Shown here: positions 1 through 64,000 of the stretch, in pieces
Position numbering within the stretch: the stretch's first letter is position 1
Layout: each line of letters opens with the position of its first letter
DNA from: Anaerolineales bacterium
Lineage (GTDB): Bacteria > Chloroflexota > Anaerolineae > Anaerolineales > UBA11579
Length of the DNA: 64,000 nucleotides
Direction of reading: 5' to 3'
NCBI GenBank assembly: GCA_021463845.1
Contig: JAJTXV010000003.1
Location: 1-64,000, forward strand
Program-made: the position numbers and the translations under genes
The notes under the pieces: model-generated
Told to the model about the DNA's origin: nothing
The model's input: only the letters and a program-made list of their open reading frames with translations
The model's database searches: none

Positions 1-31
1 AAGTTTCAAAATAAGGTAACTAAGGAGGACA

Positions 32-985
32 ATGGCAGTATTGTTCCGCGTGCATTGGCTCTCGGTCACGATTTGGGGTGTAAAGGAATATGGCCTCAAG
101 ATGTGGCAAGAGTGGTTTGAGGGGGTATTGGGGCCAATGCAGGCAGTAGGACACGGAGGGAGAGGATTCAAGAGCTTATACAAAGCTCTCCTGGAAGCGA
201 AGCTGTACGCTGACCCCATCGCCCAGGCAGGAAATGAGGGGAACCCATATTTTGGCTTGGAACTGCCAGGCTCGGCCTGTGATGCTGTGCCAGATAAGCT
301 ACTGCAAGAATTTGTCATCGTATTAGAGCGCTGGGAGAAAGCCAGGATCACCAGGCTGGACTTGGCCTGGGATGGTACGCCCTTCACGCCGGAGCATGTC
401 AAAGAGGCGGTAGAACTTGAGCAGATGCGCTCCTATCTGCGACGCGAAAAGATGCTGTACTCCGTCTCGCCTTATGAGAAACGCGAGGATGGCCAGGTCG
501 GCACCAGCTCTCTACGGCTGGGTTCCAGCCAATCCACGCGCATGCTGCGGGTATATGACAAGCACGGGCCGGTGCGGCTGGAAATGCAGACCCGTGCTGA
601 ACGGGCAGACATGATCGCCAGAGATGTTCTGGTCAAGCTGCCTCGGTTGTGGGTTGATAGGGCAATATCCCACCTGCGAGATTATGTGGACTTCCTCGAG
701 CAAGAGACAGAGAAACTGCTGCCCTGGTGGCATGCCTTTGTCAATAATCAGGCCAGAGCCATGAAGACCGTATCGGATGCGCGCACCATTGAACTCAACC
801 GCATGCTGGCCTGGGTGGATAACCAGGTGTCGCCAACGCTGAGCGTATTGGCCGATGTAGTCGGCAGCCAGGCGATTGAAGCCTTTGTCGTGTCTGGGCG
901 CAGAAAGCGCGGCCAGAAGTTCAATGCCTTATTGGAAGCCAGTGCGAAGGGAGGGAAAGCGCATGGCGGCCAAGAAGAAAGCTAA
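32..985 (+). CDS. Rep_trans-type replication initiation factor
   Basis: A 317-residue protein that looks like the replication initiation factor (Rep_trans) family, which nicks a double-strand origin and starts rolling-circle replication of plasmids and integrative elements. The visible family features are a TRLDLAWD segment at residues 107-114 and RVYDK (173-177) followed by VRLEM (181-185), matching the usual Y-D-K ... R-(I/L)-E arrangement. The start at 32 has a strong AAGGAGG site about 6 nt upstream. It overlaps the next small gene and lies 180 bp before a serine recombinase, so the three form an integrated mobile element module. The nicking tyrosine is not certain from sequence alone. 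The left end of the element lies outside the window. Confidence 0.75.
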   Translation: MAVLFRVHWLSVTIWGVKEYGLKMWQEWFEGVLGPMQAVGHGGRGFKSLYKALLEAKLYADPIAQAGNEGNPYFGLELPGSACDAVPDKLLQEFVIVLERWEKARITRLDLAWDGTPFTPEHVKEAVELEQMRSYLRREKMLYSVSPYEKREDGQVGTSSLRLGSSQSTRMLRVYDKHGPVRLEMQTRAERADMIARDVLVKLPRLWVDRAISHLRDYVDFLEQETEKLLPWWHAFVNNQARAMKTVSDARTIELNRMLAWVDNQVSPTLSVLADVVGSQAIEAFVVSGRRKRGQKFNALLEASAKGGKAHGGQEES

Positions 986-1133
986 ACCTCAACCTCCCAA
1001 GCTGGACAAAGCTGCTGTTCAGCGGCTGCTCGACCTAGCTCGTATTCTCAAAGAAGTCGCCAGCACAGAAGACATTGAGCGCATCCAACGCAGCATGGCC
1101 ACCTTTCAGAACCGTGAATCGCCAGTTTCTTGA
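963..1133 (+). CDS. Small basic hypothetical protein of the integrated element
   Basis: A 56-residue protein with a Lys/Ala-rich N-terminus (MAAKKKAKPQPP) and a helical remainder. A longer reading from 876 is open, but the ATG at 963 has an AAGGGAGGGAAA site just before it and avoids a long overlap, so I choose it. It overlaps the last 23 bases of the replication initiator in another frame, which suggests translational coupling. It sits between the initiator and the recombinase. The size and charge would suit an accessory DNA-binding protein, but no family was recognised. Confidence 0.5.
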   Translation: MAAKKKAKPQPPKLDKAAVQRLLDLARILKEVASTEDIERIQRSMATFQNRESPVS

Positions 1134-1164
1134 CTTGCGATTCCGTGGAGTTTAAAATTTATCC

Positions 1165-2907
1165 ATGAGCGATATTGTGATCTCTCCAGGCTGGGCCAGC
1201 TACCTGCGCGTCAGCGATGAGGATAAGCAAACCCCGGAACGCTCGTTTGCCTTCCAGCGCAAGCATATCCAGGACAGCTTGCTGGCCAACTCGAATGTCG
1301 AGTTCAAGCGTGAATATTTCGACATGCTCACTGGCACCAGCCCCAACCGTGCCGACTACCAGCAGATGATGAGCGATGCCCAGGCTGGCAAGTTCTCGCA
1401 CCTGGGCCTGTATCGGGCAGATCGCTTTGGCCGCAATGCAGTAGAAGGTTTGCAGGCCGCTACCAAGCTCATCAGCTGGGGCATCAAGGTCAGAGTGGCC
1501 AACATGCCCACGCTCCAGCCGGAAACACCAGATGGCTTCTTTATGTTCCTGCTGCAGATGGGCCTGGCCCAGCGTGAAGTGGATGTGCTCCGCGAACGAA
1601 CACGGGATGGGATGGAAGCCAAAATGCGCATGGGCGGCTGGCCCAACAAGGCTCCATTTGGCTATGTCAACAAAGAGCAACTGGTGTCCAGCAACAAGTA
1701 TGACCGCTGGGTAGAGCAAGACCCCAATAGTATCCAGGCATTGAAAGATGCCTGGGACTTGCTGCTCACCGGCCGCCATACCCTGGACCAAATCTGTGAA
1801 GAGCTGACCCAGCGCGGCTACACCACCTATAGCGGCCGCCCCTGGGCCTGGAATGACCCAAAAACAGGCCGCAGGGAATATGCCGCCAACCGGCTGCACA
1901 AAATCCTGCACAACCCCTTCTATGCGGGCTGGGTGACCTCCAAACGCTTTGGGATCGTGGCTGGGGAAGTTAGAGGCTCCTGGGAGCCAATTATCACGCC
2001 CAACCAATTCCAGAAGGGCGTAGACATCTTGCGGAAGAATGGCGCTGAGAAGTCGTATGAGCGCAAGAACTTCTATCTCCTGCGCGGTCTGCTGTGGGCT
2101 GAGGTAAACGGCGAACGATACAAGCTGCACGGTTCCACACCCAGTGGGCGTACCCAGAGCTACTCCTACTACATCACACACGCCAAACCAGGTGGCACTA
2201 GCCTGCACATTCCTGCCAAGCTGGTAGATGGGCAGATGGTGGACTTGCTCCAGGGCATTGAGGTGGATGGAGACTTAATCCCAGAAATCCGCAAGATATA
2301 TGTTCAGGAAGTCCAGCAGTTCACTAACCAGGACAGGGACAAGCAGGTGGCTGATATGCGCCAGAGGTTGTCTCAGCTCAAAGAGGAAGAAGCGCGCCTT
2401 GGCCGCCTTCTGATTACGGGCAAGATCACCGAAGAAGCCTATGACAAGCTGCGTCTGGAATGGCAAGAAAAGCTGCGGAATGCAGAGCTTGGCCTGGCTG
2501 AACTGGAACGGGACGCCAAGGTACACCTTGACGACTTGGACTTGGCTATCGGCTTACTCAGGGAACTGGTGGATTACTACTTCTGGCTGGAGGACAAGCA
2601 AAAGAGCACCTTGCTCCAAATCCTGTTCAAACGGCTAATGGTTGACGAGAAGGGCAGTCTGATAGACTATGAGCTGAACTCGCCCTTTGTGTATCTACGC
2701 TCCCTGGCTGACCGTTTCGCGCCGCCTTCGGAGCCGTCTAGCGGTTCGGTACACATCCGCGAAGGGGCATATGCAACGCCTGACGGCGCGGCGTCTAGGA
2801 GTTGCTACCGAGCTTCGCTCGGTCACGCAACTCCACCCATCGGTTCAATACTTACCCATGCAGGGTTGCCGGCAAAACAAACTAACCAACTCGGCTTCGC
2901 CGAGTAA
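1165..2907 (+). CDS. Large serine recombinase (site-specific integrase)
   Basis: A 580-residue serine recombinase. The resolvase catalytic domain is at the N-terminus, with YLRVS giving the probable catalytic Ser17 and the arginine-rich LYRADRFGRN segment near residues 82-91. A recombinase domain follows (RERTRDGMEAKM...GGWPNKAPFGY, about 140-168), and a coiled coil lies near residues 390-455, as usual in phage- and element-type large serine integrases. It would integrate and excise the element that carries the replication initiator upstream. Homologous-looking sequence appears to stop near residue 525 (SPFVYLRSLADRF). The last 55 or so residues are encoded by hairpin-rich DNA and look like run-on reading. 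Confidence 0.9.
   Translation: MSDIVISPGWASYLRVSDEDKQTPERSFAFQRKHIQDSLLANSNVEFKREYFDMLTGTSPNRADYQQMMSDAQAGKFSHLGLYRADRFGRNAVEGLQAATKLISWGIKVRVANMPTLQPETPDGFFMFLLQMGLAQREVDVLRERTRDGMEAKMRMGGWPNKAPFGYVNKEQLVSSNKYDRWVEQDPNSIQALKDAWDLLLTGRHTLDQICEELTQRGYTTYSGRPWAWNDPKTGRREYAANRLHKILHNPFYAGWVTSKRFGIVAGEVRGSWEPIITPNQFQKGVDILRKNGAEKSYERKNFYLLRGLLWAEVNGERYKLHGSTPSGRTQSYSYYITHAKPGGTSLHIPAKLVDGQMVDLLQGIEVDGDLIPEIRKIYVQEVQQFTNQDRDKQVADMRQRLSQLKEEEARLGRLLITGKITEEAYDKLRLEWQEKLRNAELGLAELERDAKVHLDDLDLAIGLLRELVDYYFWLEDKQKSTLLQILFKRLMVDEKGSLIDYELNSPFVYLRSLADRFAPPSEPSSGSVHIREGAYATPDGAASRSCYRASLGHATPPIGSILTHAGLPAKQTNQLGFAE
2799..2833. repeat. Imperfect hairpin inside the recombinase 3' end
   Basis: Nested inverted repeats: GAGTTGC (2799-2805) pairs with GCAACTC (2827-2833), and ACCGAGC (2807-2813) with GCTCGGT (2817-2823). 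A second smaller palindrome, CTCGGCTTCGCCGAG, lies near 2892-2906 at the stop codon. The position at the recombinase end fits an attachment-site or terminator region, but no matching copy is visible to prove an att site. Confidence 0.4.
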
Positions 2908-2940
2908 CGGAACTCTAGACTTAAAGTATCACGGAGAGCT

Positions 2941-3205
2941 GTGCAGATCCAAGAAGCCATTATCCAGCCCAAAGACCCGAGCGGTTTTCTCAAGCGGCTT
3001 GTGCATCACTATCAGCTTCACATCCCGGCTGAATATGACGCCCAGCACGGCTGGGTGCAGTTCAAGCGTGGGCGGCTGGAGGCCGATGTCGCAGGTTCAG
3101 TCTTGCGCCTGCGTATCACGGCGCCCAATTGGCTGGGGATGTTCATCATCCCTGTTCGGCCAGCGGGAGCAGCTCAGACCGCATTGGGCCAGGGTCCGCA
3201 AATAA
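2941..3205 (+). pseudogene. DUF2218-like gene, apparently frameshifted
   Basis: From a GTG at 2941 (GGAG site 6 nt upstream) the frame reads a DUF2218-like start (FLKRLVHHYQLHIPAEYD, then VQFKRGRLEADVAGSVLRLRITAP). Past about 3150 that frame loses similarity and runs antisense through the next gene. The neighbouring frame then gives LFGQREQLRPHWARVRK followed by TAA at 3203-3205, which resembles the usual family ending (HL-RFA-RE...W). An intrinsic terminator begins right at the stop codon and supports this end. One base gained or lost between about 3145 and 3160 would restore an 88-89 residue protein, the usual family length. It could be a real mutation or a sequencing error. The function of DUF2218 is unknown. 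Confidence 0.5.
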
Positions 3206-3234
3206 AAAGAGCCGGCGTTGCCGGCTCTTTTTTT
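3204..3234. terminator. Bidirectional intrinsic terminator
   Basis: Perfect stem AAAAAGAGCCGGC / GCCGGCTCTTTTT with a GTT loop, A-run on one side and T-run on the other. It serves the DUF2218-like gene on the plus strand and modA, ending at 3247, on the minus strand. Confidence 0.9.
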
Positions 3235-3246
3235 GTACTCGGTGAG

Positions 3247-4086
3247 TTACGGCCTCGGCCCAAAGCCCCACTTGGCCAGAATGGCCTGGCCTTCGGCACT
3301 GAGCACAAAGTTTACAAAGGCCTGCGCCACATCGCCCGTCGGGGCGCCTTCCACGACCGCGATCGGATAACTGGCAAGCACATTCAGCTCATCCGGGATG
3401 GGGATCTGCAACACGCTGCCAGCAATATCCGGCGTGACATCAGAGGTGTACACGATACCGGCGTCAGCCTCGCCCAGCGACACCTTGGTGGCCACCTGGC
3501 GCACATTGGGCTCTTCGGAGACCAGGTTGGCGTACACAGCCGCCTGGAACGCGGCGTCACCCATCAACGCAATGCTTTGGTCGCTGTAGTCGCGCACCGG
3601 CACATCCGGAGCGGCCAATACCAGGGCGATGCCCGGGTTGGCCAGATCAGTGTAGTCTTCGAGTCCAGCCGGGTTGTCGGCCGGCACGATGATCGTCAGC
3701 CGGTTGGTGAGGAACGCGGTCGGCTCGCCTTCAATGCGGCCCGCATCCGCGGCCACCGTCATCTGGGTGAAGTTGGCCGATGTGAACACATCCGCCGGGG
3801 CGCCTTCGGCCAGCTGCGTAGCCAGCGAAGAGGAGCTGGCGTAATTGGGCAGCACCTCCACGCCGGGGTTGGCTGCTTCGAACGCGTCGGCAATCTCGTT
3901 GAACGCATCCGTCAGCGAGGAGGCCGCCATCACCACCAGCTCGGTGGTGACAACTGGTACTTCAGTAGCCGGTGTGGGTTGGGCCGTCGGCTCAGCCGGT
4001 GCGGCCGTGGCCACTGGCGCCGGGGCGCCGCACGCGGTCAGGATCATTGCAAACAGCAGCAGAACAGATAGCACGAGCTTCTTCAT
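3247..4086 (-). CDS. modA: Molybdate-type ABC transporter substrate-binding lipoprotein
   Basis: A 279-residue lipoprotein of the ModA family, which binds molybdate or tungstate outside the membrane and delivers it to ModBC. The lipobox LTAC (Cys19) is followed by an Ala/Pro/Thr linker (about 20-46), then the ModA core with MAASSLTDAFNEIADAF, the SSSLATQL anion-binding segment and GAPADVFTSAN. The C-terminal LSAEGQAILAKWGF is typical. The start has an AAGGAGG site. No permease or ATPase gene is adjacent: the gene follows a PadR regulator by 15 bp and ends in a terminator, so its partners must be elsewhere or the ligand may differ. Confidence 0.85.
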   Translation of the reverse strand: MKKLVLSVLLLFAMILTACGAPAPVATAAPAEPTAQPTPATEVPVVTTELVVMAASSLTDAFNEIADAFEAANPGVEVLPNYASSSSLATQLAEGAPADVFTSANFTQMTVAADAGRIEGEPTAFLTNRLTIIVPADNPAGLEDYTDLANPGIALVLAAPDVPVRDYSDQSIALMGDAAFQAAVYANLVSEEPNVRQVATKVSLGEADAGIVYTSDVTPDIAGSVLQIPIPDELNVLASYPIAVVEGAPTGDVAQAFVNFVLSAEGQAILAKWGFGPRP

Positions 4087-4101
4087 AGGCCTCCTTAGGA
4101 A

Positions 4102-4638
4102 TTACGCAACAGAAGTTTCAGGCAGGCGCGCTTCGCAGCGGTCAAGCCAGGCCAGCGCCGCATCCAGCTGCCCCAGCACAAAATCCAGCACCAGGTCTTC
4201 CATCTCGCCGGAGCTGCTGCGGGCGGCCAGCAGTTGGCGGCGCTGCTTCTCGCACACGCCGCGCTGCGCGTCGATCAGGCCCTGGGCCGGCAAGCCCAGC
4301 AGGCGCGCTACGTACAGGCGGCTCATGAACTGCACGCGCACCTGGCGCACACTGGCTGAGAGTTCGGGCGCCTGCAGCCAGGCCTCCAGCCGGCGGCGGC
4401 CGGCCGCGGTGGTGCTGTAGTGGCGGCGTGGCGGCGCCTCGCCGCTCTGCAGGGTCTTGCCGCGGATCAAGCCGTCAGCCTCCAGGCGCTTGAGCACGGC
4501 GTATAGTTGGCTGGTGCTCAGGGTCCATACCCGCCCCAGCTCCGCCTTGGACTTGAACAGGGTCAGCAGCTGGTAGCCATGCTGAGGCTCAGCGGCCAGG
4601 ATGCCCAGTATGGTTTCGTCAGGAACCGGTGCGGCCAT
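4102..4638 (-). CDS. PadR-family transcriptional regulator
   Basis: A 178-residue winged-helix repressor-like protein. The N-terminal PadR domain is clear (ILGILAAEPQHGYQLL, SQLYAVLKRLEADGLI) with a helical C-terminal dimerisation region. I start it at MAAPVPDE (4638) because a -10 hexamer TATACT lies only 6 nt upstream of that ATG, which predicts a leaderless mRNA; the upstream in-frame reading to 4716 would run through the promoter. It is 15 bp from modA on the same strand, so the pair is probably one operon. A 19-bp palindrome upstream is its likely own operator. PadR proteins respond to small ligands; the ligand here is unknown. Confidence 0.8.
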   Translation of the reverse strand: MAAPVPDETILGILAAEPQHGYQLLTLFKSKAELGRVWTLSTSQLYAVLKRLEADGLIRGKTLQSGEAPPRRHYSTTAAGRRRLEAWLQAPELSASVRQVRVQFMSRLYVARLLGLPAQGLIDAQRGVCEKQRRQLLAARSSSGEMEDLVLDFVLGQLDAALAWLDRCEARLPETSVA

Positions 4639-4644
4639 ACGCGC

Positions 4645-4677
4645 AGTATAGCACGACTCTATTCCATCGTGGAATAG
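4645..4677 (-). promoter_or_regulatory. padR promoter (leaderless) with palindromic operator
   Basis: The -10 TATACT (4650-4645) ends 6 nt before the padR ATG. Upstream lies a perfect 19-bp palindrome CTATTCCA-TCG-TGGAATAG at 4659-4677, covering the spacer/-35 side of the promoter, a placement suited to autorepression. Confidence 0.6.
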
Positions 4678-4753
4678 TTGACACGCAATAGTCAGGACAA
4701 AGGACACCCTGCTCACCGGTCAGTGCTCACTGATCACTGCCTGCAAAGCGCAC

Positions 4754-4759
4754 TATAAT
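4754..4759 (+). promoter_or_regulatory. gap promoter -10 element
   Basis: A consensus TATAAT lies 39 nt before the gap start, with a weak -35 (TGATCA at 4731-4736, 17-bp spacer). The gene also has a GGAGGA ribosome site at 4788-4793, so this is a normal leadered transcript. Confidence 0.6.
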
Positions 4760-4798
4760 TGTTTCAAATACTGGCTTTTAACACACCGGAGGAACAGC

Positions 4799-5806
4799 AT
4801 GGCACGTGTAGCAATTAATGGTCTGGGGCGCATTGGGCGCGCCGCTTTGCGCCTGGCCCTTGAGGACGACAATCTGGACGTGGTGGCGGTGAACGATATC
4901 GCTTCACCCGAGAACATCGCTTACCTGATCAAGTATGACACCGTATACGGCCGCTTTGGCGAAGATGTGCGCGCCGAGGGCAACACCCTGCACGTGGATG
5001 ACCACAGCTTCCAGTTCCTCAGCGAGAAGGACCCCGCCGCCCTGCCCTGGAAAGAGCTCGGCGTGGACATTGTGATCGAGAGCACCGGCCGCTTCACCGA
5101 GAAGCCGGACGCCGCCAAGCACATCGAGGCCGGCGCCAAGTACGTCATTATCTCGGCCCCCACCAAGAGCGCTGACGTGCCCACGGTGGTCTTCGGCGTC
5201 AACACCTCGGACGAAGATGCCAACATCATCTCGTGCGCCAGCTGCACTACCAACTCGCTCACCCCGGTGGTTGAGGTCATCGGCCGCCGCCTCGGTATCC
5301 AGAAAGCCATCATGACCACCGTGCACGGCTACACCGCCGGCCAGGGCCTGGTGGACGGCCCCGGCGGCAAAGGCGGCGACTTCCGCCGCGGCCGGGCCGC
5401 GGCCGCCAACATCGTGCCCGCCACCACCGGCGCGGCCAAAGCCACCACGCTGGCCCTGCCCCAGTACAAGGGCAAATTTGACGGCGTGGCCCTGCGCGTG
5501 CCCGTGCCGGTCGGTTCGGTCTCCGATATCGTCATGCTGACCGAGAAGAACACCAGCGCCGAGGAGATCAACCAGATCCTCACCGAGGAATCCGAAGGGC
5601 GCTACAAGGGCATCATCCGCGTCACCAATGATGAGATCGTGTCCTCCGACATCGTCGGCGATCCGCACGCCTGCATCATCGATATGGAGATGACCAAAGT
5701 GGTCGACGGTAACCTGGTCAAGATCTTCGCCTGGTACGACAATGAGTGGGGCTACACCAACCAGATGATCCGCAAAGCCCGTGAGATCGCCGGCACCCTG
5801 AAGTAG
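4799..5806 (+). CDS. gap: Glyceraldehyde-3-phosphate dehydrogenase, type I
   Basis: A 335-residue GAPDH, which converts glyceraldehyde-3-phosphate, NAD and phosphate to 1,3-bisphosphoglycerate in glycolysis. Key residues fall at the classical positions: catalytic Cys149 in SCTTN (148-152), His176 in TVHGYT, the Rossmann GLGRIGR at 8-14 and Asp33 in VNDI, which favours NAD over NADP. Length is normal. It is monocistronic: it has its own promoter and RBS and ends in a strong intrinsic terminator. Confidence 0.98.
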   Translation: MARVAINGLGRIGRAALRLALEDDNLDVVAVNDIASPENIAYLIKYDTVYGRFGEDVRAEGNTLHVDDHSFQFLSEKDPAALPWKELGVDIVIESTGRFTEKPDAAKHIEAGAKYVIISAPTKSADVPTVVFGVNTSDEDANIISCASCTTNSLTPVVEVIGRRLGIQKAIMTTVHGYTAGQGLVDGPGGKGGDFRRGRAAAANIVPATTGAAKATTLALPQYKGKFDGVALRVPVPVGSVSDIVMLTEKNTSAEEINQILTEESEGRYKGIIRVTNDEIVSSDIVGDPHACIIDMEMTKVVDGNLVKIFAWYDNEWGYTNQMIRKAREIAGTLK

Positions 5807-5825
5807 CGATCAGCTAACAGCTAAC

Positions 5826-5858
5826 AAAAAAAGCGCCGCAATTGCGGCGCTTTTTTTT
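5826..5858 (+). terminator. gap terminator
   Basis: Perfect GC-rich palindrome GCGCCGCAATTGCGGCGC flanked by an A-run and followed by eight T residues, 20 bp after the gap stop. Confidence 0.95.
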
Positions 5859-5865
5859 GGCTTAC

Positions 5866-5928
5866 GTCATTGCGAGGACTGCTGAAAGTTGCATGAATAT
5901 GCAACTTTCAGCCCCGAGGCAATCTCCC
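5866..5928. repeat. Family A palindromic intergenic repeat (copy 1)
   Basis: Begins GTCATTGCGAGGA and ends GAGGCAATCTCC, the same arms as copies at 23121, 37701 and 43231. The centre is a perfect 14-bp hairpin, GCTGAAAGTTGCAT-gaat-ATGCAACTTTCAGC (5881-5912). Confidence 0.75.
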
Positions 5929-5973
5929 CGACTAATCTTTTCGTTGAAAGCTGACAGCTGAACGCTGTTTTTG

Positions 5974-6627
5974 CTATCCGCCCTGCATCAGGCGCAGCAG
6001 CTCAACAATGGTCCAACCGCCGCCTGCCACCAGAATGCCGAAATAAATGATCGTGGCCACATTCATCAGATGGCCGAACAATATACTGAGCCCGTCCTTT
6101 TGAATCGCCCCGATCGCGAAGAAGATCAAAGCGATAGCCGGCAGCGTATTGCTGAAGGGCACGAACCCGAACGGGATCATCAGCAGGCCGGCCGCCAATA
6201 TATAGCCCAGCTTGTTGAACAAGCTGGCGCCCGTCGCCAGCCAGGGAATGCGGCCGGGTTTACTGATCTTCTCCAGGCGGCGCAGCCAGGTCAGCGCGCC
6301 GTTCATGCCCTTGACCAGCTTCTCGCTGGAGATGGGGCGCTCTTTAATGCGCTTGGGCAGGTACACCGTGTCCCGGAACAGCAGGGACACGCCGATCAGC
6401 ATGATGGCGCTGCCGAAGATGGTGCTGACGCCGGGGATCGAAACGGGGATGAGAAAGACCAGCGACAAGAAAATGGTGATGAGCATCAAGCTGTCATTGC
6501 CGATGATGTCCATGATCTTGGCCAGGGTCACCTGGCCGGGGGGAATGGTCTTGATAATGCCTTCGAGCTTCTCCACCAGCGACTCGCTGGTGGCGGTCTC
6601 TTTCATCGGGGCAGCTTTGGTTGTCAT
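5974..6627 (-). CDS. ExoD-family exopolysaccharide synthesis membrane protein
   Basis: A 217-residue inner-membrane protein of the ExoD family. The family pattern is visible: an N-terminal cytoplasmic stretch (VEKLEGIIKTIPPGQVTLAKIMDII), paired hydrophobic segments (about 47-85), a conserved LTWLRRLEKISKPGR loop, and two to three further membrane segments to the C-terminus. ExoD was named for exopolysaccharide defects in rhizobia; its biochemical role is not settled. It stands alone between gap and the att-like operon, on the opposite strand to both. Confidence 0.8.
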   Translation of the reverse strand: MTTKAAPMKETATSESLVEKLEGIIKTIPPGQVTLAKIMDIIGNDSLMLITIFLSLVFLIPVSIPGVSTIFGSAIMLIGVSLLFRDTVYLPKRIKERPISSEKLVKGMNGALTWLRRLEKISKPGRIPWLATGASLFNKLGYILAAGLLMIPFGFVPFSNTLPAIALIFFAIGAIQKDGLSILFGHLMNVATIIYFGILVAGGGWTIVELLRLMQGG

Positions 6628-6748
6628 GCGCGCAAAACACCTTTCCTGACGTACTCTTTTATTCGCAGCCTAATCGAGGGGAATTTAGGTTAAGCGGCCC
6701 CATTGTACCTACGCTACAACTCCTTCACATCAAGCGTCGCAGCCCATA

Positions 6749-6776
6749 TTGTCAAGCGCCATTCGTTTGTGATAAT
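6749..6776 (+). promoter_or_regulatory. Promoter of the AttE-like ABC operon
   Basis: TTGTCA (6749-6754), 16-bp spacer, GATAAT (6771-6776). The start codon at 6789 is only 12 nt beyond the -10, so the leader would be about 5 nt with no ribosome binding site. Confidence 0.65.
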
Positions 6777-6788
6777 ATTAACAAACGC

Positions 6789-7487
6789 ATGTCTACACCC
6801 ACCGCCCTGCTTGAAGTCAAGCGCCTCTCCAAAAGCTACCTGGAAGCCGGCCAGCGCCGCCCCATCCTGCGCCAGGTCGACCTGCAGATCCAGCCCGGCG
6901 AATTCGTGGCCCTGCTGGGCTCCTCCGGCAGCGGCAAGAGCACCTTCCTCAACCTGATCAGCGGCATTGACCTGGCAGATGAAGGCGAGATCTGGCTGCA
7001 AGGCCAAAACCTGGTCGCCATGAACGAGGCCGAGCGCACCCTGTTCCGCCGCAACCATATTGGCTTCGTCTTCCAATTCTTCAACCTGCTGCCCACCCTG
7101 ACCGTGCTCGAGAACGTCACCCTGCCGGCCGAGCTGCGCGGCACGCCCCTCAAACAGGCCCAGCAGCGCGCCGGCGAGCTGCTGGCCCAGGTGGGCCTGG
7201 CCGGGCGCGAGGGCGCCTTCCCTGACCGTCTCTCCGGCGGCGAGCAGCAGCGCGTCGCCATCGCCCGCGCCCTCTCACACGATCCGCTGCTGGTACTGGC
7301 CGACGAGCCCACCGGCAACCTGGACGAGGACACCGGCGCGCAGATCATGGCTCTGCTGGAGCAGCTGACCCGCCAGGCCGGCAAAAATCTGATCATGGCC
7401 ACCCACAACCTGGATAACGCCCGCCTGGCCGACCGCATCCTGCGTATGCACGACGGCAAGCTGGTCAGCGTGCCGGCCCGCCCATGA
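6789..7487 (+). CDS. ABC transporter ATP-binding protein, LolD/MacB type (AttE-like)
   Basis: A 232-residue ATPase of the LolD/MacB/FtsE group, which powers permeases of the FtsX class. Visible motifs: Walker [10 protein letters not shown] (44-52), Q-loop Gln96 in FQFFNLLP, signature LSGGEQQ (148-154), Walker B LLVLADEP (167-174) and H-loop His206 in MATHN. A longer in-frame reading begins at 6621 but crosses the promoter, so the ATG at 6789 is chosen. The stop overlaps the permease start (ATGA). With the permease and AttH-like protein downstream, the set matches the att (AttEFGH) arrangement described in Agrobacterium. Confidence 0.92.
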
Positions 7488-10057
7488 ACACCCCGGCCCT
7501 CGCGCCGAGCCTGCTCAAGGTTGCCTGGCGCTACCTGCTCACCCACCCCTTGCAAAGTCTGCTCATGCTCATCGGCATCGCCATGGGCGTCGGCGTCGCC
7601 GTCAGCGTCGATATTGCCAACGCCAGCGCCGCCCAGGCCTTCGAACTCAGCACCGAGGCCGTGGCGGGCAAAGCCACCCACTACATCTCCGCCGGGCCGC
7701 TGGGCCTCGACGAGCAAACTTATATTGACCTGCGCACCGCCGGCCTGGAGATCCCCATGGCCCCGGTGCTCAGCCAGCTGGTCACCTCACCACAACTCGG
7801 CAACACTCCCTTACAACTCATGGGTATCGACCCGTTCGCCGAGCTGCCCTTCCGCAACTACATCGCCGGCGAGGATGGCGAGAACAGCCCCAGCGCCGCC
7901 ATGGGCGCCTTCTACGCCATCCCCGGCGCGGTGCTGCTGCCCGCGCCGATGGCTGAGCAGTACGGCCTGAGCGAAGGCGACTCGCTAGAACTCAACATCA
8001 ACGGCGCTCCGCTGCCGGCCGTGGTGGCCGGGCTGCTGCAGCCGCGCGACAACCTGAGCGCGCAGGCCCTGCAAGGCTTGCTGCTGGCCGACCTTGCCAC
8101 CGTGCAGGAGTTCAGCGGCCGCCTGGGCCGCTTGGAGCGTATCGATCTCATTCTCCCCAGCCAGAACCGCGACGCCATCATTGCTGACCTGGAGGCGCGT
8201 TTGCCGCAGGGCGCGGTCGTGCTGCAATCCGAGAGCCGCAACCAATCCGTCGAGCAGATGACCGCCGCCTTCCGTACCAACATCACCGCCCTCAGTCTGC
8301 TGGGCCTGGTGGTCGGCGTCTTCCTCATTTACAACACGGTCACCTTCTCGGTCGTGCAGCGCCGCCAGTCCTTCGGCACACTGCGTGCCCTGGGCGTCAG
8401 CAGCCGCGAGATCTTCGCGCTGGTACTGGGCGAAGCGCTGCTGGTGGGCGTCTTCGGCTCGCTGCTGGGTCTCGGCCTCGGCATCCTGATGGGCCGCGGC
8501 GCAGTCGCCATGGTCTCGCAGACCATCAATGACGTCTTCTACACCATAACCGTGCGCGAGGTCAGCTTGCCGGCACAGAGCCTGCTCAAAGGCGCGCTGC
8601 TGGGCATGCTGGCCACCCTCGTGGCCGCCATCATCCCCGCCTGGGAGGCGGCCAAGTCGCCACCCCGCCGCACGCTTTCGCGCTCCCAGCTCGAAAGCAT
8701 CTCGCGCCGCACGCTGGCCCAGGCCAGCATCGCCGGGGCGCTGGTGGCCGCCGCCTCGATTTGGGCCTTGGCCCGCCTGGACCTGCAGCTCATCCCCAGC
8801 TTCGGGGCCATGTTCGGCGTCGTGATCGGCGCCGCCCTGGTAGCGCCTTTCATCATGCAGGTCAGCATGCCGCTGCTAGCGCGTGTTCTGGCCCCGCTCA
8901 TCGGCCCGCTGGGGCGCTTGGCCCCGCGCGAGGTCTCGGCCTCGGCCAGCCGCACCTCGCCCGCCATGGCGGCGCTGATGGTAGCGGTGGCCGTCACCAT
9001 CGGAGGCAGCCTGATGGTCAGCAGCTTCCGCGCCAGCGTGGTGGATTGGATGGAAGTCATCCTGCGCAACGATGTCTACGGCTCTGTCGCCGGCGCCAAC
9101 CTCTCCGAGCCGCAGGAAGCTATTGACCCCGCCGTGCTGCGCCGCCTGGAAAGCTGGCCCAACGTGGAAGCCGCCTATTACCTGCGCAATGTCATCGTCG
9201 ATTCGCCCCACGGCCCGCTGATGGTCGCCGCCAACAACAATCCCAACGACGGCGACGAACAGGTCTACTTCGCCGCCGAAGGCAGCGGCCAGCAAGTCTG
9301 GCAGGCCGTGCAGAACGGGGCGGTGATGATCTCGGAGCCGCTGGCCAACCGCCTGGAGCTCGGCGTGGGCGACAGCATCACGCTCTACACGCCCGCTGGC
9401 CCGCGCGATTTTCACATCTCAGCCGTATTCAGCGATTACACCTCCAGCCGGGGCAACATCACTATGTGGCTGGAGACGTACCGGCAGATCTGGAACGACC
9501 AAAGTGTGACGGCTTTCTCCACCATACTCACTCCCGGTACCGATGTAGACGCCACCGTGGCTGAGATGCAGCGCGAGCTCAGCCCGCAGCAGCTGCTCCA
9601 CATCCGCTCCAACAGCACCCTGCGCGCCGAGAGCCTCCGCGTGTTCGACCGCACTTTTCTCATCAGCAGCGCCCTGCACCTCATCACCACCAATGTGGCC
9701 TTCGTCGGCGTACTCTCCGCCATGCTTTCGCTCCAGCTGGAGAAACAGCGCCAGATGGGCATCCTCAAAGCCATTGGCCTCACCGTCCGCCAGATCTGGT
9801 CGCTGACCCTGCTCGAGACCGGGCTGATCGGCGCGCTGGCCGGGCTGCTGGCCCTACCCATGGGTCTGGTCATCGCCCAGGTGCTGCTGACCCTGATCAA
9901 TCGCCGCTCCTTCGGCTGGACCCTGCAGCTGCATTTTGAAAGCCAGCCGTTCATCGAAGCCCTGCTGGTGGCCATCGCCGCCGCCCTGCTGGCTGGCTTG
10001 TACCCGGCCTGGCGCGCCAGCCGCCGCAGCGCCGCGGATGCCATGAGGTTTGACTGA
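7484..10057 (+). CDS. FtsX-like ABC permease, two-repeat type (AttFG-like)
   Basis: An 857-residue permease with the duplicated FtsX plan: a first membrane segment near 15-40, an extracytoplasmic domain, three segments around 265-390, a second set around 415-515, another large extracytoplasmic domain (about 515-725), and a final three-helix FtsX block (730-850) with the LRALGVS / LKAIGLT coupling helices. It starts within the ATPase stop codon (ATGA) and ends in a TGATG overlap with the next gene. Such permeases usually move lipoproteins, peptides or hydrophobic compounds out of the membrane by a mechanotransmission mechanism. The substrate is unknown; the AttH-like partner suggests a lipid-like ligand. 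Confidence 0.9.
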
Positions 10058-11211
10058 TGCGCCGCCTTGCGCCCTTGCTACTGTTGGTGCTTGGCCTGGC
10101 AGCCGCGGCCTATTTTGCGTTCCGCCCGCCGGCCAGGCCTGACAATCTCAACGCCTCGGTGCAGAGCACGCCACAGGTGATCGAAGGCTTTGCCCGCGCC
10201 GAAGGCCCGCGTGAGTTCAACTTTCCGGCAGATTTCGGCCCCCACCCTGACTTCCAAACCGAGTGGTGGTACTACACGGGCAACCTGGAAACGGCAGACG
10301 GCCGCCATTTTGGCTACCAGCTCACGTTCTTCCGCCGCGGCCTGCTGCCGCCCGCCCAGCTGCCGCCGCGCGGCAGCCAGTGGGCCACCGGCCAGGTCTA
10401 CATGGCCCACTTCACCATCACCGATGTGCAGACTGGCGATTTCTACGCCACTGAGCGCTTCTCGCGCGGCGCGGCCGGGCTGGCTGGGGCGCAGGGTGAG
10501 CCCTACGCTGTGTGGCTGGAGGATTGGCGCGTAGAAGCCAACGGGCCGGACACCTTCAGCCTGTACGCCGCCAACGAAGGGCTGCGTCTGGAGCTCACCC
10601 TGCATGACACCAAAGGCCCCATCCTGCAGGGCGAGCGCGGCTACAGCCGCAAAGGCGAGCAGCCTGGCAATGCTTCCTACTATTACAGTCAGACCCGCCT
10701 GGTTACCGAGGGCCGCCTCACCATTGGCGACGAAACCTTCCAGCTCAGCGGCCTGAGCTGGAAGGACCACGAATTCAGCACTTCGGTACTGACCAGCGAG
10801 ATCGCCGGATGGGATTGGTTCTCGCTGCAGCTCGACAACGGCTACGAACTCATGCTCTACCAGCTGCGCCGCGCCGACGGCAGCGTGTTGCCGCGCTCCA
10901 GCGGCACGCTGGTGGCGCCGAATGGCAGTACCACCCAGCTCTTCGCCGGCGATTTTGTGCTCACCCCGCTCAGCCAGTGGCGCAGCCCGCACTCCGGCGC
11001 CGAGTACCCCGCCAGCTGGCGCATCAGCCTGCCCGCCCACAACCTGGAGCTTGAGGTCACGCCCTACCTCAGTGACCAGGAGCTGCTGCATACCTTCACC
11101 TACTGGGAGGGCACCGTGCGTATCAGCGGCAGCCAGGCCGGGCAGTCCGTCAATGGCTCCGGCTATGTCGAGCTGACCGGCTACGCCGAACCCTTCAATG
11201 GTGATTTTTGA
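10057..11211 (+). CDS. AttH-like / carotenoid 1,2-hydratase-fold lipocalin-like protein
   Basis: A 384-residue secreted or membrane-anchored protein with an N-terminal hydrophobic helix (residues 6-22) and the AttH/CrtC signature TEWWYYTGNL (68-77). A second family motif, LSWKDHEFSTS, lies near residue 230. Members adopt two lipocalin-like barrels and include carotenoid hydratases and AttH, the fourth component of the att transport cluster. It is translationally coupled to the permease upstream (TGATG) and to the cupredoxin downstream (TGATG). An enzymatic role is possible but not shown; binding the transported hydrophobic molecule is the simpler inference. Confidence 0.85.
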   Translation: MRRLAPLLLLVLGLAAAAYFAFRPPARPDNLNASVQSTPQVIEGFARAEGPREFNFPADFGPHPDFQTEWWYYTGNLETADGRHFGYQLTFFRRGLLPPAQLPPRGSQWATGQVYMAHFTITDVQTGDFYATERFSRGAAGLAGAQGEPYAVWLEDWRVEANGPDTFSLYAANEGLRLELTLHDTKGPILQGERGYSRKGEQPGNASYYYSQTRLVTEGRLTIGDETFQLSGLSWKDHEFSTSVLTSEIAGWDWFSLQLDNGYELMLYQLRRADGSVLPRSSGTLVAPNGSTTQLFAGDFVLTPLSQWRSPHSGAEYPASWRISLPAHNLELEVTPYLSDQELLHTFTYWEGTVRISGSQAGQSVNGSGYVELTGYAEPFNGDF

Positions 11212-11552
11212 TGAAGCTGAGACTGCTTGCCATTCTGGTTTTGTTGGCAGCCGCGCTGGCCGCCTGCATGCCCGAACCCGTGCGCGTCACCCTCACCGCC
11301 CATGACATCCTGTGGGATATGGAGGAGATCCACGTGCGCGCCGGCCAGCCCGTCGAACTGACCCTGCAAAATCACGGCGCGCTTGACCACGCCCTCAGGG
11401 TCAGCGCGCTGGGCATTGATGTGCTCCTTTCCCCTGGCGATGTGGAGATCGTCACCTTCACCATAGAGCAGCCCGGCACGATCGAGTACATCTGCAGCAT
11501 CCCGGGCCACGATGAGGCGGGGATGGTCGGCTACATCATCGTCAGCGACTAG
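11211..11552 (+). CDS. Cupredoxin-like lipoprotein
   Basis: A 113-residue exported lipoprotein with the lipobox LAAC (Cys19) and a single cupredoxin domain. Likely type-1 copper ligands are His60 (LDHAL), Cys95, His100 and Met105 in YICSIPGHDEAGM. It would carry electrons or copper outside the cytoplasmic membrane. The ATG at 11211 overlaps the AttH-like stop codon (TGATG), so it is read as the last gene of the ABC operon; a TTG one codon earlier is possible. Having a cupredoxin in an att-like operon is not part of the described AttEFGH set. Confidence 0.85.
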   Translation: MKLRLLAILVLLAAALAACMPEPVRVTLTAHDILWDMEEIHVRAGQPVELTLQNHGALDHALRVSALGIDVLLSPGDVEIVTFTIEQPGTIEYICSIPGHDEAGMVGYIIVSD

Positions 11553-11692
11553 CCGCCTGGTTTGTGGGCTTGGCACTCATTCTTTTCTTATCCCATCGGG
11601 TAGAATCTAATTACCCACAGAAGCAGCCTTGAATTCATGCTTTTTGCTGACGCTTGGCGTGCCTGGCGGGTATTTGCACTACGGGAGACGAT

Positions 11693-12406
11693 TTGACGAC
11701 TAAAGGACCATACAGGCTACTCACTCGCGGAAGGGGGCGCGGCGGGCGCACGAATGTCTTTGCCTATGGGTTGGGCCTGCTGGCCTTGCTGCTGCTGGCC
11801 AGCGGCTGCTACACCACCTACAGCTGGTACTCCGGCGGCGGCATTGGCGGCATTTTCCCCAGTGACACCCCTACCCCCACCATCACGCCTACCCCCAGCC
11901 TCACCCCCACGGTAACCGAGCCGCCCACCGAGACTGCGATCGCCAACACGCCTACCGCCTCGGCGCCCTTCCTGTACACCGTAGCTTCAGGCGACACGAT
12001 CTCCAGCATCGCCGAGCGCTTTGGCGTCGAATACATCGTCATCATGATCTTGAACGGGCTCAATAACAGCAGCGTGCTGCTGGTGGGGCAGGAAATCATC
12101 ATCCCCAACCCGGATATGCCCTTCCCTGAACCGACCCCCCTGCCCGACAACCTGCGCTTCGGCGACGAGATCCTGTACCTCGTGCTGCCGGGCGACTCCC
12201 TGGCCGCCATTGCCGAACGCTTCCTGAGCACGGTGGATGACATCCTGCGCGAGAATGGGCTCGACAACCCCAACAACATCTTCGTGGGCCAGCTGCTCAC
12301 CGTGCGCGTGCGCATCATCACGGCCACGCCCGGCCCCTCGCCCACGCCGGTGGGCACCAGCGGCCCCATCCCCACCGTCACCCCCTCGCCTACGGTTACA
12401 CCGTAG
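11693..12406 (+). CDS. LysM-repeat lipoprotein with Thr/Pro linker
   Basis: A 237-residue cell-surface protein. A TTG at 11693 preceded by GGGAG is the best start, although the frame is open from another TTG at 11654. A basic N-terminus leads to a hydrophobic segment ending LLLASGC (Cys39), a probable lipobox. A TPTPTITPTPSLTPT linker follows, then two LysM domains at about residues 94-138 (VASGDTISSIAERF) and 161-206 (LPGDSLAAIAERF), and another Pro/Thr tail. LysM domains bind peptidoglycan or other N-acetylglucosamine polymers. A -10-like TAGAAT lies at 11601-11606. Confidence 0.85.
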   Translation: MTTKGPYRLLTRGRGRGGRTNVFAYGLGLLALLLLASGCYTTYSWYSGGGIGGIFPSDTPTPTITPTPSLTPTVTEPPTETAIANTPTASAPFLYTVASGDTISSIAERFGVEYIVIMILNGLNNSSVLLVGQEIIIPNPDMPFPEPTPLPDNLRFGDEILYLVLPGDSLAAIAERFLSTVDDILRENGLDNPNNIFVGQLLTVRVRIITATPGPSPTPVGTSGPIPTVTPSPTVTP

Positions 12407-12421
12407 GCAGTGCCCCTGAAC

Positions 12422-12454
12422 AAAAAAGCCCGCTGCTGTGCAGCGGGCTTTTTT
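12422..12454. terminator. Bidirectional terminator between lysM gene and rnj
   Basis: Stem GCCCGCTGC (12428-12436), loop TGT, GCAGCGGGC (12440-12448), flanked by six A and six T residues. Both convergent genes end within 20 bp. Confidence 0.95.
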
Positions 12455-12455
12455 A

Positions 12456-14102
12456 TTAGTTGGGGTTGACCAGCACGAAGATCATCGGCTTGCGCTTGGT
12501 CACATCAAAGAAGTGATCGCGCAGCTTGACCTCCAGCTGGCGCTGCAGGTCGCCGTTGGCTTCGGCCAGGGTCTTCTCGATCTGGCGGCGGGTTTCCGCC
12601 AGCAGTTCGTCCGATTCGCGCTGGTATACGAAACCGCGCGTAATGATCTCCGGCTCGCGCACCAGCTTGCGGGTTTGCGGGTTGATGCGCAGGTTGACCA
12701 GCACGAAGCCCTCGCGCGCCAGGGCGTCACGCTCACGCATGACCGCCGGGCCAATGTCGCCCACGCTGGCGCCGTCCACAAACACGTGGCCCCCGGGGAT
12801 ACGCTCACCCATGAACATCTTGCCCGCACTGAACTCGATCACCTGGCCATTTTCCACGATGGCCACATTGTCCTTGGCGTAGCCCAGGCTCTGGGCGATG
12901 GCCGCATGCTGGTGCAGGTGGCGCAGTTCACCGTGGACCGGGATCAAGTACTTGGGCTTGATCAGGTTCAGCATGAACTTCATCTCCTCCTGGCTGGCGT
13001 GGCCGGAGACGTGCACCGCTTCCACGGGGTCGTACACCACATGGGCGCCGCGCTGGAACAGCTTGTTGATCGTGCGCGAGACGCTCTCCTCATTACCCGG
13101 GATGGGGTGCGAGGACAGCACCACCGTATCGGTGGGCAGCAGGTCAAACTGGCGGTTGGTGCCAGACGCCAGGCGCCCCACGATGCTGGAGGGCTCGCCC
13201 TGCGAGCCGGTGCACATCAGCACCACCTCATGCGGGGGCAGCCGCAGCGCCTCGTCGATCGGCACCAGCAGCTCATCCGGCAGGTTCAGGTAGCCAAGCT
13301 GCTTGGCCATCTTGGCGTTCTCGCGCATGCTGGTGCCGACGAAAGCCATCTTGCGCCCGTGGCGCAAGGCGGCCTCGCCCACCAGTTGGATGCGCGAGAT
13401 TAGCGAGGCGAAGGTGGCCACCAGGATGCGCCCTTGGGCCGCACGGAACACTTTGTCGAAGGCGGGTTCGATGACCCGCTCAGACGGCGTCCAGCCGGCC
13501 CGGTCGGCATTGGTCGAGTCGCCCAGCATGGCCAGCACGCCGCGGCCGGCGAACTCGGCCAGCTTGGCGTAGTCGGTCGGCCAGTTATCCACCGGAGTGT
13601 GATCCAGCTTGTAGTCGCCGGTGTGCACCACCAGGCCAGCCGGTGTGGTGATGCCGAGAGCGACACAGTCAGGGATGGAGTGGCACACATGGCAGAACTC
13701 CACCTTGAAGACGCCGATCTGCACCGTATCACCGGCCTTGATCTCGGTCACCTTGGCTTTGCCAGACTGCCCGCCGCGGGCCAGCTTGACCTCAAGCAGG
13801 CCCTTGGTGAGCGGGGTGGCATAGATGGGCGCGTTGATCTGCTCGACCACATGGTGGATGGCGCCGGTGTGGTCTTCGTGTCCGTGGGTGATGACGATGC
13901 CCTTGACCTTGTCCCGCTTGTCCAGCAGGTACTTGAAGTCAGGGATGATGTAATCGATCCCCAGCATGTCGCTCTCCGGGAACATGATGCCCGTGTCAAC
14001 CACCAGAATTTCGTCTCCGTATTCGAAGACGGTCATGTTCTTGCCGATCTCTCCCAAGCCCCCCAGCGGGATGATGCGCAATTTTTGTGTTTTCTTACTC
14101 AT
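12456..14102 (-). CDS. rnj: Ribonuclease J
   Basis: A 548-residue metallo-beta-lactamase/beta-CASP nuclease with both 5'-3' exonuclease and endonuclease activity in the RNase J family, central to mRNA decay and rRNA maturation. The motif HGHEDH (73-78) supplies the zinc ligands; CTGSQGEP and VSGHAS are beta-CASP motifs, and a C-terminal region follows. The start at MSKKTQKLRIIPLGG is preferred over a GTG five codons upstream because conserved sequence begins there. A -10/-35 pair about 230 nt upstream implies a long structured leader. Confidence 0.95.
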   Translation of the reverse strand: MSKKTQKLRIIPLGGLGEIGKNMTVFEYGDEILVVDTGIMFPESDMLGIDYIIPDFKYLLDKRDKVKGIVITHGHEDHTGAIHHVVEQINAPIYATPLTKGLLEVKLARGGQSGKAKVTEIKAGDTVQIGVFKVEFCHVCHSIPDCVALGITTPAGLVVHTGDYKLDHTPVDNWPTDYAKLAEFAGRGVLAMLGDSTNADRAGWTPSERVIEPAFDKVFRAAQGRILVATFASLISRIQLVGEAALRHGRKMAFVGTSMRENAKMAKQLGYLNLPDELLVPIDEALRLPPHEVVLMCTGSQGEPSSIVGRLASGTNRQFDLLPTDTVVLSSHPIPGNEESVSRTINKLFQRGAHVVYDPVEAVHVSGHASQEEMKFMLNLIKPKYLIPVHGELRHLHQHAAIAQSLGYAKDNVAIVENGQVIEFSAGKMFMGERIPGGHVFVDGASVGDIGPAVMRERDALAREGFVLVNLRINPQTRKLVREPEIITRGFVYQRESDELLAETRRQIEKTLAEANGDLQRQLEVKLRDHFFDVTKRKPMIFVLVNPN

Positions 14103-14328
14103 AAACGTTAAATACACCTTGCAGGGCGCGCAATCACGCTGCCCTGCCCTTTCTTATTTTGTGTTACTTGAAGCCAGTTTGATGTTCGGCATAAATGCCG
14201 AACATCACCAAACAAAAACCCCGACACGTGTTCCACGGCCGGGGTAATGATCTCATCGGGTACTGCTAGTTGTAGTTAGCAAATCCAGAAAAGGCCAAAT
14301 GCTAGGCCGTAATGTCAAATAACGCCGT
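14103..14328 (-). promoter_or_regulatory. Structured 5' leader of rnj
   Basis: Between the predicted start site (about 14323) and the rnj ATG the minus-strand RNA has three strong hairpins. In order of transcription these are a terminator-like one (14244-14214), a perfect 12-bp hairpin GATGTTCGGCAT-aa-ATGCCGAACATC (14206-14181), and GCAGGGC/GCCCTGC (14147-14121) just before the start. The arrangement would allow attenuation, autoregulation by RNase J cleavage, or a small RNA. No known riboswitch was recognised. Confidence 0.45.
14214..14244 (-). terminator. Terminator-like hairpin inside the rnj leader
   Basis: On the minus strand CCCCG ... CGTG-GAA-CACG ... CGGGG is followed by TTTTTG. It lies about 110 nt upstream of the rnj start and about 80 nt downstream of the promoter, the right place for premature termination. 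Confidence 0.55.
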
Positions 14329-14329
14329 A

Positions 14330-14359
14330 ATTATAGCACGCGGGTGGTTTCGAACACAA
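14330..14359 (-). promoter_or_regulatory. rnj promoter
   Basis: Minus-strand TATAAT (14335-14330), 18-bp spacer, TTGTGT (14359-14354). Confidence 0.6.
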
Positions 14360-14392
14360 GCGGAGGGATGAGCCGCAGATGAGATAAAGCAC

Positions 14393-14490
14393 AGCCCCGC
14401 ACAAGTGCGGGGCTGCTTGCATAGCATGAAGTCTCGCGGCGAGCGAAGCTCGCCAAAAGGCCCTAAAGTCTCGCCGTAGGCGAGACTTTA
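14393..14490 (-). terminator. Hairpin cluster downstream of groEL
   Basis: Three hairpins follow the groEL stop: TAAAGTCTCGCC-gta-GGCGAGACTTTA (14490-14464), GGCGAGC-gaa-GCTCGCC (about 14438-14454), and AGCCCCGCAC-aa-GTGCGGGGCT (14414-14393) with a short T-containing tail. The last is the best terminator candidate; the others may stabilise the groESL mRNA 3' end. Confidence 0.6.
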
Positions 14491-14496
14491 AGAGGC

Positions 14497-16134
14497 CTAG
14501 TACTCAGGCATGTGGCCGCCGCCAGGGGCGGGGGCCGGATGCTCCTCAGGCTTGTCGGTGATGAGCGCCTCGGTGGTGAGGATCATGGCGGCGATGGAAG
14601 CGGCGTTCTCGAGCGCGCCGCGGGTCACCTTGGCGGGGTCGATCCAGCCCTTCTCAACCATGTCCACAAAGTCCTCAGCCAGCACATCAAAGCCGATGGT
14701 CTTGCTCTTCAGCTCCTCGTGCTTGCGCAGCACACCGTCCACGATCACCGAGCCATCCTGGCCGGCGTTCTGGGCGATGCGGCGCAGCGGCTGCTCGAGG
14801 GCGCGGCGCACGATGGACACGCCAACCTTCTCATCCTCGCCAGCCACCTTCAGCTTGTCGAGCACGGCGCGGGCGTTGAGCAGCGCCACACCACCACCCG
14901 GCACGATGCCCTCTTCAATGGCGGCGCGAGTGGCCGACACAGCGTCTTCGACGCGGTGTTTCTTTTCCTTCAGCTCGGTCTCGGTGGCGGCGCCAACACG
15001 GATGATGGCAACGCCGCCGGAGAGCTTGGCCAGACGCTCGTCCAGCTTCTCTTTGTCGTAGTCGCTGGTGCTGTTTTCCTTCTCGACGCGGATCTCTTCG
15101 ATGCGGCCCTTGATGGCCTTCTCGTCACCCTTGCCGCCAACGACGGTGGTGTTGTCCTTGTCGGAAACAACCTTCTCAGCCTGGCCCAGATCTTCCAAGG
15201 TGGCCGATTCAAGTTTGCGGCCCACTTCCTCAGAGATCACGGTGGCGCCGGTCAGCACAGCAATGTCCTGCAGCATGGCCTTGCGGCGGTCGCCAAAGCC
15301 GGGGGCTTTGACGGCCAGCACGTTCAGCATGCCGCGCAGTTTGTTGAGCACCAACGTGGCCAGGGCTTCGCCGTCAACATCCTCGGCGATGATGACCAGG
15401 TTGCGCTTGCCGGTCTGCACCAGCTTCTCCAGCAGCGGCACCATATCCTGGGCGGCGCTGATCTTCTTGTCGTGGATGAGGACCTGCGCGTCCTGGATCA
15501 CAGCTTCCATCGTCTCCGGGTTGGTGACGAAGTAAGCGGAGAGGTAACCGCGGTCGAACTGCATACCTTCGACGTACTCGGTCTCGAACTGCAGACCCTG
15601 CGAGTCTTCCACGGTGATGACGCCGTCGTTGCCGACCTTGTCGAACACTTCGGAGATGAGCTCACCAATGGTGCGGTCCTGAGCGGAGACAGACGCCACG
15701 TTGGCGATGTCTTCCTTGGTCTTGATCTCGATCGCCTGCTTCTTGATCTCGTCAGAGACGGCCTTGGTGGCAGCCTCAATACCGCGCTTGAGCAGCATGG
15801 GATTGGCGCCAGCGGCCAGGTTCTTCATGCCATCGGTCACGATGGCATGCGCCAGCAAAGTGCTGGTGGTGGTGCCGTCACCGGCGATGTCGTTGGTCTT
15901 GGAAGCAGCTTCCTTCAGCAGCTGGGCGCCCATGTTCTCGAACGGGTTCTCCAGCTCAATTTCCTTGGCGACGGTGACACCATCATGGGTGATGGTGGGA
16001 GCGCCAAACTTGCGGTCAAGGGCCACGTTGCGGCCCTTGGGGCCGAGCGTGGTGACCACGGCTTCGGCTACCGCGTCCACACCGCGCAGCAAGTGGCGGC
16101 GTGCTTCTTCAGAAAAGACGAGTTGTTTTGCCAT
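14497..16134 (-). CDS. groEL: Chaperonin GroEL (Hsp60)
   Basis: A 545-residue chaperonin that forms the ATP-driven folding chamber with GroES. Family motifs are clear: LGPKGRNV near 31-38, [11 protein letters not shown] for nucleotide binding near 86-96, and GGGVALLNA in the C-terminal equatorial domain. The C-terminal tail is [13 protein letters not shown], not a long GGM repeat. It lies 41 bp downstream of groES in one operon controlled by CIRCE. Length is normal. Confidence 0.98.
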
Positions 16135-16175
16135 AGGTTCTGATTCTCCTGATGAATTCGTAGAATGAGGCTTGG

Positions 16176-16472
16176 TTACTTGCCTACGATGGCCAGCAGG
16201 TCAGACTGGCGCAAGATCATGAGCTTCTTGCCTTCCACCTTGATCTCGGTGCCGGCGTATTTGGCAAACAGCACGGTGTCGCCTACGGCAACTTCCATGG
16301 CGATGACCTTGCCGTCCTCATCGCGCCCACCCGGGCCGGTGGCGAGGATCTTGCCGCGCTGGGGTTTTTCCTTGGCGGTCTCGGGCAGCACAATGCCGCC
16401 GGGAGTGATCTCCTCGTCCTCAATGGGCTCCACCAAGACGCGGTCGGCGAGCGGTTTGAGATTCTGAGCCAT
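16176..16472 (-). CDS. groES: Co-chaperonin GroES (Hsp10)
   Basis: A 98-residue GroES lid protein with the typical [11 protein letters not shown] start and [16 protein letters not shown] mobile loop. The frame is open up to 16553, but that ATG lies inside the CIRCE operator; the ATG at 16472 has a TTAGGAGG ribosome site and begins at conserved sequence. It is the first gene of the groESL operon. Confidence 0.98.
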
Positions 16473-16546
16473 ACAATGCCTCCTAAAACAGATTGAAAGA
16501 TGTTGTTCGTTTTGTGGGTGGGGGTCAAAAAGATATCTGCCCACCC

Positions 16547-16573
16547 TTAGCACTCTTTTGACTTGAGTGCTAA
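16547..16573 (-). promoter_or_regulatory. CIRCE operator of groESL
   Basis: Perfect TTAGCACTC-N9-GAGTGCTAA, the HrcA binding site. It begins about 10 nt downstream of the -10, so HrcA would cover the transcription start. Confidence 0.97.
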
Positions 16574-16582
16574 AGCGGGCAG

Positions 16583-16611
16583 ATAATAACCAGTTTGGGG
16601 GCCTCAGTCAA
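16583..16611 (-). promoter_or_regulatory. groESL promoter
   Basis: Minus-strand TTGACT (16611-16606), 17-bp spacer, TATTAT (16588-16583), directly upstream of CIRCE. The hrcA promoter has the same -35 and spacing. Confidence 0.85.
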
Positions 16612-16806
16612 GCGAAATCAAGGGGCTGGACAGCTTTCTGACACAGTTCTGACATTTTTGGGCGGAGGGTAGTGAGGACGCCGGGCGGAGTTTTAACCCA
16701 GGTTAATACTTTTACCCGTAAAGTTTGCACTTTTAACTTTTCGACGAATTAATACTTTTAGGATGTCAAGGAGTTTGGTATGAGTTACGGCGCAGGCTCT
16801 AGGTCT
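16612..16806. other. Intergenic region with AT-rich direct repeats
   Basis: No gene seen. It holds two copies of TTAATACTTTTA at 16703-16714 and 16749-16760, separated by an AACTTTT-rich stretch, in otherwise GC-rich DNA. It could be a protein-binding site or a remnant; nothing identifies its role. Confidence 0.35.
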
Positions 16807-16948
16807 GTCATTCCGAACGAGCGGCGAAGCCGCGAGGAGGAATCCTTTAGGCCAGAGCAAATTCAGCCGGGTTGTGCTTGACCTAAAGGATTCCTCGGCT
16901 GGCACAGCTTATGGCCAAGTGATTTCGAGGACACCGCCTCGGAATGAC
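16807..16948. repeat. Family B palindromic element (copy 1), MITE-like
   Basis: About 142 bp bounded by GTCATTCCGA and TCGGAATGAC, with inner inverted arms GAGGAATCCTTTAGG / CCTAAAGGATTCCTC. The same architecture recurs at 63306-63422 and as a half copy at 31263. No coding capacity. Confidence 0.8.
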
Positions 16949-16983
16949 GGGGTGCAAGGCTGTGAAACAGCGCAGGGGCTGCG

Positions 16984-18315
16984 CTATGACTCAGGAGTGG
17001 CGACGGGTGCAGCCGGCGTGGGGCTGGCCGCGCCGGCCCGCGCCGCCAGGTTGGCACACACTTGCAAGCTCTCGTTGACGATGCCCATCACCACCGGGTC
17101 GGTTGGGTACGAGGCGCGCAGCGCCTCCAGCACCGGGAAGGCCTGCGGGCACTGGTCGAGCGCCGCCAGCACCGAGCCCAGGGTGTAGTAGTACGGCAAA
17201 GTGGCATCGTTGAGGGTCATGCCCGTCACCGCCACATCTTCTTCGGTGTTGTCCTCGGCCGAGCAGCCCTGCACCGCGCACAGCAGCACGGGGATCGAGC
17301 CTTCGTAGTTGCGCGAGCGGAAGCGCACGATGCCCAGCTGGCCGTACCAGTCCGGGTTGGTGGGGTCGAGCGAGATGGCCCGCTCGGCGTTCAGCGCCGC
17401 GGCGTAAAACTCACCGTCGCGCGAGTATGTCCTGGCGATGGCGATATAAGGCAGCGGGTCGCTGATGCCGAGCACGTTGTTGATCGTGGCGGCCTGGTCA
17501 AAATATTCGAGCGCCTGGTCGTGCAAACCCAGCTGGCGGTAGTTCTGGCCGATGGAGATGTACAGGAAGGTGAGGTTGGGAGCCAGCTCGGCTGCCAGTT
17601 GGTACTGCTCGATGGCCGCCGAGTAGGCGCCGCTGGCTTCCAGCACGTAGGCGTACACACGGCGCGTATCCAGCGAATTCGGGTCCAGCGAGATGGCCAG
17701 CTGGGCGCGCTGCTGGGCCTGGTCATACTGCTGCTGGTCTACCAGGATCTCGGCCTGGTAGGCCTGGGCCAGCACATTGCGGTTGTCGAGCTGCACCGCC
17801 AGGATGGCGGCGGTGCTGGCCTCGGACACGAAGGCCTGGCGCTCGGCCGCATTGGTGGCCGAGCTGCCACTCCAGTTGTAGACGAAGGCTTTGACCGCAT
17901 TGGCCATGCTGTCCTGCGGGGCCAGCGAGACGGCCATATCGATGCTCTCGCGGGCCTCGGCCATGCGCGTGCGGCGGCGGTCCTGGGTCAGCAGACTGGC
18001 CGAATAGGTTTGGATGCGGGCCAGTTCGGTCCAACCTACATAGTCGCTCGGGTTGACCGCCAGCGCGTCCTGATAGGCGGCGATGGCCGCATCCAGGTTG
18101 CCGGCATTGAAGAAGGCCGTGCCTTCTTCACGGTAGGAGGTGGCGCTGCGTGTGGCAGTGGCGGTGGGCATGAACAGCGGCTCAATATCGCCAGCGCTGA
18201 TGCCGCGCATCACACTGATGCCGGCAATGATCAGCGTGCCCCACAACAGCAGCCGCCAGGGGTTGGATTGCCGGCCGGGGTCGTGAAACAGATAGCGCCG
18301 GTTGTTGACGCGCAT
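16984..18315 (-). CDS. Membrane-anchored TPR protein
   Basis: A 443-residue protein with one membrane segment near residues 20-38, a short Thr/Ala linker, and a run of TPR-type helical repeats across about residues 60-330 (for example EEGTAFFNAGNLDAAIAAYQ and YRQLGLHDQALEYFDQA). The C-terminus contains paired cysteines (VLLCAVQGCS) and ends in a Pro/Ala tail. TPR arrays mediate protein interactions, probably outside the membrane here. It starts 3 bp after its paralogue upstream, so the two are co-transcribed. Confidence 0.8.
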   Translation of the reverse strand: MRVNNRRYLFHDPGRQSNPWRLLLWGTLIIAGISVMRGISAGDIEPLFMPTATATRSATSYREEGTAFFNAGNLDAAIAAYQDALAVNPSDYVGWTELARIQTYSASLLTQDRRRTRMAEARESIDMAVSLAPQDSMANAVKAFVYNWSGSSATNAAERQAFVSEASTAAILAVQLDNRNVLAQAYQAEILVDQQQYDQAQQRAQLAISLDPNSLDTRRVYAYVLEASGAYSAAIEQYQLAAELAPNLTFLYISIGQNYRQLGLHDQALEYFDQAATINNVLGISDPLPYIAIARTYSRDGEFYAAALNAERAISLDPTNPDWYGQLGIVRFRSRNYEGSIPVLLCAVQGCSAEDNTEEDVAVTGMTLNDATLPYYYTLGSVLAALDQCPQAFPVLEALRASYPTDPVVMGIVNESLQVCANLAARAGAASPTPAAPVATPES

Positions 18316-18318
18316 GAG

Positions 18319-19515
18319 CTAGCCGCCCCCACCGGAGCAGATGGTCATCATTTCGTTGGCGTTGGAGATCGCGATCAGGTCTTCCGGCACGGCGGCGATG
18401 AGGCCCTGCGCGATGGGCAGCGCCTCCGGGCAGCGGCCCTCGCGGGCCAGCGAGAGCCCATACATGTAATAGAAGGTGGTCACCTGGCCATACTCCAGCG
18501 GCAAGCCCTGCACGGCCACGCCGTTCTCGGTCATGCCGCCGCGGATCGCCAGGGTGAAGGCGTCGATGGCTTCGACCGGCTGGCGGTTGCGATAGTAGGC
18601 CACACCCAGATTGCCGTGGCGGATGGGGTTGCCCGGGTCTTCGCTCACGGCTTGCAGCATGGCCTGCACCGCGCGGCCGAACTCACCGGTGGTGATGTAG
18701 ATCAGGCCGATCTGGGTATTGGGGATGGGATCGGCGGGGTTGAGCGAGTCAGCAATGACGAACTGCTCGATGGCGTCGTCATAGAGCTCAAGGGCGCGGT
18801 AGGTGCGGCCGAGGGCCAGGTGCAGGCCGGCGATGCGGTCATTGATCGCCATGGCCTGCTGGTACTCAAAGGCGGCCTCTTCGTAATTGGCGGTGGTTTC
18901 CAGCACGTAGCCACGGGCCCGGCGCACCTCCAGCAGGGTGTTGTCCAGCTGCAGGGCGATGCGCGATTCTTCGCCGGCCTGCTCGTATTGCTGCATATCG
19001 GCCAGGTGCTCGGCGTAGAAGGCGTGCGCCAGCGCGCTGTTCGGGTCCAGCTGCAGGGCGCGCTGCAAGGCGGCTTCGGCGCCGGAGCGGTCACCCAGGT
19101 AATTCAGGGTCCAGCCCAGGATGGCGTGCCCAGTGGGGTTATCCGGGCTGAGCAGCAGCGCGTTGGATGCAGAGGTCTGGGCCGCCTCGTAGCGGCCGGA
19201 GAGCACCTGCACGCGGGCAAGCTCCAGATATATGGAAGGGTTGCCCGGCGAGAGCATGATGGCCTGCTGATAGCTCTCGATGGAGTTCAGCAGATTGCCC
19301 TCGTCAAAAGCGGTCTTGGCGGCGGAGATGAAGGATTCGGGGTCACGCGTGGGTGTGGCGGTAGGCGCGGTGGGCAGCGGGATGGTGGGGATGACGTAAT
19401 TGTTAAAGTAAACACCCGCCGCGATGAGCATGACCAACAAACCAATGAACGCCGGGTTGGAGCGGCGCTTTTTGCGCTGGCGCTGCATATGCCAGCGAGA
19501 CCCACGGAGATACAT
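18319..19515 (-). CDS. Membrane-anchored TPR protein (paralogue)
   Basis: A 398-residue protein with a basic N-terminus, a membrane segment near residues 22-42, a TAPTATPTRDPESF linker and at least seven TPR-like repeats (for example AKTAFDEGNLLNSIESYQ and LARVQVLSGRYEAA). Architecture and linker match the next gene, so the pair arose by tandem duplication. The start at 19515 is supported by a TAAAAT -10 seven nt upstream and no ribosome site. Function unknown; scaffold or assembly factor is the family-level expectation. Confidence 0.8.
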   Translation of the reverse strand: MYLRGSRWHMQRQRKKRRSNPAFIGLLVMLIAAGVYFNNYVIPTIPLPTAPTATPTRDPESFISAAKTAFDEGNLLNSIESYQQAIMLSPGNPSIYLELARVQVLSGRYEAAQTSASNALLLSPDNPTGHAILGWTLNYLGDRSGAEAALQRALQLDPNSALAHAFYAEHLADMQQYEQAGEESRIALQLDNTLLEVRRARGYVLETTANYEEAAFEYQQAMAINDRIAGLHLALGRTYRALELYDDAIEQFVIADSLNPADPIPNTQIGLIYITTGEFGRAVQAMLQAVSEDPGNPIRHGNLGVAYYRNRQPVEAIDAFTLAIRGGMTENGVAVQGLPLEYGQVTTFYYMYGLSLAREGRCPEALPIAQGLIAAVPEDLIAISNANEMMTICSGGGG

Positions 19516-19522
19516 GGAAAGG

Positions 19523-19528
19523 ATTTTA
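19523..19528 (-). promoter_or_regulatory. Leaderless -10 of the TPR operon
   Basis: Minus-strand TAAAAT ends 7 nt before the ATG at 19515. Confidence 0.6.
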
Positions 19529-19629
19529 CCTGTTAGGGGTTAAGCGATTAGTGAGAAGTGCAAGGGGAATAGTGATCAGTGAACAGTTACCGGGAAAAGT
19601 CAAATCTCTTCCTGCTCACTGCCTACTGT

Positions 19630-20355
19630 TCACTCATCATTGCCTTCCAGCAATTTGCGGTCCTCTGCGCTCAGGTCTGCGCGTTCCAGCAGATCAGGGC
19701 GGCGCTGTGCCGTGCGGCGCAGGGCCTGCTGGCGCCGCCAGCGGGCAATGCGGGCATGGTCGCCCGAGAGCAGTTCGGGCGGCACGCCCCAGCCGCGGAA
19801 CTCGGCCGGGCGGGTGTAGTGCGGCCCTTCCAGCAGGCCAGTGGCGTGCGAATCGGTGAGGGCGCCATCCGCCTGGCCGAGCACGCCGGCCAGGTTGCGG
19901 GCCACCGCGTCGATGAGCAGCAGCGCCGGCAGCTCGCCCCCGGTGAGCACAAAGTCACCGATGGAAATCTCGTCAGTGGCCAAATGCTGGCGGACGCGCT
20001 CGTCCACGCCTTCGTAGCGCCCACAGATCAGTGCCAGCCGGGAGTGCTGGGCAAGTTCCTGCGCGACGGCCTGGGTGAAAACGCGGCCCTGCGGACTGAG
20101 CAGGATGACAGGCACCGCGGGCGGCGCACCTAGCACGGACTCGACCGCGGCGAAGATAGGCTCTGGCTTCATGACCATGCCCCCACCCCCGCCAAAGGGC
20201 GTGTCATCGGTGACCTGGTGCTTGTCTGTGGCGTAGCTGCGAATGTTGTGCACGCCGACACCCAGCAGGCCGGCCTGCTGGGCGCGGCCGAGGATGCTGG
20301 CTTCAAGGTAGGCAGGGAAGAGCTCGGGAAAGAGGGTGAAGACGTCTATTTGCAC
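19630..20355 (-). CDS. trmD: tRNA (guanine37-N1)-methyltransferase
   Basis: A 241-residue SPOUT methyltransferase that methylates G37 next to the tRNA anticodon using S-adenosylmethionine and prevents frameshifting. Motifs are intact: [17 protein letters not shown] (51-67), [10 protein letters not shown] (112-121) and [13 protein letters not shown] (132-144), which form the trefoil knot. The start is GTG at 20355, with TAGAAT six nt upstream. It stands apart from the usual rpsP-rimM-trmD-rplS cluster. Confidence 0.96.
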
Positions 20356-20361
20356 GTTGGG

Positions 20362-20367
20362 ATTCTA
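20362..20367 (-). promoter_or_regulatory. Leaderless -10 of trmD
   Basis: Minus-strand TAGAAT ends 6 nt before the GTG start codon; no ribosome binding site is present. Confidence 0.6.
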
Positions 20368-20417
20368 AGGCTAATTAAGAGATTAGAAGCAATGATTCTT
20401 TATACAGGCGCACAATC

Positions 20418-20498
20418 CACCCTCACCCCTGCCCCTCTCCCTAAAGGGAGAGGGGAGAACGCAAGCCAACTTTGTGGAAAACTCAACGGGGTGAGGGT
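20418..20498. repeat. CCCTCACCCC-type dispersed palindrome
   Basis: Outer arms CCCTCACCCC ... GGGGTGAGGG enclose a hairpin CCCCTCTCCCT-aaa-GGGAGAGGGG. The right arm forms the last codons and stop region of prmA (PSPR-stop). No coding role of its own. Confidence 0.65.
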
Positions 20499-21409
20499 TT
20501 AGCAGCCAGGGCCAACCAGTCGCCGCTGCGCTGTTCGCTGGTGATGGCGAAGCCAGACGCGGCCAGCGCCGTGCGCAGCTCCGGCTCCTGGTCCTCCAGG
20601 ATGCCGGAGAGCACCAGCACCCCGCCGGGGGCGACCAAGCGGCCCAGGCCGGCGGCCAAGAGTCGCACCAGCACCGGGGCCAGGATGTTGGCGAGAACCA
20701 CATCGGCCTGTTGCAGGCTGTACTGGCCAGCCAGTACTTCGTCGACCGAACCTGGGCCGATCTCGACCTGGACCTCGTTCAACTTTGCATTCAGGCGGGC
20801 ATTGTCGAGCGCCTGTGTGTCAATATCCACGGCCACGGCTTTGGCGCCGCCCAGCTTCATGGCCGCGATGGCCAGGATGGCCGAACCGCAGCCAATATCC
20901 AGCACGGTATGCCCGGGCTTGACCTGCTGCTCGACCAGCAGCAGGCACAGCTGGGTGGTGGGGTGCACACCGGTGCCGAAGGCCATGCCGGGCTCAATAC
21001 GCACTTTGATGCGTTCGCCTTCGGCGTCCGCATCTGTGTGCGTCAGCCAGGCTGGCAAGATATGCAGCCGCTCACCGATGGTGAACGGCTTGTAGTGCTG
21101 CTTCCAGGCCTCCATCCAGTTCTGCTCCTGCACCGGCTCGTACTCCGGCTGCGGGATGGGCTGGATGAGGGCCAGGTAGCGCAGATCCTGCTCGATATTT
21201 GCGCGGCATTGCTCGAGCTGCGCGTCGTGCGGAATGTAGCCAAGCACGCGCAAGTTGCCGATCACGGTGCCTTCGTCCTCAGCATTGGCCTGGATGGCGG
21301 TGCTTTCGATCACCACTCCACCGGGGATGTGGCGCGCCAAAACCTCCGAGACGGCTTCGGCGAGCTCAGGATCGACTTCAAGGGCGATACGCAGCCAGGA
21401 GGCAGGCAT
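20483..21409 (-). CDS. prmA: Ribosomal protein L11 methyltransferase
   Basis: A 308-residue SAM-dependent methyltransferase that trimethylates ribosomal protein L11. The N-terminal substrate-recognition domain is followed by FGTGVHPTT (144-152) and the SAM motif LDIGCGSAILA (about 170-180), with the VLANILAPVL catalytic loop region downstream. I start it at MPASWL (21409) because its ATG overlaps the stop of the upstream DUF218 gene (ATGA). Its C-terminus runs into an intergenic repeat. Confidence 0.93.
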   Translation of the reverse strand: MPASWLRIALEVDPELAEAVSEVLARHIPGGVVIESTAIQANAEDEGTVIGNLRVLGYIPHDAQLEQCRANIEQDLRYLALIQPIPQPEYEPVQEQNWMEAWKQHYKPFTIGERLHILPAWLTHTDADAEGERIKVRIEPGMAFGTGVHPTTQLCLLLVEQQVKPGHTVLDIGCGSAILAIAAMKLGGAKAVAVDIDTQALDNARLNAKLNEVQVEIGPGSVDEVLAGQYSLQQADVVLANILAPVLVRLLAAGLGRLVAPGGVLVLSGILEDQEPELRTALAASGFAITSEQRSGDWLALAAKPSPR

Positions 21410-22005
21410 CAGCTGCGCACCGCTTCCCACCAGTGCAGGAATATGGAGTAGGTCTCGCGCAGAGTGAAGACGACGCGGGACACGGTGGAGCGATAACGGC
21501 TGGTGGGCGTGGGCGAGGAGTAGAGCGACAGCCCGTGCTCAGTGGCTAACTGCTGGGCGCGGTACATGTGCAACGGGTCACTGATCAGCAGGCCGCTGGT
21601 GAAACCAAGGGCGTTCATGAGTTTGCCAGCCTCGGCCAGATTTTCTTCTGTGTTGGTGGAGATGGTCTCGACGTAGATGGCGGATGCGGGAACGCCGCGC
21701 TGGATGGCGTATTCACGCGCAATTTCCGAGTCGGCCACCTGCGGGTTGCGCCCGTAGCCGCCGGTGAAGATGATGTAGCGCACCATCCCGCTCTCGTAGA
21801 GCTCAATGGCGTGGTTGATGCGCTCGGCGAAGACCGGCGAGGGGCGGTTGCGCCAGGCGGCGGCGCCCAGCACCACGGCTACATCGGCGGGCTGGGTTTC
21901 ATCCACATGGGCGTATTGGCGTATGCGCAGGGCGGTCATGCCGACGGAGTGGATGCCGAGCACCAGCGCAGCGATGAGGACGATACGAAGCAGCCGACGG
22001 AACAT
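21409..22005 (-). CDS. DUF218 (SanA/YdcF-like) membrane protein
   Basis: A 198-residue protein with an N-terminal membrane helix (residues 4-24) and a DUF218 domain: VAVVLGAA, the FTGGYGRNPQVADSE loop, TNTEENL and LLISDPLHMYRA. This matches SanA-type proteins, linked in enterobacteria to envelope barrier function. It is upstream of and coupled to prmA. A TAGAAT -10 lies 6 nt before the ATG, so the mRNA is predicted to be leaderless. Biochemical activity is not established for the family. Confidence 0.8.
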   Translation of the reverse strand: MFRRLLRIVLIAALVLGIHSVGMTALRIRQYAHVDETQPADVAVVLGAAAWRNRPSPVFAERINHAIELYESGMVRYIIFTGGYGRNPQVADSEIAREYAIQRGVPASAIYVETISTNTEENLAEAGKLMNALGFTSGLLISDPLHMYRAQQLATEHGLSLYSSPTPTSRYRSTVSRVVFTLRETYSIFLHWWEAVRS

Positions 22006-22011
22006 CAGGCG

Positions 22012-22017
22012 ATTCTA
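22012..22017 (-). promoter_or_regulatory. Leaderless -10 of the DUF218-prmA unit
   Basis: Minus-strand TAGAAT ends 6 nt before the ATG at 22005. Confidence 0.6.
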
Positions 22018-22039
22018 TCGCTGCGCGCAGATTTGTGCG

Positions 22040-22240
22040 CTAACTTTCGGGGTCTGGCGTAAAGATATCTTCGATCCTGGTTTCAAAAATTGCCGCCAGC
22101 GCAAAGGCCAATTCCAGGCTGGGGTTGTACTTGCCGGTCTCGATGGCGTTGATGGTCTGGCGCGAGACGCGGGCCTTTTCGGCCAGGTCAGCCTGGGACC
22201 AGTTGCGCTCGGCTCGCAATACTTTCAGGCGATTCTTCAT
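22040..22240 (-). CDS. XRE-family small DNA-binding regulator
   Basis: A 66-residue helix-turn-helix protein of the Cro/CI type, nearly all DNA-binding domain (VLRAERNWSQADLAEKA, SRQTINAIETGKYNPSLELA, ETRIEDIF). It is the last gene of a three-gene unit and starts in an ATGA overlap with the membrane-protein gene before it. Small regulators of this type often sit with integral membrane proteins of unknown role. It probably binds the palindrome at the operon promoter. Confidence 0.88.
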   Translation of the reverse strand: MKNRLKVLRAERNWSQADLAEKARVSRQTINAIETGKYNPSLELAFALAAIFETRIEDIFTPDPES

Positions 22241-22611
22241 TCGTACTTGCGGCGGGCCAGGCCCAGCCCGATCAGCCACATGGCCGCCATGAAAGCAATG
22301 TAGGTGCCCGGATGTGATGGCTGAGTGCCGCCAAGGCTTAGAAGGGTTTCGGTAACAAGCAACAGGAACATGCCGAGAAAGGCCATTTGAAAGGCTTCGA
22401 GCTGGATGCGGCGCTGCATCTCGTCCATGGCGGCGGTATTGCGCTGCAGGGTGCGGAACAGCAGTAGGCCGGGTGCAAGCAGCAGCAGGCTCAGCGCCAG
22501 CTCCCAGCCGGGCAACCAGCCCTGGCGCACGACGAGGGCCACAACAGCAACGAGGGCAGCATACAGTGCCAGCGCGGCGGTGAAGTTTTCGAGTGGATTG
22601 ATGGTCTTCAT
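22237..22611 (-). CDS. Four-helix membrane protein of the XRE cassette (second copy)
   Basis: A 124-residue integral membrane protein with about four hydrophobic segments and a central DEMQRRIQLEA motif; it ends LARRKYE. The preceding gene is a clear paralogue with the same motif, length and ending. I cannot name a firm family; similarity to DUF2178-like proteins that pair with XRE regulators is possible. Coupled to the regulator by an ATGA overlap. Confidence 0.7.
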   Translation of the reverse strand: MKTINPLENFTAALALYAALVAVVALVVRQGWLPGWELALSLLLLAPGLLLFRTLQRNTAAMDEMQRRIQLEAFQMAFLGMFLLLVTETLLSLGGTQPSHPGTYIAFMAAMWLIGLGLARRKYE

Positions 22612-22614
22612 TAT

Positions 22615-22989
22615 CTATGCATACTTTCTGCGGGCGACCAGCAAGCCGACCGCCCACATCATGGCCATATAGAATATGTAGGCTCCAGGACCTTGCGCCT
22701 GCTGCGGGCCGAGGACGCCGACCAGCAGCGTTTCGGTGAGCAGCAGCATGAACATGCCCGCAAAGGCGAAGTCGAGGGCTTCGAGCTGGATGCGGCGCTG
22801 CATCTCGTCCATGCTGCGGATGGCAGCCAGCATGGAGAGCACGATCAGGAAGCCTGGGATCAGCGGCACCAGGATAATTGGCAGGCGGTACTCCGGGAAA
22901 AGGTTGGCAGCGATGAGGCTGAGCACCAACAGAGCGGAATAGGTGGCCAGCGAAGCAAAAAGCTGTTTGGCAGGGCTTAGAGATTTCAT
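22615..22989 (-). CDS. Four-helix membrane protein of the XRE cassette (first copy)
   Basis: A 124-residue membrane protein, paralogue of the next gene: both share DEMQRRIQLEA, the MFxLLLTETLL segment and a VARRKY-type C-terminus. It opens the cassette and has a GGAGG ribosome site and a strong promoter with a palindromic operator. Function unknown; the arginine-rich central motif between membrane pairs suggests a cytoplasmic loop that could bind a partner. Confidence 0.7.
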   Translation of the reverse strand: MKSLSPAKQLFASLATYSALLVLSLIAANLFPEYRLPIILVPLIPGFLIVLSMLAAIRSMDEMQRRIQLEALDFAFAGMFMLLLTETLLVGVLGPQQAQGPGAYIFYMAMMWAVGLLVARRKYA

Positions 22990-23006
22990 CTTTGACCTCC
23001 ACAGCC

Positions 23007-23035
23007 AATATATAGCAAACTTTACATTATGTCAA
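23007..23035 (-). promoter_or_regulatory. Promoter of the XRE/membrane cassette
   Basis: Minus-strand TTGACA (23035-23030), 17-bp spacer, TATATT (23012-23007). Confidence 0.85.
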
Positions 23036-23048
23036 GTTAACTTTACAT
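23018..23048 (-). promoter_or_regulatory. Probable XRE operator
   Basis: A 20-bp near-perfect palindrome (23029-23048; halves ATGTAAAGTT and AACTTGACAT, one mismatch) contains the -35, and a further half-site ATGTAAAGTT (23027-23018) lies in the spacer. Occupancy would block RNA polymerase, fitting repression by the cassette's own regulator. Confidence 0.65.
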
Positions 23049-23120
23049 TCTAAACTTGCTTATGACACTGTGGTCTTCTGTTTGGTGGAATGCCATCTGT
23101 GAGGCCAACTCCCCAAAAGC

Positions 23121-23178
23121 AGATTGCTTCGTCCGTTTGCGGCTGGCAAAAGCCAGCCGCAATACTCCTCGCAATGAC
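23121..23178. repeat. Family A palindromic intergenic repeat (copy 2)
   Basis: AGATTGCTTCGTCCGTTT, a hairpin GCGGCTGGC-aaaa-GCCAGCCGC, then AATACTCCTCGCAATGAC. The flanks match the copy at 43231 closely while the hairpin sequence differs. Confidence 0.8.
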
Positions 23179-23187
23179 ACAGACAAA

Positions 23188-23213
23188 ATAGAGCGCAGCA
23201 GGCTGCGCTCTAT
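23188..23213 (-). terminator. dnaK operon terminator
   Basis: Perfect 12-bp inverted repeat ATAGAGCGCAGC / GCTGCGCTCTAT, 23 bp after the dnaJ stop, with ATTTTG following on the minus strand. The T-run is weak. Confidence 0.6.
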
Positions 23214-23235
23214 AAGCTAGCTTGATTTGATGGAA

Positions 23236-24357
23236 TTATCCGCCTAGTGCGTCTTTCAGTCTGTCGAGGAAGCCGCTTTCACGCGGCTGCACCTCGGTGC
23301 CCATGGTGGCGGCCAGCTGCTCGAAAAGCTGGCGCTGCTCGGCGTTGAGCTTGGTGGGGATAGCTACACTGACCATCACCATCTGGTCGCCGCGGCCGCC
23401 GCCGCGCAGGTGCGGCACGCCCTTGCCGCGCATGCGCAGCACCTTGCCGGGCTGTATGCCGGCCGGCACGCTGAGCACGGCCGGGCCGTCCACAGTGGGC
23501 ACTTCCACATCCGCCCCGAGGGTAGCCTGAGCAATGTTGATATCCAGATCAAGCAAGATGTTGTTGTCCTGGCGCTGGAAGAATTTGTGATTGCGCACAT
23601 TGAGGGCCACGTACAGATCGCCTTGCGGGCCGCCGTTCATGCCCGGCTGGCCTTCACCATTGAGGCGAACCTGGTTGCCGCTGTCCACGCCGGCGGGAAT
23701 CTTGACCTGGCGGCGCACTTGCTTGCGCTCCAAGCCGCTGCCAGTGCACACGGTGCAGGCCTTGTCAAAAAGTTCACCGCTGCCGCGGCAGTCAGGGCAG
23801 GTGGTGACCTGGATCATGTTGCCCAGCAGAGTAGCCCGCGCCCGGCGCACCTCACCTGCGCCACCGCAGGTGGAGCAGGTGTGCTTCTTGCTGCCGGGCT
23901 CGGCGCCGTTGCCGCTGCAGTGGTGGCAGGTCTCGTCACGCGTGAACTCGATGGTCTTGTCGACGCCGAAGACGGCTTCCTCAAATTCAAGGGTCAGGTT
24001 GTATTGCAGATCCGCGCCGCGGGCCGGCGCATTGCGGTCACGCGTGCGGCGGCCGCCGAAGGGGAAACCGAACATCTCGCCGAACAGATCGCTGAGGTCA
24101 ATGTTGGTGAAGTCAGGCATGCCGCCGAAGCCATCCATGCCGGCGTGGCCGTAGCGGTCATAAGCGGCGCGCTTCTGGTCATCCGAGAGCACCGCGTAGG
24201 CTTCGTTAAGCTCTTTGAATTTCTCTTCGGCGCCTGGGTCTTTGTTGACATCCGGGTGGTATTGGCGCGCCAAACGGCGGAAAGCGCTCTTCAGCTCTTC
24301 CGCCGTGGCGTTGCGAGGAACGCCGAGGGTCTCGTAGTAATCTCTTTTAGTAGCCAC
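23236..24357 (-). CDS. dnaJ: Chaperone DnaJ (Hsp40)
   Basis: A 373-residue co-chaperone that stimulates DnaK ATPase and delivers substrates. J domain at the N-terminus with HPD at 34-36, a short Gly/Phe region, four zinc-binding repeats ([32 protein letters not shown]) in about 145-215, and the C-terminal substrate-binding domain. It is the last gene of hrcA-grpE-dnaK-dnaJ. Confidence 0.97.
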
Positions 24358-24414
24358 AGATATATAAAGAAACGAGAATAGAGATTGGAGATTTAATCTC
24401 CAATCTCTGTTCTC

Positions 24415-26316
<1,902 letters not shown>

Positions 26317-26340
26317 ATCTCTATCTCCTCAGAATGATTG

Positions 26341-26850
26341 CTATTTGGCTACTTTGACAGCCGCCGGGCGCAGCACACGCTCGCCCAGGCTGTAGCCGGT
26401 ACGCAGCACCTCGGTCACGGTGCCGCTTTCATGTTCGTTGCTGTCTTCCTGCACAACCGCTTCGTGCAGGTTGGCGTCGAAGGGCTGGCCCAGCGGGTCC
26501 AGCCGGGTGACGCCTTCGGCTTCCAGGAAGCTGAGCAGCTTGCGGTAGATCAGCTCGATGCCCTGCCCCCATTCCTCGCCGGCGGGTTTGTTCTTGAGCG
26601 CCAGCTCGAGGTCGTCCACAATTTCAAGGTAGCGCTTGATGACCCGGCCGCGCACTTCGGACTCTTGCATTTCCTGGTCACGCGCCATGCGCTTCTTGTA
26701 ATTGGCGAATTCGGCCTGGGCGCGCTGCCAGCCTTCCAGGTTCTCTGCGGCTTTGGCGTGGGCGGCGGCCAGCTCTTGCTGCAGACCCAGGTCGGCGGCA
26801 GTTTCGCCGTGCGGCTGCATGTCTTCGGGAGTGCGTGTCGTTTCGTCCAT
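26341..26850 (-). CDS. grpE: Nucleotide exchange factor GrpE
   Basis: A 169-residue protein with an N-terminal coiled coil (about 25-75: LQQELAAAHAKAAENLEG...ANYKKRM) and a C-terminal beta domain (GLGEP-type region LDPLGQPFDANLHEAV, then VLRTGYSLGERVLRPAAVKV). It releases ADP from DnaK. It begins 18 bp after the hrcA stop. Confidence 0.95.
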   Translation of the reverse strand: MDETTRTPEDMQPHGETAADLGLQQELAAAHAKAAENLEGWQRAQAEFANYKKRMARDQEMQESEVRGRVIKRYLEIVDDLELALKNKPAGEEWGQGIELIYRKLLSFLEAEGVTRLDPLGQPFDANLHEAVVQEDSNEHESGTVTEVLRTGYSLGERVLRPAAVKVAK

Positions 26851-26868
26851 TATTCTCTTTTTATGTAG

Positions 26869-27915
26869 TTAGTCTTGCGTGCTCATGGTCTCGGCCATCA
26901 TGCCGCTCAGCAGGCCGGCGACATAATCCACAGTGGAGACGGCGCGGCCATACGACATGCGGATGGGGCCAAGCACGCCGAGGTATCCGCTGGCGGCGTT
27001 GGGCGTTCCGTACCGCGCCAGCACCAGCGAGAAATCATTCAACTCTTCCCAGCGGCCTTCGCCGCCGATCAGCACCTGCACACCGCCAATCTCGCTGTTC
27101 ATCAGAGTTTGGGCCAGCAGGTCGGCCAGCATGGGGCGCTCTTCAAACACGCGCAGGGCGCGCTGGGCCGCGTCCGCATCGCTGAACTCCGGCTGGGCCA
27201 GCACATTGGTCAGGCCGTCTTGCAACACCTCGCCGGTGAGCGGACTCTGCGTGTTCTGCAGCTCGGCATGCACCAGCTTATAGATCTCGCCGGCCAACTC
27301 GCCCATCTCAGGGGCGGGCGGCTGCATGGTCTCGAGGGTGGCGCTGCGCAGGTGTTGGTTGAGCTTGGCGGCCATACTGCTGAGCCGCTCCTGGTCCACC
27401 GCGTCTTTGAGCGCCAGCATCTGCTGGCGCACAAGGCCGTTCTCCAGCACCAGCACCATCAGCACCTGGCGGCCCGTGGTGAGAATGAGCTCCAAATGCT
27501 TGAAGCGGGCCGACTGGGTTTGCGGGGCGGTGATGAGCGAAGCGGCGCGGGACTGGTTGGCCAGCACCGAGGCGGCCAGCTTCATCCACTGCTGGGTCTC
27601 GTGGCGAGCCTGGTAGAACTGGTGGCTGATGGTGTGGCGCAGCGAAGCGGGCAGCTCCTGGCGGGCCATGAGCTCGCCGACGAAGAAGCGGAAGCCCTCC
27701 TCGGTCGGCACGCGGCCAGCCGAGGTGTGCGGCTGGCGCAGGTAGCCGGCCTCAGTGAGCTCGGCCATCTCGTTGCGGATGGTGGCCGAGCTGAAGTCAA
27801 GCGCGTATTGATCCAGCAGGCGTTTGGAGCCGACCGGCTGGGTGCTCTCGACATAGTCCTGAACGATCAGGCCCAGGATGAGCTTTTGGCGCTCGCTAAG
27901 CGGTTGCGGTGTCAT
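26869..27915 (-). CDS. hrcA: Heat-inducible transcription repressor HrcA
   Basis: A 348-residue repressor of class I heat-shock genes that binds CIRCE. It has an N-terminal winged helix (ILGLIVQDYVESTQPVGSKRL, FSSATIRNEMAELTEAGYL, PHTSAGRVPTEEGFRFFV) and a GAF-like dimerisation region. An ATG 17 codons upstream (27966) is in frame, but that extension would be encoded by the CIRCE operator itself and the -10 lies at 27974-27969, so the start at 27915 is correct. First gene of the operon and autoregulated. Confidence 0.96.
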   Translation of the reverse strand: MTPQPLSERQKLILGLIVQDYVESTQPVGSKRLLDQYALDFSSATIRNEMAELTEAGYLRQPHTSAGRVPTEEGFRFFVGELMARQELPASLRHTISHQFYQARHETQQWMKLAASVLANQSRAASLITAPQTQSARFKHLELILTTGRQVLMVLVLENGLVRQQMLALKDAVDQERLSSMAAKLNQHLRSATLETMQPPAPEMGELAGEIYKLVHAELQNTQSPLTGEVLQDGLTNVLAQPEFSDADAAQRALRVFEERPMLADLLAQTLMNSEIGGVQVLIGGEGRWEELNDFSLVLARYGTPNAASGYLGVLGPIRMSYGRAVSTVDYVAGLLSGMMAETMSTQD

Positions 27916-27926
27916 ATCGCTGATTT

Positions 27927-27953
27927 TTAGCACTCTCGATACGAGAGTGCTAA
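27927..27953 (-). promoter_or_regulatory. CIRCE operator of hrcA-grpE-dnaK-dnaJ
   Basis: Perfect TTAGCACTC-TCGATACGA-GAGTGCTAA, ending 12 bp before the hrcA ATG. The inner nine bases are themselves nearly palindromic, so the whole site is an extended inverted repeat. Confidence 0.97.
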
Positions 27954-27968
27954 AAGCATGCTTCACTC

Positions 27969-27997
27969 ATTTTAACAAGCGTAAACAGGGCAGTCAA
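27969..27997 (-). promoter_or_regulatory. hrcA operon promoter
   Basis: Minus-strand TTGACT (27997-27992), 17-bp spacer, TAAAAT (27974-27969), followed 16 nt later by CIRCE. Confidence 0.85.
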
Positions 27998-28048
27998 GAA
28001 AAATAACTGCCCTGCTGAGCTTTCTTACAAAGGGTTAATAGCGAGAAA

Positions 28049-29254
28049 CTACTGGTTGATCGAACTGAAAGCCAACTCGACGTAAATGGAGTTGGGGTTG
28101 GCCTCACGCGCCAGGTTGAACTGCTGCAGCATGCCGGCGTTATCGCCCTGCTTTTGCAGCAGCCAGCCGCGCCACAGCAGCACATCCTCTGAGTTAGGCG
28201 TGATGCCCAGCGCGTAGTCGATCAACTGCTCCATATCTTCGAGCCGGTTGGTTTCGTAATAGGCGCGGAAGGGGCCAAACTGGTAGCGCAACATGCGCAT
28301 CGGCAGGCCAATCACGCGGGCCTGGTCAAAGGATTGGGCTGCGCCTACATAGTCGGCCAGGTAGACCTGGTTCATGCCGAGGTTGAACCATGAGTAGGCA
28401 TTGTCTGGCTGCTGCTGCACCTCGAGCTCCGAAGCCGCGAGGGCGTTTTGGCGATTCACGCTGGCATCCCAGTCATCGCCCAGAATGGCTTGCACGGCTT
28501 CGGCCTGGTCAGGCCGGAAAACGAGGTTGTAGACGCGGTTGAAGTGCTGCCACCACACATCGAACTCTTCGTAGCCCATGCGTTGGTCGGGGCCGTTGTA
28601 ACTGTCCTGGAAGATGAACTCGCCCGCGGCATCGTCATAGCCGGTCACCAGGGCATAGTGTCCGTTCCAATAGTCATCATTGAAGAGATAGTCGATCTCG
28701 ATGACGTGGCCCTTTTCGACCATCACCGGGACGCCTGCAGCGAGCAGCTGCTTGATAAGCTCCAGACTGCCGTTGACGCGGAAGAGCGTGTTGAGCGCGC
28801 CGACATTGACGCGCACGTAATAGTCGAGCTCGTCTACATTGACGTTGCGGTCAGCTGTGACCGGCTTGATCACATCTGAGATGGTGTACTGGTCGCCGCC
28901 CCAGCCGTAGTAGCGCAGGTACATAGCCAGCGTAGCCGGGCCGCAGTTGTTAGGCCCTTGGGTGATGTGAGCCGGCGGCGGCAGCAGCACGCTGGGCGGC
29001 AGCGGCGTGGGGGTGGCCTGCGGGGTCACCGTGGGGGTGACGAGCATGGGAGTATGGGTGGGCTGAGCCACCGGGCTGCTGACGGCGATCTGCGGCGGTG
29101 GCAGCTCGCCGACCGGGTTGAGGCGGCTGCGCACGAAGACCTGGGCCAGGTCAAGGCGCCATTCCAAACGTTCTTTCACCCAGGGGATCTGATACACCAG
29201 CACGGCCAGGACCAGCAAGCCGAGTATGCCAAGAGCAATGTTGCGAATGCGCAT
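28049..29254 (-). CDS. C39-like papain-fold peptidase with C-terminal TPRs
   Basis: A 401-residue membrane-anchored protein: membrane helix at about 6-22, a Pro/Thr linker (60-95), a peptidase C39-like domain and a helical TPR region (about 270-400). Catalytic residues are visible: Cys104 in GPNNCGPATLAMYL, His199 in NGHYALVTG and Asp217 in FQDSYNG. The domain is not fused to an ABC transporter, so it is not a bacteriocin exporter; a surface protease or transglutaminase-like role is likely. A TACAAT -10 six nt upstream predicts a leaderless mRNA. Confidence 0.85.
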   Translation of the reverse strand: MRIRNIALGILGLLVLAVLVYQIPWVKERLEWRLDLAQVFVRSRLNPVGELPPPQIAVSSPVAQPTHTPMLVTPTVTPQATPTPLPPSVLLPPPAHITQGPNNCGPATLAMYLRYYGWGGDQYTISDVIKPVTADRNVNVDELDYYVRVNVGALNTLFRVNGSLELIKQLLAAGVPVMVEKGHVIEIDYLFNDDYWNGHYALVTGYDDAAGEFIFQDSYNGPDQRMGYEEFDVWWQHFNRVYNLVFRPDQAEAVQAILGDDWDASVNRQNALAASELEVQQQPDNAYSWFNLGMNQVYLADYVGAAQSFDQARVIGLPMRMLRYQFGPFRAYYETNRLEDMEQLIDYALGITPNSEDVLLWRGWLLQKQGDNAGMLQQFNLAREANPNSIYVELAFSSINQ

Positions 29255-29260
29255 TGGGTG

Positions 29261-29266
29261 ATTGTA
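29261..29266 (-). promoter_or_regulatory. Leaderless -10 of the C39-like gene
   Basis: Minus-strand TACAAT ends 6 nt before the ATG at 29254. Confidence 0.6.
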
Positions 29267-29365
29267 TCCAGCTATCTTGAGTGCAGGCTAAGTGTTGTAA
29301 TGCTGCGATGGAACTTTTACAACGCAGCTGGCGTTCTGCAGAGGATCACTTAACGAGGAGCAAAC

Positions 29366-29779
29366 ATGAAATGGAGCATCGTTTTACTAAGCGCACTATT
29401 GGTTTTGGCGGCCGCCTGCAGCCCGGCGGGCAGCCGCGGGTTTGAGGCCGGCCAGGTGGACATGAGCCCGGGCGAACGCCTGGACGATGTGCAGTCTGGC
29501 TCGGTCTTGACCTTTGTTGAGATCGTGCAGGACAGCCGCTGCCCGGCGGATGCCATCTGCGTCAGCTCCGGCTTCGTGCAAGTGCGGCTTCTCATTGAAC
29601 AGGGTGAAATCACGCGGGATGTGGTACTGACCCTGGGCGACATGAGCACCGGAGATGTAAATTCGGTCGAGGTGGGCGGGTGGACCGTCACACTGGTTGA
29701 GGTCAACCCGTACCCGCTGGCTTCGGCGCCGGTGGACTATGCCGATTACAGTATCACGTTGGACCTGTACGCCGATTAA
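29366..29779 (+). CDS. Small secreted lipoprotein, function unknown
   Basis: A 137-residue lipoprotein with lipobox LAAAC (Cys18) and a beta-rich mature part. The segment QDSRCPADAIC contains Cys59 and Cys65, probably a disulfide; DSRCP-x5-C patterns occur in a group of small bacterial hypothetical proteins. GAGGAG lies 8 nt before the ATG. It ends in its own terminator. I do not recognise a function. Confidence 0.7.
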   Translation: MKWSIVLLSALLVLAAACSPAGSRGFEAGQVDMSPGERLDDVQSGSVLTFVEIVQDSRCPADAICVSSGFVQVRLLIEQGEITRDVVLTLGDMSTGDVNSVEVGGWTVTLVEVNPYPLASAPVDYADYSITLDLYAD

Positions 29780-29795
29780 GCCACGCGTGTCATGC

Positions 29796-29826
29796 AAAAA
29801 GACGCCCTATGCAAGGGCGTCTTTTT
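29796..29826 (+). terminator. Terminator of the lipoprotein gene
   Basis: AAAAAGACGCCC-tatgcaa-GGGCGTCTTTTT, a 12-bp stem, 17 bp after the stop. Confidence 0.95.
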
Positions 29827-29842
29827 GTTTGGCCAGTTTGGC

Positions 29843-29848
29843 TATAAT
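29843..29848 (+). promoter_or_regulatory. Leaderless -10 of miaB
   Basis: Consensus TATAAT ends 8 nt before the miaB ATG; no ribosome site follows. Confidence 0.65.
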
Positions 29849-29856
29849 TCCGCTCC

Positions 29857-31224
29857 ATGAAATACCACATCTGGACCGAGGGCTGCCAAATGAACGTGGC
29901 CGACTCGCAGCGGGTCGCCTCTGCGCTGGAGCGGCTGGGTTACGTGGCTACGCCAGTGATCGAGGACGCCCAAGTCATCGTACTCAACACCTGCGTGGTG
30001 CGCCAGAGCGCCGAGGACAAGGCTATGGGGCGGGTCACCTCGCTCAAGCCGCTCAAGCAAGCCCGGCCGGATATCACCATCAACCTGATGGGCTGCATGG
30101 TGGGCGTGAAAGGGCAGGAGAAGCTGCGCGCCGCCCTGCCGTATGTAGATGTGTTCTCGCCGCCCTCGGACCCCGGCCCGCTGGTGGCGCACCTGACCCA
30201 GGACGACAGCCGCTACATCGAACTGCAAGATACCCAGCAGCGCTTCGATGCGATGGATGACGAAAGCCTGATCCTGCCCGCAGAAGAGCGCGGCAATCTG
30301 ATCTCGGCGCATGTGCCGGTGGTGTACGGCTGCTCGCACGCCTGCACGTTCTGCATCATCCCTTACCGCCGCGGCGTCGAGCGCAGCCGCCCGCTGGGCG
30401 AGATCGTGGCCGAGATCCGTTCGTTGGCGGCGCAGGGCGTCAAGGAAGTCACCCTGCTGGGCCAGATCGTGGACCGCTACGGCAAAGACGTCCCGGATGG
30501 CCCCAACCTGCCTGCCCTGCTGCGCCACGTCAGTGAAGTGGACGGCATCGAGCGCATCCGCTTCCTGACCTCGCACCCCAACTGGATGAGTGACGAGCTG
30601 CTGGAAACGGTGGCCGCATTGCCCAAAGTGATGCCGCATATCGAAGTGCCGGTGCAAGCCGGCCACGATGAGGTGCTGGCCAACATGAAGCGCGGCTACA
30701 CCGTGGCTGAGTACCGGGCGCTCGTGACCCGCATCCGCAAGATCATTCCGCATGTCTCGATCGCCACCGACATCATCGTCGGCTTCCCGGGCGAGACCGA
30801 AGCCCAGTTCGAGGGCACGCGGCAGCTGCTAGCCGAGCTCAAGCTGGACGTGGCCCACCTGGCGCGGTATTCAACGCGTGAGGGCACGGTGGCGGCCCGC
30901 CGCATGGTGGACGATGTGCCCGAAGACGAGAAGATGCGCCGCCTAAAGGTGTTGGACGCGCAGCAGGAACAGATATTGAGCGAGATCAACGCCCGCTATA
31001 TGGGCGAGATGGTCAACGTGCTGTTCGAGGAAGAAGTGCGCGGCCGCTGGAAGGGGCGCACGGAGACCAACAAACTGGTCTTCGTGCAGAGCGAATCTAG
31101 CTTGCGCGGCCAGGTGCTGCCGGTACAGATCACCTGGACCGGTCCATGGTCCATGCAGGGCCGCCTGCTGCCCAGCCCGGCCGCCCTGCCCATCAGCATC
31201 GAGCAAATTCCGGTTTCGCAATAA
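29857..31224 (+). CDS. miaB: tRNA-2-methylthio-N6-dimethylallyladenosine synthase
   Basis: A 455-residue radical SAM methylthiotransferase that adds a methylthio group to i6A37 of tRNA. N-terminal UPF0004 domain with cysteines 10, 46 and 80 for the auxiliary Fe-S cluster; radical SAM cluster cysteines 159, 163 and 166 (CSHACTFC); C-terminal TRAM domain. The segment usually reading GQNVNSYG is GQIVDRYG here, a mild deviation. MiaB is favoured over RimO or MtaB by the N-terminal pattern and TRAM length. Confidence 0.9.
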   Translation: MKYHIWTEGCQMNVADSQRVASALERLGYVATPVIEDAQVIVLNTCVVRQSAEDKAMGRVTSLKPLKQARPDITINLMGCMVGVKGQEKLRAALPYVDVFSPPSDPGPLVAHLTQDDSRYIELQDTQQRFDAMDDESLILPAEERGNLISAHVPVVYGCSHACTFCIIPYRRGVERSRPLGEIVAEIRSLAAQGVKEVTLLGQIVDRYGKDVPDGPNLPALLRHVSEVDGIERIRFLTSHPNWMSDELLETVAALPKVMPHIEVPVQAGHDEVLANMKRGYTVAEYRALVTRIRKIIPHVSIATDIIVGFPGETEAQFEGTRQLLAELKLDVAHLARYSTREGTVAARRMVDDVPEDEKMRRLKVLDAQQEQILSEINARYMGEMVNVLFEEEVRGRWKGRTETNKLVFVQSESSLRGQVLPVQITWTGPWSMQGRLLPSPAALPISIEQIPVSQ

Positions 31225-31232
31225 ACCAAAAC

Positions 31233-31373
31233 TAACCACAAGACACAAAGAAAAAATCCTAAGTCATTCCGACCGACCGAAGTGGGGGAGGAATTCTTTA
31301 GGGCACTTCAAGTACCAGCTATCCTTGGATTGCCCCGACAACCTAAAAACTTTGTGTTCTTCGTGTCTTTGTG
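31233..31373. repeat. ACCACAAAGACACGAAG-type element with nested family B half copy
   Basis: Inverted ends: AACCACAAGACACAAAG on the left (from 31233) and CTTTGTGTTCTTCGTGTC, then TTTGTGGTT, on the right (to 31373). Inside lies GTCATTCCGA ... GAGGAATTCTTTAGGG (31263-31303), a diverged half of the family B element. Non-coding. Confidence 0.6.
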
Positions 31374-31387
31374 GTTTGCTTTTAACG

Positions 31388-31419
31388 CGCAAACGGGCGC
31401 CTCGCCGCGCCCGTTTGCG
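31388..31419. repeat. Perfect 13-bp hairpin
   Basis: CGCAAACGGGCGC (31388-31400), six-base loop, GCGCCCGTTTGCG (31407-31419). There is no T-run on either strand, so it is a weak terminator candidate for miaB. Confidence 0.5.
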
Positions 31420-31515
31420 ATCTCAAGGGAGGAGAGAAGTGCAGAGATCACTTGCTCCTAATGCTCCTGACGCAAGCGTATCCGCAATCCTTACCTGCCT
31501 AACCAAACGAATTTG

Positions 31516-32802
31516 TTAACCGGCCGTTGCGGCTGGCTCGGCGGCAGGCGACTGCTGGCTGGGGTGGCCTTTTTCCACGCTCATCACCGCCGGCAAAAAG
31601 AAGCCCAGCACGCCGATCAGCATGCATACCAGGCCGCCGGCCATGTACCACGACTGCACGCCGAACTGGTCCGACAAAGGGCCGGACAGCACCAGGCTGA
31701 TGGGTGAGGCGGCGGTGGCCACGCTGCCGATCAGGGTAAAGACGCGGCCCTGCATGTTGGGGTCCACCGCGGTTTGGAAGATGGCGCCCAGCGAGCCATT
31801 GGTGACCGGCACGGCAATGCCCACGCCAAACATGCTGGCGACCGCCAGCAGGAAGGCGCTGGGCGGCACCACACCGACGATGAAGGAGAACAGGCCGATG
31901 CCAATGATGCCCACCAGCACGGTGGCCACCTGGCGCTTGAAGCCGCCCCACGCGCCCAGCATCAGACCGCCCACGATCACCCCGACGCTGAAGACCGCGT
32001 CAAACAAGGCCAAGTCTTTCACCCCACCCTCGAAGTATTGCGTGATCAGCAGCGGGGTCAAGGCGCCGGCCGGAGTGAGCATGAAATTGATGGCGGTCGC
32101 CATGAGCAGAATGATGAGCAAGCCTCGCCACTGAAAGACGTAGCGAAGGCCGGCCCGGAAATCCTGCCAGAAGCTGGTCGGCTGGGTGCCGGCGGCTGGC
32201 TTCGGCGGCTGTGGCACCTGGAAAAAGAACAGTGGCACCACCGCCAGCATGGCGGTGACCACGTCTACGGCCAGCACGCCCTGCATGGGCAGCAGCTCCA
32301 GTAGCAAGGCGCCCAGCGGGGCGGCGATGATGTTGAGGCCGCCGCCCAGCATTTGGTTGACGCCCTGGATGCGCGCCAGATGGCGCTTGGGCACCATCAG
32401 CGAAGTGGAAGCGGCCATGGCCGGGCCGTGGAAGCTGCCGCCCAGCGAGCGCAGGAACATGAGCACGTAGATGTGCCAGATCTGCACGAGGTCGAGCGCG
32501 AACAGGATCGCCAGGGTCAGCGTAAGCAGGGCGATGCTGGTGTCGGCGATCATCATGATGCGGCGGCGGTTGCCGCGGTCTACGAAGGAGCCCGCCAAGG
32601 GGCCGAGGAAAATGCTGGGCAGCAAGGCCACCAGGGTGGCGGTGGTCAGCACCACCGCCGAGCCGGTTTCGCGGGTCAGGTACCACACCAGCGCAAACTG
32701 CACCAGCTGGCTGCCAAGAATGGAAAAGGCCTGGCCGGTCCAGATGGTGAAGAAACGGCGCTGCCAGTTTTGTTGCTCGATCGGATCTGCTTGTTGAGTC
32801 AT
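31516..32802 (-). CDS. MefA-like MFS exporter (second of tandem pair)
   Basis: A 428-residue, 12-helix major facilitator of the group containing the macrolide exporter MefA. The opening WQRRFFTIWTGQAFSILGS, then VWYLTRETGSAVVL, and the LGPLAGSFVDRGNRRRIMMI loop resemble MefA closely in pattern. It follows a paralogue by 44 bp with an AGGAGAG ribosome site. Whether it exports a drug or a native metabolite cannot be told from sequence. Confidence 0.85.
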   Translation of the reverse strand: MTQQADPIEQQNWQRRFFTIWTGQAFSILGSQLVQFALVWYLTRETGSAVVLTTATLVALLPSIFLGPLAGSFVDRGNRRRIMMIADTSIALLTLTLAILFALDLVQIWHIYVLMFLRSLGGSFHGPAMAASTSLMVPKRHLARIQGVNQMLGGGLNIIAAPLGALLLELLPMQGVLAVDVVTAMLAVVPLFFFQVPQPPKPAAGTQPTSFWQDFRAGLRYVFQWRGLLIILLMATAINFMLTPAGALTPLLITQYFEGGVKDLALFDAVFSVGVIVGGLMLGAWGGFKRQVATVLVGIIGIGLFSFIVGVVPPSAFLLAVASMFGVGIAVPVTNGSLGAIFQTAVDPNMQGRVFTLIGSVATAASPISLVLSGPLSDQFGVQSWYMAGGLVCMLIGVLGFFLPAVMSVEKGHPSQQSPAAEPAATAG

Positions 32803-32846
32803 CTCTCTCCTGATTACTTAAGTACGCAAACAGCTATGTAGGGTTC

Positions 32847-34124
32847 TTAGCCCTTGGCGGCCTGTTGAGCAGGCCGTTTGGAAGGTTCGGGGCGGCCGTC
32901 TTCCAGATCGCGCACGGCGGGGATCAGGAAGCCGAACACGCCCATCACGGCGCAGATGCCGCCGGCCACCAGATACCACAGCGGCACGCCGTATGTATCG
33001 ACGATGGGGCCAGCCAACAGCAAGCCTACTGGGGCCATGGCGCTGGCCAGGCTGATGACAAGTGAGAACACGCGGCCCTGGCGGGCTGGGTCGACGGTGG
33101 CCTGCATCACGGCCCAGAAGGCGCCGTTGGATAGCGGCAGCATGAGGCCGGCTAACAGCGTGCAAGCCAGCGCCAAGGTAAATGCACTCGGCGGCAGCAA
33201 GCCCATCAGGCCGAAGGCGAAACCCAATCCCAGCAAGCCGAGCTGCGAGGTGTAGATGCGGCGCTTGAAGCCGCCCCATGCACCCAGCAGCGCGCCTCCC
33301 AACACAATGCCAAGCCCCCACAAACCTTGCAGCCAGCCAAGCTGGATCACGCCCTGCTCAAAGTGCTGGGTGACCAATAATGGCAACAATGAGATCGCCG
33401 GGCTGAAGAGCACATTGATGAGCATGGACATGCCCAGCAACAGCATCAGCCCCGGCCAGGTGACTACGTATGAAAGACCATCACGAAAATCTGCCCAGAA
33501 GCCAGGTTTGGCTTCGGCTTGCGCGGGTGCGGGCTGTGGAATGCGCACGGGCAGCACCGCCAGGATGGCGATGGTGGCTGTGACGATATCAATAGCCATC
33601 ACGCCCTGGGTCGGCAGGAATTCCAGCAGGAAGGCGCCCAGTGGCGCGGCCACCACGCTCAGCCCGCCGTTGAGCATTTGATTTACGCCCTGAATGCGAG
33701 GCAGATGTTCCTTAGGAACCATCAGTGATGTTGAAGCGCTGAAGGCCGGGCTGTGAAAGCTCTGCCCCAGAGAGCGCAGGCCGAGCAACACATAGATATG
33801 CCAGATCTGCACCACGTCGAGCGCGAACAGCGCCGCCAGCACCAGGGTGGCGATGGCGATGCCGGCGTCCGACAGGATCATGATGCGCTTGCGCACGCCG
33901 CGGTCCACCAGCGAGCCGGCCAGCGGGCCGAGCACGATGTTGGGCAGCATGGCCACCAGCGTAGCGGTGGCCAGCACGGTGGCCGAACCCGTCTCGCGGG
34001 TGAGGTACCAGACCAGGGCGAACTGGACCAGCTGGCTGCCGAGCAAGGACAGCGCTTGGCCTATCCAGACCTGGAAGAATGGCCGCTTCCAGCCTGTTTG
34101 AGGCTGTGTTTCTGAGTGGATCAT
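32847..34124 (-). CDS. MefA-like MFS exporter (first of tandem pair)
   Basis: A 425-residue paralogue of the next gene with the same motifs (FQVWIGQALSLLGSQLVQFA, VWYLTRETGSA, LAGSLVDRGVRKRIMI). I use the ATG at 34124; a TTG three codons upstream is also open. Neither has a ribosome binding site. A leader peptide gene ends 15 nt upstream, so translation of the exporter probably depends on ribosomes that finish or stall on the leader. See the finding on leader-controlled efflux. Confidence 0.85.
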   Translation of the reverse strand: MIHSETQPQTGWKRPFFQVWIGQALSLLGSQLVQFALVWYLTRETGSATVLATATLVAMLPNIVLGPLAGSLVDRGVRKRIMILSDAGIAIATLVLAALFALDVVQIWHIYVLLGLRSLGQSFHSPAFSASTSLMVPKEHLPRIQGVNQMLNGGLSVVAAPLGAFLLEFLPTQGVMAIDIVTATIAILAVLPVRIPQPAPAQAEAKPGFWADFRDGLSYVVTWPGLMLLLGMSMLINVLFSPAISLLPLLVTQHFEQGVIQLGWLQGLWGLGIVLGGALLGAWGGFKRRIYTSQLGLLGLGFAFGLMGLLPPSAFTLALACTLLAGLMLPLSNGAFWAVMQATVDPARQGRVFSLVISLASAMAPVGLLLAGPIVDTYGVPLWYLVAGGICAVMGVFGFLIPAVRDLEDGRPEPSKRPAQQAAKG

Positions 34125-34139
34125 GAACCGCAAGAAGGC

Positions 34140-34181
34140 CTAGAAGAAGAATTTGAAACGAGAAAGAAAAGAAATGAACAT
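34140..34181 (-). CDS. Putative leader peptide MFISFLSRFKFFF
   Basis: A 13-codon reading frame on the minus strand with an AAGGAG site (34193-34188) six nt before its ATG, downstream of a strong promoter and 15 nt upstream of the MefA-like exporter. Six of 13 residues are Phe, and residues 8-10 are Arg-Phe-Lys, fitting the +X+ motif at which macrolide-bound ribosomes stall in known leader peptides. The stop TAG is at 34142-34140. That it is translated is an inference. Confidence 0.55.
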   Translation of the reverse strand: MFISFLSRFKFFF

Positions 34182-34202
34182 TTTTTGCTCCTTATTGCAA
34201 GA

Positions 34203-34231
34203 ATAATAAACATAAGTTTAGATTTTGTCAA
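34203..34231 (-). promoter_or_regulatory. Promoter of the leader peptide / MFS operon
   Basis: Consensus TTGACA (34231-34226), 17-bp spacer, TATTAT (34208-34203) in an AT-rich region. The start site would be about 34196, just before the leader ribosome site. Confidence 0.88.
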
Positions 34232-34269
34232 TACCCAATTTATAAATTCTTAGGTTTTATGTATGATTT

Positions 34270-34297
34270 TTGATTTTTTGGCAAAATAGCTTACACT
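34270..34297 (+). promoter_or_regulatory. Leaderless promoter of the alpha/beta hydrolase gene
   Basis: TTGATT (34270-34275), 16-bp spacer, TACACT (34292-34297), ending 6 nt before the ATG at 34304. Divergent from the MFS promoter. Confidence 0.65.
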
Positions 34298-34303
34298 TTC
34301 GGC

Positions 34304-35098
34304 ATGACTGAGACCAAAATCCCCCCTTTGCACGTCCAAAGCAGCGGCTCCGGCACTCCGGTGCTGCTCATCCACGGGTTTCCCTTCACCAGCCGCATGT
34401 GGCAGCCTCAGCTTCACGGGCTGGCTGACACCTGCCAGATCCTGGCGCCTGACCTACCGGGCTTCGGCGATAGCCCGGCCGCCCCGCCGCCGCACACGGT
34501 GGACGCGCTGGCGCAGGCCTGCATCGCCGTATTGGATGCGCAAGGCATCCGCGGGCCGGCGGTGGTAGGCGGCCTCTCCATGGGCGGCTACATTGCCCTG
34601 GCGATCGCTCGCCTGTACCCGGAGCGCCTGCGCGGCTTGATGCTGCTCTCCACCCGGGCCGGGGCAGACGGCGCCGAGGCCAAAGCCAACCGCGACAAGG
34701 GCATTGCCACCGCCCAGGAGCAAGGCCCGGCCCCAGCCGGCGAAGGCATGTTTCCCAAACTGCTGGCGCCCGGCAATTACGCAGCCCAGCCGCAGACCGC
34801 CGAGGAACTCAAGGGCATCATGGCCGGCGCTACCACCGAGGGCGTGGTGATGGCGCTGACCGCTATGCGTGACCGCCCAGACTCCACCCCGCTGCTGAGT
34901 AGCATCCGCGTGCCGACCCTGGTTGTGCATGGTGAGGAAGATCAGGTGATCCCCAAGAGCGAGGCCGAGGCGATGGCGGCCGCCATCCCTAACAGCCAAC
35001 TGCAGCTGATTCCAAACGCGGGGCACGTGCCCAACTTGGAGCAAGCCGAAAAATTCAATGAGGTGGTGGCGGCCTTCATCCGCAGCGTAAACACCTAA
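34304..35098 (+). CDS. Alpha/beta hydrolase
   Basis: A 264-residue alpha/beta-fold hydrolase. Oxyanion-loop HG at 24-25 (LLIHGFPFTSRMW), nucleophile Ser92 in GGLSMGGY, acid Asp213 in HGEEDQVIP and His241 in NAGHVPN complete the triad. Family members include esterases, lactonases and C-C hydrolases; the substrate cannot be assigned. It is followed 30 bp later by a PfkB kinase with its own promoter. Confidence 0.88.
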   Translation: MTETKIPPLHVQSSGSGTPVLLIHGFPFTSRMWQPQLHGLADTCQILAPDLPGFGDSPAAPPPHTVDALAQACIAVLDAQGIRGPAVVGGLSMGGYIALAIARLYPERLRGLMLLSTRAGADGAEAKANRDKGIATAQEQGPAPAGEGMFPKLLAPGNYAAQPQTAEELKGIMAGATTEGVVMALTAMRDRPDSTPLLSSIRVPTLVVHGEEDQVIPKSEAEAMAAAIPNSQLQLIPNAGHVPNLEQAEKFNEVVAAFIRSVNT

Positions 35099-35116
35099 GC
35101 CCTGCCCCGCAAACGA

Positions 35117-35122
35117 TATAAT
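35117..35122 (+). promoter_or_regulatory. Leaderless -10 of the pfkB-parAB unit
   Basis: Consensus TATAAT ends 6 nt before the ATG at 35129; supports that start over the internal ATG at 35150. Confidence 0.65.
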
Positions 35123-35128
35123 CCCGCC

Positions 35129-35980
35129 ATGCTGCACAGCGTTCGCATGGAGCCGGTGGATTATTTAGCTATTGGGCACATCACCATTGATGACACGCCA
35201 GACGGGCCGCGCATCGGCGGCTCTGCCGCCTATGCGGCCCTGACGGCGCGGGCCTTTGGCCTGCGCGCCGGCATCCTGACCGCGTGGGGCGAAGAGCTGC
35301 CCGCCGACGAGCTGGAAGGCATCGCCATTCTGAACATTGGCGCCGAGCACAGCACCCGTTTTGAGAACAGCTACATTGACGGCGCCCGCACCCAGCGCAT
35401 TTTGCACCAGGCGCCTGAACTCGACTTTCACCACATCCCTGAAGGCTGGCGCAACGCCAGCATTGTGCACCTGGCGCCGGTGGCACAGGAAGTCTCGCCG
35501 CGCATCCTGAGCTACTATCCCGAAGCGCTGCGCGGCGCAACACCGCAAGGCTGGCTGCGCGAGTGGGACGCCGACGGCCGCGTGCAGCCAGCCGACTGGC
35601 TGGAAGCTGAGTGGGTGCTGAGCCGGCTGGATGCCTGTATTCTAGGACTAGAAGATATTGGCGGCAACCAAGCCCGCATCGATAGCATGGCCGCCCTGTG
35701 CCCCTTGCTGCTGGTGACCGAAGGCAAGACCGGGGCCAACCTGTATACGCAGGGCGAGGTGGTTCACATCCCCACGCCATCAGTGGAAGAGGTGGATCCC
35801 ACCGGGGCAGGCGACGTGTTCGCCGCCACATTCCTCCTGCAGTTCCAGCGCAGCGGCGAGCCACTGCAGGCCGCGGCGCTGGCCGCCCAGGTGGCGGCCC
35901 ATTCGGTGACGCGGCCTGGCCTGGCGGGCATCCCGACGCGAGACGAACTGTTCGATCTGTTGGCGGAGGTAGCGGCCTGA
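35129..35980 (+). CDS. PfkB-family carbohydrate kinase
   Basis: A 283-residue ribokinase-fold kinase. The C-terminal signature DPTGAGD (223-229) carries the catalytic Asp229 and anion hole, and GGSAAYAALTARAFG (30-44) is the N-terminal substrate region. It is somewhat shorter than typical PfkB kinases (about 300-330). The substrate is unknown. It overlaps parA by one base (TGATG), an unusual partner for a sugar kinase. Confidence 0.85.
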   Translation: MLHSVRMEPVDYLAIGHITIDDTPDGPRIGGSAAYAALTARAFGLRAGILTAWGEELPADELEGIAILNIGAEHSTRFENSYIDGARTQRILHQAPELDFHHIPEGWRNASIVHLAPVAQEVSPRILSYYPEALRGATPQGWLREWDADGRVQPADWLEAEWVLSRLDACILGLEDIGGNQARIDSMAALCPLLLVTEGKTGANLYTQGEVVHIPTPSVEEVDPTGAGDVFAATFLLQFQRSGEPLQAAALAAQVAAHSVTRPGLAGIPTRDELFDLLAEVAA

Positions 35981-36768
35981 TGGCGCGCATCTACACCCTG
36001 GTGAACCAAAAAGGCGGCGTGGGCAAAACTACCACGACGATCAATCTGGGCGCGTACCTGGCCCACTTCGGCCAGCGCGTGCTGCTGGTGGATCTGGACC
36101 CACAGGCCAACGCCACCTCGTGCCTGGGCATCGACAAGGCCGGGGTCAAGAGCGGCACCTACGAGGCCATCATGGGCCTGACCTCGGCGGCCGACAGCAT
36201 TCTGGTCAGCCCCGAACTCAAGCTCTCACTACTGCCGGCGAGCCCGGCGCTGGCCGGGGCCGAGGTGGAGCTGGTGAACGAACTGGCCCGCGAGAACAAG
36301 CTGCGCGAAGCGCTGGCTCCGCTCAAAGACAAATACGATTACATCCTCATCGATTGCCCGCCCTCGCTGGGACTGCTGACCCTCAACGGGATGGTGGCGG
36401 CGCAAGACGGCATCATCATCCCCGTGCAGTGCGAGTACCTGGCGCTGGAGGGGCTGAGCATGCTGCTCAGCACCATCGAGCGTGTGCGCAAGGCGCTGTT
36501 CCCGCGCCTGCGCATCCGCGGCGTGCTGCTGACCATGTACGACAACCGCACTCGCCTGTCAGACGAAGTGGTAACGCAGGTGCGCAGCCACTTCAAGGAC
36601 GAGACCTTCAAGGCGGTCATTCCGCGCAACATCCGCCTGGCCGAAGCGCCGTCTCACGGGTTGCCGATCATTGCCTATTTCCCCAACTCGCCGGGCGCAG
36701 AAGCGCACCGCGAGCTGGCGCAGGAACTGCTGGAAGGAGACGGCGTGCAGGTTGCCGTGAGCGCGTGA
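35980..36768 (+). CDS. parA: Chromosome-partitioning ATPase ParA/Soj
   Basis: A 262-residue ParA-type ATPase. Deviant Walker A KGGVGKTTT (11-19), DLDPQANAT (Walker A') and YILIDCPPSLG (Walker B) are intact. It would form ATP-dependent dimers on DNA and move ParB-parS complexes in chromosome segregation. The ATG overlaps the kinase stop, with GGAGGT upstream. parB follows after 1 bp. Confidence 0.95.
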   Translation: MARIYTLVNQKGGVGKTTTTINLGAYLAHFGQRVLLVDLDPQANATSCLGIDKAGVKSGTYEAIMGLTSAADSILVSPELKLSLLPASPALAGAEVELVNELARENKLREALAPLKDKYDYILIDCPPSLGLLTLNGMVAAQDGIIIPVQCEYLALEGLSMLLSTIERVRKALFPRLRIRGVLLTMYDNRTRLSDEVVTQVRSHFKDETFKAVIPRNIRLAEAPSHGLPIIAYFPNSPGAEAHRELAQELLEGDGVQVAVSA

Positions 36769-36769
36769 C

Positions 36770-37618
36770 ATGAAGAAATCACGTTTGGGCCGCGGGCTTG
36801 ACTCGCTGATCCCGTCTGAAAGCGCCATCAAGCCGAGCGATGTGCAGCAGGTGGCCGTGGCGGCCATCCGGCCCAACCCGCACCAGCCCCGCGCCCATTT
36901 TGCCAAAGAGCAGCTGCGCGAGCTAGCCGACTCGATCCGCACCTATGGCGTCATCCAGCCGCTGATCGTCAAAGAAGATGGCGGCGGCAAGTTCACGCTG
37001 ATCGCAGGTGAACGCCGCCTGCAGGCTGCCAAGCTGGCCGGCCTGGCTACGGTGCCGGTAGTGCCACGTGAGGCCGACGACCAGGACCTGGTGGAGCTGG
37101 CCCTGGTGGAGAACGTGCAGCGCGAAGACCTCAACCCGCTGGAATCGGCCGAGGCGTACCAGCAGCTGCATAGCGAATTCAAGATGTCGCACGAGGAGAT
37201 CGCCCGCCGAGTAGGCAAGAGCCGCGTGGCCATCACCAACACGATGGGCTTGCTGGAGCTTAGCGACGCGGTCAAGAAAGCCCTGCTGAACGAAGAGATC
37301 AGCGAAGGCCACGCCCGCGCCCTCAAGGGTCTGGATACAACCCAGGCCCAGAACGCGGCGCTGCGCACCGTCATCAGCCAGAACCTGAATGTGCGCCAGG
37401 TTGAGGAGTTGGTGCGCAAGCTGCGCGGCGTGAAGCCGAAGAAGGCGAGCAAAGCTGGGCAGAGCGCTGACATCCGCAACCTGCAGGATGAGCTGCGCGA
37501 TGCGCTGGGCACCAAGGTGAACCTGCAGCACAGCCGCAAGGGTGGGCGTATTACGGTGTTTTATTACTCAGACGAGGAACTTGACAGTCTGGTGACCCGG
37601 CTGATGCGCAAGCGCTAA
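36770..37618 (+). CDS. parB: Chromosome-partitioning protein ParB/Spo0J
   Basis: A 282-residue ParB. N-terminal ParA-interacting stretch (KKSRLGRGLDSLIP), ParB/Srx domain with PNPHQPRAHF and the CTP-binding GERRLQAAKLAG box, helix-turn-helix (MSHEEIARRVGKSRVAITNT) and a C-terminal dimerisation domain. It binds parS and loads SMC. No parS resembling TGTTTCACGTGAAACA was recognised in the window. Confidence 0.95.
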   Translation: MKKSRLGRGLDSLIPSESAIKPSDVQQVAVAAIRPNPHQPRAHFAKEQLRELADSIRTYGVIQPLIVKEDGGGKFTLIAGERRLQAAKLAGLATVPVVPREADDQDLVELALVENVQREDLNPLESAEAYQQLHSEFKMSHEEIARRVGKSRVAITNTMGLLELSDAVKKALLNEEISEGHARALKGLDTTQAQNAALRTVISQNLNVRQVEELVRKLRGVKPKKASKAGQSADIRNLQDELRDALGTKVNLQHSRKGGRITVFYYSDEELDSLVTRLMRKR

Positions 37619-37653
37619 TTGCGTTCAAGCCTGGGAGGCCACGAGATTTTTTC

Positions 37654-37681
37654 GTAGGGGCGCAGCATGCTGCGCCCCTAC
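37654..37681. repeat. Perfect 28-bp palindrome after parB
   Basis: GTAGGGGCGCAGCA / TGCTGCGCCCCTAC, 36 bp after the parB stop. It has no T-run on the plus strand; it may be a REP-like sequence that also helps terminate transcription. Confidence 0.65.
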
Positions 37682-37700
37682 TGATTCGATATTGAATCCT

Positions 37701-37822
37701 GTCATTGCGAGCGGAGCCAAGCAATCTTCCCACTTACACACTAAACCAGATTGCTTCGCCGGCCGCACTGCGTCCGGCCTTACACAACCGCCGCATGAAT
37801 GCGGCGGTTGTCTCGCAATGAC
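37701..37822. repeat. Family A palindromic intergenic repeat (copy 3, compound)
   Basis: A left unit GTCATTGCGAG ... AGCAATCT (37701-37728) and an inverted unit AGATTGCTTC ... CTCGCAATGAC (37748-37822), the latter containing the perfect hairpin ACAACCGCCGCAT-ga-ATGCGGCGGTTGT (37784-37811). Confidence 0.75.
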
Positions 37823-37871
37823 GATGGATTATGTGCGCAGCGATATTCCTAGCTGCGCTCGGGATGTACGG

Positions 37872-39038
37872 CTAACGCTGGTTGCTGATGAAGCGCTCGT
37901 TCTCGGCCAGCGAGTCGCGGGCCAGCTCCAGTAATGTCTGCAAATTGCGCTCAGACTGGTCAGTCAGGTGCTGCAGGGTGTCTTGCACTTCGCGCAAGTT
38001 GTCTTCGATCGTGGTGACCTGGTCCACCAGCTTCTCGCGCTGTCGTCCTTCTTCACGCAGCTGCTCTTCGCTGGTCAGGTTGAAGTTGGCCCAGCGCTTT
38101 TGTGAATCGGCCTGGAAGGTGGACCACTCCTGGCGGAAGCGCTGCTCGCCCAGGCGCTGGATCTCACTGAGCTCGTTGACGCGGCGGTTGATCTTCTCGA
38201 CCAGCTCATCGAAGGAGCGCTGGGCGCGCTTCACGGCCAGGTCGGTCGTCTCCAGCTCCTTGAGGTGGCGCATAAGTGAGTTGGACTGCTCCTCAACCAA
38301 TTCGAAGCGCTTGCCCCATTCCTTCATAGTGCGCTTGCGCTCATCTTCCTGAATGCCAGCTTGCTCGAGGAAAGTGGCCTGGGTCTGCTTGCGCTGCTCC
38401 TCAGCCTCAAAGACCTCGTCGACGCGCTTGTCCACCTTGCGCTGGCCGTCCAGGATCAGTTCGGTGCGCTTGGCGGCGGTATCCAGGCGGCTGATGAGTG
38501 CTGCCACCTCGGCGTGCATTTCGGTCAGGCGTTTGATGTCCTGCTGGCTGTTCTTTTCAATGTTCTTGGCGATCTTGGCGCGCTGGTCCTCGCCGCGTTC
38601 CACTTCGGTGACGGCTTCCTCCAGGCGCTGGACCGAGCCACTGAGCTTCAGGACTGACTGTGACTGCTCATTGAGGCCCTTGCGCAAGGCTTGCAGGTCA
38701 GCGATCTCTTTGCGGAAGTCATCCAGCACTTTGGAGAGGCCCTTTTGTTCCTGCGCCAGGGTCTTGTCCTGAGTTTTGCGCTGGGTGCTGAGTTCCAGGA
38801 TCTGTTCTTTGAATTGGCTACCCTGATTTTTGAGCTCGGTTTCAAGCTCGGCCACCTGGTCAGCCAGGGATTTCACTTTGGCTTTGCTTTCGGAGCGGGT
38901 GGCGCTGGTCTTCTGGGAGCGCAGGAGGCTGCGCTCGAGCACCTCAAGGCGCTTTTTCAGCTCATCATTTTCAGCAATGGCCTTGCGGCGCTCCTCATCC
39001 AGCCACTGCACCTTCTTTTCAAGCTGCTCTTTTTCCAT
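37872..39038 (-). CDS. Long coiled-coil protein
   Basis: A 388-residue protein that is predicted to be coiled coil almost throughout (KKVQWLDEERRKAIAENDELKKRL at the N-terminus; long Glu/Gln/Lys/Arg heptad stretches; no membrane segment or signal). No catalytic motif is seen. It lies convergent to parAB, and cytoplasmic coiled-coil proteins can act in segregation or cell shape, but that link is only positional. TATAAT lies 7 nt before the ATG. Confidence 0.75.
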   Translation of the reverse strand: MEKEQLEKKVQWLDEERRKAIAENDELKKRLEVLERSLLRSQKTSATRSESKAKVKSLADQVAELETELKNQGSQFKEQILELSTQRKTQDKTLAQEQKGLSKVLDDFRKEIADLQALRKGLNEQSQSVLKLSGSVQRLEEAVTEVERGEDQRAKIAKNIEKNSQQDIKRLTEMHAEVAALISRLDTAAKRTELILDGQRKVDKRVDEVFEAEEQRKQTQATFLEQAGIQEDERKRTMKEWGKRFELVEEQSNSLMRHLKELETTDLAVKRAQRSFDELVEKINRRVNELSEIQRLGEQRFRQEWSTFQADSQKRWANFNLTSEEQLREEGRQREKLVDQVTTIEDNLREVQDTLQHLTDQSERNLQTLLELARDSLAENERFISNQR

Positions 39039-39045
39039 GGCTGGG

Positions 39046-39051
39046 ATTATA
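39046..39051 (-). promoter_or_regulatory. Leaderless -10 of the coiled-coil gene
   Basis: Minus-strand TATAAT ends 7 nt before the ATG at 39038. Confidence 0.65.
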
Positions 39052-39083
39052 GCGGCTTGCCGTTTGAGTGGTTGCCGGGGCCG

Positions 39084-40508
39084 CTACTGAAGTAATTGGG
39101 GGAACATGAGAACCAGGCGCTGCACAGGGGCTAAAAATGAGGGCAACAGCCCGTAGCCGAGCAGAGTGACGCCCCAGATGATGAAGAACGCCCAGATATA
39201 CGGGTTGGCAAAGTCGCCACGGGCTTGGGGCTCCGTTTGCGGCTGGCGGGGCTGCGGCGCGGGTGCGCCAAGCCATGCATGCAGCAAACGCAGGCCAGCC
39301 GCCAGCAGGCCCAGGCTACCCAACAGGGAAAGTACCAATAGCGGAACGGATCGTTGCCCAATGCCGGACCAAATAGATAGGTGGGCCGCGAAAGGGCCCA
39401 ACAGCGGCAGCCCGGCCAGCCCAAACAAGCCGGCCACGCTGGTGAAGGCTAATAGAGGGTGCTGGCGCAGGGCCGGCCCCAGTTCGTCGAGCTGCAGGCT
39501 GGGTGTGTGGCGGGCCAGCACAGCAAAACAGGCGGCCAGCGCCCACAGCACCCAGGCTTGTGGCAGCAGCAGAGCGAAGAAGGTATGCAGGCCGGTAGCG
39601 TCTCCCAGGCCGATGGCTTGCAGCAGGCCGCCAGTGGCCAGCATGCTGGCAAAGGCCAGCATGCGCCCAAGCTGGCGTTGCTGCGAAGCCCACAGCCCGC
39701 CCAGCAGCACGCCCAGGCTGCCGGCGGCCATCAGCAGCTGGAAGACGGCGGGGTTCTCGCGCAGCCAGACGTAACGCTCAATCAGGCTGAGCAGGAACAG
39801 CGAAGACACCGCCGGCAGAAAGAACATCAGGAAACCGATGACATAGGGGTGGGTTTCCTGAGCCAGCATGGGCATCCAGGTATGGAAGGGGAAGACCGCC
39901 AGCAGAAAGCTGAAGCCCAGCGCCAGCAGCAAGCCGGCGCGCAGCACCAGGCTGAAGTTGCCGGGCGTGGCTTCGACGCCGGTTAACAGCCAGCCGGTGA
40001 ACAGAATGAAGGGTACGGCGAACAGATTGAACACGATAGCGCGCTGCACCCCACGGCCGGGCTGCTGGCCAGCTGGCACCAGCAGCGGCACCCACACCAG
40101 CACGGCGGCGGCCAACAACAACGCCGCATACAAGAAAGGCTGCACAGACAGGGCGGCCATGAACAAGCCGACCACGATCAGCGAGAGGCCGGGGAACAAA
40201 CGCCCGGGCCGGGTGATGAATGCGCCCAGCAGCCAAAAAGTCTGGGCGGCGTACATGAAGGTGAGCAGCAAGCGCTGGGTCTCGCCCAGCGTGAAGTTGC
40301 GGCCAAGCAAGACCAGCGTGGGCGAGATCTCAAATGAAACTGAGCCCATTTGCAGAACAACATCGATTGGGAACTGCCAGGCGATCCAAGTTAGGATGCC
40401 ACTGAAGCCGAGGGCGAGATACAGAGGGGTATCGTCCTTGCGACGATAGAGCAGCAAGGCGGCCCCGACCATGATAGGCAGCGCCATCCAGAGGAAAGCG
40501 GAGCTCAT
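39084..40508 (-). CDS. Complex I / hydrogenase-4-like membrane subunit (NuoN/HyfF-like)
   Basis: A 474-residue protein with about 13-14 membrane helices of the proton-translocating NuoL/M/N type. The family signature region is recognisable as AVFPFHTWMPMLAQETHPYVIGF, but the segment that normally follows with a lysine-bearing helix (VLLAGVLLKLG in typical members) reads GFLMFFLPAVSSLFL, without the lysine. It is the last gene of a four-gene coupled operon with no hydrophilic complex I or hydrogenase subunits. It could have lost ion pumping or couple differently. Confidence 0.7.
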   Translation of the reverse strand: MSSAFLWMALPIMVGAALLLYRRKDDTPLYLALGFSGILTWIAWQFPIDVVLQMGSVSFEISPTLVLLGRNFTLGETQRLLLTFMYAAQTFWLLGAFITRPGRLFPGLSLIVVGLFMAALSVQPFLYAALLLAAAVLVWVPLLVPAGQQPGRGVQRAIVFNLFAVPFILFTGWLLTGVEATPGNFSLVLRAGLLLALGFSFLLAVFPFHTWMPMLAQETHPYVIGFLMFFLPAVSSLFLLSLIERYVWLRENPAVFQLLMAAGSLGVLLGGLWASQQRQLGRMLAFASMLATGGLLQAIGLGDATGLHTFFALLLPQAWVLWALAACFAVLARHTPSLQLDELGPALRQHPLLAFTSVAGLFGLAGLPLLGPFAAHLSIWSGIGQRSVPLLVLSLLGSLGLLAAGLRLLHAWLGAPAPQPRQPQTEPQARGDFANPYIWAFFIIWGVTLLGYGLLPSFLAPVQRLVLMFPQLLQ

Positions 40509-41095
40509 TCTTCAGCCTCCAAAGTGGGCGCGGCCAGCAAATATGAACCAACAAGGGCAATGCCCAGATTGACCGCCGCCAGCAAGCCGGTCACCAACGT
40601 GCTGGCTTCCACAGCCGCGTACAGAATTTCGAAGCCCGCGAACAGGGTCAGCAAACCCAGCGCGCTGCGGAAGAAGCCGGCCCGCAGCGCGATCTGCAGC
40701 AGCCCGATGCCGATCAGCAACAGGCCGCCCCAGGCCGGGTAGATGCCGAAGGCGCGTGACCAGTCGGCCAGGCGCGGGGCTGCGCCCAACACCAGCAGCA
40801 CCACCAAACCAGCCGCCAGCAAGCGAAAGGCCACGCCGGAGGGCACGTTGCCACTGGCTGGCGGAGTCTGCGGCAAGTTGACGCGGGTCAGGCCGAGCAC
40901 TGAAGCAGCGATCCAGCCGGTGACCAGCTTGACAATGGCCAGCTCGACCGGCCAGGAGGACAGGACCAGAAGGAAGGCCCACACATACTGAAGGCCCAGG
41001 GCGGCGATGGCCCAACGCCAATCCCGATTCACCAGAATGTACAGCGCGGTGATGAGCAGGAGGAGCACCACCAGAGTGCCAGTGAAGTCACTCAT
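40505..41095 (-). CDS. HyfE/NuoK-like membrane subunit
   Basis: A 196-residue protein with about six membrane helices, comparable to HyfE of hydrogenase-4. Hydrophobic pattern and position between two NuoL/M/N-like genes support the call. An N-terminal in-frame extension to 41155 is open but the ATG at 41095 overlaps the upstream stop (ATGA). It also overlaps the downstream start by ATGA. Confidence 0.65.
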   Translation of the reverse strand: MSDFTGTLVVLLLLITALYILVNRDWRWAIAALGLQYVWAFLLVLSSWPVELAIVKLVTGWIAASVLGLTRVNLPQTPPASGNVPSGVAFRLLAAGLVVLLVLGAAPRLADWSRAFGIYPAWGGLLLIGIGLLQIALRAGFFRSALGLLTLFAGFEILYAAVEASTLVTGLLAAVNLGIALVGSYLLAAPTLEAEE

Positions 41096-42597
41096 CCGGC
41101 CAACCCGCTTTGTGAGGCGATCGAGATCAGCAGCGCGATCACCAATAAAGCCCACAGCAAACCGGCCTCGCCTTCCAGCAGGCTGCTAAGCAGGCGCAGG
41201 CCGGCACCCAGCACTGCGGAGAGAGCGGAGGCTACCCGCGCCAGCGGCGGTAGCTGCCATGGGGGCAAACGCAGATGGGGTGGCAGCAAGCTGCGGCCTG
41301 TGCGCTGCAGCTGGCGGCGGCCCGCCCACAGTGCGGCCAGCAACACCAGCACCGCAGGGCCAACCCAGACGGGCGCGGAGCCTGCGCCAGGCAGCAATAA
41401 GCCGAGCACTAGAAGCATGGCGGCGGGCAGCGCCGCGCCGATACTTTCCACGGCCAGCGTCCAGGGTTCATCCGGCGCGGGCGGCTGGATGGGCTCAGCG
41501 GCGCGCTGCAGCAAGGCCAGCAGCGCCAACGCGTGCAAGGGTAGGAAAGCAACTACCAGCGGGCTGGCGGGGGCGGCGAAAAGCCAACCCAAGCCTTGCG
41601 CCGGCGTGAACCACATGCCGCACAGCAGCAGGACCGCGGCCGCGAGGAGGGCGACACGGGCGCGAGGGTAACGGCCGATCAATTGCACAATGCTGTCAGC
41701 GAATAGAAGCATAAGGCCCAGGGCAAGTACAGCCGGCATGACGCCCGCCATGGCAGCAGCCAGCGCCAGCGCTGCAAGACACTGATACAGGGCATGGGCG
41801 GGAGCGTCCGCGGCCAGGCTGCGGAGCGCAAAACGCAAGGCAACCGCCAGGGCAGCCAGCAAACCAAGATGCAGGACAACGCCAGTTAGCGGAAGGCCGC
41901 GCCCTAGCAACGCCAGAGCGGCTGCCACGGGGGCCGTGCGCAGCATATTGATAAAAGCGGGCATCGGCTGGTTGGCGCCCGCCTGCGGACCGGCGGCCAC
42001 AGCCAGGCGCAGGGCGCCAGCCAGCAAGAGGAAGATGGCCGCCAGGCTGGCGTACGAAGGCGGCGTGGCCCAGGCCGCTAGCACCAGCAGGACACTGCCG
42101 ACATTGATCGCAAAACGCTCCAACAGCGCCGCATGGCTCCCTTCTGGGGCGACCGGGCTGTGCAGCGCGTATACGACAACATCCAGCAGGAACAGCGTGA
42201 GCGCGGCGGCCAACAGGTCGCCTGCGGCCACGGCCAGCAGGCCGGCGCCCGCCACGGCCAGGGCCGGCATCCAGATCGGCCAGCTGACCCCGGAGGCGCG
42301 GCGCACGCTGCCGAGCAAACGGGCCAGCAGCAGGACCAGCAGGGCCAAAGCCAGCGGCCAGGAATGAGCATCGAGCAACAGGGTGAACGGAAATTCCAGC
42401 CCATCGCCAAGCTGCCAGCCGGGGAAGCTGGCGGCTTGCGGCAAGCTGAAGCGCAAGCCCAACACAACCAACGCAGCGGCCAATGCGCCGCCTGTAGCCA
42501 CAAACCAGTACGACTTAAAAGCGGGGCGCCAGCGCTGCAAGCCCACCAAAGCCAGCAGGGTTGCGATCAACAGGACAACGGGCAGCAGAACTAACAT
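41092..42597 (-). CDS. Divergent NuoL/HyfB-like membrane subunit
   Basis: A 501-residue protein with about 14 membrane helices, very Ala/Leu-rich. The C-terminal LEGEAGLLWALLVIALLI matches the final helix of HyfB/NuoL-like subunits, and the overall plan fits, but the charged intramembrane residues usual in ion-pumping members are hard to find. Coupled to both neighbours by ATGA overlaps. Confidence 0.6.
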   Translation of the reverse strand: MLVLLPVVLLIATLLALVGLQRWRPAFKSYWFVATGGALAAALVVLGLRFSLPQAASFPGWQLGDGLEFPFTLLLDAHSWPLALALLVLLLARLLGSVRRASGVSWPIWMPALAVAGAGLLAVAAGDLLAAALTLFLLDVVVYALHSPVAPEGSHAALLERFAINVGSVLLVLAAWATPPSYASLAAIFLLLAGALRLAVAAGPQAGANQPMPAFINMLRTAPVAAALALLGRGLPLTGVVLHLGLLAALAVALRFALRSLAADAPAHALYQCLAALALAAAMAGVMPAVLALGLMLLFADSIVQLIGRYPRARVALLAAAVLLLCGMWFTPAQGLGWLFAAPASPLVVAFLPLHALALLALLQRAAEPIQPPAPDEPWTLAVESIGAALPAAMLLVLGLLLPGAGSAPVWVGPAVLVLLAALWAGRRQLQRTGRSLLPPHLRLPPWQLPPLARVASALSAVLGAGLRLLSSLLEGEAGLLWALLVIALLISIASQSGLAG

Positions 42598-43178
42598 CAG
42601 GCGCCAGCCTCATCATTGCCGAAGTACATCTCACCACTTTCGCGAATGGTGAACAATGCCAAAAGGTCCAGATCGATCGGCAGGTCAGGCGTGTGACGAG
42701 TGTCGTAGCCCTGCTCGGTGATGGCTTTCTCGCGGATCGAGCGATAGAGCACGCCGCGCTGCTCGGAAGGGACTTGCAGGTCGGCGATGGTCTCGGCCGC
42801 CAGCAGCAGTTCGCCAGTTGTGTAGAAGAAGGTGATGCGTTTCCACTCGTCAGCGGGGATGGGGCGCGGCAGGGTCTGCAGCGTGCCCAGCTGCACTTTG
42901 TAATACTCGTTCATGGCGCGCGGGTGGTCAGGCTCATCCTTGAACAGGTCTCGCCGCAGCACGAGTTCATTGCCGGCGACCGGGGCGGTGTATTCGATGC
43001 ACCACTTGCGGCTGCCGAAGCTGGCCGGGTGGTAGAAGGCCAGGTGATCGGCGGCGATGACGTGCGGCCCGCTGACCAGGGGGATGCGGTACCAGCCCAA
43101 CGTGCGGGCGATCTCCAGGTCACGCGGGCTGGGCATGATGCATACGAGTACGAGGTCTGTGGGAAGGGGCTGAGGCAT
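42597..43178 (-). CDS. Soluble conserved-looking protein, function unknown
   Basis: A 193-residue protein without signal or membrane segments. Distinctive stretches are YYKVQLGTLQTLPRPIP and WKRITFFYTTGELLLAAETI. It is the first gene of the operon that encodes three complex-I-like membrane proteins and is coupled to the next by an ATGA overlap, so it probably works with that complex as a cytoplasmic partner. I do not recognise the family. A TACAAT (43199-43194) lies 15 nt upstream of the ATG. Confidence 0.65.
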   Translation of the reverse strand: MPQPLPTDLVLVCIMPSPRDLEIARTLGWYRIPLVSGPHVIAADHLAFYHPASFGSRKWCIEYTAPVAGNELVLRRDLFKDEPDHPRAMNEYYKVQLGTLQTLPRPIPADEWKRITFFYTTGELLLAAETIADLQVPSEQRGVLYRSIREKAITEQGYDTRHTPDLPIDLDLLALFTIRESGEMYFGNDEAGA

Positions 43179-43230
43179 ATGCAGGCGCTATTTATTGTAG
43201 CCGCCAAGCGCAATAACTAAACTCAGCGGG

Positions 43231-43284
43231 AGATTGCTTCGTCCGTTTCCAGCGCTGGTGCGCTGGAATACTCCTCGCAATGAC
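43231..43284. repeat. Family A palindromic intergenic repeat (copy 4)
   Basis: AGATTGCTTCGTCCGTTT, hairpin CCAGCGC-tggt-GCGCTGG, then AATACTCCTCGCAATGAC. Flanks match copy 2 (23121) base for base over most of both arms, hairpin sequence differs. Confidence 0.8.
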
Positions 43285-43294
43285 AGGAAACGGG

Positions 43295-44242
43295 TTAGCG
43301 CTTGGTGACGGGCTCGTCTGGGTTGTTGCGCAGGATGTACAGCGGGCGGCCGCGGACTTCGTCGTAAAGGCGGCCGATGTACTCGCCCACAATGCCGAGC
43401 GAGATCAGCTGCACGCCGCCAAAGAACAGCACGGCGATGAGGGCAGTGGCCTGGCCGGTGAAAGCCTGGCTGCCGATGATGCGCAGCACGATGACAATGG
43501 GGATAGCCAGCAGGCCCAACGCCGCCGAAGCGAAGCCAAAGTAAGTAGAGACCTGCAGGGGGAAGAAGGAGAAACCCGTGATGGCGGTCAGAGCCAGCTT
43601 GACCATGCGGCCAAGGGTGTAGTTGGTCTCGCCGGCGAAGCGGGCGGCGCGGTCATACGGCACGCCGATCTGGCGGAAGCCGACCCAGGCCGACATGCCG
43701 CGCAGGAAGCGATGGTGCTCGCGCATGCGGTTGAGCACATCCACCACTTTGCGGTCCATGAGGCGGAAGTCGCCCGTGTCGAGCGGGATCTCGATGTCAG
43801 TAATGCGGTTGATCAGACGATAGAAAGCGGAGGCGGTGAACTTCTTGAAGAAGCTCTCCCCTTCACGCTGGCGGCGCACAGCGTAGACCACCTCGTAGCC
43901 TTCGTGCCACTTGGCGATCAGCTCGGGGATGACTTCGGGCGGGTCTTGCAAGTCAGCATCGATCAGAATGACGGCCGTGCCGCGGGCATAGTCCATGCCC
44001 GCGGTGACGGCGATCTGGTGGCCGAAGTTGCGGGCGAACAGGATCGGGCGAATATTCTCGGCTTGCGCGGCGTGCTGCAGCAGGATCTCGGCCGTGTTGT
44101 CACGCGAGCCGTCATCCACCATGATGAGCTCCCACGGCTCGCCGACTTGGTTCATGGCCGCGGTGGTGCGGGCAATGAACTGCGGCAGGCTTTCAGACTC
44201 GTTGAACAGCGGTACAACGATGGAATAGGTGGGGGCTTTCAT
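43295..44242 (-). CDS. Family 2 glycosyltransferase, polyprenyl-phosphate sugar type
   Basis: A 315-residue GT2 enzyme with a cytoplasmic catalytic domain and two C-terminal membrane helices (about 235-258 and 268-292), like GtrB/ArnC/DPM1-type enzymes that put a sugar on undecaprenyl phosphate. Motifs: YSIVVPLFNESESL at the start, VDDGSRDNT, and the metal-binding DADLQDPPE. The RFAGETNY stretch precedes the membrane part as usual. CATAAT lies 7 nt before the ATG. Confidence 0.9.
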   Translation of the reverse strand: MKAPTYSIVVPLFNESESLPQFIARTTAAMNQVGEPWELIMVDDGSRDNTAEILLQHAAQAENIRPILFARNFGHQIAVTAGMDYARGTAVILIDADLQDPPEVIPELIAKWHEGYEVVYAVRRQREGESFFKKFTASAFYRLINRITDIEIPLDTGDFRLMDRKVVDVLNRMREHHRFLRGMSAWVGFRQIGVPYDRAARFAGETNYTLGRMVKLALTAITGFSFFPLQVSTYFGFASAALGLLAIPIVIVLRIIGSQAFTGQATALIAVLFFGGVQLISLGIVGEYIGRLYDEVRGRPLYILRNNPDEPVTKR

Positions 44243-44249
44243 TGCAGCG

Positions 44250-44255
44250 ATTATG
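44250..44255 (-). promoter_or_regulatory. Leaderless -10 of the glycosyltransferase gene
   Basis: Minus-strand CATAAT ends 7 nt before the ATG at 44242. Confidence 0.5.
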
Positions 44256-44288
44256 CGCTGAAACGCAGGAAACGGCTAGGGATAGTGG

Positions 44289-45224
44289 CTAAGTACTGAT
44301 CCAGGTGCCGGTTTCGCCGCGCAAGGCGCGGGCAATATTGGGCGGATCTGTGATCAGAGCGTGCTTGCCTCCGGCTTCCACAAAGCGCACAGCAGCCTGG
44401 ATCTTGGGCAGCATACTGCCGGGAGCGAAGTGGCCCTCTTCGATATATTGCCTGGCCTCGGCCAGGATCATGCGGTCGAGGGCGCGCTGCTGGGGCGTGT
44501 TGTAGTGCAACATCACCTGCTCCACCCCAGTGGAGATGAGCAGCAGCTCGGCGCCGATCTCGCCAGCCAGCAAGCTGGAGGCGAAATCCTTGTCGATCAC
44601 GGCAGCGACACCTTTGAGCTCACCGCCCTCCTTCACGACCGGGATGCCGCCGCCGCCGCAGGCCACAACCATGAAGCCGCTTTCGATGAGCTGCTTGATG
44701 GCCGGCGCCTCGACGATCTCCTGCGGCTGCGGCGAGGCGACCACCTCGCGCCAGCCACGGCCAGAGTCTTCGACCACGTGCTTGCCCTGGGCGCGCAACT
44801 GCTTCGCGGCCTTCTCGTCGACAAAGGAGCCGATAGGTTTCGTGGGATTCTTGAATGCAGGGTCAGCCGCGTCTACCAGGCACTGAGTCACTACTGTCGC
44901 GGCGTGTTTGGCAATGCCGCGGTGGGCGAAGACATTATTGAGCGCCTTCTGGAACATGTAGCCGATCCAGCCTTGCGTCTCAGCGCCGCAGTAATCCAAC
45001 GGCACGGCGGGCAGCTCGGCGACGGCCAGTTCGGAACGACGCAGGGCAAAGCCCACCTGCGGGCCGTTGCCGTGGGTGACGACAACATCCCAGCCAGCCT
45101 GGATCATCTCGGCGACATAGCCCATGGTCTGGCTGGCGGCGGCGTACTGGTCGGCGATGCTCTCTTTACCCTTTTGCTGGATCAGGGCGTTGCCACCTAC
45201 GGCGACGACGGCGATCTTTTTCAT
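44289..45224 (-). CDS. arcC: Carbamate kinase
   Basis: A 311-residue amino-acid-kinase-fold enzyme that makes ATP from carbamoyl phosphate and ADP in arginine, agmatine or purine/allantoin breakdown. Motifs: VVAVGGNAL at the N-terminus, VVTHGNGPQVG (about 48-58), and VVACGGGGIPV. No ornithine carbamoyltransferase or arginine deiminase is nearby; the closest nitrogen-related gene is the 8-oxoguanine-deaminase-like enzyme 800 bp upstream, which would suit purine catabolism. Confidence 0.93.
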   Translation of the reverse strand: MKKIAVVAVGGNALIQQKGKESIADQYAAASQTMGYVAEMIQAGWDVVVTHGNGPQVGFALRRSELAVAELPAVPLDYCGAETQGWIGYMFQKALNNVFAHRGIAKHAATVVTQCLVDAADPAFKNPTKPIGSFVDEKAAKQLRAQGKHVVEDSGRGWREVVASPQPQEIVEAPAIKQLIESGFMVVACGGGGIPVVKEGGELKGVAAVIDKDFASSLLAGEIGAELLLISTGVEQVMLHYNTPQQRALDRMILAEARQYIEEGHFAPGSMLPKIQAAVRFVEAGGKHALITDPPNIARALRGETGTWIST

Positions 45225-45254
45225 CGGGCTAAACGGCTGATAGATGGCAGAAGA

Positions 45255-46025
45255 TTAGAGTGGCTTCCTGAGCAAGATGCCATGCTGCCCGCCTATGCGT
45301 CCATATCCATCAGGAATATTCTTGTAAGAAAAACAGAACTTCAGGAACTCAAAGCCGAGCTGCTTCGTCTTGGCTTTTACATAGCGTTTGGTGACCAAAA
45401 GGTTGGTATGGTTGACCTCCGCCTCGATCTCTAGATAGCCTTTGGGTAATTTGATGTTTTCAAGAAGGCTGTCCAACCAATAGGCGATCTGGCTACGCTG
45501 GTTTGAGCCCGACCAGCGCCCAAAATACAGCAGCGCCAGCCCACCGGGTTTCAATATCCTGAATGTCTCTTCGAGGTAGGCATTAAAGATCTCAATCTTC
45601 TCCACATGCTGCAAAACAATGAAAGAATAGACCACATCCACTGAGTCGTTCGGCACAGGGAGGGAATTGCCAGACGCGGTATGCAGTTCCGCATTTTGTA
45701 TGCCGCGTGACGCCAGCATCTCAAACACTTTCTCACTTTGGGGATGAACGTCAACCCCGATGACTTTTGAAAAATGCCTGGCGGCGACTGAGAGCAAGCG
45801 CCCGCCCCCGTAACCGATCTCGAGAGCAGTCAGTTCTTCAGGCTTGCGTAGCAGCGGGGTCAGAGGTCGGGCAATATGATGCCCAAAATCCCAATTGGCC
45901 CGCAAAAAAGACGCCTGGAGGTCAGCAGCTTGATTGAACCAGGTAAAAAACTGGTCTGGCGATTCATTGGCGGCTTCTGAGATCGCGTCTTTGAACTGAG
46001 CAATATGACTATCTTTGTTCTTCAT
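45255..46025 (-). CDS. SAM-dependent methyltransferase, class I
   Basis: A 256-residue methyltransferase. Motif I ALEIGYGGGRLLSVAA (67-82), then VIGVDVHPQ, and motif IV DVVYSFIVLQHV. The substrate is not predictable. Its base composition is less GC-rich than neighbouring genes (frequent AAA, ATT and TTT codons), which may mean acquisition by transfer. TATAAT lies about 18 nt upstream with AAGGA before the start, a leadered arrangement unlike many single genes here. Confidence 0.75.
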   Translation of the reverse strand: MKNKDSHIAQFKDAISEAANESPDQFFTWFNQAADLQASFLRANWDFGHHIARPLTPLLRKPEELTALEIGYGGGRLLSVAARHFSKVIGVDVHPQSEKVFEMLASRGIQNAELHTASGNSLPVPNDSVDVVYSFIVLQHVEKIEIFNAYLEETFRILKPGGLALLYFGRWSGSNQRSQIAYWLDSLLENIKLPKGYLEIEAEVNHTNLLVTKRYVKAKTKQLGFEFLKFCFSYKNIPDGYGRIGGQHGILLRKPL

Positions 46026-46063
46026 GCGGTCCTTAGGCTGGCATTATAAATCGGCGCCATCAG

Positions 46064-47446
46064 CTAGTTCACCAGCCGCGTGGCGGCCTGGTTGTGCTGC
46101 TCCACAAGGACTGGCAGGTCGGCGGTTTGCAGTTGGCCTTCCTTCACAATGAAGCGGCCGCCCACCACAGTGTAGTCGGCCTGCACCGGGGCGCAGAAGA
46201 CGAGCGCCGCCAGCGGGTCGTGCAGGGCGCCGGCAAAGCCGAGCTGGTGCAGATCGACGGCGAAGAAGTCGGCGCACTTGCCAACCTCGAGCGAGCCGAT
46301 GTCGCTGCGCCCGAGCACGGCGGCGCCGCCCCGTGTGGCAAGCTCCAGCGCGGTGCGAGCAGCCATCAGCGGCGGAGCATCCTCGCCGGAGAGCGAGGCG
46401 CCGCGCTGGCCGGCGTCGAGGCGGGCCAGCAACATGGCCTGGCGCACCTCGGCCAGCAGGTGCGAGCTGTCATTGCTGGCCGAGCCGTCCACACCCAGGC
46501 CGACGCGCACGCCGGCGTTGAGCATCTTGAGCACCGGCGGGATGCCGGAGGCCAGGCGCATGTTCGAGGAGGGACAGTGCGCCACGCCACAGTTGTGCTG
46601 GGCATATTGGGCGATCTCGGCGTCGTTGACGTGCACCGAGTGCGCATACCAAACATCCGGCCCCAGCCAGTCCATGGTTTCCATCCAGGCCACCGGGCGC
46701 ATGCCGTAATGCTGCAGGGTGTACTGCTCTTCGTCCTGCGTCTCGGCCAGGTGAGTGTGCATGTGCACGCCGTAGTGGCGAGCCAGCTTGGCCGTCTCGC
46801 GCATCAGATCAGGCGAAACATTGAACGGTGAGCACGGTGCCAGCACAACTCGGACGAGCGCACCGGGCTTGGGGTCGTGATAGGTCTCGACCAGGCGGCG
46901 GCTCTCGGCCAGCACCTGGGCGTCGGTCTCGACCACGCTGTCGGGCGGCAAGCCGCCCTGGCTCTCGCCGAGGGTCATCGAGCCGCGCGAGGCGTGCAAG
47001 CGCAGGCCCATTTGCAACCCAGCCTCAATCTGGTCATCCAGGCGCGCTCCGTTGGGATAAATGTACAGATGGTCGGAGGCGGTGGTGCAACCGGAGAGGG
47101 CCAGCTCGGCCAGCGCAGTGCGGGTGGCGACCTTCACATCATCGGGCGTGAGGCGCGCCCAGATGGGATACAACGTGGTGAGCCAGTTGAACAGGTTCAC
47201 ATTCTGAGCGGCGGGCACGGCGCGGGTGAGGATCTGCACGAAGTGATGATGGGTATTCACGAGGCCGGGCAGCAGGATATGGCCGCGCAGATCCAGAACC
47301 TCGTCTGCCTGGGTGGGCAGCTCGGCAGTCGGGCCTACCTGCTCGATGAAGCCATCGCGAATGAACAGGCCCGCATCTTTGAGCTCGCGGCGCTGCGCAT
47401 CCATGGTGGCGAGCAAAGTTGCATTGCGTACCAAAAGTGTGCTCAT
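46064..47446 (-). CDS. 8-oxoguanine deaminase-like amidohydrolase
   Basis: A 460-residue metal-dependent deaminase of the COG0402 group. Metal ligands: NTHHHF (64-69), HMHTHLAET, the later WYAHSVHVND histidine and GLGVDGSASND. The NTHHHF-x-Q-x-LTRAVPAAQ stretch and LFNWLTTLYPIWARLTP match 8-oxoguanine deaminases; guanine or hydroxyatrazine deaminases are the close alternatives. I start at MSTLLVRNATLLATMD, where the conserved domain begins, although the frame is open to 47551. TATCAT (47461-47456) is 9 nt upstream of that ATG. Confidence 0.85.
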   Translation of the reverse strand: MSTLLVRNATLLATMDAQRRELKDAGLFIRDGFIEQVGPTAELPTQADEVLDLRGHILLPGLVNTHHHFVQILTRAVPAAQNVNLFNWLTTLYPIWARLTPDDVKVATRTALAELALSGCTTASDHLYIYPNGARLDDQIEAGLQMGLRLHASRGSMTLGESQGGLPPDSVVETDAQVLAESRRLVETYHDPKPGALVRVVLAPCSPFNVSPDLMRETAKLARHYGVHMHTHLAETQDEEQYTLQHYGMRPVAWMETMDWLGPDVWYAHSVHVNDAEIAQYAQHNCGVAHCPSSNMRLASGIPPVLKMLNAGVRVGLGVDGSASNDSSHLLAEVRQAMLLARLDAGQRGASLSGEDAPPLMAARTALELATRGGAAVLGRSDIGSLEVGKCADFFAVDLHQLGFAGALHDPLAALVFCAPVQADYTVVGGRFIVKEGQLQTADLPVLVEQHNQAATRLVN

Positions 47447-47497
47447 AGGAAGGCAATGATAAGGCACGCCGCGCATTTGCGGCAAATTGGGCCGTGC

Positions 47498-47527
47498 TTG
47501 ACAAAGAGATACCGAGTTTGTTAGCAT
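47498..47527 (+). promoter_or_regulatory. Distal promoter of the mrp operon
   Basis: Consensus TTGACA (47498-47503), 18-bp spacer, TAGCAT (47522-47527). It would produce a leader of about 245 nt before mnhA. Confidence 0.65.
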
Positions 47528-47533
47528 AGAGCG

Positions 47534-47780
47534 ATAAGTGATTGATTTCACTTTCTAGCACGTTTCACAATCATTTCGTCACCGTTGGCAGGCCGCCACG
47601 ACGTTTTACTGACGTACTGTGCCCTACATAAGGCACTTTCCGCCGAGTATCGCCGGGCGGCCTTGTTGTTTCAAAGCCGCACTTTGCGGTAAAAATCTCA
47701 TAGAAGAAGAGGCAGGGACTAAATTCGTATGAAGCCGCTTATTGGCGCGGCCACCTGCGAGCTCACCTACAATGTAGACC
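47534..47780 (+). promoter_or_regulatory. Structured leader RNA candidate upstream of mrp
   Basis: A long-range stem AGGCCGCC (47590-47597) / GGCGGCCT (47656-47663) encloses GTGCC-ctacataa-GGCAC (47619-47636) and smaller hairpins around 47601-47615 and 47642-47656. A further CCGC-...-GCGG hairpin follows at about 47686-47698. This multi-branched shape before a Na+/H+ antiporter operon suggests a cation-responsive riboswitch or other cis-acting RNA, but I could not match a known class. A second -10 (TACAAT, 47768-47773) 7 nt before mnhA could give a leaderless transcript instead. Confidence 0.4.
47768..47773 (+). promoter_or_regulatory. Proximal (leaderless) -10 of mnhA
   Basis: TACAAT ends 7 nt before the ATG at 47781; no ribosome binding site is present. 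Confidence 0.45.
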
Positions 47781-50138
47781 ATGTTGATACAACTACTCGC
47801 CCTTTTGGCCTTGACTGCGCCAGCGCTGTGGCTGCTACGCCCACACCGCTGGCGGCACGCTGGCTGGCTGGCCGCGCTTGCGCCAGCGGTGGTGACCGGC
47901 TGGTTGCTGAGCCAGCTTGGCGCAGTAAGCCAGGGCAGCGCACTCAGCGAGCACTACGCCTGGTCACAGGCGTTGGGGCTGGCGCTGGACCTGCGCCTGG
48001 ACGGACTGAGCCTGTTCTTCGGCCTGATCATTGCCGGCATGGGCACGGCGATCGCCGTGTACGCCGGCTATTACTTCGAACGATCGAGCAGCCTGGGCTA
48101 TTTTTATGGCCTGCTATTTCTTTTTATGACCAGCATGCTGGGGTTGGTGTGGGCCGATAACCTGCTGGCCCTGTTCGTCTTCTGGGAAGGCACCAGCATC
48201 ACCAGCTATCTGCTGATCTCATTTAAGCTGACCGATTCAAACGCGCTGGAAGGTGCACGCCGCGCTCTGGTGGTGACTGGCCTGGGCGCGTTGGCCATGC
48301 TGGGCGGCTTCGTGCTGCTGGGCCAGATGGCCGGCACCTACTCCATCAGCAGGCTGTTGGCGCTGCCGGCTGGCACCCTAACCCAGCACGCGCTGTTCGT
48401 GCCGATGCTGACGCTGGTGCTGCTGGGCGCGTTCACCAAGTCAGCCCAGTTCCCGTTCCACTTCTGGCTGCCGGGCGCCATGGCGGCGCCCACGCCGGCC
48501 AGCGCATATTTGCACTCGGCCACGATGGTGAAGGCCGGTTTGTACCTGCTGGCCCGCCTGCACCCCGCCCTGGCCGAAAGCCCAGTGTGGTTCTGGGCGC
48601 TGTTCGTGGTGGGTGGCATCACCATGCTGACCGGGGCGCTGATCGCGCTGCGCCAGCATGACCTCAAGGCGATCCTGGCGTATGCCACGGTGAGCCAATT
48701 GGGCGTGCTGGTCATGCTGCTGGCTTTTGAAATCAAGCTGGCGGCGGTGGCCGCCGTGGTGGGCATTCTGGCGCACGCGCTGTACAAGGGGCCACTGTTC
48801 ATGGTGGCCGGTATCGTGGACCACGCCACGGGCACGCGTGACATTCGCAAGCTGGCCGGGCTGGCCCGCCGCCTGCCACTGCTGGGCGCGGCGGCCACGC
48901 TGGCGGCCATCTCGATGGCCGGCATCATCCCCACCTTTGGTTTCCTGGCCAAAGAGCTGCTGCTGGAAAATTTCTTTGCGCTCATCGAAGCCGGCCAGAG
49001 CCAGATCGGCTGGTTGGGCCTGGCTGCAACCGTCATCGCGGGCGCGTTGTTCGTGGCGTACAGCCTGGTCATCCTGTGGGAAGCGTTCTTCCGCCGCAAG
49101 CCGGAGCTCAAGCCAGCCAAGATCGAGCACGCGCCTTCGCCCCTGTTCGTGCTGCCGGTGCTGGCGCTTACGCTGGTAGGCGCGGCGATCCCGTTCTTCC
49201 TGACCGCCATCGAGAACACGCTGTTCGCGGCGCCGGTGGCGGCCATCACGGCCGCCCCGGCCGAGCTGCACCTGGCGCTGTGGCACGGCTGGACGCCGAT
49301 CTTCCTGACCAGCCTGCTGGCGATTGCGCTGGGCGGGGCGATCTTCGCACTGCGCGGGCCGGTGCGCAAGCTGTTCGCAAGCGGTATTCAACTCAGCGGC
49401 ACGCGCATCTTTGACGGCGTGGTGGATGGCTTGTATGCGCTGGCGGGCTGGAGCACGCGCACCCTGCAAGGCTCATCCTTCCCGACCCAGATCAGCATCC
49501 CGTTGCTGGCCGCGGCCGGCGTTGTACTCTACGCCTTCAGTATGAACCTGGTGGCTGACTTGCGGGTGGACTGGAACGCCCTGCCAACCTTCTACGAGGT
49601 CGTGTTGCCCTTGATGGCCGTCGTAGCCACGCTGGTGATCGCCCGGGCGCAAAGCCGCCTGAGCGCCATCATCAGCCTCGGCCTGGTGGGCGTGGTGGTG
49701 CTGCTGATCTATGTGTTCTTCTCAGCGCCCGACCTGGCGCTGACGCAGTTCCTGGTGGAAGTGCTGACCTTGGTGCTGCTGGTGCTGGTGTTTTACCGTA
49801 TACCCAATCACGCCTATCCCAAGCAACCCAAACACCGCTCGATGAAGTACCTGTTGATCAGCGCGGCGGTGGCCGTGTGGGGCTTCGGCATGGCGTTGGT
49901 GGCAGCGGGCGAACCGCTATTCCCGCTGATCAGCGACTTCTTTTTGCTGAATTCGGTGGGCGCGGCCCACGGCGGCAACATTGTCAATGTGATCCTGGTG
50001 GATTTCCGCGGCTTCGATACGCTGGGCGAGATCAGCGTGATGGTGGTGGCGGCCCTGGGCGGCTATGCCCTGCTGCGAGCCTCACGTATGCGCCCGATCG
50101 AACCCGAAGAGGATTTTGAGGAGCCTTACGATGCCTGA
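47781..50138 (+). CDS. mnhA: Mrp/Mnh Na+/H+ antiporter subunit A (with fused MbhE-type tail)
   Basis: A 785-residue integral membrane protein, the large NuoL-like subunit of the Mrp cation/proton antiporter. The core shows [41 protein letters not shown], with the conserved lysine-bearing helix kept, and a C-terminal extension (about 590-785) with the MrpA-specific [20 protein letters not shown] and [17 protein letters not shown] segments. First gene of a seven-gene operon; overlaps mnhB by 8 bp. Confidence 0.95.
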
Positions 50139-50559
50139 GATCTATCTCTCGCTGCTTGACCGTATTCTCACCCCTGTGCTGCTGATGCTGGCTGTCATAT
50201 TTTTGCTGGCCGGTCACAACGCGCCGGGTGGTGGTTTCATTGCCGGGCTGGTAGTGGCCACTGCGTTCCTGATGCAAATTCTGGCACGGGGTGACCAGTT
50301 TGTACGCCGGCTGATCGGCACCTACCTGCAGCCTGCCATGGGCGTGGGCCTGCTGATCGCCTTGTTCTCTGCCCTGACTGGCATTGGCAACTACGGCGTC
50401 TTCTTCCAAGGGATCTGGTGGAAGATCAGCCTGGGTGACTTTGTGCTTGAGTTTGGCTCGCCGACCACCTTTGATATCGGCGTGTTCCTGGTGGTCAGCG
50501 CGTTCGTCACTTCCTACTTGTTGGAGCTCAGCCGCCCAGCAGAAAGAGCGGCCAAATGA
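50131..50559 (+). CDS. mnhB: Mrp antiporter subunit B
   Basis: A 142-residue, four-helix protein with the MnhB motif GHNAPGGGFIAGLVVA and a C-terminal FDIGVFLVVSAFV. The frame is open further upstream but ATG 50131 has GAGGAG before it and matches the family start. It overlaps mnhC by ATGA. Confidence 0.94.
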   Translation: MPEIYLSLLDRILTPVLLMLAVIFLLAGHNAPGGGFIAGLVVATAFLMQILARGDQFVRRLIGTYLQPAMGVGLLIALFSALTGIGNYGVFFQGIWWKISLGDFVLEFGSPTTFDIGVFLVVSAFVTSYLLELSRPAERAAK

Positions 50560-51017
50560 TCGCGCTGGTCTTCGCCGTGCTGGTGGCGGTGCTGATGGGC
50601 AGCGCCACCTATTTGCTGCTGCAGCGCAACCCCGTGCGCATGGTGATCGGCCTGGGGCTGTTCACCCATGCGGTCAACCTGCTGGTGTTCAGCACCAGTG
50701 TGAGCCACCGCGGCCAGCCGCCGATCGTGGTCGACAAAGCGGCTTTCAACGGAGACATTAGCCAATTTGTGGATCCGCTGCCACAAGCGCTGATCCTGAC
50801 CGCCATCGTGATCAGTTTCGGCATCGTGGCCTTTCTGATTGCGCTCCTGCACCGCCGCAACTCGCTTGAGGCTGTGGAAAGCTGCACAGACCGTGTGGAT
50901 GACCCGTTTGCGATGGAGAGCACTACTGCGCTGGAAGCGGTGGAAGAGGATTATGAATGGCTGGAGGATGTGGTGCTGAAGCGTGAGCTACGCAAACCGA
51001 AAGGGAAACGCAAATGA
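50556..51017 (+). CDS. mnhC: Mrp antiporter subunit C
   Basis: A 153-residue NuoK-like subunit: LVAVLMGSATYLLLQRNPVRMVIGL, LGLFTHAVNLLVF and PQALILTAIVISFGIVAF are the three helices. The C-terminus is extended by about 40 charged residues (ending RKPKGKRK) beyond the usual length. ATGA overlaps on both sides. Confidence 0.94.
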   Translation: MIALVFAVLVAVLMGSATYLLLQRNPVRMVIGLGLFTHAVNLLVFSTSVSHRGQPPIVVDKAAFNGDISQFVDPLPQALILTAIVISFGIVAFLIALLHRRNSLEAVESCTDRVDDPFAMESTTALEAVEEDYEWLEDVVLKRELRKPKGKRK

Positions 51018-52579
51018 GCATTAATGCCAACTGGCTGGCGGCCCCGGTCATCATTCCCTTGTTGTTCGCGGCCAGCTCGCTGCTGGTGGCCACGCGGGTG
51101 AACCTGCGCCAGATGCGTGTTCAACGCAACCTGGCGCTGATCGCCAGCGTGTTGAACCTTGGCGTGGCCCTGCTGCTGCTGCACAGCACCGTGATACAGG
51201 ATCAGCGCATGGTGCTGCATGCCGGCCTGTGGCAGGCGCCGTTCGGCATCACCCTGGTGGCGGATGCGCTGAGCGCGATAATGTTGACGCTGACCGCGGT
51301 GCTGATGGTGACGATCGTGCTGTACGCTATCGGCACGCTGGACCAGCGCGAAGGGCTCAACTTTCACCCGCTGCTATTGTTCTTGCTGATGGGTGTGAAC
51401 GGCGCCTTCCTGGCGGGCGATCTCTTCAATCTTTATGTCTTCTTTGAAGTCCTGCTGATGGCCAGCTTTGTCTTGCTGAGCCTGGGCGGCCGCCCAGCGC
51501 AGGTCAACGGCGGCATGCGCTATGTAGTGTTGAACTTGCTGGCTTCGACCGTGTTCCTGACCACCGCTGGCGTGGTGTATGGCACGCTGGGCACGCTGAA
51601 CCTGGCGCACCTGGCCGTGCGCATGGAGGTGGCCCCGCTGACGCTGCGCATCATCGTGGCGGGTATGCTGCTAATCGCGTATGGCAGCAAGGCGGGTTTG
51701 TTCCCGCTGTTTTTCTGGCTGCCGGCCAGCTATCACACGCCCCACCCGGCTGTCACGGCCATCTTTGGCGGCTTGCTGACCAAGGTGGGCATCTATGCCT
51801 TGTTCCGCATATTCACGCTGCTGTTCCCTGACCTGCTGCTGGAGTGGCAGCCGCTGCTGCTTGGGATCGCGGCACTGACCATGCTGGCCGGGGTGTTTGG
51901 GGCGATGGCGGTCAACACCATCCGGCGCGTGCTGAGCTTCCATATCATCAGCCAGGTGGGCTACATGGTGATGGGTCTGGGCCTGGCCAGCACCGGCAAC
52001 GAGCTGGCGATCGGCTTCGGCCTGGCGGCGGGCATCTTCTACATCATGCACCACATGATCGTGAAGACCGCCCTGCTGATGGCCGGCGGCGCAGCCGAGC
52101 TGACCATGGGTACCGGTCAGCTCAAAGAAGGATACCTGGGCGGGCTGGTGAAACGCTTCCCACTACTGGCAGCGATCTTCTTCCTGGCGGCGTTCTCGCT
52201 GGCGGGCCTCCCGCCCTCCAGCGGCTTTGTAAGCAAGCTGGGCTTGCTGCAAGCCGCGCTTGATTCGCAGCAGTGGATGATCGCGGCAGTCAGCCTGCTG
52301 GTGAGTGCATTGACACTGATGAGCATGGTGCGCCTGTGGCAGAAGGGTTTCGCCGGCAAGCAGCACAAGGCGGCGCTGCCTACGCCGCGCCGCCCGATCT
52401 ATGGCTTCACTATCGCCCCGATTATGATCCTGGTGGTGATCAGCCTGGGGATGGGCATTTTCAGCGATACGTTCATCCAGTGGTCACAGGTGGCCGCCGG
52501 CCAGCTGATCGACCGGGCTGGCTATATCCAGGCGGTGGCGCCGACGGACCTGATCGCGCCTGTAGGCATGGAGCACTAG
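51014..52579 (+). CDS. mnhD: Mrp antiporter subunit D
   Basis: A 521-residue NuoM/N-like subunit with the GLFPLFFWLPASYHTPHPAVTAIFGGLLTKVGIYALFRI signature region, including the key lysine, and FNLYVFFEVLLMASFVLLSLGG carrying the conserved glutamate. It probably forms a proton channel with subunit A. An RBS-bearing mnhE follows after 11 bp. Confidence 0.95.
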   Translation: MSINANWLAAPVIIPLLFAASSLLVATRVNLRQMRVQRNLALIASVLNLGVALLLLHSTVIQDQRMVLHAGLWQAPFGITLVADALSAIMLTLTAVLMVTIVLYAIGTLDQREGLNFHPLLLFLLMGVNGAFLAGDLFNLYVFFEVLLMASFVLLSLGGRPAQVNGGMRYVVLNLLASTVFLTTAGVVYGTLGTLNLAHLAVRMEVAPLTLRIIVAGMLLIAYGSKAGLFPLFFWLPASYHTPHPAVTAIFGGLLTKVGIYALFRIFTLLFPDLLLEWQPLLLGIAALTMLAGVFGAMAVNTIRRVLSFHIISQVGYMVMGLGLASTGNELAIGFGLAAGIFYIMHHMIVKTALLMAGGAAELTMGTGQLKEGYLGGLVKRFPLLAAIFFLAAFSLAGLPPSSGFVSKLGLLQAALDSQQWMIAAVSLLVSALTLMSMVRLWQKGFAGKQHKAALPTPRRPIYGFTIAPIMILVVISLGMGIFSDTFIQWSQVAAGQLIDRAGYIQAVAPTDLIAPVGMEH

Positions 52580-52590
52580 CAGGAGAACAG

Positions 52591-53115
52591 ATGCCGAAGA
52601 AACATGAAAATCAAGAGATCATCGGTCTGCTTTTAGTGAATGTAAGCTTGGCTGTATTTTGGTACATCTTTATCCCCACCTATGGGGGCGCAGAAGACCT
52701 ATTCATCGGTTTCGGGCTGGGGATGGTGGCGCTTTCAATTTACTATCGCAGTTACCGGCAACGCATTTGGTGGCTGCTTTCCTATCTTGTTTTTGTAGGG
52801 TGGGAGATCGTACTCAGCAATGCCAAGCTGACTTGGTGGATCCTGCACCCCAAGCTTGAGTTCAAGCCCGGCATCGTGGCCGTGCCGCTGACGCTGGATT
52901 CGGATTTTGAGATCACGGTGCTGGTGACCATGATCACCCTGACCCCAGGCACTGTAAGCATTGATCTGAGGCCGGATAAGAGCGGCCGCAACGTGGTCTA
53001 TATTCACAGTTTTTTTGTGGAAGATGCAGACGCATTTCGGCATGAGATCAAAGAAACGTTTGAGCGGCGTCTTTCGCTTGTGACGCGTGGAGGTTGGCAA
53101 AGTGAATTGGTTTAA
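52591..53115 (+). CDS. mnhE: Mrp antiporter subunit E
   Basis: A 174-residue protein: two N-terminal membrane segments, WEIVLSNAKLTWWILHP, then a cytoplasmic domain with LVTMITLTPGTVSIDL, the MnhE signature. AGGAGA precedes the ATG at 52591. Its 3' end overlaps mnhF by 14 bp. Confidence 0.92.
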   Translation: MPKKHENQEIIGLLLVNVSLAVFWYIFIPTYGGAEDLFIGFGLGMVALSIYYRSYRQRIWWLLSYLVFVGWEIVLSNAKLTWWILHPKLEFKPGIVAVPLTLDSDFEITVLVTMITLTPGTVSIDLRPDKSGRNVVYIHSFFVEDADAFRHEIKETFERRLSLVTRGGWQSELV

Positions 53116-53377
53116 TGCTGGCTTGGAAGTACTGCTGGTGGCGCTGACGGTTTCCTTTGTGCTAGGCTCCGTGCGATTGATCATTGGCCCGGATGTACCC
53201 AACCGGGCCCTGGCCTTTGATCTGTTGGCCCTACACGCCGTGGGCATGGTGGCGCTGCTGGCCATTCGCCACGCATCGCCGATGCTGCTGGACATCGCCA
53301 TGGTGGCGGCGGTGCTGGGTTTCCTGGGAACTGTGCTGCTGGCGCGCTACCTTGAGCATGCGCGGGACGGCGAATAG
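53102..53377 (+). CDS. mnhF: Mrp antiporter subunit F
   Basis: A 91-residue, three-helix protein with GPDVPNRALAFDLLALHAVGM and LLDIAMVAAVLGFLGTVLLARY, typical of MnhF. The GTG at 53102 is chosen because the GGAGG site at 53089-53093 lies just before it; the earlier GTG at 53087 would include that site in the coding region. Confidence 0.92.
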   Translation: MNWFNAGLEVLLVALTVSFVLGSVRLIIGPDVPNRALAFDLLALHAVGMVALLAIRHASPMLLDIAMVAAVLGFLGTVLLARYLEHARDGE

Positions 53378-53386
53378 GATAGGACG

Positions 53387-53761
53387 ATGGAACTTCGCGA
53401 GATCATTACACTCATCAGCGCCGGCATCGGCGTGCTGATCATGCTAGTTAGTAGCTTTGGCGTGCTGAAACTTTCTGATGTTTTTGTGCGAATGCACAGC
53501 TTTGGCAAAGCCAGCACGCTGGGCATCAGCGGGTTGATCCTGGCCGCTGGGATCTATTATCCGGATTATCTGACGCGCATGTTCATACTGGTGGTGCTCT
53601 TCTTTATCACGGGGCCGATCGCCACCACGGCACTTACCCGGGCTGCCTATAAGGTGGCTTCACCCAGTGCCAAGCATGGATTGAGATTCAACGAGATGGA
53701 AAGCGGGCCACGCCGGGCGCGCAAAGCCCGAAAGACAGCCAAAAAGAAAAAGAGCCGCTAG
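53387..53761 (+). CDS. mnhG: Mrp antiporter subunit G
   Basis: A 124-residue, three-helix protein with SFGVLKLSDVFVRMHSFGKASTLG and FFITGPIATTALTRAAY, the MnhG signature. The C-terminal tail is strongly basic (RRARKARKTAKKKKSR). The final codons and stop form the left arm of the operon terminator. Confidence 0.93.
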   Translation: MELREIITLISAGIGVLIMLVSSFGVLKLSDVFVRMHSFGKASTLGISGLILAAGIYYPDYLTRMFILVVLFFITGPIATTALTRAAYKVASPSAKHGLRFNEMESGPRRARKARKTAKKKKSR

Positions 53762-53773
53762 CGGCTCTTTTTT
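53747..53773. terminator. Bidirectional terminator between mnhG and folD
   Basis: AAAAAGAGCCGC-ta-GCGGCTCTTTTTT; the stem includes the mnhG stop codon, and folD ends at 53772 on the other strand. Confidence 0.92.
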
Positions 53774-54647
53774 ATTGGCTGGCCTGGGTGGCGTGCAGCG
53801 TGTTTTGCAGCAGCATGGCGATGGTCAGCGGCCCCACCCCGCCGGGCACCGGCGTGATGGCGCCAGCGCGCTCGGCGACTTCGGCGTAGGCTAGATCGCC
53901 GACGAGGCGGCTGCCGCTTTTGGCCGCCGGGTCGGCAATGCGGTTGATGCCCACGTCGATCACGGTGGAGCCGGGCTTGACCCAGTCGGCCCGCACCAGT
54001 TCGGGCACGCCCACCGCAGCCACGAGCACATCCGCCGTGCGGCACAGGGCCGGCAGGTCACGCGTGCGCGAATGGGCGATGGTGACGGTGGCATCAGCGC
54101 TGACCAGCAGCAGCGAGAGCGGCATACCGACGATATTGGAGCGCCCGAGCACCACCGCGTTGGCACCGGCCAGAGCAGTGTTGGACACCTGCAAAATATG
54201 CATCACTCCCGCAGGGGTGCAGGGCAGAAAGCGCGGCTGGCGGCCCTTCTGGGCCAGCAGGCCGACATTCTCAGGGTGCAGACAATCTACATCTTTAGTC
54301 ACCGCAATGGCAGCGATGATGCTGGGCGCGTCAATGTGGGCCGGCAGCGGCAGCTGCACCAGGATGCCGTGCACATCGGCACGCGTGTTGAGCTCGGCCA
54401 CAAGGGCCAGCAGCTCCGCCTGGCTGGCGCTGGCGGGCAGCTTGATATCCACCGAGTGCATGCCGGCTTCGGCGCAGGCTTTGTGCTTATTGCGCACATA
54501 CACGGCCGAGGCCGGGTCATCGCCCACCAGCACGGTGGCGAGACCGGGCTGCGGGCCGCCAGCGGCCCGCAGGGTGGAGACCTCAGCGCCGATCTCGGCG
54601 CGCAGGCGGGCGGCAATGGCTTTGCCGTCAAGGATGGTAGCGGTCAT
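53772..54647 (-). CDS. folD: Bifunctional methylenetetrahydrofolate dehydrogenase/cyclohydrolase
   Basis: A 291-residue FolD that interconverts methylene-, methenyl- and formyl-tetrahydrofolate. Motifs: [15 protein letters not shown] carrying the catalytic Lys, [35 protein letters not shown], the NADP loop [16 protein letters not shown] and [15 protein letters not shown]. The start has TATAAT six nt upstream, so the mRNA is predicted to be leaderless. Confidence 0.97.
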
Positions 54648-54653
54648 GCCGTG

Positions 54654-54659
54654 ATTATA
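54654..54659 (-). promoter_or_regulatory. Leaderless -10 of folD
   Basis: Minus-strand TATAAT ends 6 nt before the folD ATG at 54647. Confidence 0.65.
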
Positions 54660-54675
54660 CGAGCCAGGCGCATTG

Positions 54676-54756
54676 TGTCGCTTATGTCAGTTGTGTCACC
54701 TATGTCGCAGTTGTCGGTGTTGTCGCTGTTGTAGGTGTTGTAGGTCTTGTCATTTT
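54676..54756. repeat. Nine degenerate 9-bp tandem repeats
   Basis: Nine consecutive 9-base units that all begin TGTC or TGTA (TGTCGCTTA, TGTCAGTTG, TGTCACCTA, TGTCGCAGT, TGTCGGTGT, TGTCGCTGT, TGTAGGTGT, TGTAGGTCT, TGTCATTTT). They lie just upstream of the folD -10. No reading frame of note. The remaining bases to 54847 hold no gene I can support. Confidence 0.75.
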
Positions 54757-54847
54757 CGTCCTTTCACCTGGCCCAGCAGGTGTGCATGAAGATGCCACAG
54801 TTTGATTTCGATGCCGGGTTTTGGCGGGCTGTGTCAAGCGGCTGGAC

Positions 54848-54876
54848 AAAAAAGCGCCGCAGATGCGGCGCTTTTT
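54848..54876 (-). terminator. Terminator of the VOC gene
   Basis: GCGCCGCA-ga-TGCGGCGC with A-run and T-run on opposite sides, directly after the stop at 54878 on the minus strand. Confidence 0.93.
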
Positions 54877-54877
54877 G

Positions 54878-55258
54878 CTAGCTGGTCTTGGTACTCAGTG
54901 ACCACATGTTGCCATACGGGTCAGTGAAGGTGCCGCGGCGGTCAGACTCGCCGGGCTGCTGCTGCGGCGGGTGGAACTCGGTTCCACCTGCCTCAAGGCA
55001 GCGTTTGAAAGCCGCATCCACATCAGGCAAATACAGGTGCAGCACGCTCTTGACCGCCGGGAACTGCTCGTTGGCGCCAGACAGCATGACGATCGAGTCG
55101 CCCAGCTGTACTTCGGCGTGCACCACGCGGCCCTCGTGCTCAAAGACCTGCTTGGTCGTGCCGCCCAAGGCGGTCTCGAGGAAGCTGATCAACCCCTTGG
55201 GGTCATCCACGATCAGATATGGCGAAAGATCGGTGTAGTTCTCAGGTTTGTAGCTCAT
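54878..55258 (-). CDS. VOC-superfamily (PhnB/glyoxalase-like) protein
   Basis: A 126-residue vicinal-oxygen-chelate protein with the PhnB-type layout: LSPYLIVDDPKGLISFLETALGG, VVHAEVQLGDSIVML and FTDPYGNMWSL at the end. Members include dioxygenases, glyoxalases and resistance proteins; metal ligands cannot be assigned safely. AAAGGAGA precedes the ATG. Monocistronic, with its own terminator. Confidence 0.83.
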   Translation of the reverse strand: MSYKPENYTDLSPYLIVDDPKGLISFLETALGGTTKQVFEHEGRVVHAEVQLGDSIVMLSGANEQFPAVKSVLHLYLPDVDAAFKRCLEAGGTEFHPPQQQPGESDRRGTFTDPYGNMWSLSTKTS

Positions 55259-55287
55259 GGCAGTCTCCTTTAGAAGTGAACGAACCC

Positions 55288-55345
55288 GGCGTTGCGTTGC
55301 CAGGCAAAGCCTGGCAGCAACGCCATTGCCTGGGCGCAGCCCAGG

Positions 55346-55346
<1 letters not shown>
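55288..55346. repeat. Two adjacent strong hairpins after gyrB
   Basis: GGCGTTGC-gt-TGCCAGGC-aaa-GCCTGGCA-GCAACGCC (55288-55324) and GCCTGGGC-gca-GCCCAGGC (55328-55346). The second touches the gyrB stop codon. There is no T-run, so they look like REP-type or mRNA-stabilising hairpins, not a classical terminator. Confidence 0.6.
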
Positions 55347-57319
<1,973 letters not shown>

Positions 57320-57384
57320 CTACGCTATTTGATTCTTCCCCCAGTTGGCAAGGTAATGAATGTATCTATTGGACTCTATGTTCT

Positions 57385-57390
57385 ATTTTA
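57385..57390 (-). promoter_or_regulatory. Possible gyrB promoter -10
   Basis: Minus-strand TAAAAT about 120 nt upstream of gyrB, without a convincing -35. The intergenic region 57266-57708 otherwise holds only the divergent livK promoter and leader; a 62-codon frame on the minus strand is not supported. Confidence 0.35.
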
Positions 57391-57478
57391 CCACGCGCGT
57401 CTATATGAGCGGCCTCAGAAAGCGCCTGGAGCGCTTGTGGAGCGGTTAGTTTTCTATTTCTATGCAAAGTATTGCAGC

Positions 57479-57507
57479 TTGACCCACTTCTGAGGGATAT
57501 GTACAAT
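57479..57507 (+). promoter_or_regulatory. livK operon promoter
   Basis: TTGACC (57479-57484), 17-bp spacer, TACAAT (57502-57507); predicted start at about 57514. Confidence 0.85.
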
Positions 57508-57513
57508 GAATGC

Positions 57514-57534
57514 TCACAATCAGGTTGATTGTGA
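57514..57534 (+). promoter_or_regulatory. Palindromic operator at the livK start site
   Basis: Perfect inverted repeat TCACAATCA-GGT-TGATTGTGA that begins at the predicted +1, well placed for a repressor of the amino-acid transporter. No cognate regulator is identified in the window. Confidence 0.6.
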
Positions 57535-57552
57535 CCCAAACCAGCTATGAAC

Positions 57553-57593
57553 ATAGAGGTGCGCGATGGATATATCTATGTGCGCACCTCTAT
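57553..57593 (+). promoter_or_regulatory. Hairpin in the livK leader
   Basis: Perfect 12-bp stem ATAGAGGTGCGC / GCGCACCTCTAT with a 17-base loop containing GATATATC. A second weaker inverted repeat TTTTGCTTTCC / GGAAAACAAAA is at 57652-57675. The leader is about 195 nt long. Confidence 0.6.
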
Positions 57594-57708
57594 CCATAGA
57601 AAAAGGAAAAACGGAGGTGCCATCGATAACCGCAATATGAAAACCACACTGTTTTGCTTTCCTAGGAAAACAAAAGATCTTTCGAATCACTCTATTGGAG
57701 GAGTAAGA

Positions 57709-58929
57709 ATGTCGAAGCGTTTCTTGGCTTTGATCGCCGTTCTGGTTGCCGGCTTGGTGCTGGCTGCTTGTGGCGGCGGCGGAGCTTCCGCTGCTTTTGA
57801 ATGTACTGACGAGATTGGTTGTGTGGAAGTCGCCGCGGGTGCCCCCATCCGCATTGCTTCCGCGCTCGTGATCTCCGGCCCCAACGCTGACCTGGGTCTG
57901 GACTCCCAGCACGGTGTTGAAATCGCCATTGAGTTCAAGGGCGATGTGCTCGGCCACCCGGTTGAGCTGCAGGCTGAAGATGACGGCTGCTCCGCTGAAG
58001 GCGGCCAGACCGCTGGTCAGAAGATCGTGTCTGACCCCAGCATCGTCGCCATCATCGGTACCAGCTGCTCCGGCGCTGGTGTACCCCTGGCTCAGATCGC
58101 CTCTGACGCTGGCTACGCTGTGGTTTCCCCGTCCAACACCGCTCCGTCCCTGACGGACCCGGCTCAGGCCTGGAAGCCCGGTTACCTGCGCACCGCCCAC
58201 AACGACAAGGTTCAGGGCGCTGCCATGGCTGACTACGCCTACAACACCCTGGGTCTGACCACGGCCGCCGCCATTCACGACGGTGACCCGTACACCGAGG
58301 GCCTGGCCAACGCGTTCCGCGAGGCCTTTGAGGCTGAGGGCGGCACGATTGTCGCTTTCACCGCTGTGAACGTGGGTGACACGGACATGCGCCCGGTGCT
58401 GACCTCCATCGCTGCTAGCGCTGGTGGTGCTCCTGGCTTCCTGTTCTTCCCCGTCTTCACCGCTGAGTGTGCCCACCTGGCCACCCAGGCTCTGGAAGTT
58501 GCCGGCCTCGAGAACACCGTCCGCGGTGCCGCTGACGGCTGCTTCTCGGCCGCCGCTGCCGAGGCCATTGGTTCCGCCGCCGCGGGTATGTACTTCTCCG
58601 GCCCGGATCTGGCTTTCGCTGGTGACACCTACGCTGACTTCACGGCCGCTTACCAGGCTAACTTTGGTAGCGCCCCCCTGTCGGTCTTCCACGCCCATGC
58701 CTTCGACGCCACCAACATGGTGTTCGCCTGCATCGAGGAAGTTGCCAAGCAGGGTGACGGTGGTGCGCTGTTGATCGGCCGCCAGGACCTGCGCGACTGT
58801 CTGTATGCCACCAGCGGTTTTGCTGGCATCACCGGCAGCCTCACCTGCAATGAGTACGGTGACTGCGCTGATCCCAAGATCGCTGTGTACGAGATCCAGA
58901 ACGGCGACTACGTCGCCATCTGGCCGTAA
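57709..58929 (+). CDS. livK: Branched-chain amino-acid ABC transporter substrate-binding lipoprotein
   Basis: A 406-residue lipoprotein (lipobox VLAAC, Cys20) of the LivK/peripla_BP_6 family: RIASALVISGPNADLG, IIGTSCSGAGVPLAQIASDAG, VVSPSNTAPSLT. It captures leucine-type or related amino acids for LivHMGF. GGAGGAG precedes the ATG; the frame is open 54 codons upstream but that part lies in the leader. Codon use favours GCT, GGT and GTT more than neighbours, suggesting high expression. Several cysteine pairs are present in the mature protein. Confidence 0.93.
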   Translation: MSKRFLALIAVLVAGLVLAACGGGGASAAFECTDEIGCVEVAAGAPIRIASALVISGPNADLGLDSQHGVEIAIEFKGDVLGHPVELQAEDDGCSAEGGQTAGQKIVSDPSIVAIIGTSCSGAGVPLAQIASDAGYAVVSPSNTAPSLTDPAQAWKPGYLRTAHNDKVQGAAMADYAYNTLGLTTAAAIHDGDPYTEGLANAFREAFEAEGGTIVAFTAVNVGDTDMRPVLTSIAASAGGAPGFLFFPVFTAECAHLATQALEVAGLENTVRGAADGCFSAAAAEAIGSAAAGMYFSGPDLAFAGDTYADFTAAYQANFGSAPLSVFHAHAFDATNMVFACIEEVAKQGDGGALLIGRQDLRDCLYATSGFAGITGSLTCNEYGDCADPKIAVYEIQNGDYVAIWP

Positions 58930-58973
58930 GTCTCGCACGGCTTTCGAGCGACAAAGCTTTTCGTTGTAACAAA

Positions 58974-58999
58974 AGGCCCAGGGCGCAAGCCCTGGGCCT
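58974..58999 (+). terminator. Hairpin between livK and livH
   Basis: AGGCCCAGGGC-gcaa-GCCCTGGGCCT with no T-run: likely a stability or partial-termination hairpin that leaves more livK than permease mRNA. Confidence 0.7.
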
Positions 59000-59025
59000 C
59001 TAGTACCTACGCCGGAGCAAGACGC

Positions 59026-60087
59026 ATGAGAGACCGCCTTCGTAATCTAGATTGGATTGATCTGTTTCTTTGGATCGTGCGCGCCGCCATTGTGGCGGTG
59101 ATCTTAGTTGGCACGGTCAAAACCATTTTGAACAACCCGTACACGTTGCGCAATTGGGAAGACTTCATTATTTTTGGCATTGCGCAGGGCAGCATGTACG
59201 CCCTGATCGCCATTGGCTACACCCTGGTGTACGGCGTGCTGCAAATGATCAACTTTGCGCACGGCGAATTTTTTATGTCGGGCATTTTTGCGTCAACGTC
59301 GGCGGTAGCCATTCCGCTGGCGCGGGCGGGCTATCTGGCGTCCCATCCGATCCCAAGCCTGCTGCTGATCGCGCTGTGCTCGATCCTGATCTCGATCTCC
59401 ATTTCATTGCTGACCGAGCGCATCGCCTACCGGCCGCTGCGCCACGCGCCGCGCCTGATGCCGCTGATCACGGCCATCGGCGCCTCGTTCTTCTGGCAGT
59501 ATTACTTCCGCGGCCTGTTCGGCTCGCAAGTGATCCCCTTCCCTGACATCCCGCAGCTGGAGGGCACCGTGCCCTTCCTGCATACTCAAGTGCTGAAGTC
59601 ACACGTGCTGGTCATCTTCGTGACCCTGGTGGTGCTGGTGGGCTTGAACTTCTTCATCACCAGCACCCGCCCCGGCAAGGCGATCCGCGCCGTGGCCGAG
59701 AACAAGGACGTGGCGGCCCTGATGGGCATCAACGTCAACCGCACGATCAGCCTGACCTTCGCCACCGGCGCGGCCATGGCGGGTGTAGCCGGCATGCTGT
59801 ATGCGCTGGTGTTCCACCAGGTGCACTTCTTCATGGGCTTCATCCCCGGCATCAAAGCCTTCACGGCGGCGGTGCTGGGCGGCATCGGCAGCATTCCGGG
59901 CGCCGCGGTGGGCGGCCTGTTCCTCGGCCTGTTCGAATCCCTCGGCCCCAGCCTGTTCCTGCAGAGCCTGGGCATCCCAGCCTTCAACCAGCTCAAGGAT
60001 GTGATCGCCTTCACCATGCTGGTGTTGGTGCTCATCTTCCGCCCACAAGGCATCGTGGGCGAGCGCCTCAAAGAAAAGAAAGCGTAG
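59026..60087 (+). CDS. livH: Branched-chain amino-acid ABC transporter permease LivH
   Basis: A 353-residue permease, longer than the usual 290-310 by an N-terminal segment with one extra hydrophobic stretch (about 15-35). The core has GSMYALIAIGYTLVYGVLQMINFAHGEFFM, RAVAENKDVAALMGINVNRTI and the LGGIGSIPGAAVGG coupling loop. It works with LivM and the two ATPases. Confidence 0.94.
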   Translation: MRDRLRNLDWIDLFLWIVRAAIVAVILVGTVKTILNNPYTLRNWEDFIIFGIAQGSMYALIAIGYTLVYGVLQMINFAHGEFFMSGIFASTSAVAIPLARAGYLASHPIPSLLLIALCSILISISISLLTERIAYRPLRHAPRLMPLITAIGASFFWQYYFRGLFGSQVIPFPDIPQLEGTVPFLHTQVLKSHVLVIFVTLVVLVGLNFFITSTRPGKAIRAVAENKDVAALMGINVNRTISLTFATGAAMAGVAGMLYALVFHQVHFFMGFIPGIKAFTAAVLGGIGSIPGAAVGGLFLGLFESLGPSLFLQSLGIPAFNQLKDVIAFTMLVLVLIFRPQGIVGERLKEKKA

Positions 60088-60096
60088 AGGTTGGAC

Positions 60097-61755
<1,659 letters not shown>

Positions 61756-61766
61756 GGAAGACGACC

Positions 61767-62564
61767 ATGACAAACATCCTGTCTGCAAAGAACGTATCCA
61801 AGATCTTCGGCGGCCTGGTGGCTGTGAACGACCTGAGCCTGGACATCAAGGAGCAGAGCATCAGCTCCGTGATCGGCCCCAACGGCGCGGGCAAGACCAC
61901 CTTCTTCAACTGCGTCACCGGCTTTTACAAGATCGACAAGGGCGAGATCCTGTTCGAGGGCAAGCCCACCCACAACCTACGCCCCGACCAGATCACGCGG
62001 GCCGGCATGGCGCGCACCTACCAGAACATCCGCCTGTTCTCGAACATGACCTCGATCGAGAACATTCTGGTGGGTGAGCATGTCCACCTGCACACGAACC
62101 TGGTGGACGCGGTGGTGCGCACCAAGCGCTTCAAGGAAGAGGAAGCCGCGGCCGAAGAAGAGGCCAAGCGCCTGCTCAACTTTGTGGGCCTGCGCGGCCT
62201 GGGCGACTCGCTGGCGCGCAACCTGCCTTACGGCGCCCAGCGCCGCCTGGAGATCGCCCGCGCCCTGGCCACCAAGCCCAAGATGCTGCTGCTGGACGAG
62301 CCGACCGCGGGCATGAACCCCAACGAAACCGCCGACCTGACCAAGTTCATCCGTGACCTGCGTGACACGCTGGGCATCACGATCATGCTGATCGAGCACG
62401 ACATGCGCGTGGTGATGGGCATCAGCGAGCAGATCACGGTGCTGGACTACGGCGCCAAGATCGCTGAAGGCTTGCCGAAGGACATCCAAAGCAACCCGCA
62501 GGTGATCGAGGCCTACCTGGGCAGCGGCGCCGCATCTGGCCTTAAGACGGCCAAGGCAAAGTAA
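61767..62564 (+). CDS. livG: Branched-chain amino-acid ABC transporter ATPase LivG
   Basis: A 265-residue ATPase. Walker A GPNGAGKTT (37-45), the degenerate signature NLPYGAQRRLEIARAL (LSGGQ replaced by YGAQR as usual in LivG), Walker B LLLDEPTAGMNP and H-loop EHDMRVV. AAGGA ribosome site. Lies between livM and livF in the operon. Confidence 0.95.
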   Translation: MTNILSAKNVSKIFGGLVAVNDLSLDIKEQSISSVIGPNGAGKTTFFNCVTGFYKIDKGEILFEGKPTHNLRPDQITRAGMARTYQNIRLFSNMTSIENILVGEHVHLHTNLVDAVVRTKRFKEEEAAAEEEAKRLLNFVGLRGLGDSLARNLPYGAQRRLEIARALATKPKMLLLDEPTAGMNPNETADLTKFIRDLRDTLGITIMLIEHDMRVVMGISEQITVLDYGAKIAEGLPKDIQSNPQVIEAYLGSGAASGLKTAKAK

Positions 62565-62576
62565 GGAGCAGCCCCC

Positions 62577-63290
<714 letters not shown>

Positions 63291-63305
63291 ATACGCAGCT
63301 TTGTT

Positions 63306-63422
63306 GTCATTCCGAGAAGCGGCGTAGCCGCGACGAGGAATCCTTTAGGTCAATATCATCCAAGTCAGTCTTTTTTGACCTAAAGGATTCCTCACCCTCG
63401 CTTTGCTCGGGTTCGGAATGAC
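63306..63422. repeat. Family B palindromic element (copy 2), MITE-like
   Basis: 117 bp bounded by GTCATTCCGA and TTCGGAATGAC with inner arms GAGGAATCCTTTAGGTC / GACCTAAAGGATTCCTC and hairpins at each end (GCGGCGTAGCCGC; CGCTTTGCTCG). Same design as 16807-16948. Confidence 0.82.
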
Positions 63423-63434
63423 GATGCAAACAAC

Positions 63435-63465
63435 AAAAAGCGCAGCCGAATGGCTGCGCTTTTTT
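63435..63465. terminator. Bidirectional terminator between livF and the CYTH gene
   Basis: AAAAAGCGCAGCC-gaat-GGCTGCGCTTTTTT. Confidence 0.93.
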
Positions 63466-63479
63466 GTTTGCGTTGCAGG

Positions 63480-64000
63480 CTAGGCGGCGATCTTGACGTA
63501 TTCGCGCGGCTCGGCGCCTTCAGTTGACACGCCCAGCAGCTTGGCCAGCTCCAGTATCAGCTTGGCCTTGGTCTCAGCGTCGCGCTGGCTCCAGGTGCGG
63601 CTCTTGATCTCAACAAAGCTGCCCAGATCCGGCTTATCGACCCGGTCTACGTTGACGTAAAAATCTTCGCCGCGGAAATGCACCAGCCAGCGGCGGCGGT
63701 TCTTCTCGACTTCGACCTCACGCGGGGGCTGGAAGTATTCGCGGTAGAAGCGCAGGCTTTGGTCGGCCGGCGCCAGGTAGCGGCTGCGCGAAAGCACCAC
63801 CTCGCTGGGGAACTCACGCTCATGGCTATCGCCCATCAAGGTCAGGCGGTAGCGCGAATGGTCAGGCGCGCCGCTCTCCTTCAGGAACACATCTTCACGG
63901 TAGCGCAGGGTGTAGTTCTCCTCCGGGAAAATGAAGTAGGTGTCGTACTCGTGATAGTGACGCTTGTAGACGATCTTGATCTCGGGATGCTCAAGGGCGG
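63480..64000 (-). CDS. CYTH-like (triphosphate tunnel) protein, partial
   Basis: The C-terminal 172 residues of a protein whose start lies beyond the window; the frame stays open to 64000. It resembles CYTH domains (class IV adenylate cyclase, thiamine triphosphatase): DTYFIFPEENYTLRYRED at the front, RYRLTLMG, VEKNRRRWLVHFRGEDFYVNVDRV and FVEIKSRTWSQRDAETKAK. Alternating charged strands with EIK-type ends bind triphosphate and metal in this family. Which activity it has cannot be decided, and the N-terminal ExExK motif is not in view. Confidence 0.65.
   Translation of the reverse strand, partial: ALEHPEIKIVYKRHYHEYDTYFIFPEENYTLRYREDVFLKESGAPDHSRYRLTLMGDSHEREFPSEVVLSRSRYLAPADQSLRFYREYFQPPREVEVEKNRRRWLVHFRGEDFYVNVDRVDKPDLGSFVEIKSRTWSQRDAETKAKLILELAKLLGVSTEGAEPREYVKIAA

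Follow-up and report, generated by a model that had tools for sequence, protein, structure and literature searches.

A conserved short leader frame ahead of a paired MFS exporter operon in a genus of uncultured Anaerolineales

Described leader peptides and coupled genes

The known leaders of mef, msr and erm genes act via hairpins and terminators (PMC4335068; PMC10314930). The locus described here resembles the leaders of mef(E)/mel and erm(D)/erm(K) (MTASMRLR, MTHSMRLR) in having a short frame led by a Shine-Dalgarno (SD) site near the transcript start, a basic-X-basic (+X+) motif in that frame and an efflux gene downstream (PMC4335068). The mef(E) gene has a 327-nt leader region with a terminator and hairpins, whereas the gap between leader and exporter here is 15 nt or less, no attenuator was found, and the motif is not universal. 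The msrDL leader (MYLIFM) is also a short hydrophobic peptide (PMC10314930), but it works through an intrinsic terminator, and none was found at the leader of the window, the 64,000-nt stretch of DNA analyzed here. Of the features that mark the erm/mef/msr type, a short SD-led leader conserved in relatives is present, and no attenuator or terminator was found.

Two further lines of earlier work bear on the locus. Macrolides and ketolides arrest ribosomes at +X+ motifs with X in the P site, and stalling by erythromycin can tolerate loss of the motif charges (PMC8298421). In termination-reinitiation coupling, efficiency drops steeply with distance, and the optimum is an overlap or a few nt between stop and start (PMC10666635; PMC12548453). 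Our locus is like such coupled genes in that the stop of an SD-led short frame overlaps the start of a gene without an SD or comes a few nt ahead of it. It differs in that the upstream partner is a 13-codon peptide rather than a protein gene, and in that the gaps reach 15 nt. In the literature searched, we found no work on leader-controlled drug exporters in Chloroflexota.

The leader locus and its distribution

The promoter, the AAGGAG site, the 13-codon frame and the SD-less exporter start are present as the preliminary description had them, and all lie on the minus strand (Table 1). The promoter is the top site in 5 kb, and the predicted transcript start is about 15 nt ahead of the leader ATG. 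The leader reads ATG TTC ATT TCT TTT CTT TCT CGT TTC AAA TTC TTC TTC TAG, and its +X+ motif is R8-F9-K10.

Table 1. Positions of the leader locus and exporter pair in the window
Feature	Coordinates	Strand	Remarks
Sigma-70-like promoter, TTGACA-17-TATTAT	34203..34231	-	TTGACAAA, invariant in 9/9 leader-bearing genomes; 11/12 consensus matches
Leader SD site, AAGGAG	34188..34193	-	Nine nt past the -10 box; invariant in 9/9 leader-bearing genomes
13-codon leader frame, MFISFLSRFKFFF + TAG	34140..34181	-	ATG at 34181, stop TAG at 34142-34140; genus-conserved; variation mainly at third codon positions
Gap from leader stop to exporter 1 start	34125..34139	-	15 nt; no SD, no stable conserved hairpin
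Exporter 1	32847..34124	-	MFS_1 family, 425 aa, without its own SD; ATG at 34124, preceded by tctaggccttcttgcggttc
Exporter 2	31516..32802	-	Paralogue of exporter 1, 428 aa, with its own SD (aggagagag); start preceded by aatcaggagagag

The two exporters are 56% identical, and both pass the Pfam MFS_1 gathering cut-off (105-122 bits vs 33.4). They had been called a MefA-like pair. The paralogous MFS_1 pair is there, and the macrolide exporters Mef(A) and Mef(C) are among its top-scoring named drug exporters in NCBIfam. The Mef(A) scores of 252-267 bits are nevertheless far below the curated cut-off of 675, and the pair is also far under the curated cut-offs for Mef(B) and Mef(C). Because the Mef(A) score falls so short, we use "MefA-like" for a resemblance and assign no substrate from it. 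In three genomes (G003, G010 and G009; loci L050, L055 and L056) the second exporter clusters with the exporter 1 lineage and not with exporter 2 of the window, which indicates that the tandem pair was rebuilt there by a separate duplication or replacement.

The genus, one of uncultured Anaerolineales (Chloroflexota), is represented by 11 genomes, and 140 relatives outside it were compared. The leader occurs at the orthologous locus in nine of the 11 (the window's genome and eight others), next to the same divergent alpha/beta-hydrolase gene. Conservation of the frame among relatives had been proposed as a check, and the short frame is indeed kept across the genus, together with its SD. The peptide of the window is found in G000, G005, G007 and G008. 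The others are MFISFLSRFRFLF in G001, MFISLLLRFRFLF in G009 and G010, MFIYLSQFFRFLH in G003, and a leader of 44 codons beginning MFNSSLSSFTFLFQQ... in G002. All of this evidence is MAG sequence, and the leaders in it amount to about three to five independent lineages.

Outside the genus, no leader was found in the 140 relatives, and exporter homologues there showed no comparable leader by the scan applied to the genus. Within it, the leader is absent from G004 and G006, where SD-like sites (gaggaaga, ccggag) precede the exporter. G004 (L053) has an 11-codon aromatic-rich frame, MYYFLVTYKIY, with no clear SD, between a TTGACA/TACAAT promoter and the SD-bearing exporter; it is possibly a decayed or an independent leader. 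A pattern of SD plus ATG-Phe-Ile gave eight sites in 151 genomes, all at the exporter locus, against three scattered sites in the reversed control; the pattern misses the G002 leader, which begins MFN. Judged by these comparisons, the leader frame is real, conserved and restricted to the genus. It constitutes a conserved 13-codon element, presumably translated, in an uncultured lineage.

Other places for such a leader were also considered. A widespread leader family was rejected: SD plus MF...RF(K/R) in 298 genomes of the class matched the window and three unrelated-looking sites, no more than the reversed control. One ABC-F gene is present in most genomes of the genus, with no leader seen and with gene starts that could not be fixed. 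The window has 51 crude gene calls, and the leader is the sole credible, well-led short ATG frame that ends at the start of one of them; one further short-frame match sits inside an ORF.

Hand-over of ribosomes from leader to exporter

The stop of the leader is placed close to the exporter in every genome that has it. The gaps from leader stop to exporter ATG are 15, 12, 14, 14, 15, 3, 3, -1 and 2 nt. Across the 9/9 genomes the stop thus reaches 1 nt into the exporter at one extreme and ends 15 nt ahead of it at the other, while the relative frame varies. In all nine, then, the stop overlaps the downstream start or lies within the roughly 15-20 nt expected of coupled frames. The possibility that ribosomes read through the leader stop into the exporter was rejected, since in several relatives (gaps 14, 2 and -1) leader and exporter are not in the same frame.

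The best explanation, and one we hold to be somewhat probable, is that the leader is translated and, through termination-reinitiation, passes its ribosomes on to the exporter. The stop-to-start geometry fits such a hand-over, as the preliminary description had suggested. The leader would be a translated 13-codon frame at the 5′ end of the exporter mRNA, onto which the strong AAGGAG would load ribosomes. These would terminate at, or up to 15 nt from, the start of exporter 1 and then restart there, because no SD precedes exporter 1. Exporter 2, which is SD-bearing although it belongs to the same operon as the SD-less exporter 1, would be translated from its own site. The frame with its SD, the conservation of the frame and its spacing are read directly from the genomes; from them we infer translation, coupling and any regulation.

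G002, with a rearranged version of the locus, is the most informative case. By the tree, exporter 1 is gone and the exporter present falls in the exporter 2 clade. The leader, lengthened to 44 codons, ends 2 nt ahead of this exporter 2 orthologue, which has no SD, whereas its orthologues in sister genomes have one. The extension of the leader and the loss of the SD fit termination-reinitiation. The added part of the leader (L052, G002:C2:440000-448500) is a GC-rich stretch of 31 codons (QQAHAADRAAAYPSRFHTLTGLARTLIANFF).

The missing SD of exporter 1 has to be read against the rest of the window. An SD-like site before a start (within the first 50 codons) was seen for only 24/51 crude gene calls, whose starts are uncurated, and this suggests that initiation without an SD is common in this genome. 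A missing SD alone is therefore a weak signal here, and initiation at the exporter might not need coupling. Five genomes have gaps of 12-15 nt, which is long for reinitiation to be efficient. Given such gaps, and with about half of the gene calls SD-less, we infer rather than observe that the exporter depends on the leader.

Peptide constraint and the case for drug sensing

The peptide sequence helps to separate ribosome loading from a role of the peptide itself. In the seven genomes with RF(K/R)F leaders, third codon positions vary at 9/13 sites and first and second positions at 4/26 (Fisher p = 0.0014, a value that, like the two p-values given next, assumes independent columns and comes from about three lineages: the window group, G001 and G009/G010). 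The bias survives in pyrimidine-only columns (6/8 vs 3/20, p = 0.005) and hence is not accounted for by a U/C-rich tract alone. For the group's more distant pairs, pairwise simulation put p at about 0.002-0.02. The bias is no longer significant once G003 and G002 are included. By these measures the seven RF(K/R)F leaders are constrained in the peptide itself, which is why the leader probably tunes the number of ribosomes that reach the exporter.

A purely constitutive ribosome loader, in which the SD, the start and the stop position count and the peptide is irrelevant, is a clearly less probable alternative. Spacing is held in all nine genomes while residues, charges included, drift in G003 and G002, and short upstream frames are known that only deliver ribosomes (PMC12548453). 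It is the third-position bias of the seven RF(K/R)F leaders that such a loader would leave unaccounted for. If the leader only loads ribosomes, it would be a natural case of a short coupled frame substituting for an absent SD site.

A compound that binds the exit tunnel might stall ribosomes, or slow their termination, on RF(K/R)F and thereby meter their hand-over to an exporter that removes the compound, or the survival of its mRNA; we regard this as unlikely. The same low probability applies to the form that such sensing would take here: a Chloroflexota leader that senses the ribosome through coupled termination and reinitiation, with no hairpin attenuation. If the peptide does sense a ribosome-binding compound, this would be leader control without attenuator hairpins.

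The preliminary description took the +X+ motif as a sign of drug sensing. R-F-(K/R)-F is retained in seven of the nine leaders, with one Lys/Arg exchange among them that preserves charge. It is lost in G003 (F-F-R) and G002 (S-F-T). The neighbor-gene tree joins G002 to the window group and G003 to G009/G010. The motif must then have been present in the ancestor and lost on two occasions, or else have arisen twice. By chance, +X+ occurs in about 11% of the 13-mers from the window's proteins.

No conserved attenuator hairpin or terminator between leader and exporter was found by folding, Rfam or terminator scans: Rfam gave no match in 33600-34700, and the terminator scan found none in the leader-gap stretch. 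RNAalifold suggested that the leader SD pairs weakly with codons 10-12. A hairpin hiding the exporter start or the leader SD was rejected, as the energies were no better than those of dinucleotide shuffles and the fold was not common to the relatives.

The position of a stalled ribosome matters as well. The edge of a ribosome usually appears in toeprints 16 nt past the first base of the P-site codon. With this distance and a stall at codon 9, the modeled ribosome reaches the leader stop, and the exporter ATG is 0-4 nt beyond in G003, G009 and G010; for the other short leaders the ATG is 13-16 nt beyond the edge. The proposal that a stalled ribosome frees the exporter start runs into this geometry, with an edge 0-16 nt from the start and no hairpin found that it could open. 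A ribosome against or on the exporter start would be sterically unlikely to open it and would block it instead, clearly so in those three genomes.

An inducible switch of the erm/mef type, with a macrolide- or ketolide-bound ribosome stalling at R8-F9-K10 and boosting exporter translation, is in our estimate quite improbable. In its favor, seven of the nine leaders keep the charges, such motifs arrest drug-bound ribosomes, erythromycin stalling may survive loss of the charges (PMC8298421), and the mef(E), msr(C) and erm(K) leaders are of the same kind (MTASMRLR, MTASMKLRFELLNNN, MTHAMRLRFPTLNQ; PMC4335068). Against it stand the two leaders that lack the motif, the chance frequency of +X+, the failure to find an attenuator or terminator, the blocking position predicted for the stalled ribosome and the scores of the exporters under the Mef cut-offs. 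On these grounds the macrolide switch is weakly supported.

Drug-stalled ribosomes near the 5′ end might instead shield the mRNA from decay, or block reinitiation and so shut the exporter off. The predicted transcript start is about 15 nt or less from the leader, and leader-dependent shielding has been reported for mef(E) (PMC4335068). Silencing triggered by a drug would be senseless for a resistance pump, however, and the motif of either variant is not universal; we find both very doubtful. Sensing keeps some probability because of the mRNA protection reported for mef(E) and because charges are not strictly needed for erythromycin stalling. Counted jointly, induction and mRNA protection would leave antibiotic sensing unlikely but not negligible. 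An attenuator gauging phenylalanine supply is highly improbable: six of the 13 codons in the window's leader are Phe, but the relatives' leaders hold four or five, no terminator or alternative hairpins of the pheL type were found, and the exporter has no link to amino acids.

Finally, the AT-rich divergent intergenic stretch on the far side of the promoter (34232-34303; AAGTGTAA...ATTT...AAAAATCAAAAA) is strongly conserved through the genus. It is perhaps a regulator site common to the leader locus and the alpha/beta-hydrolase gene at 34304.
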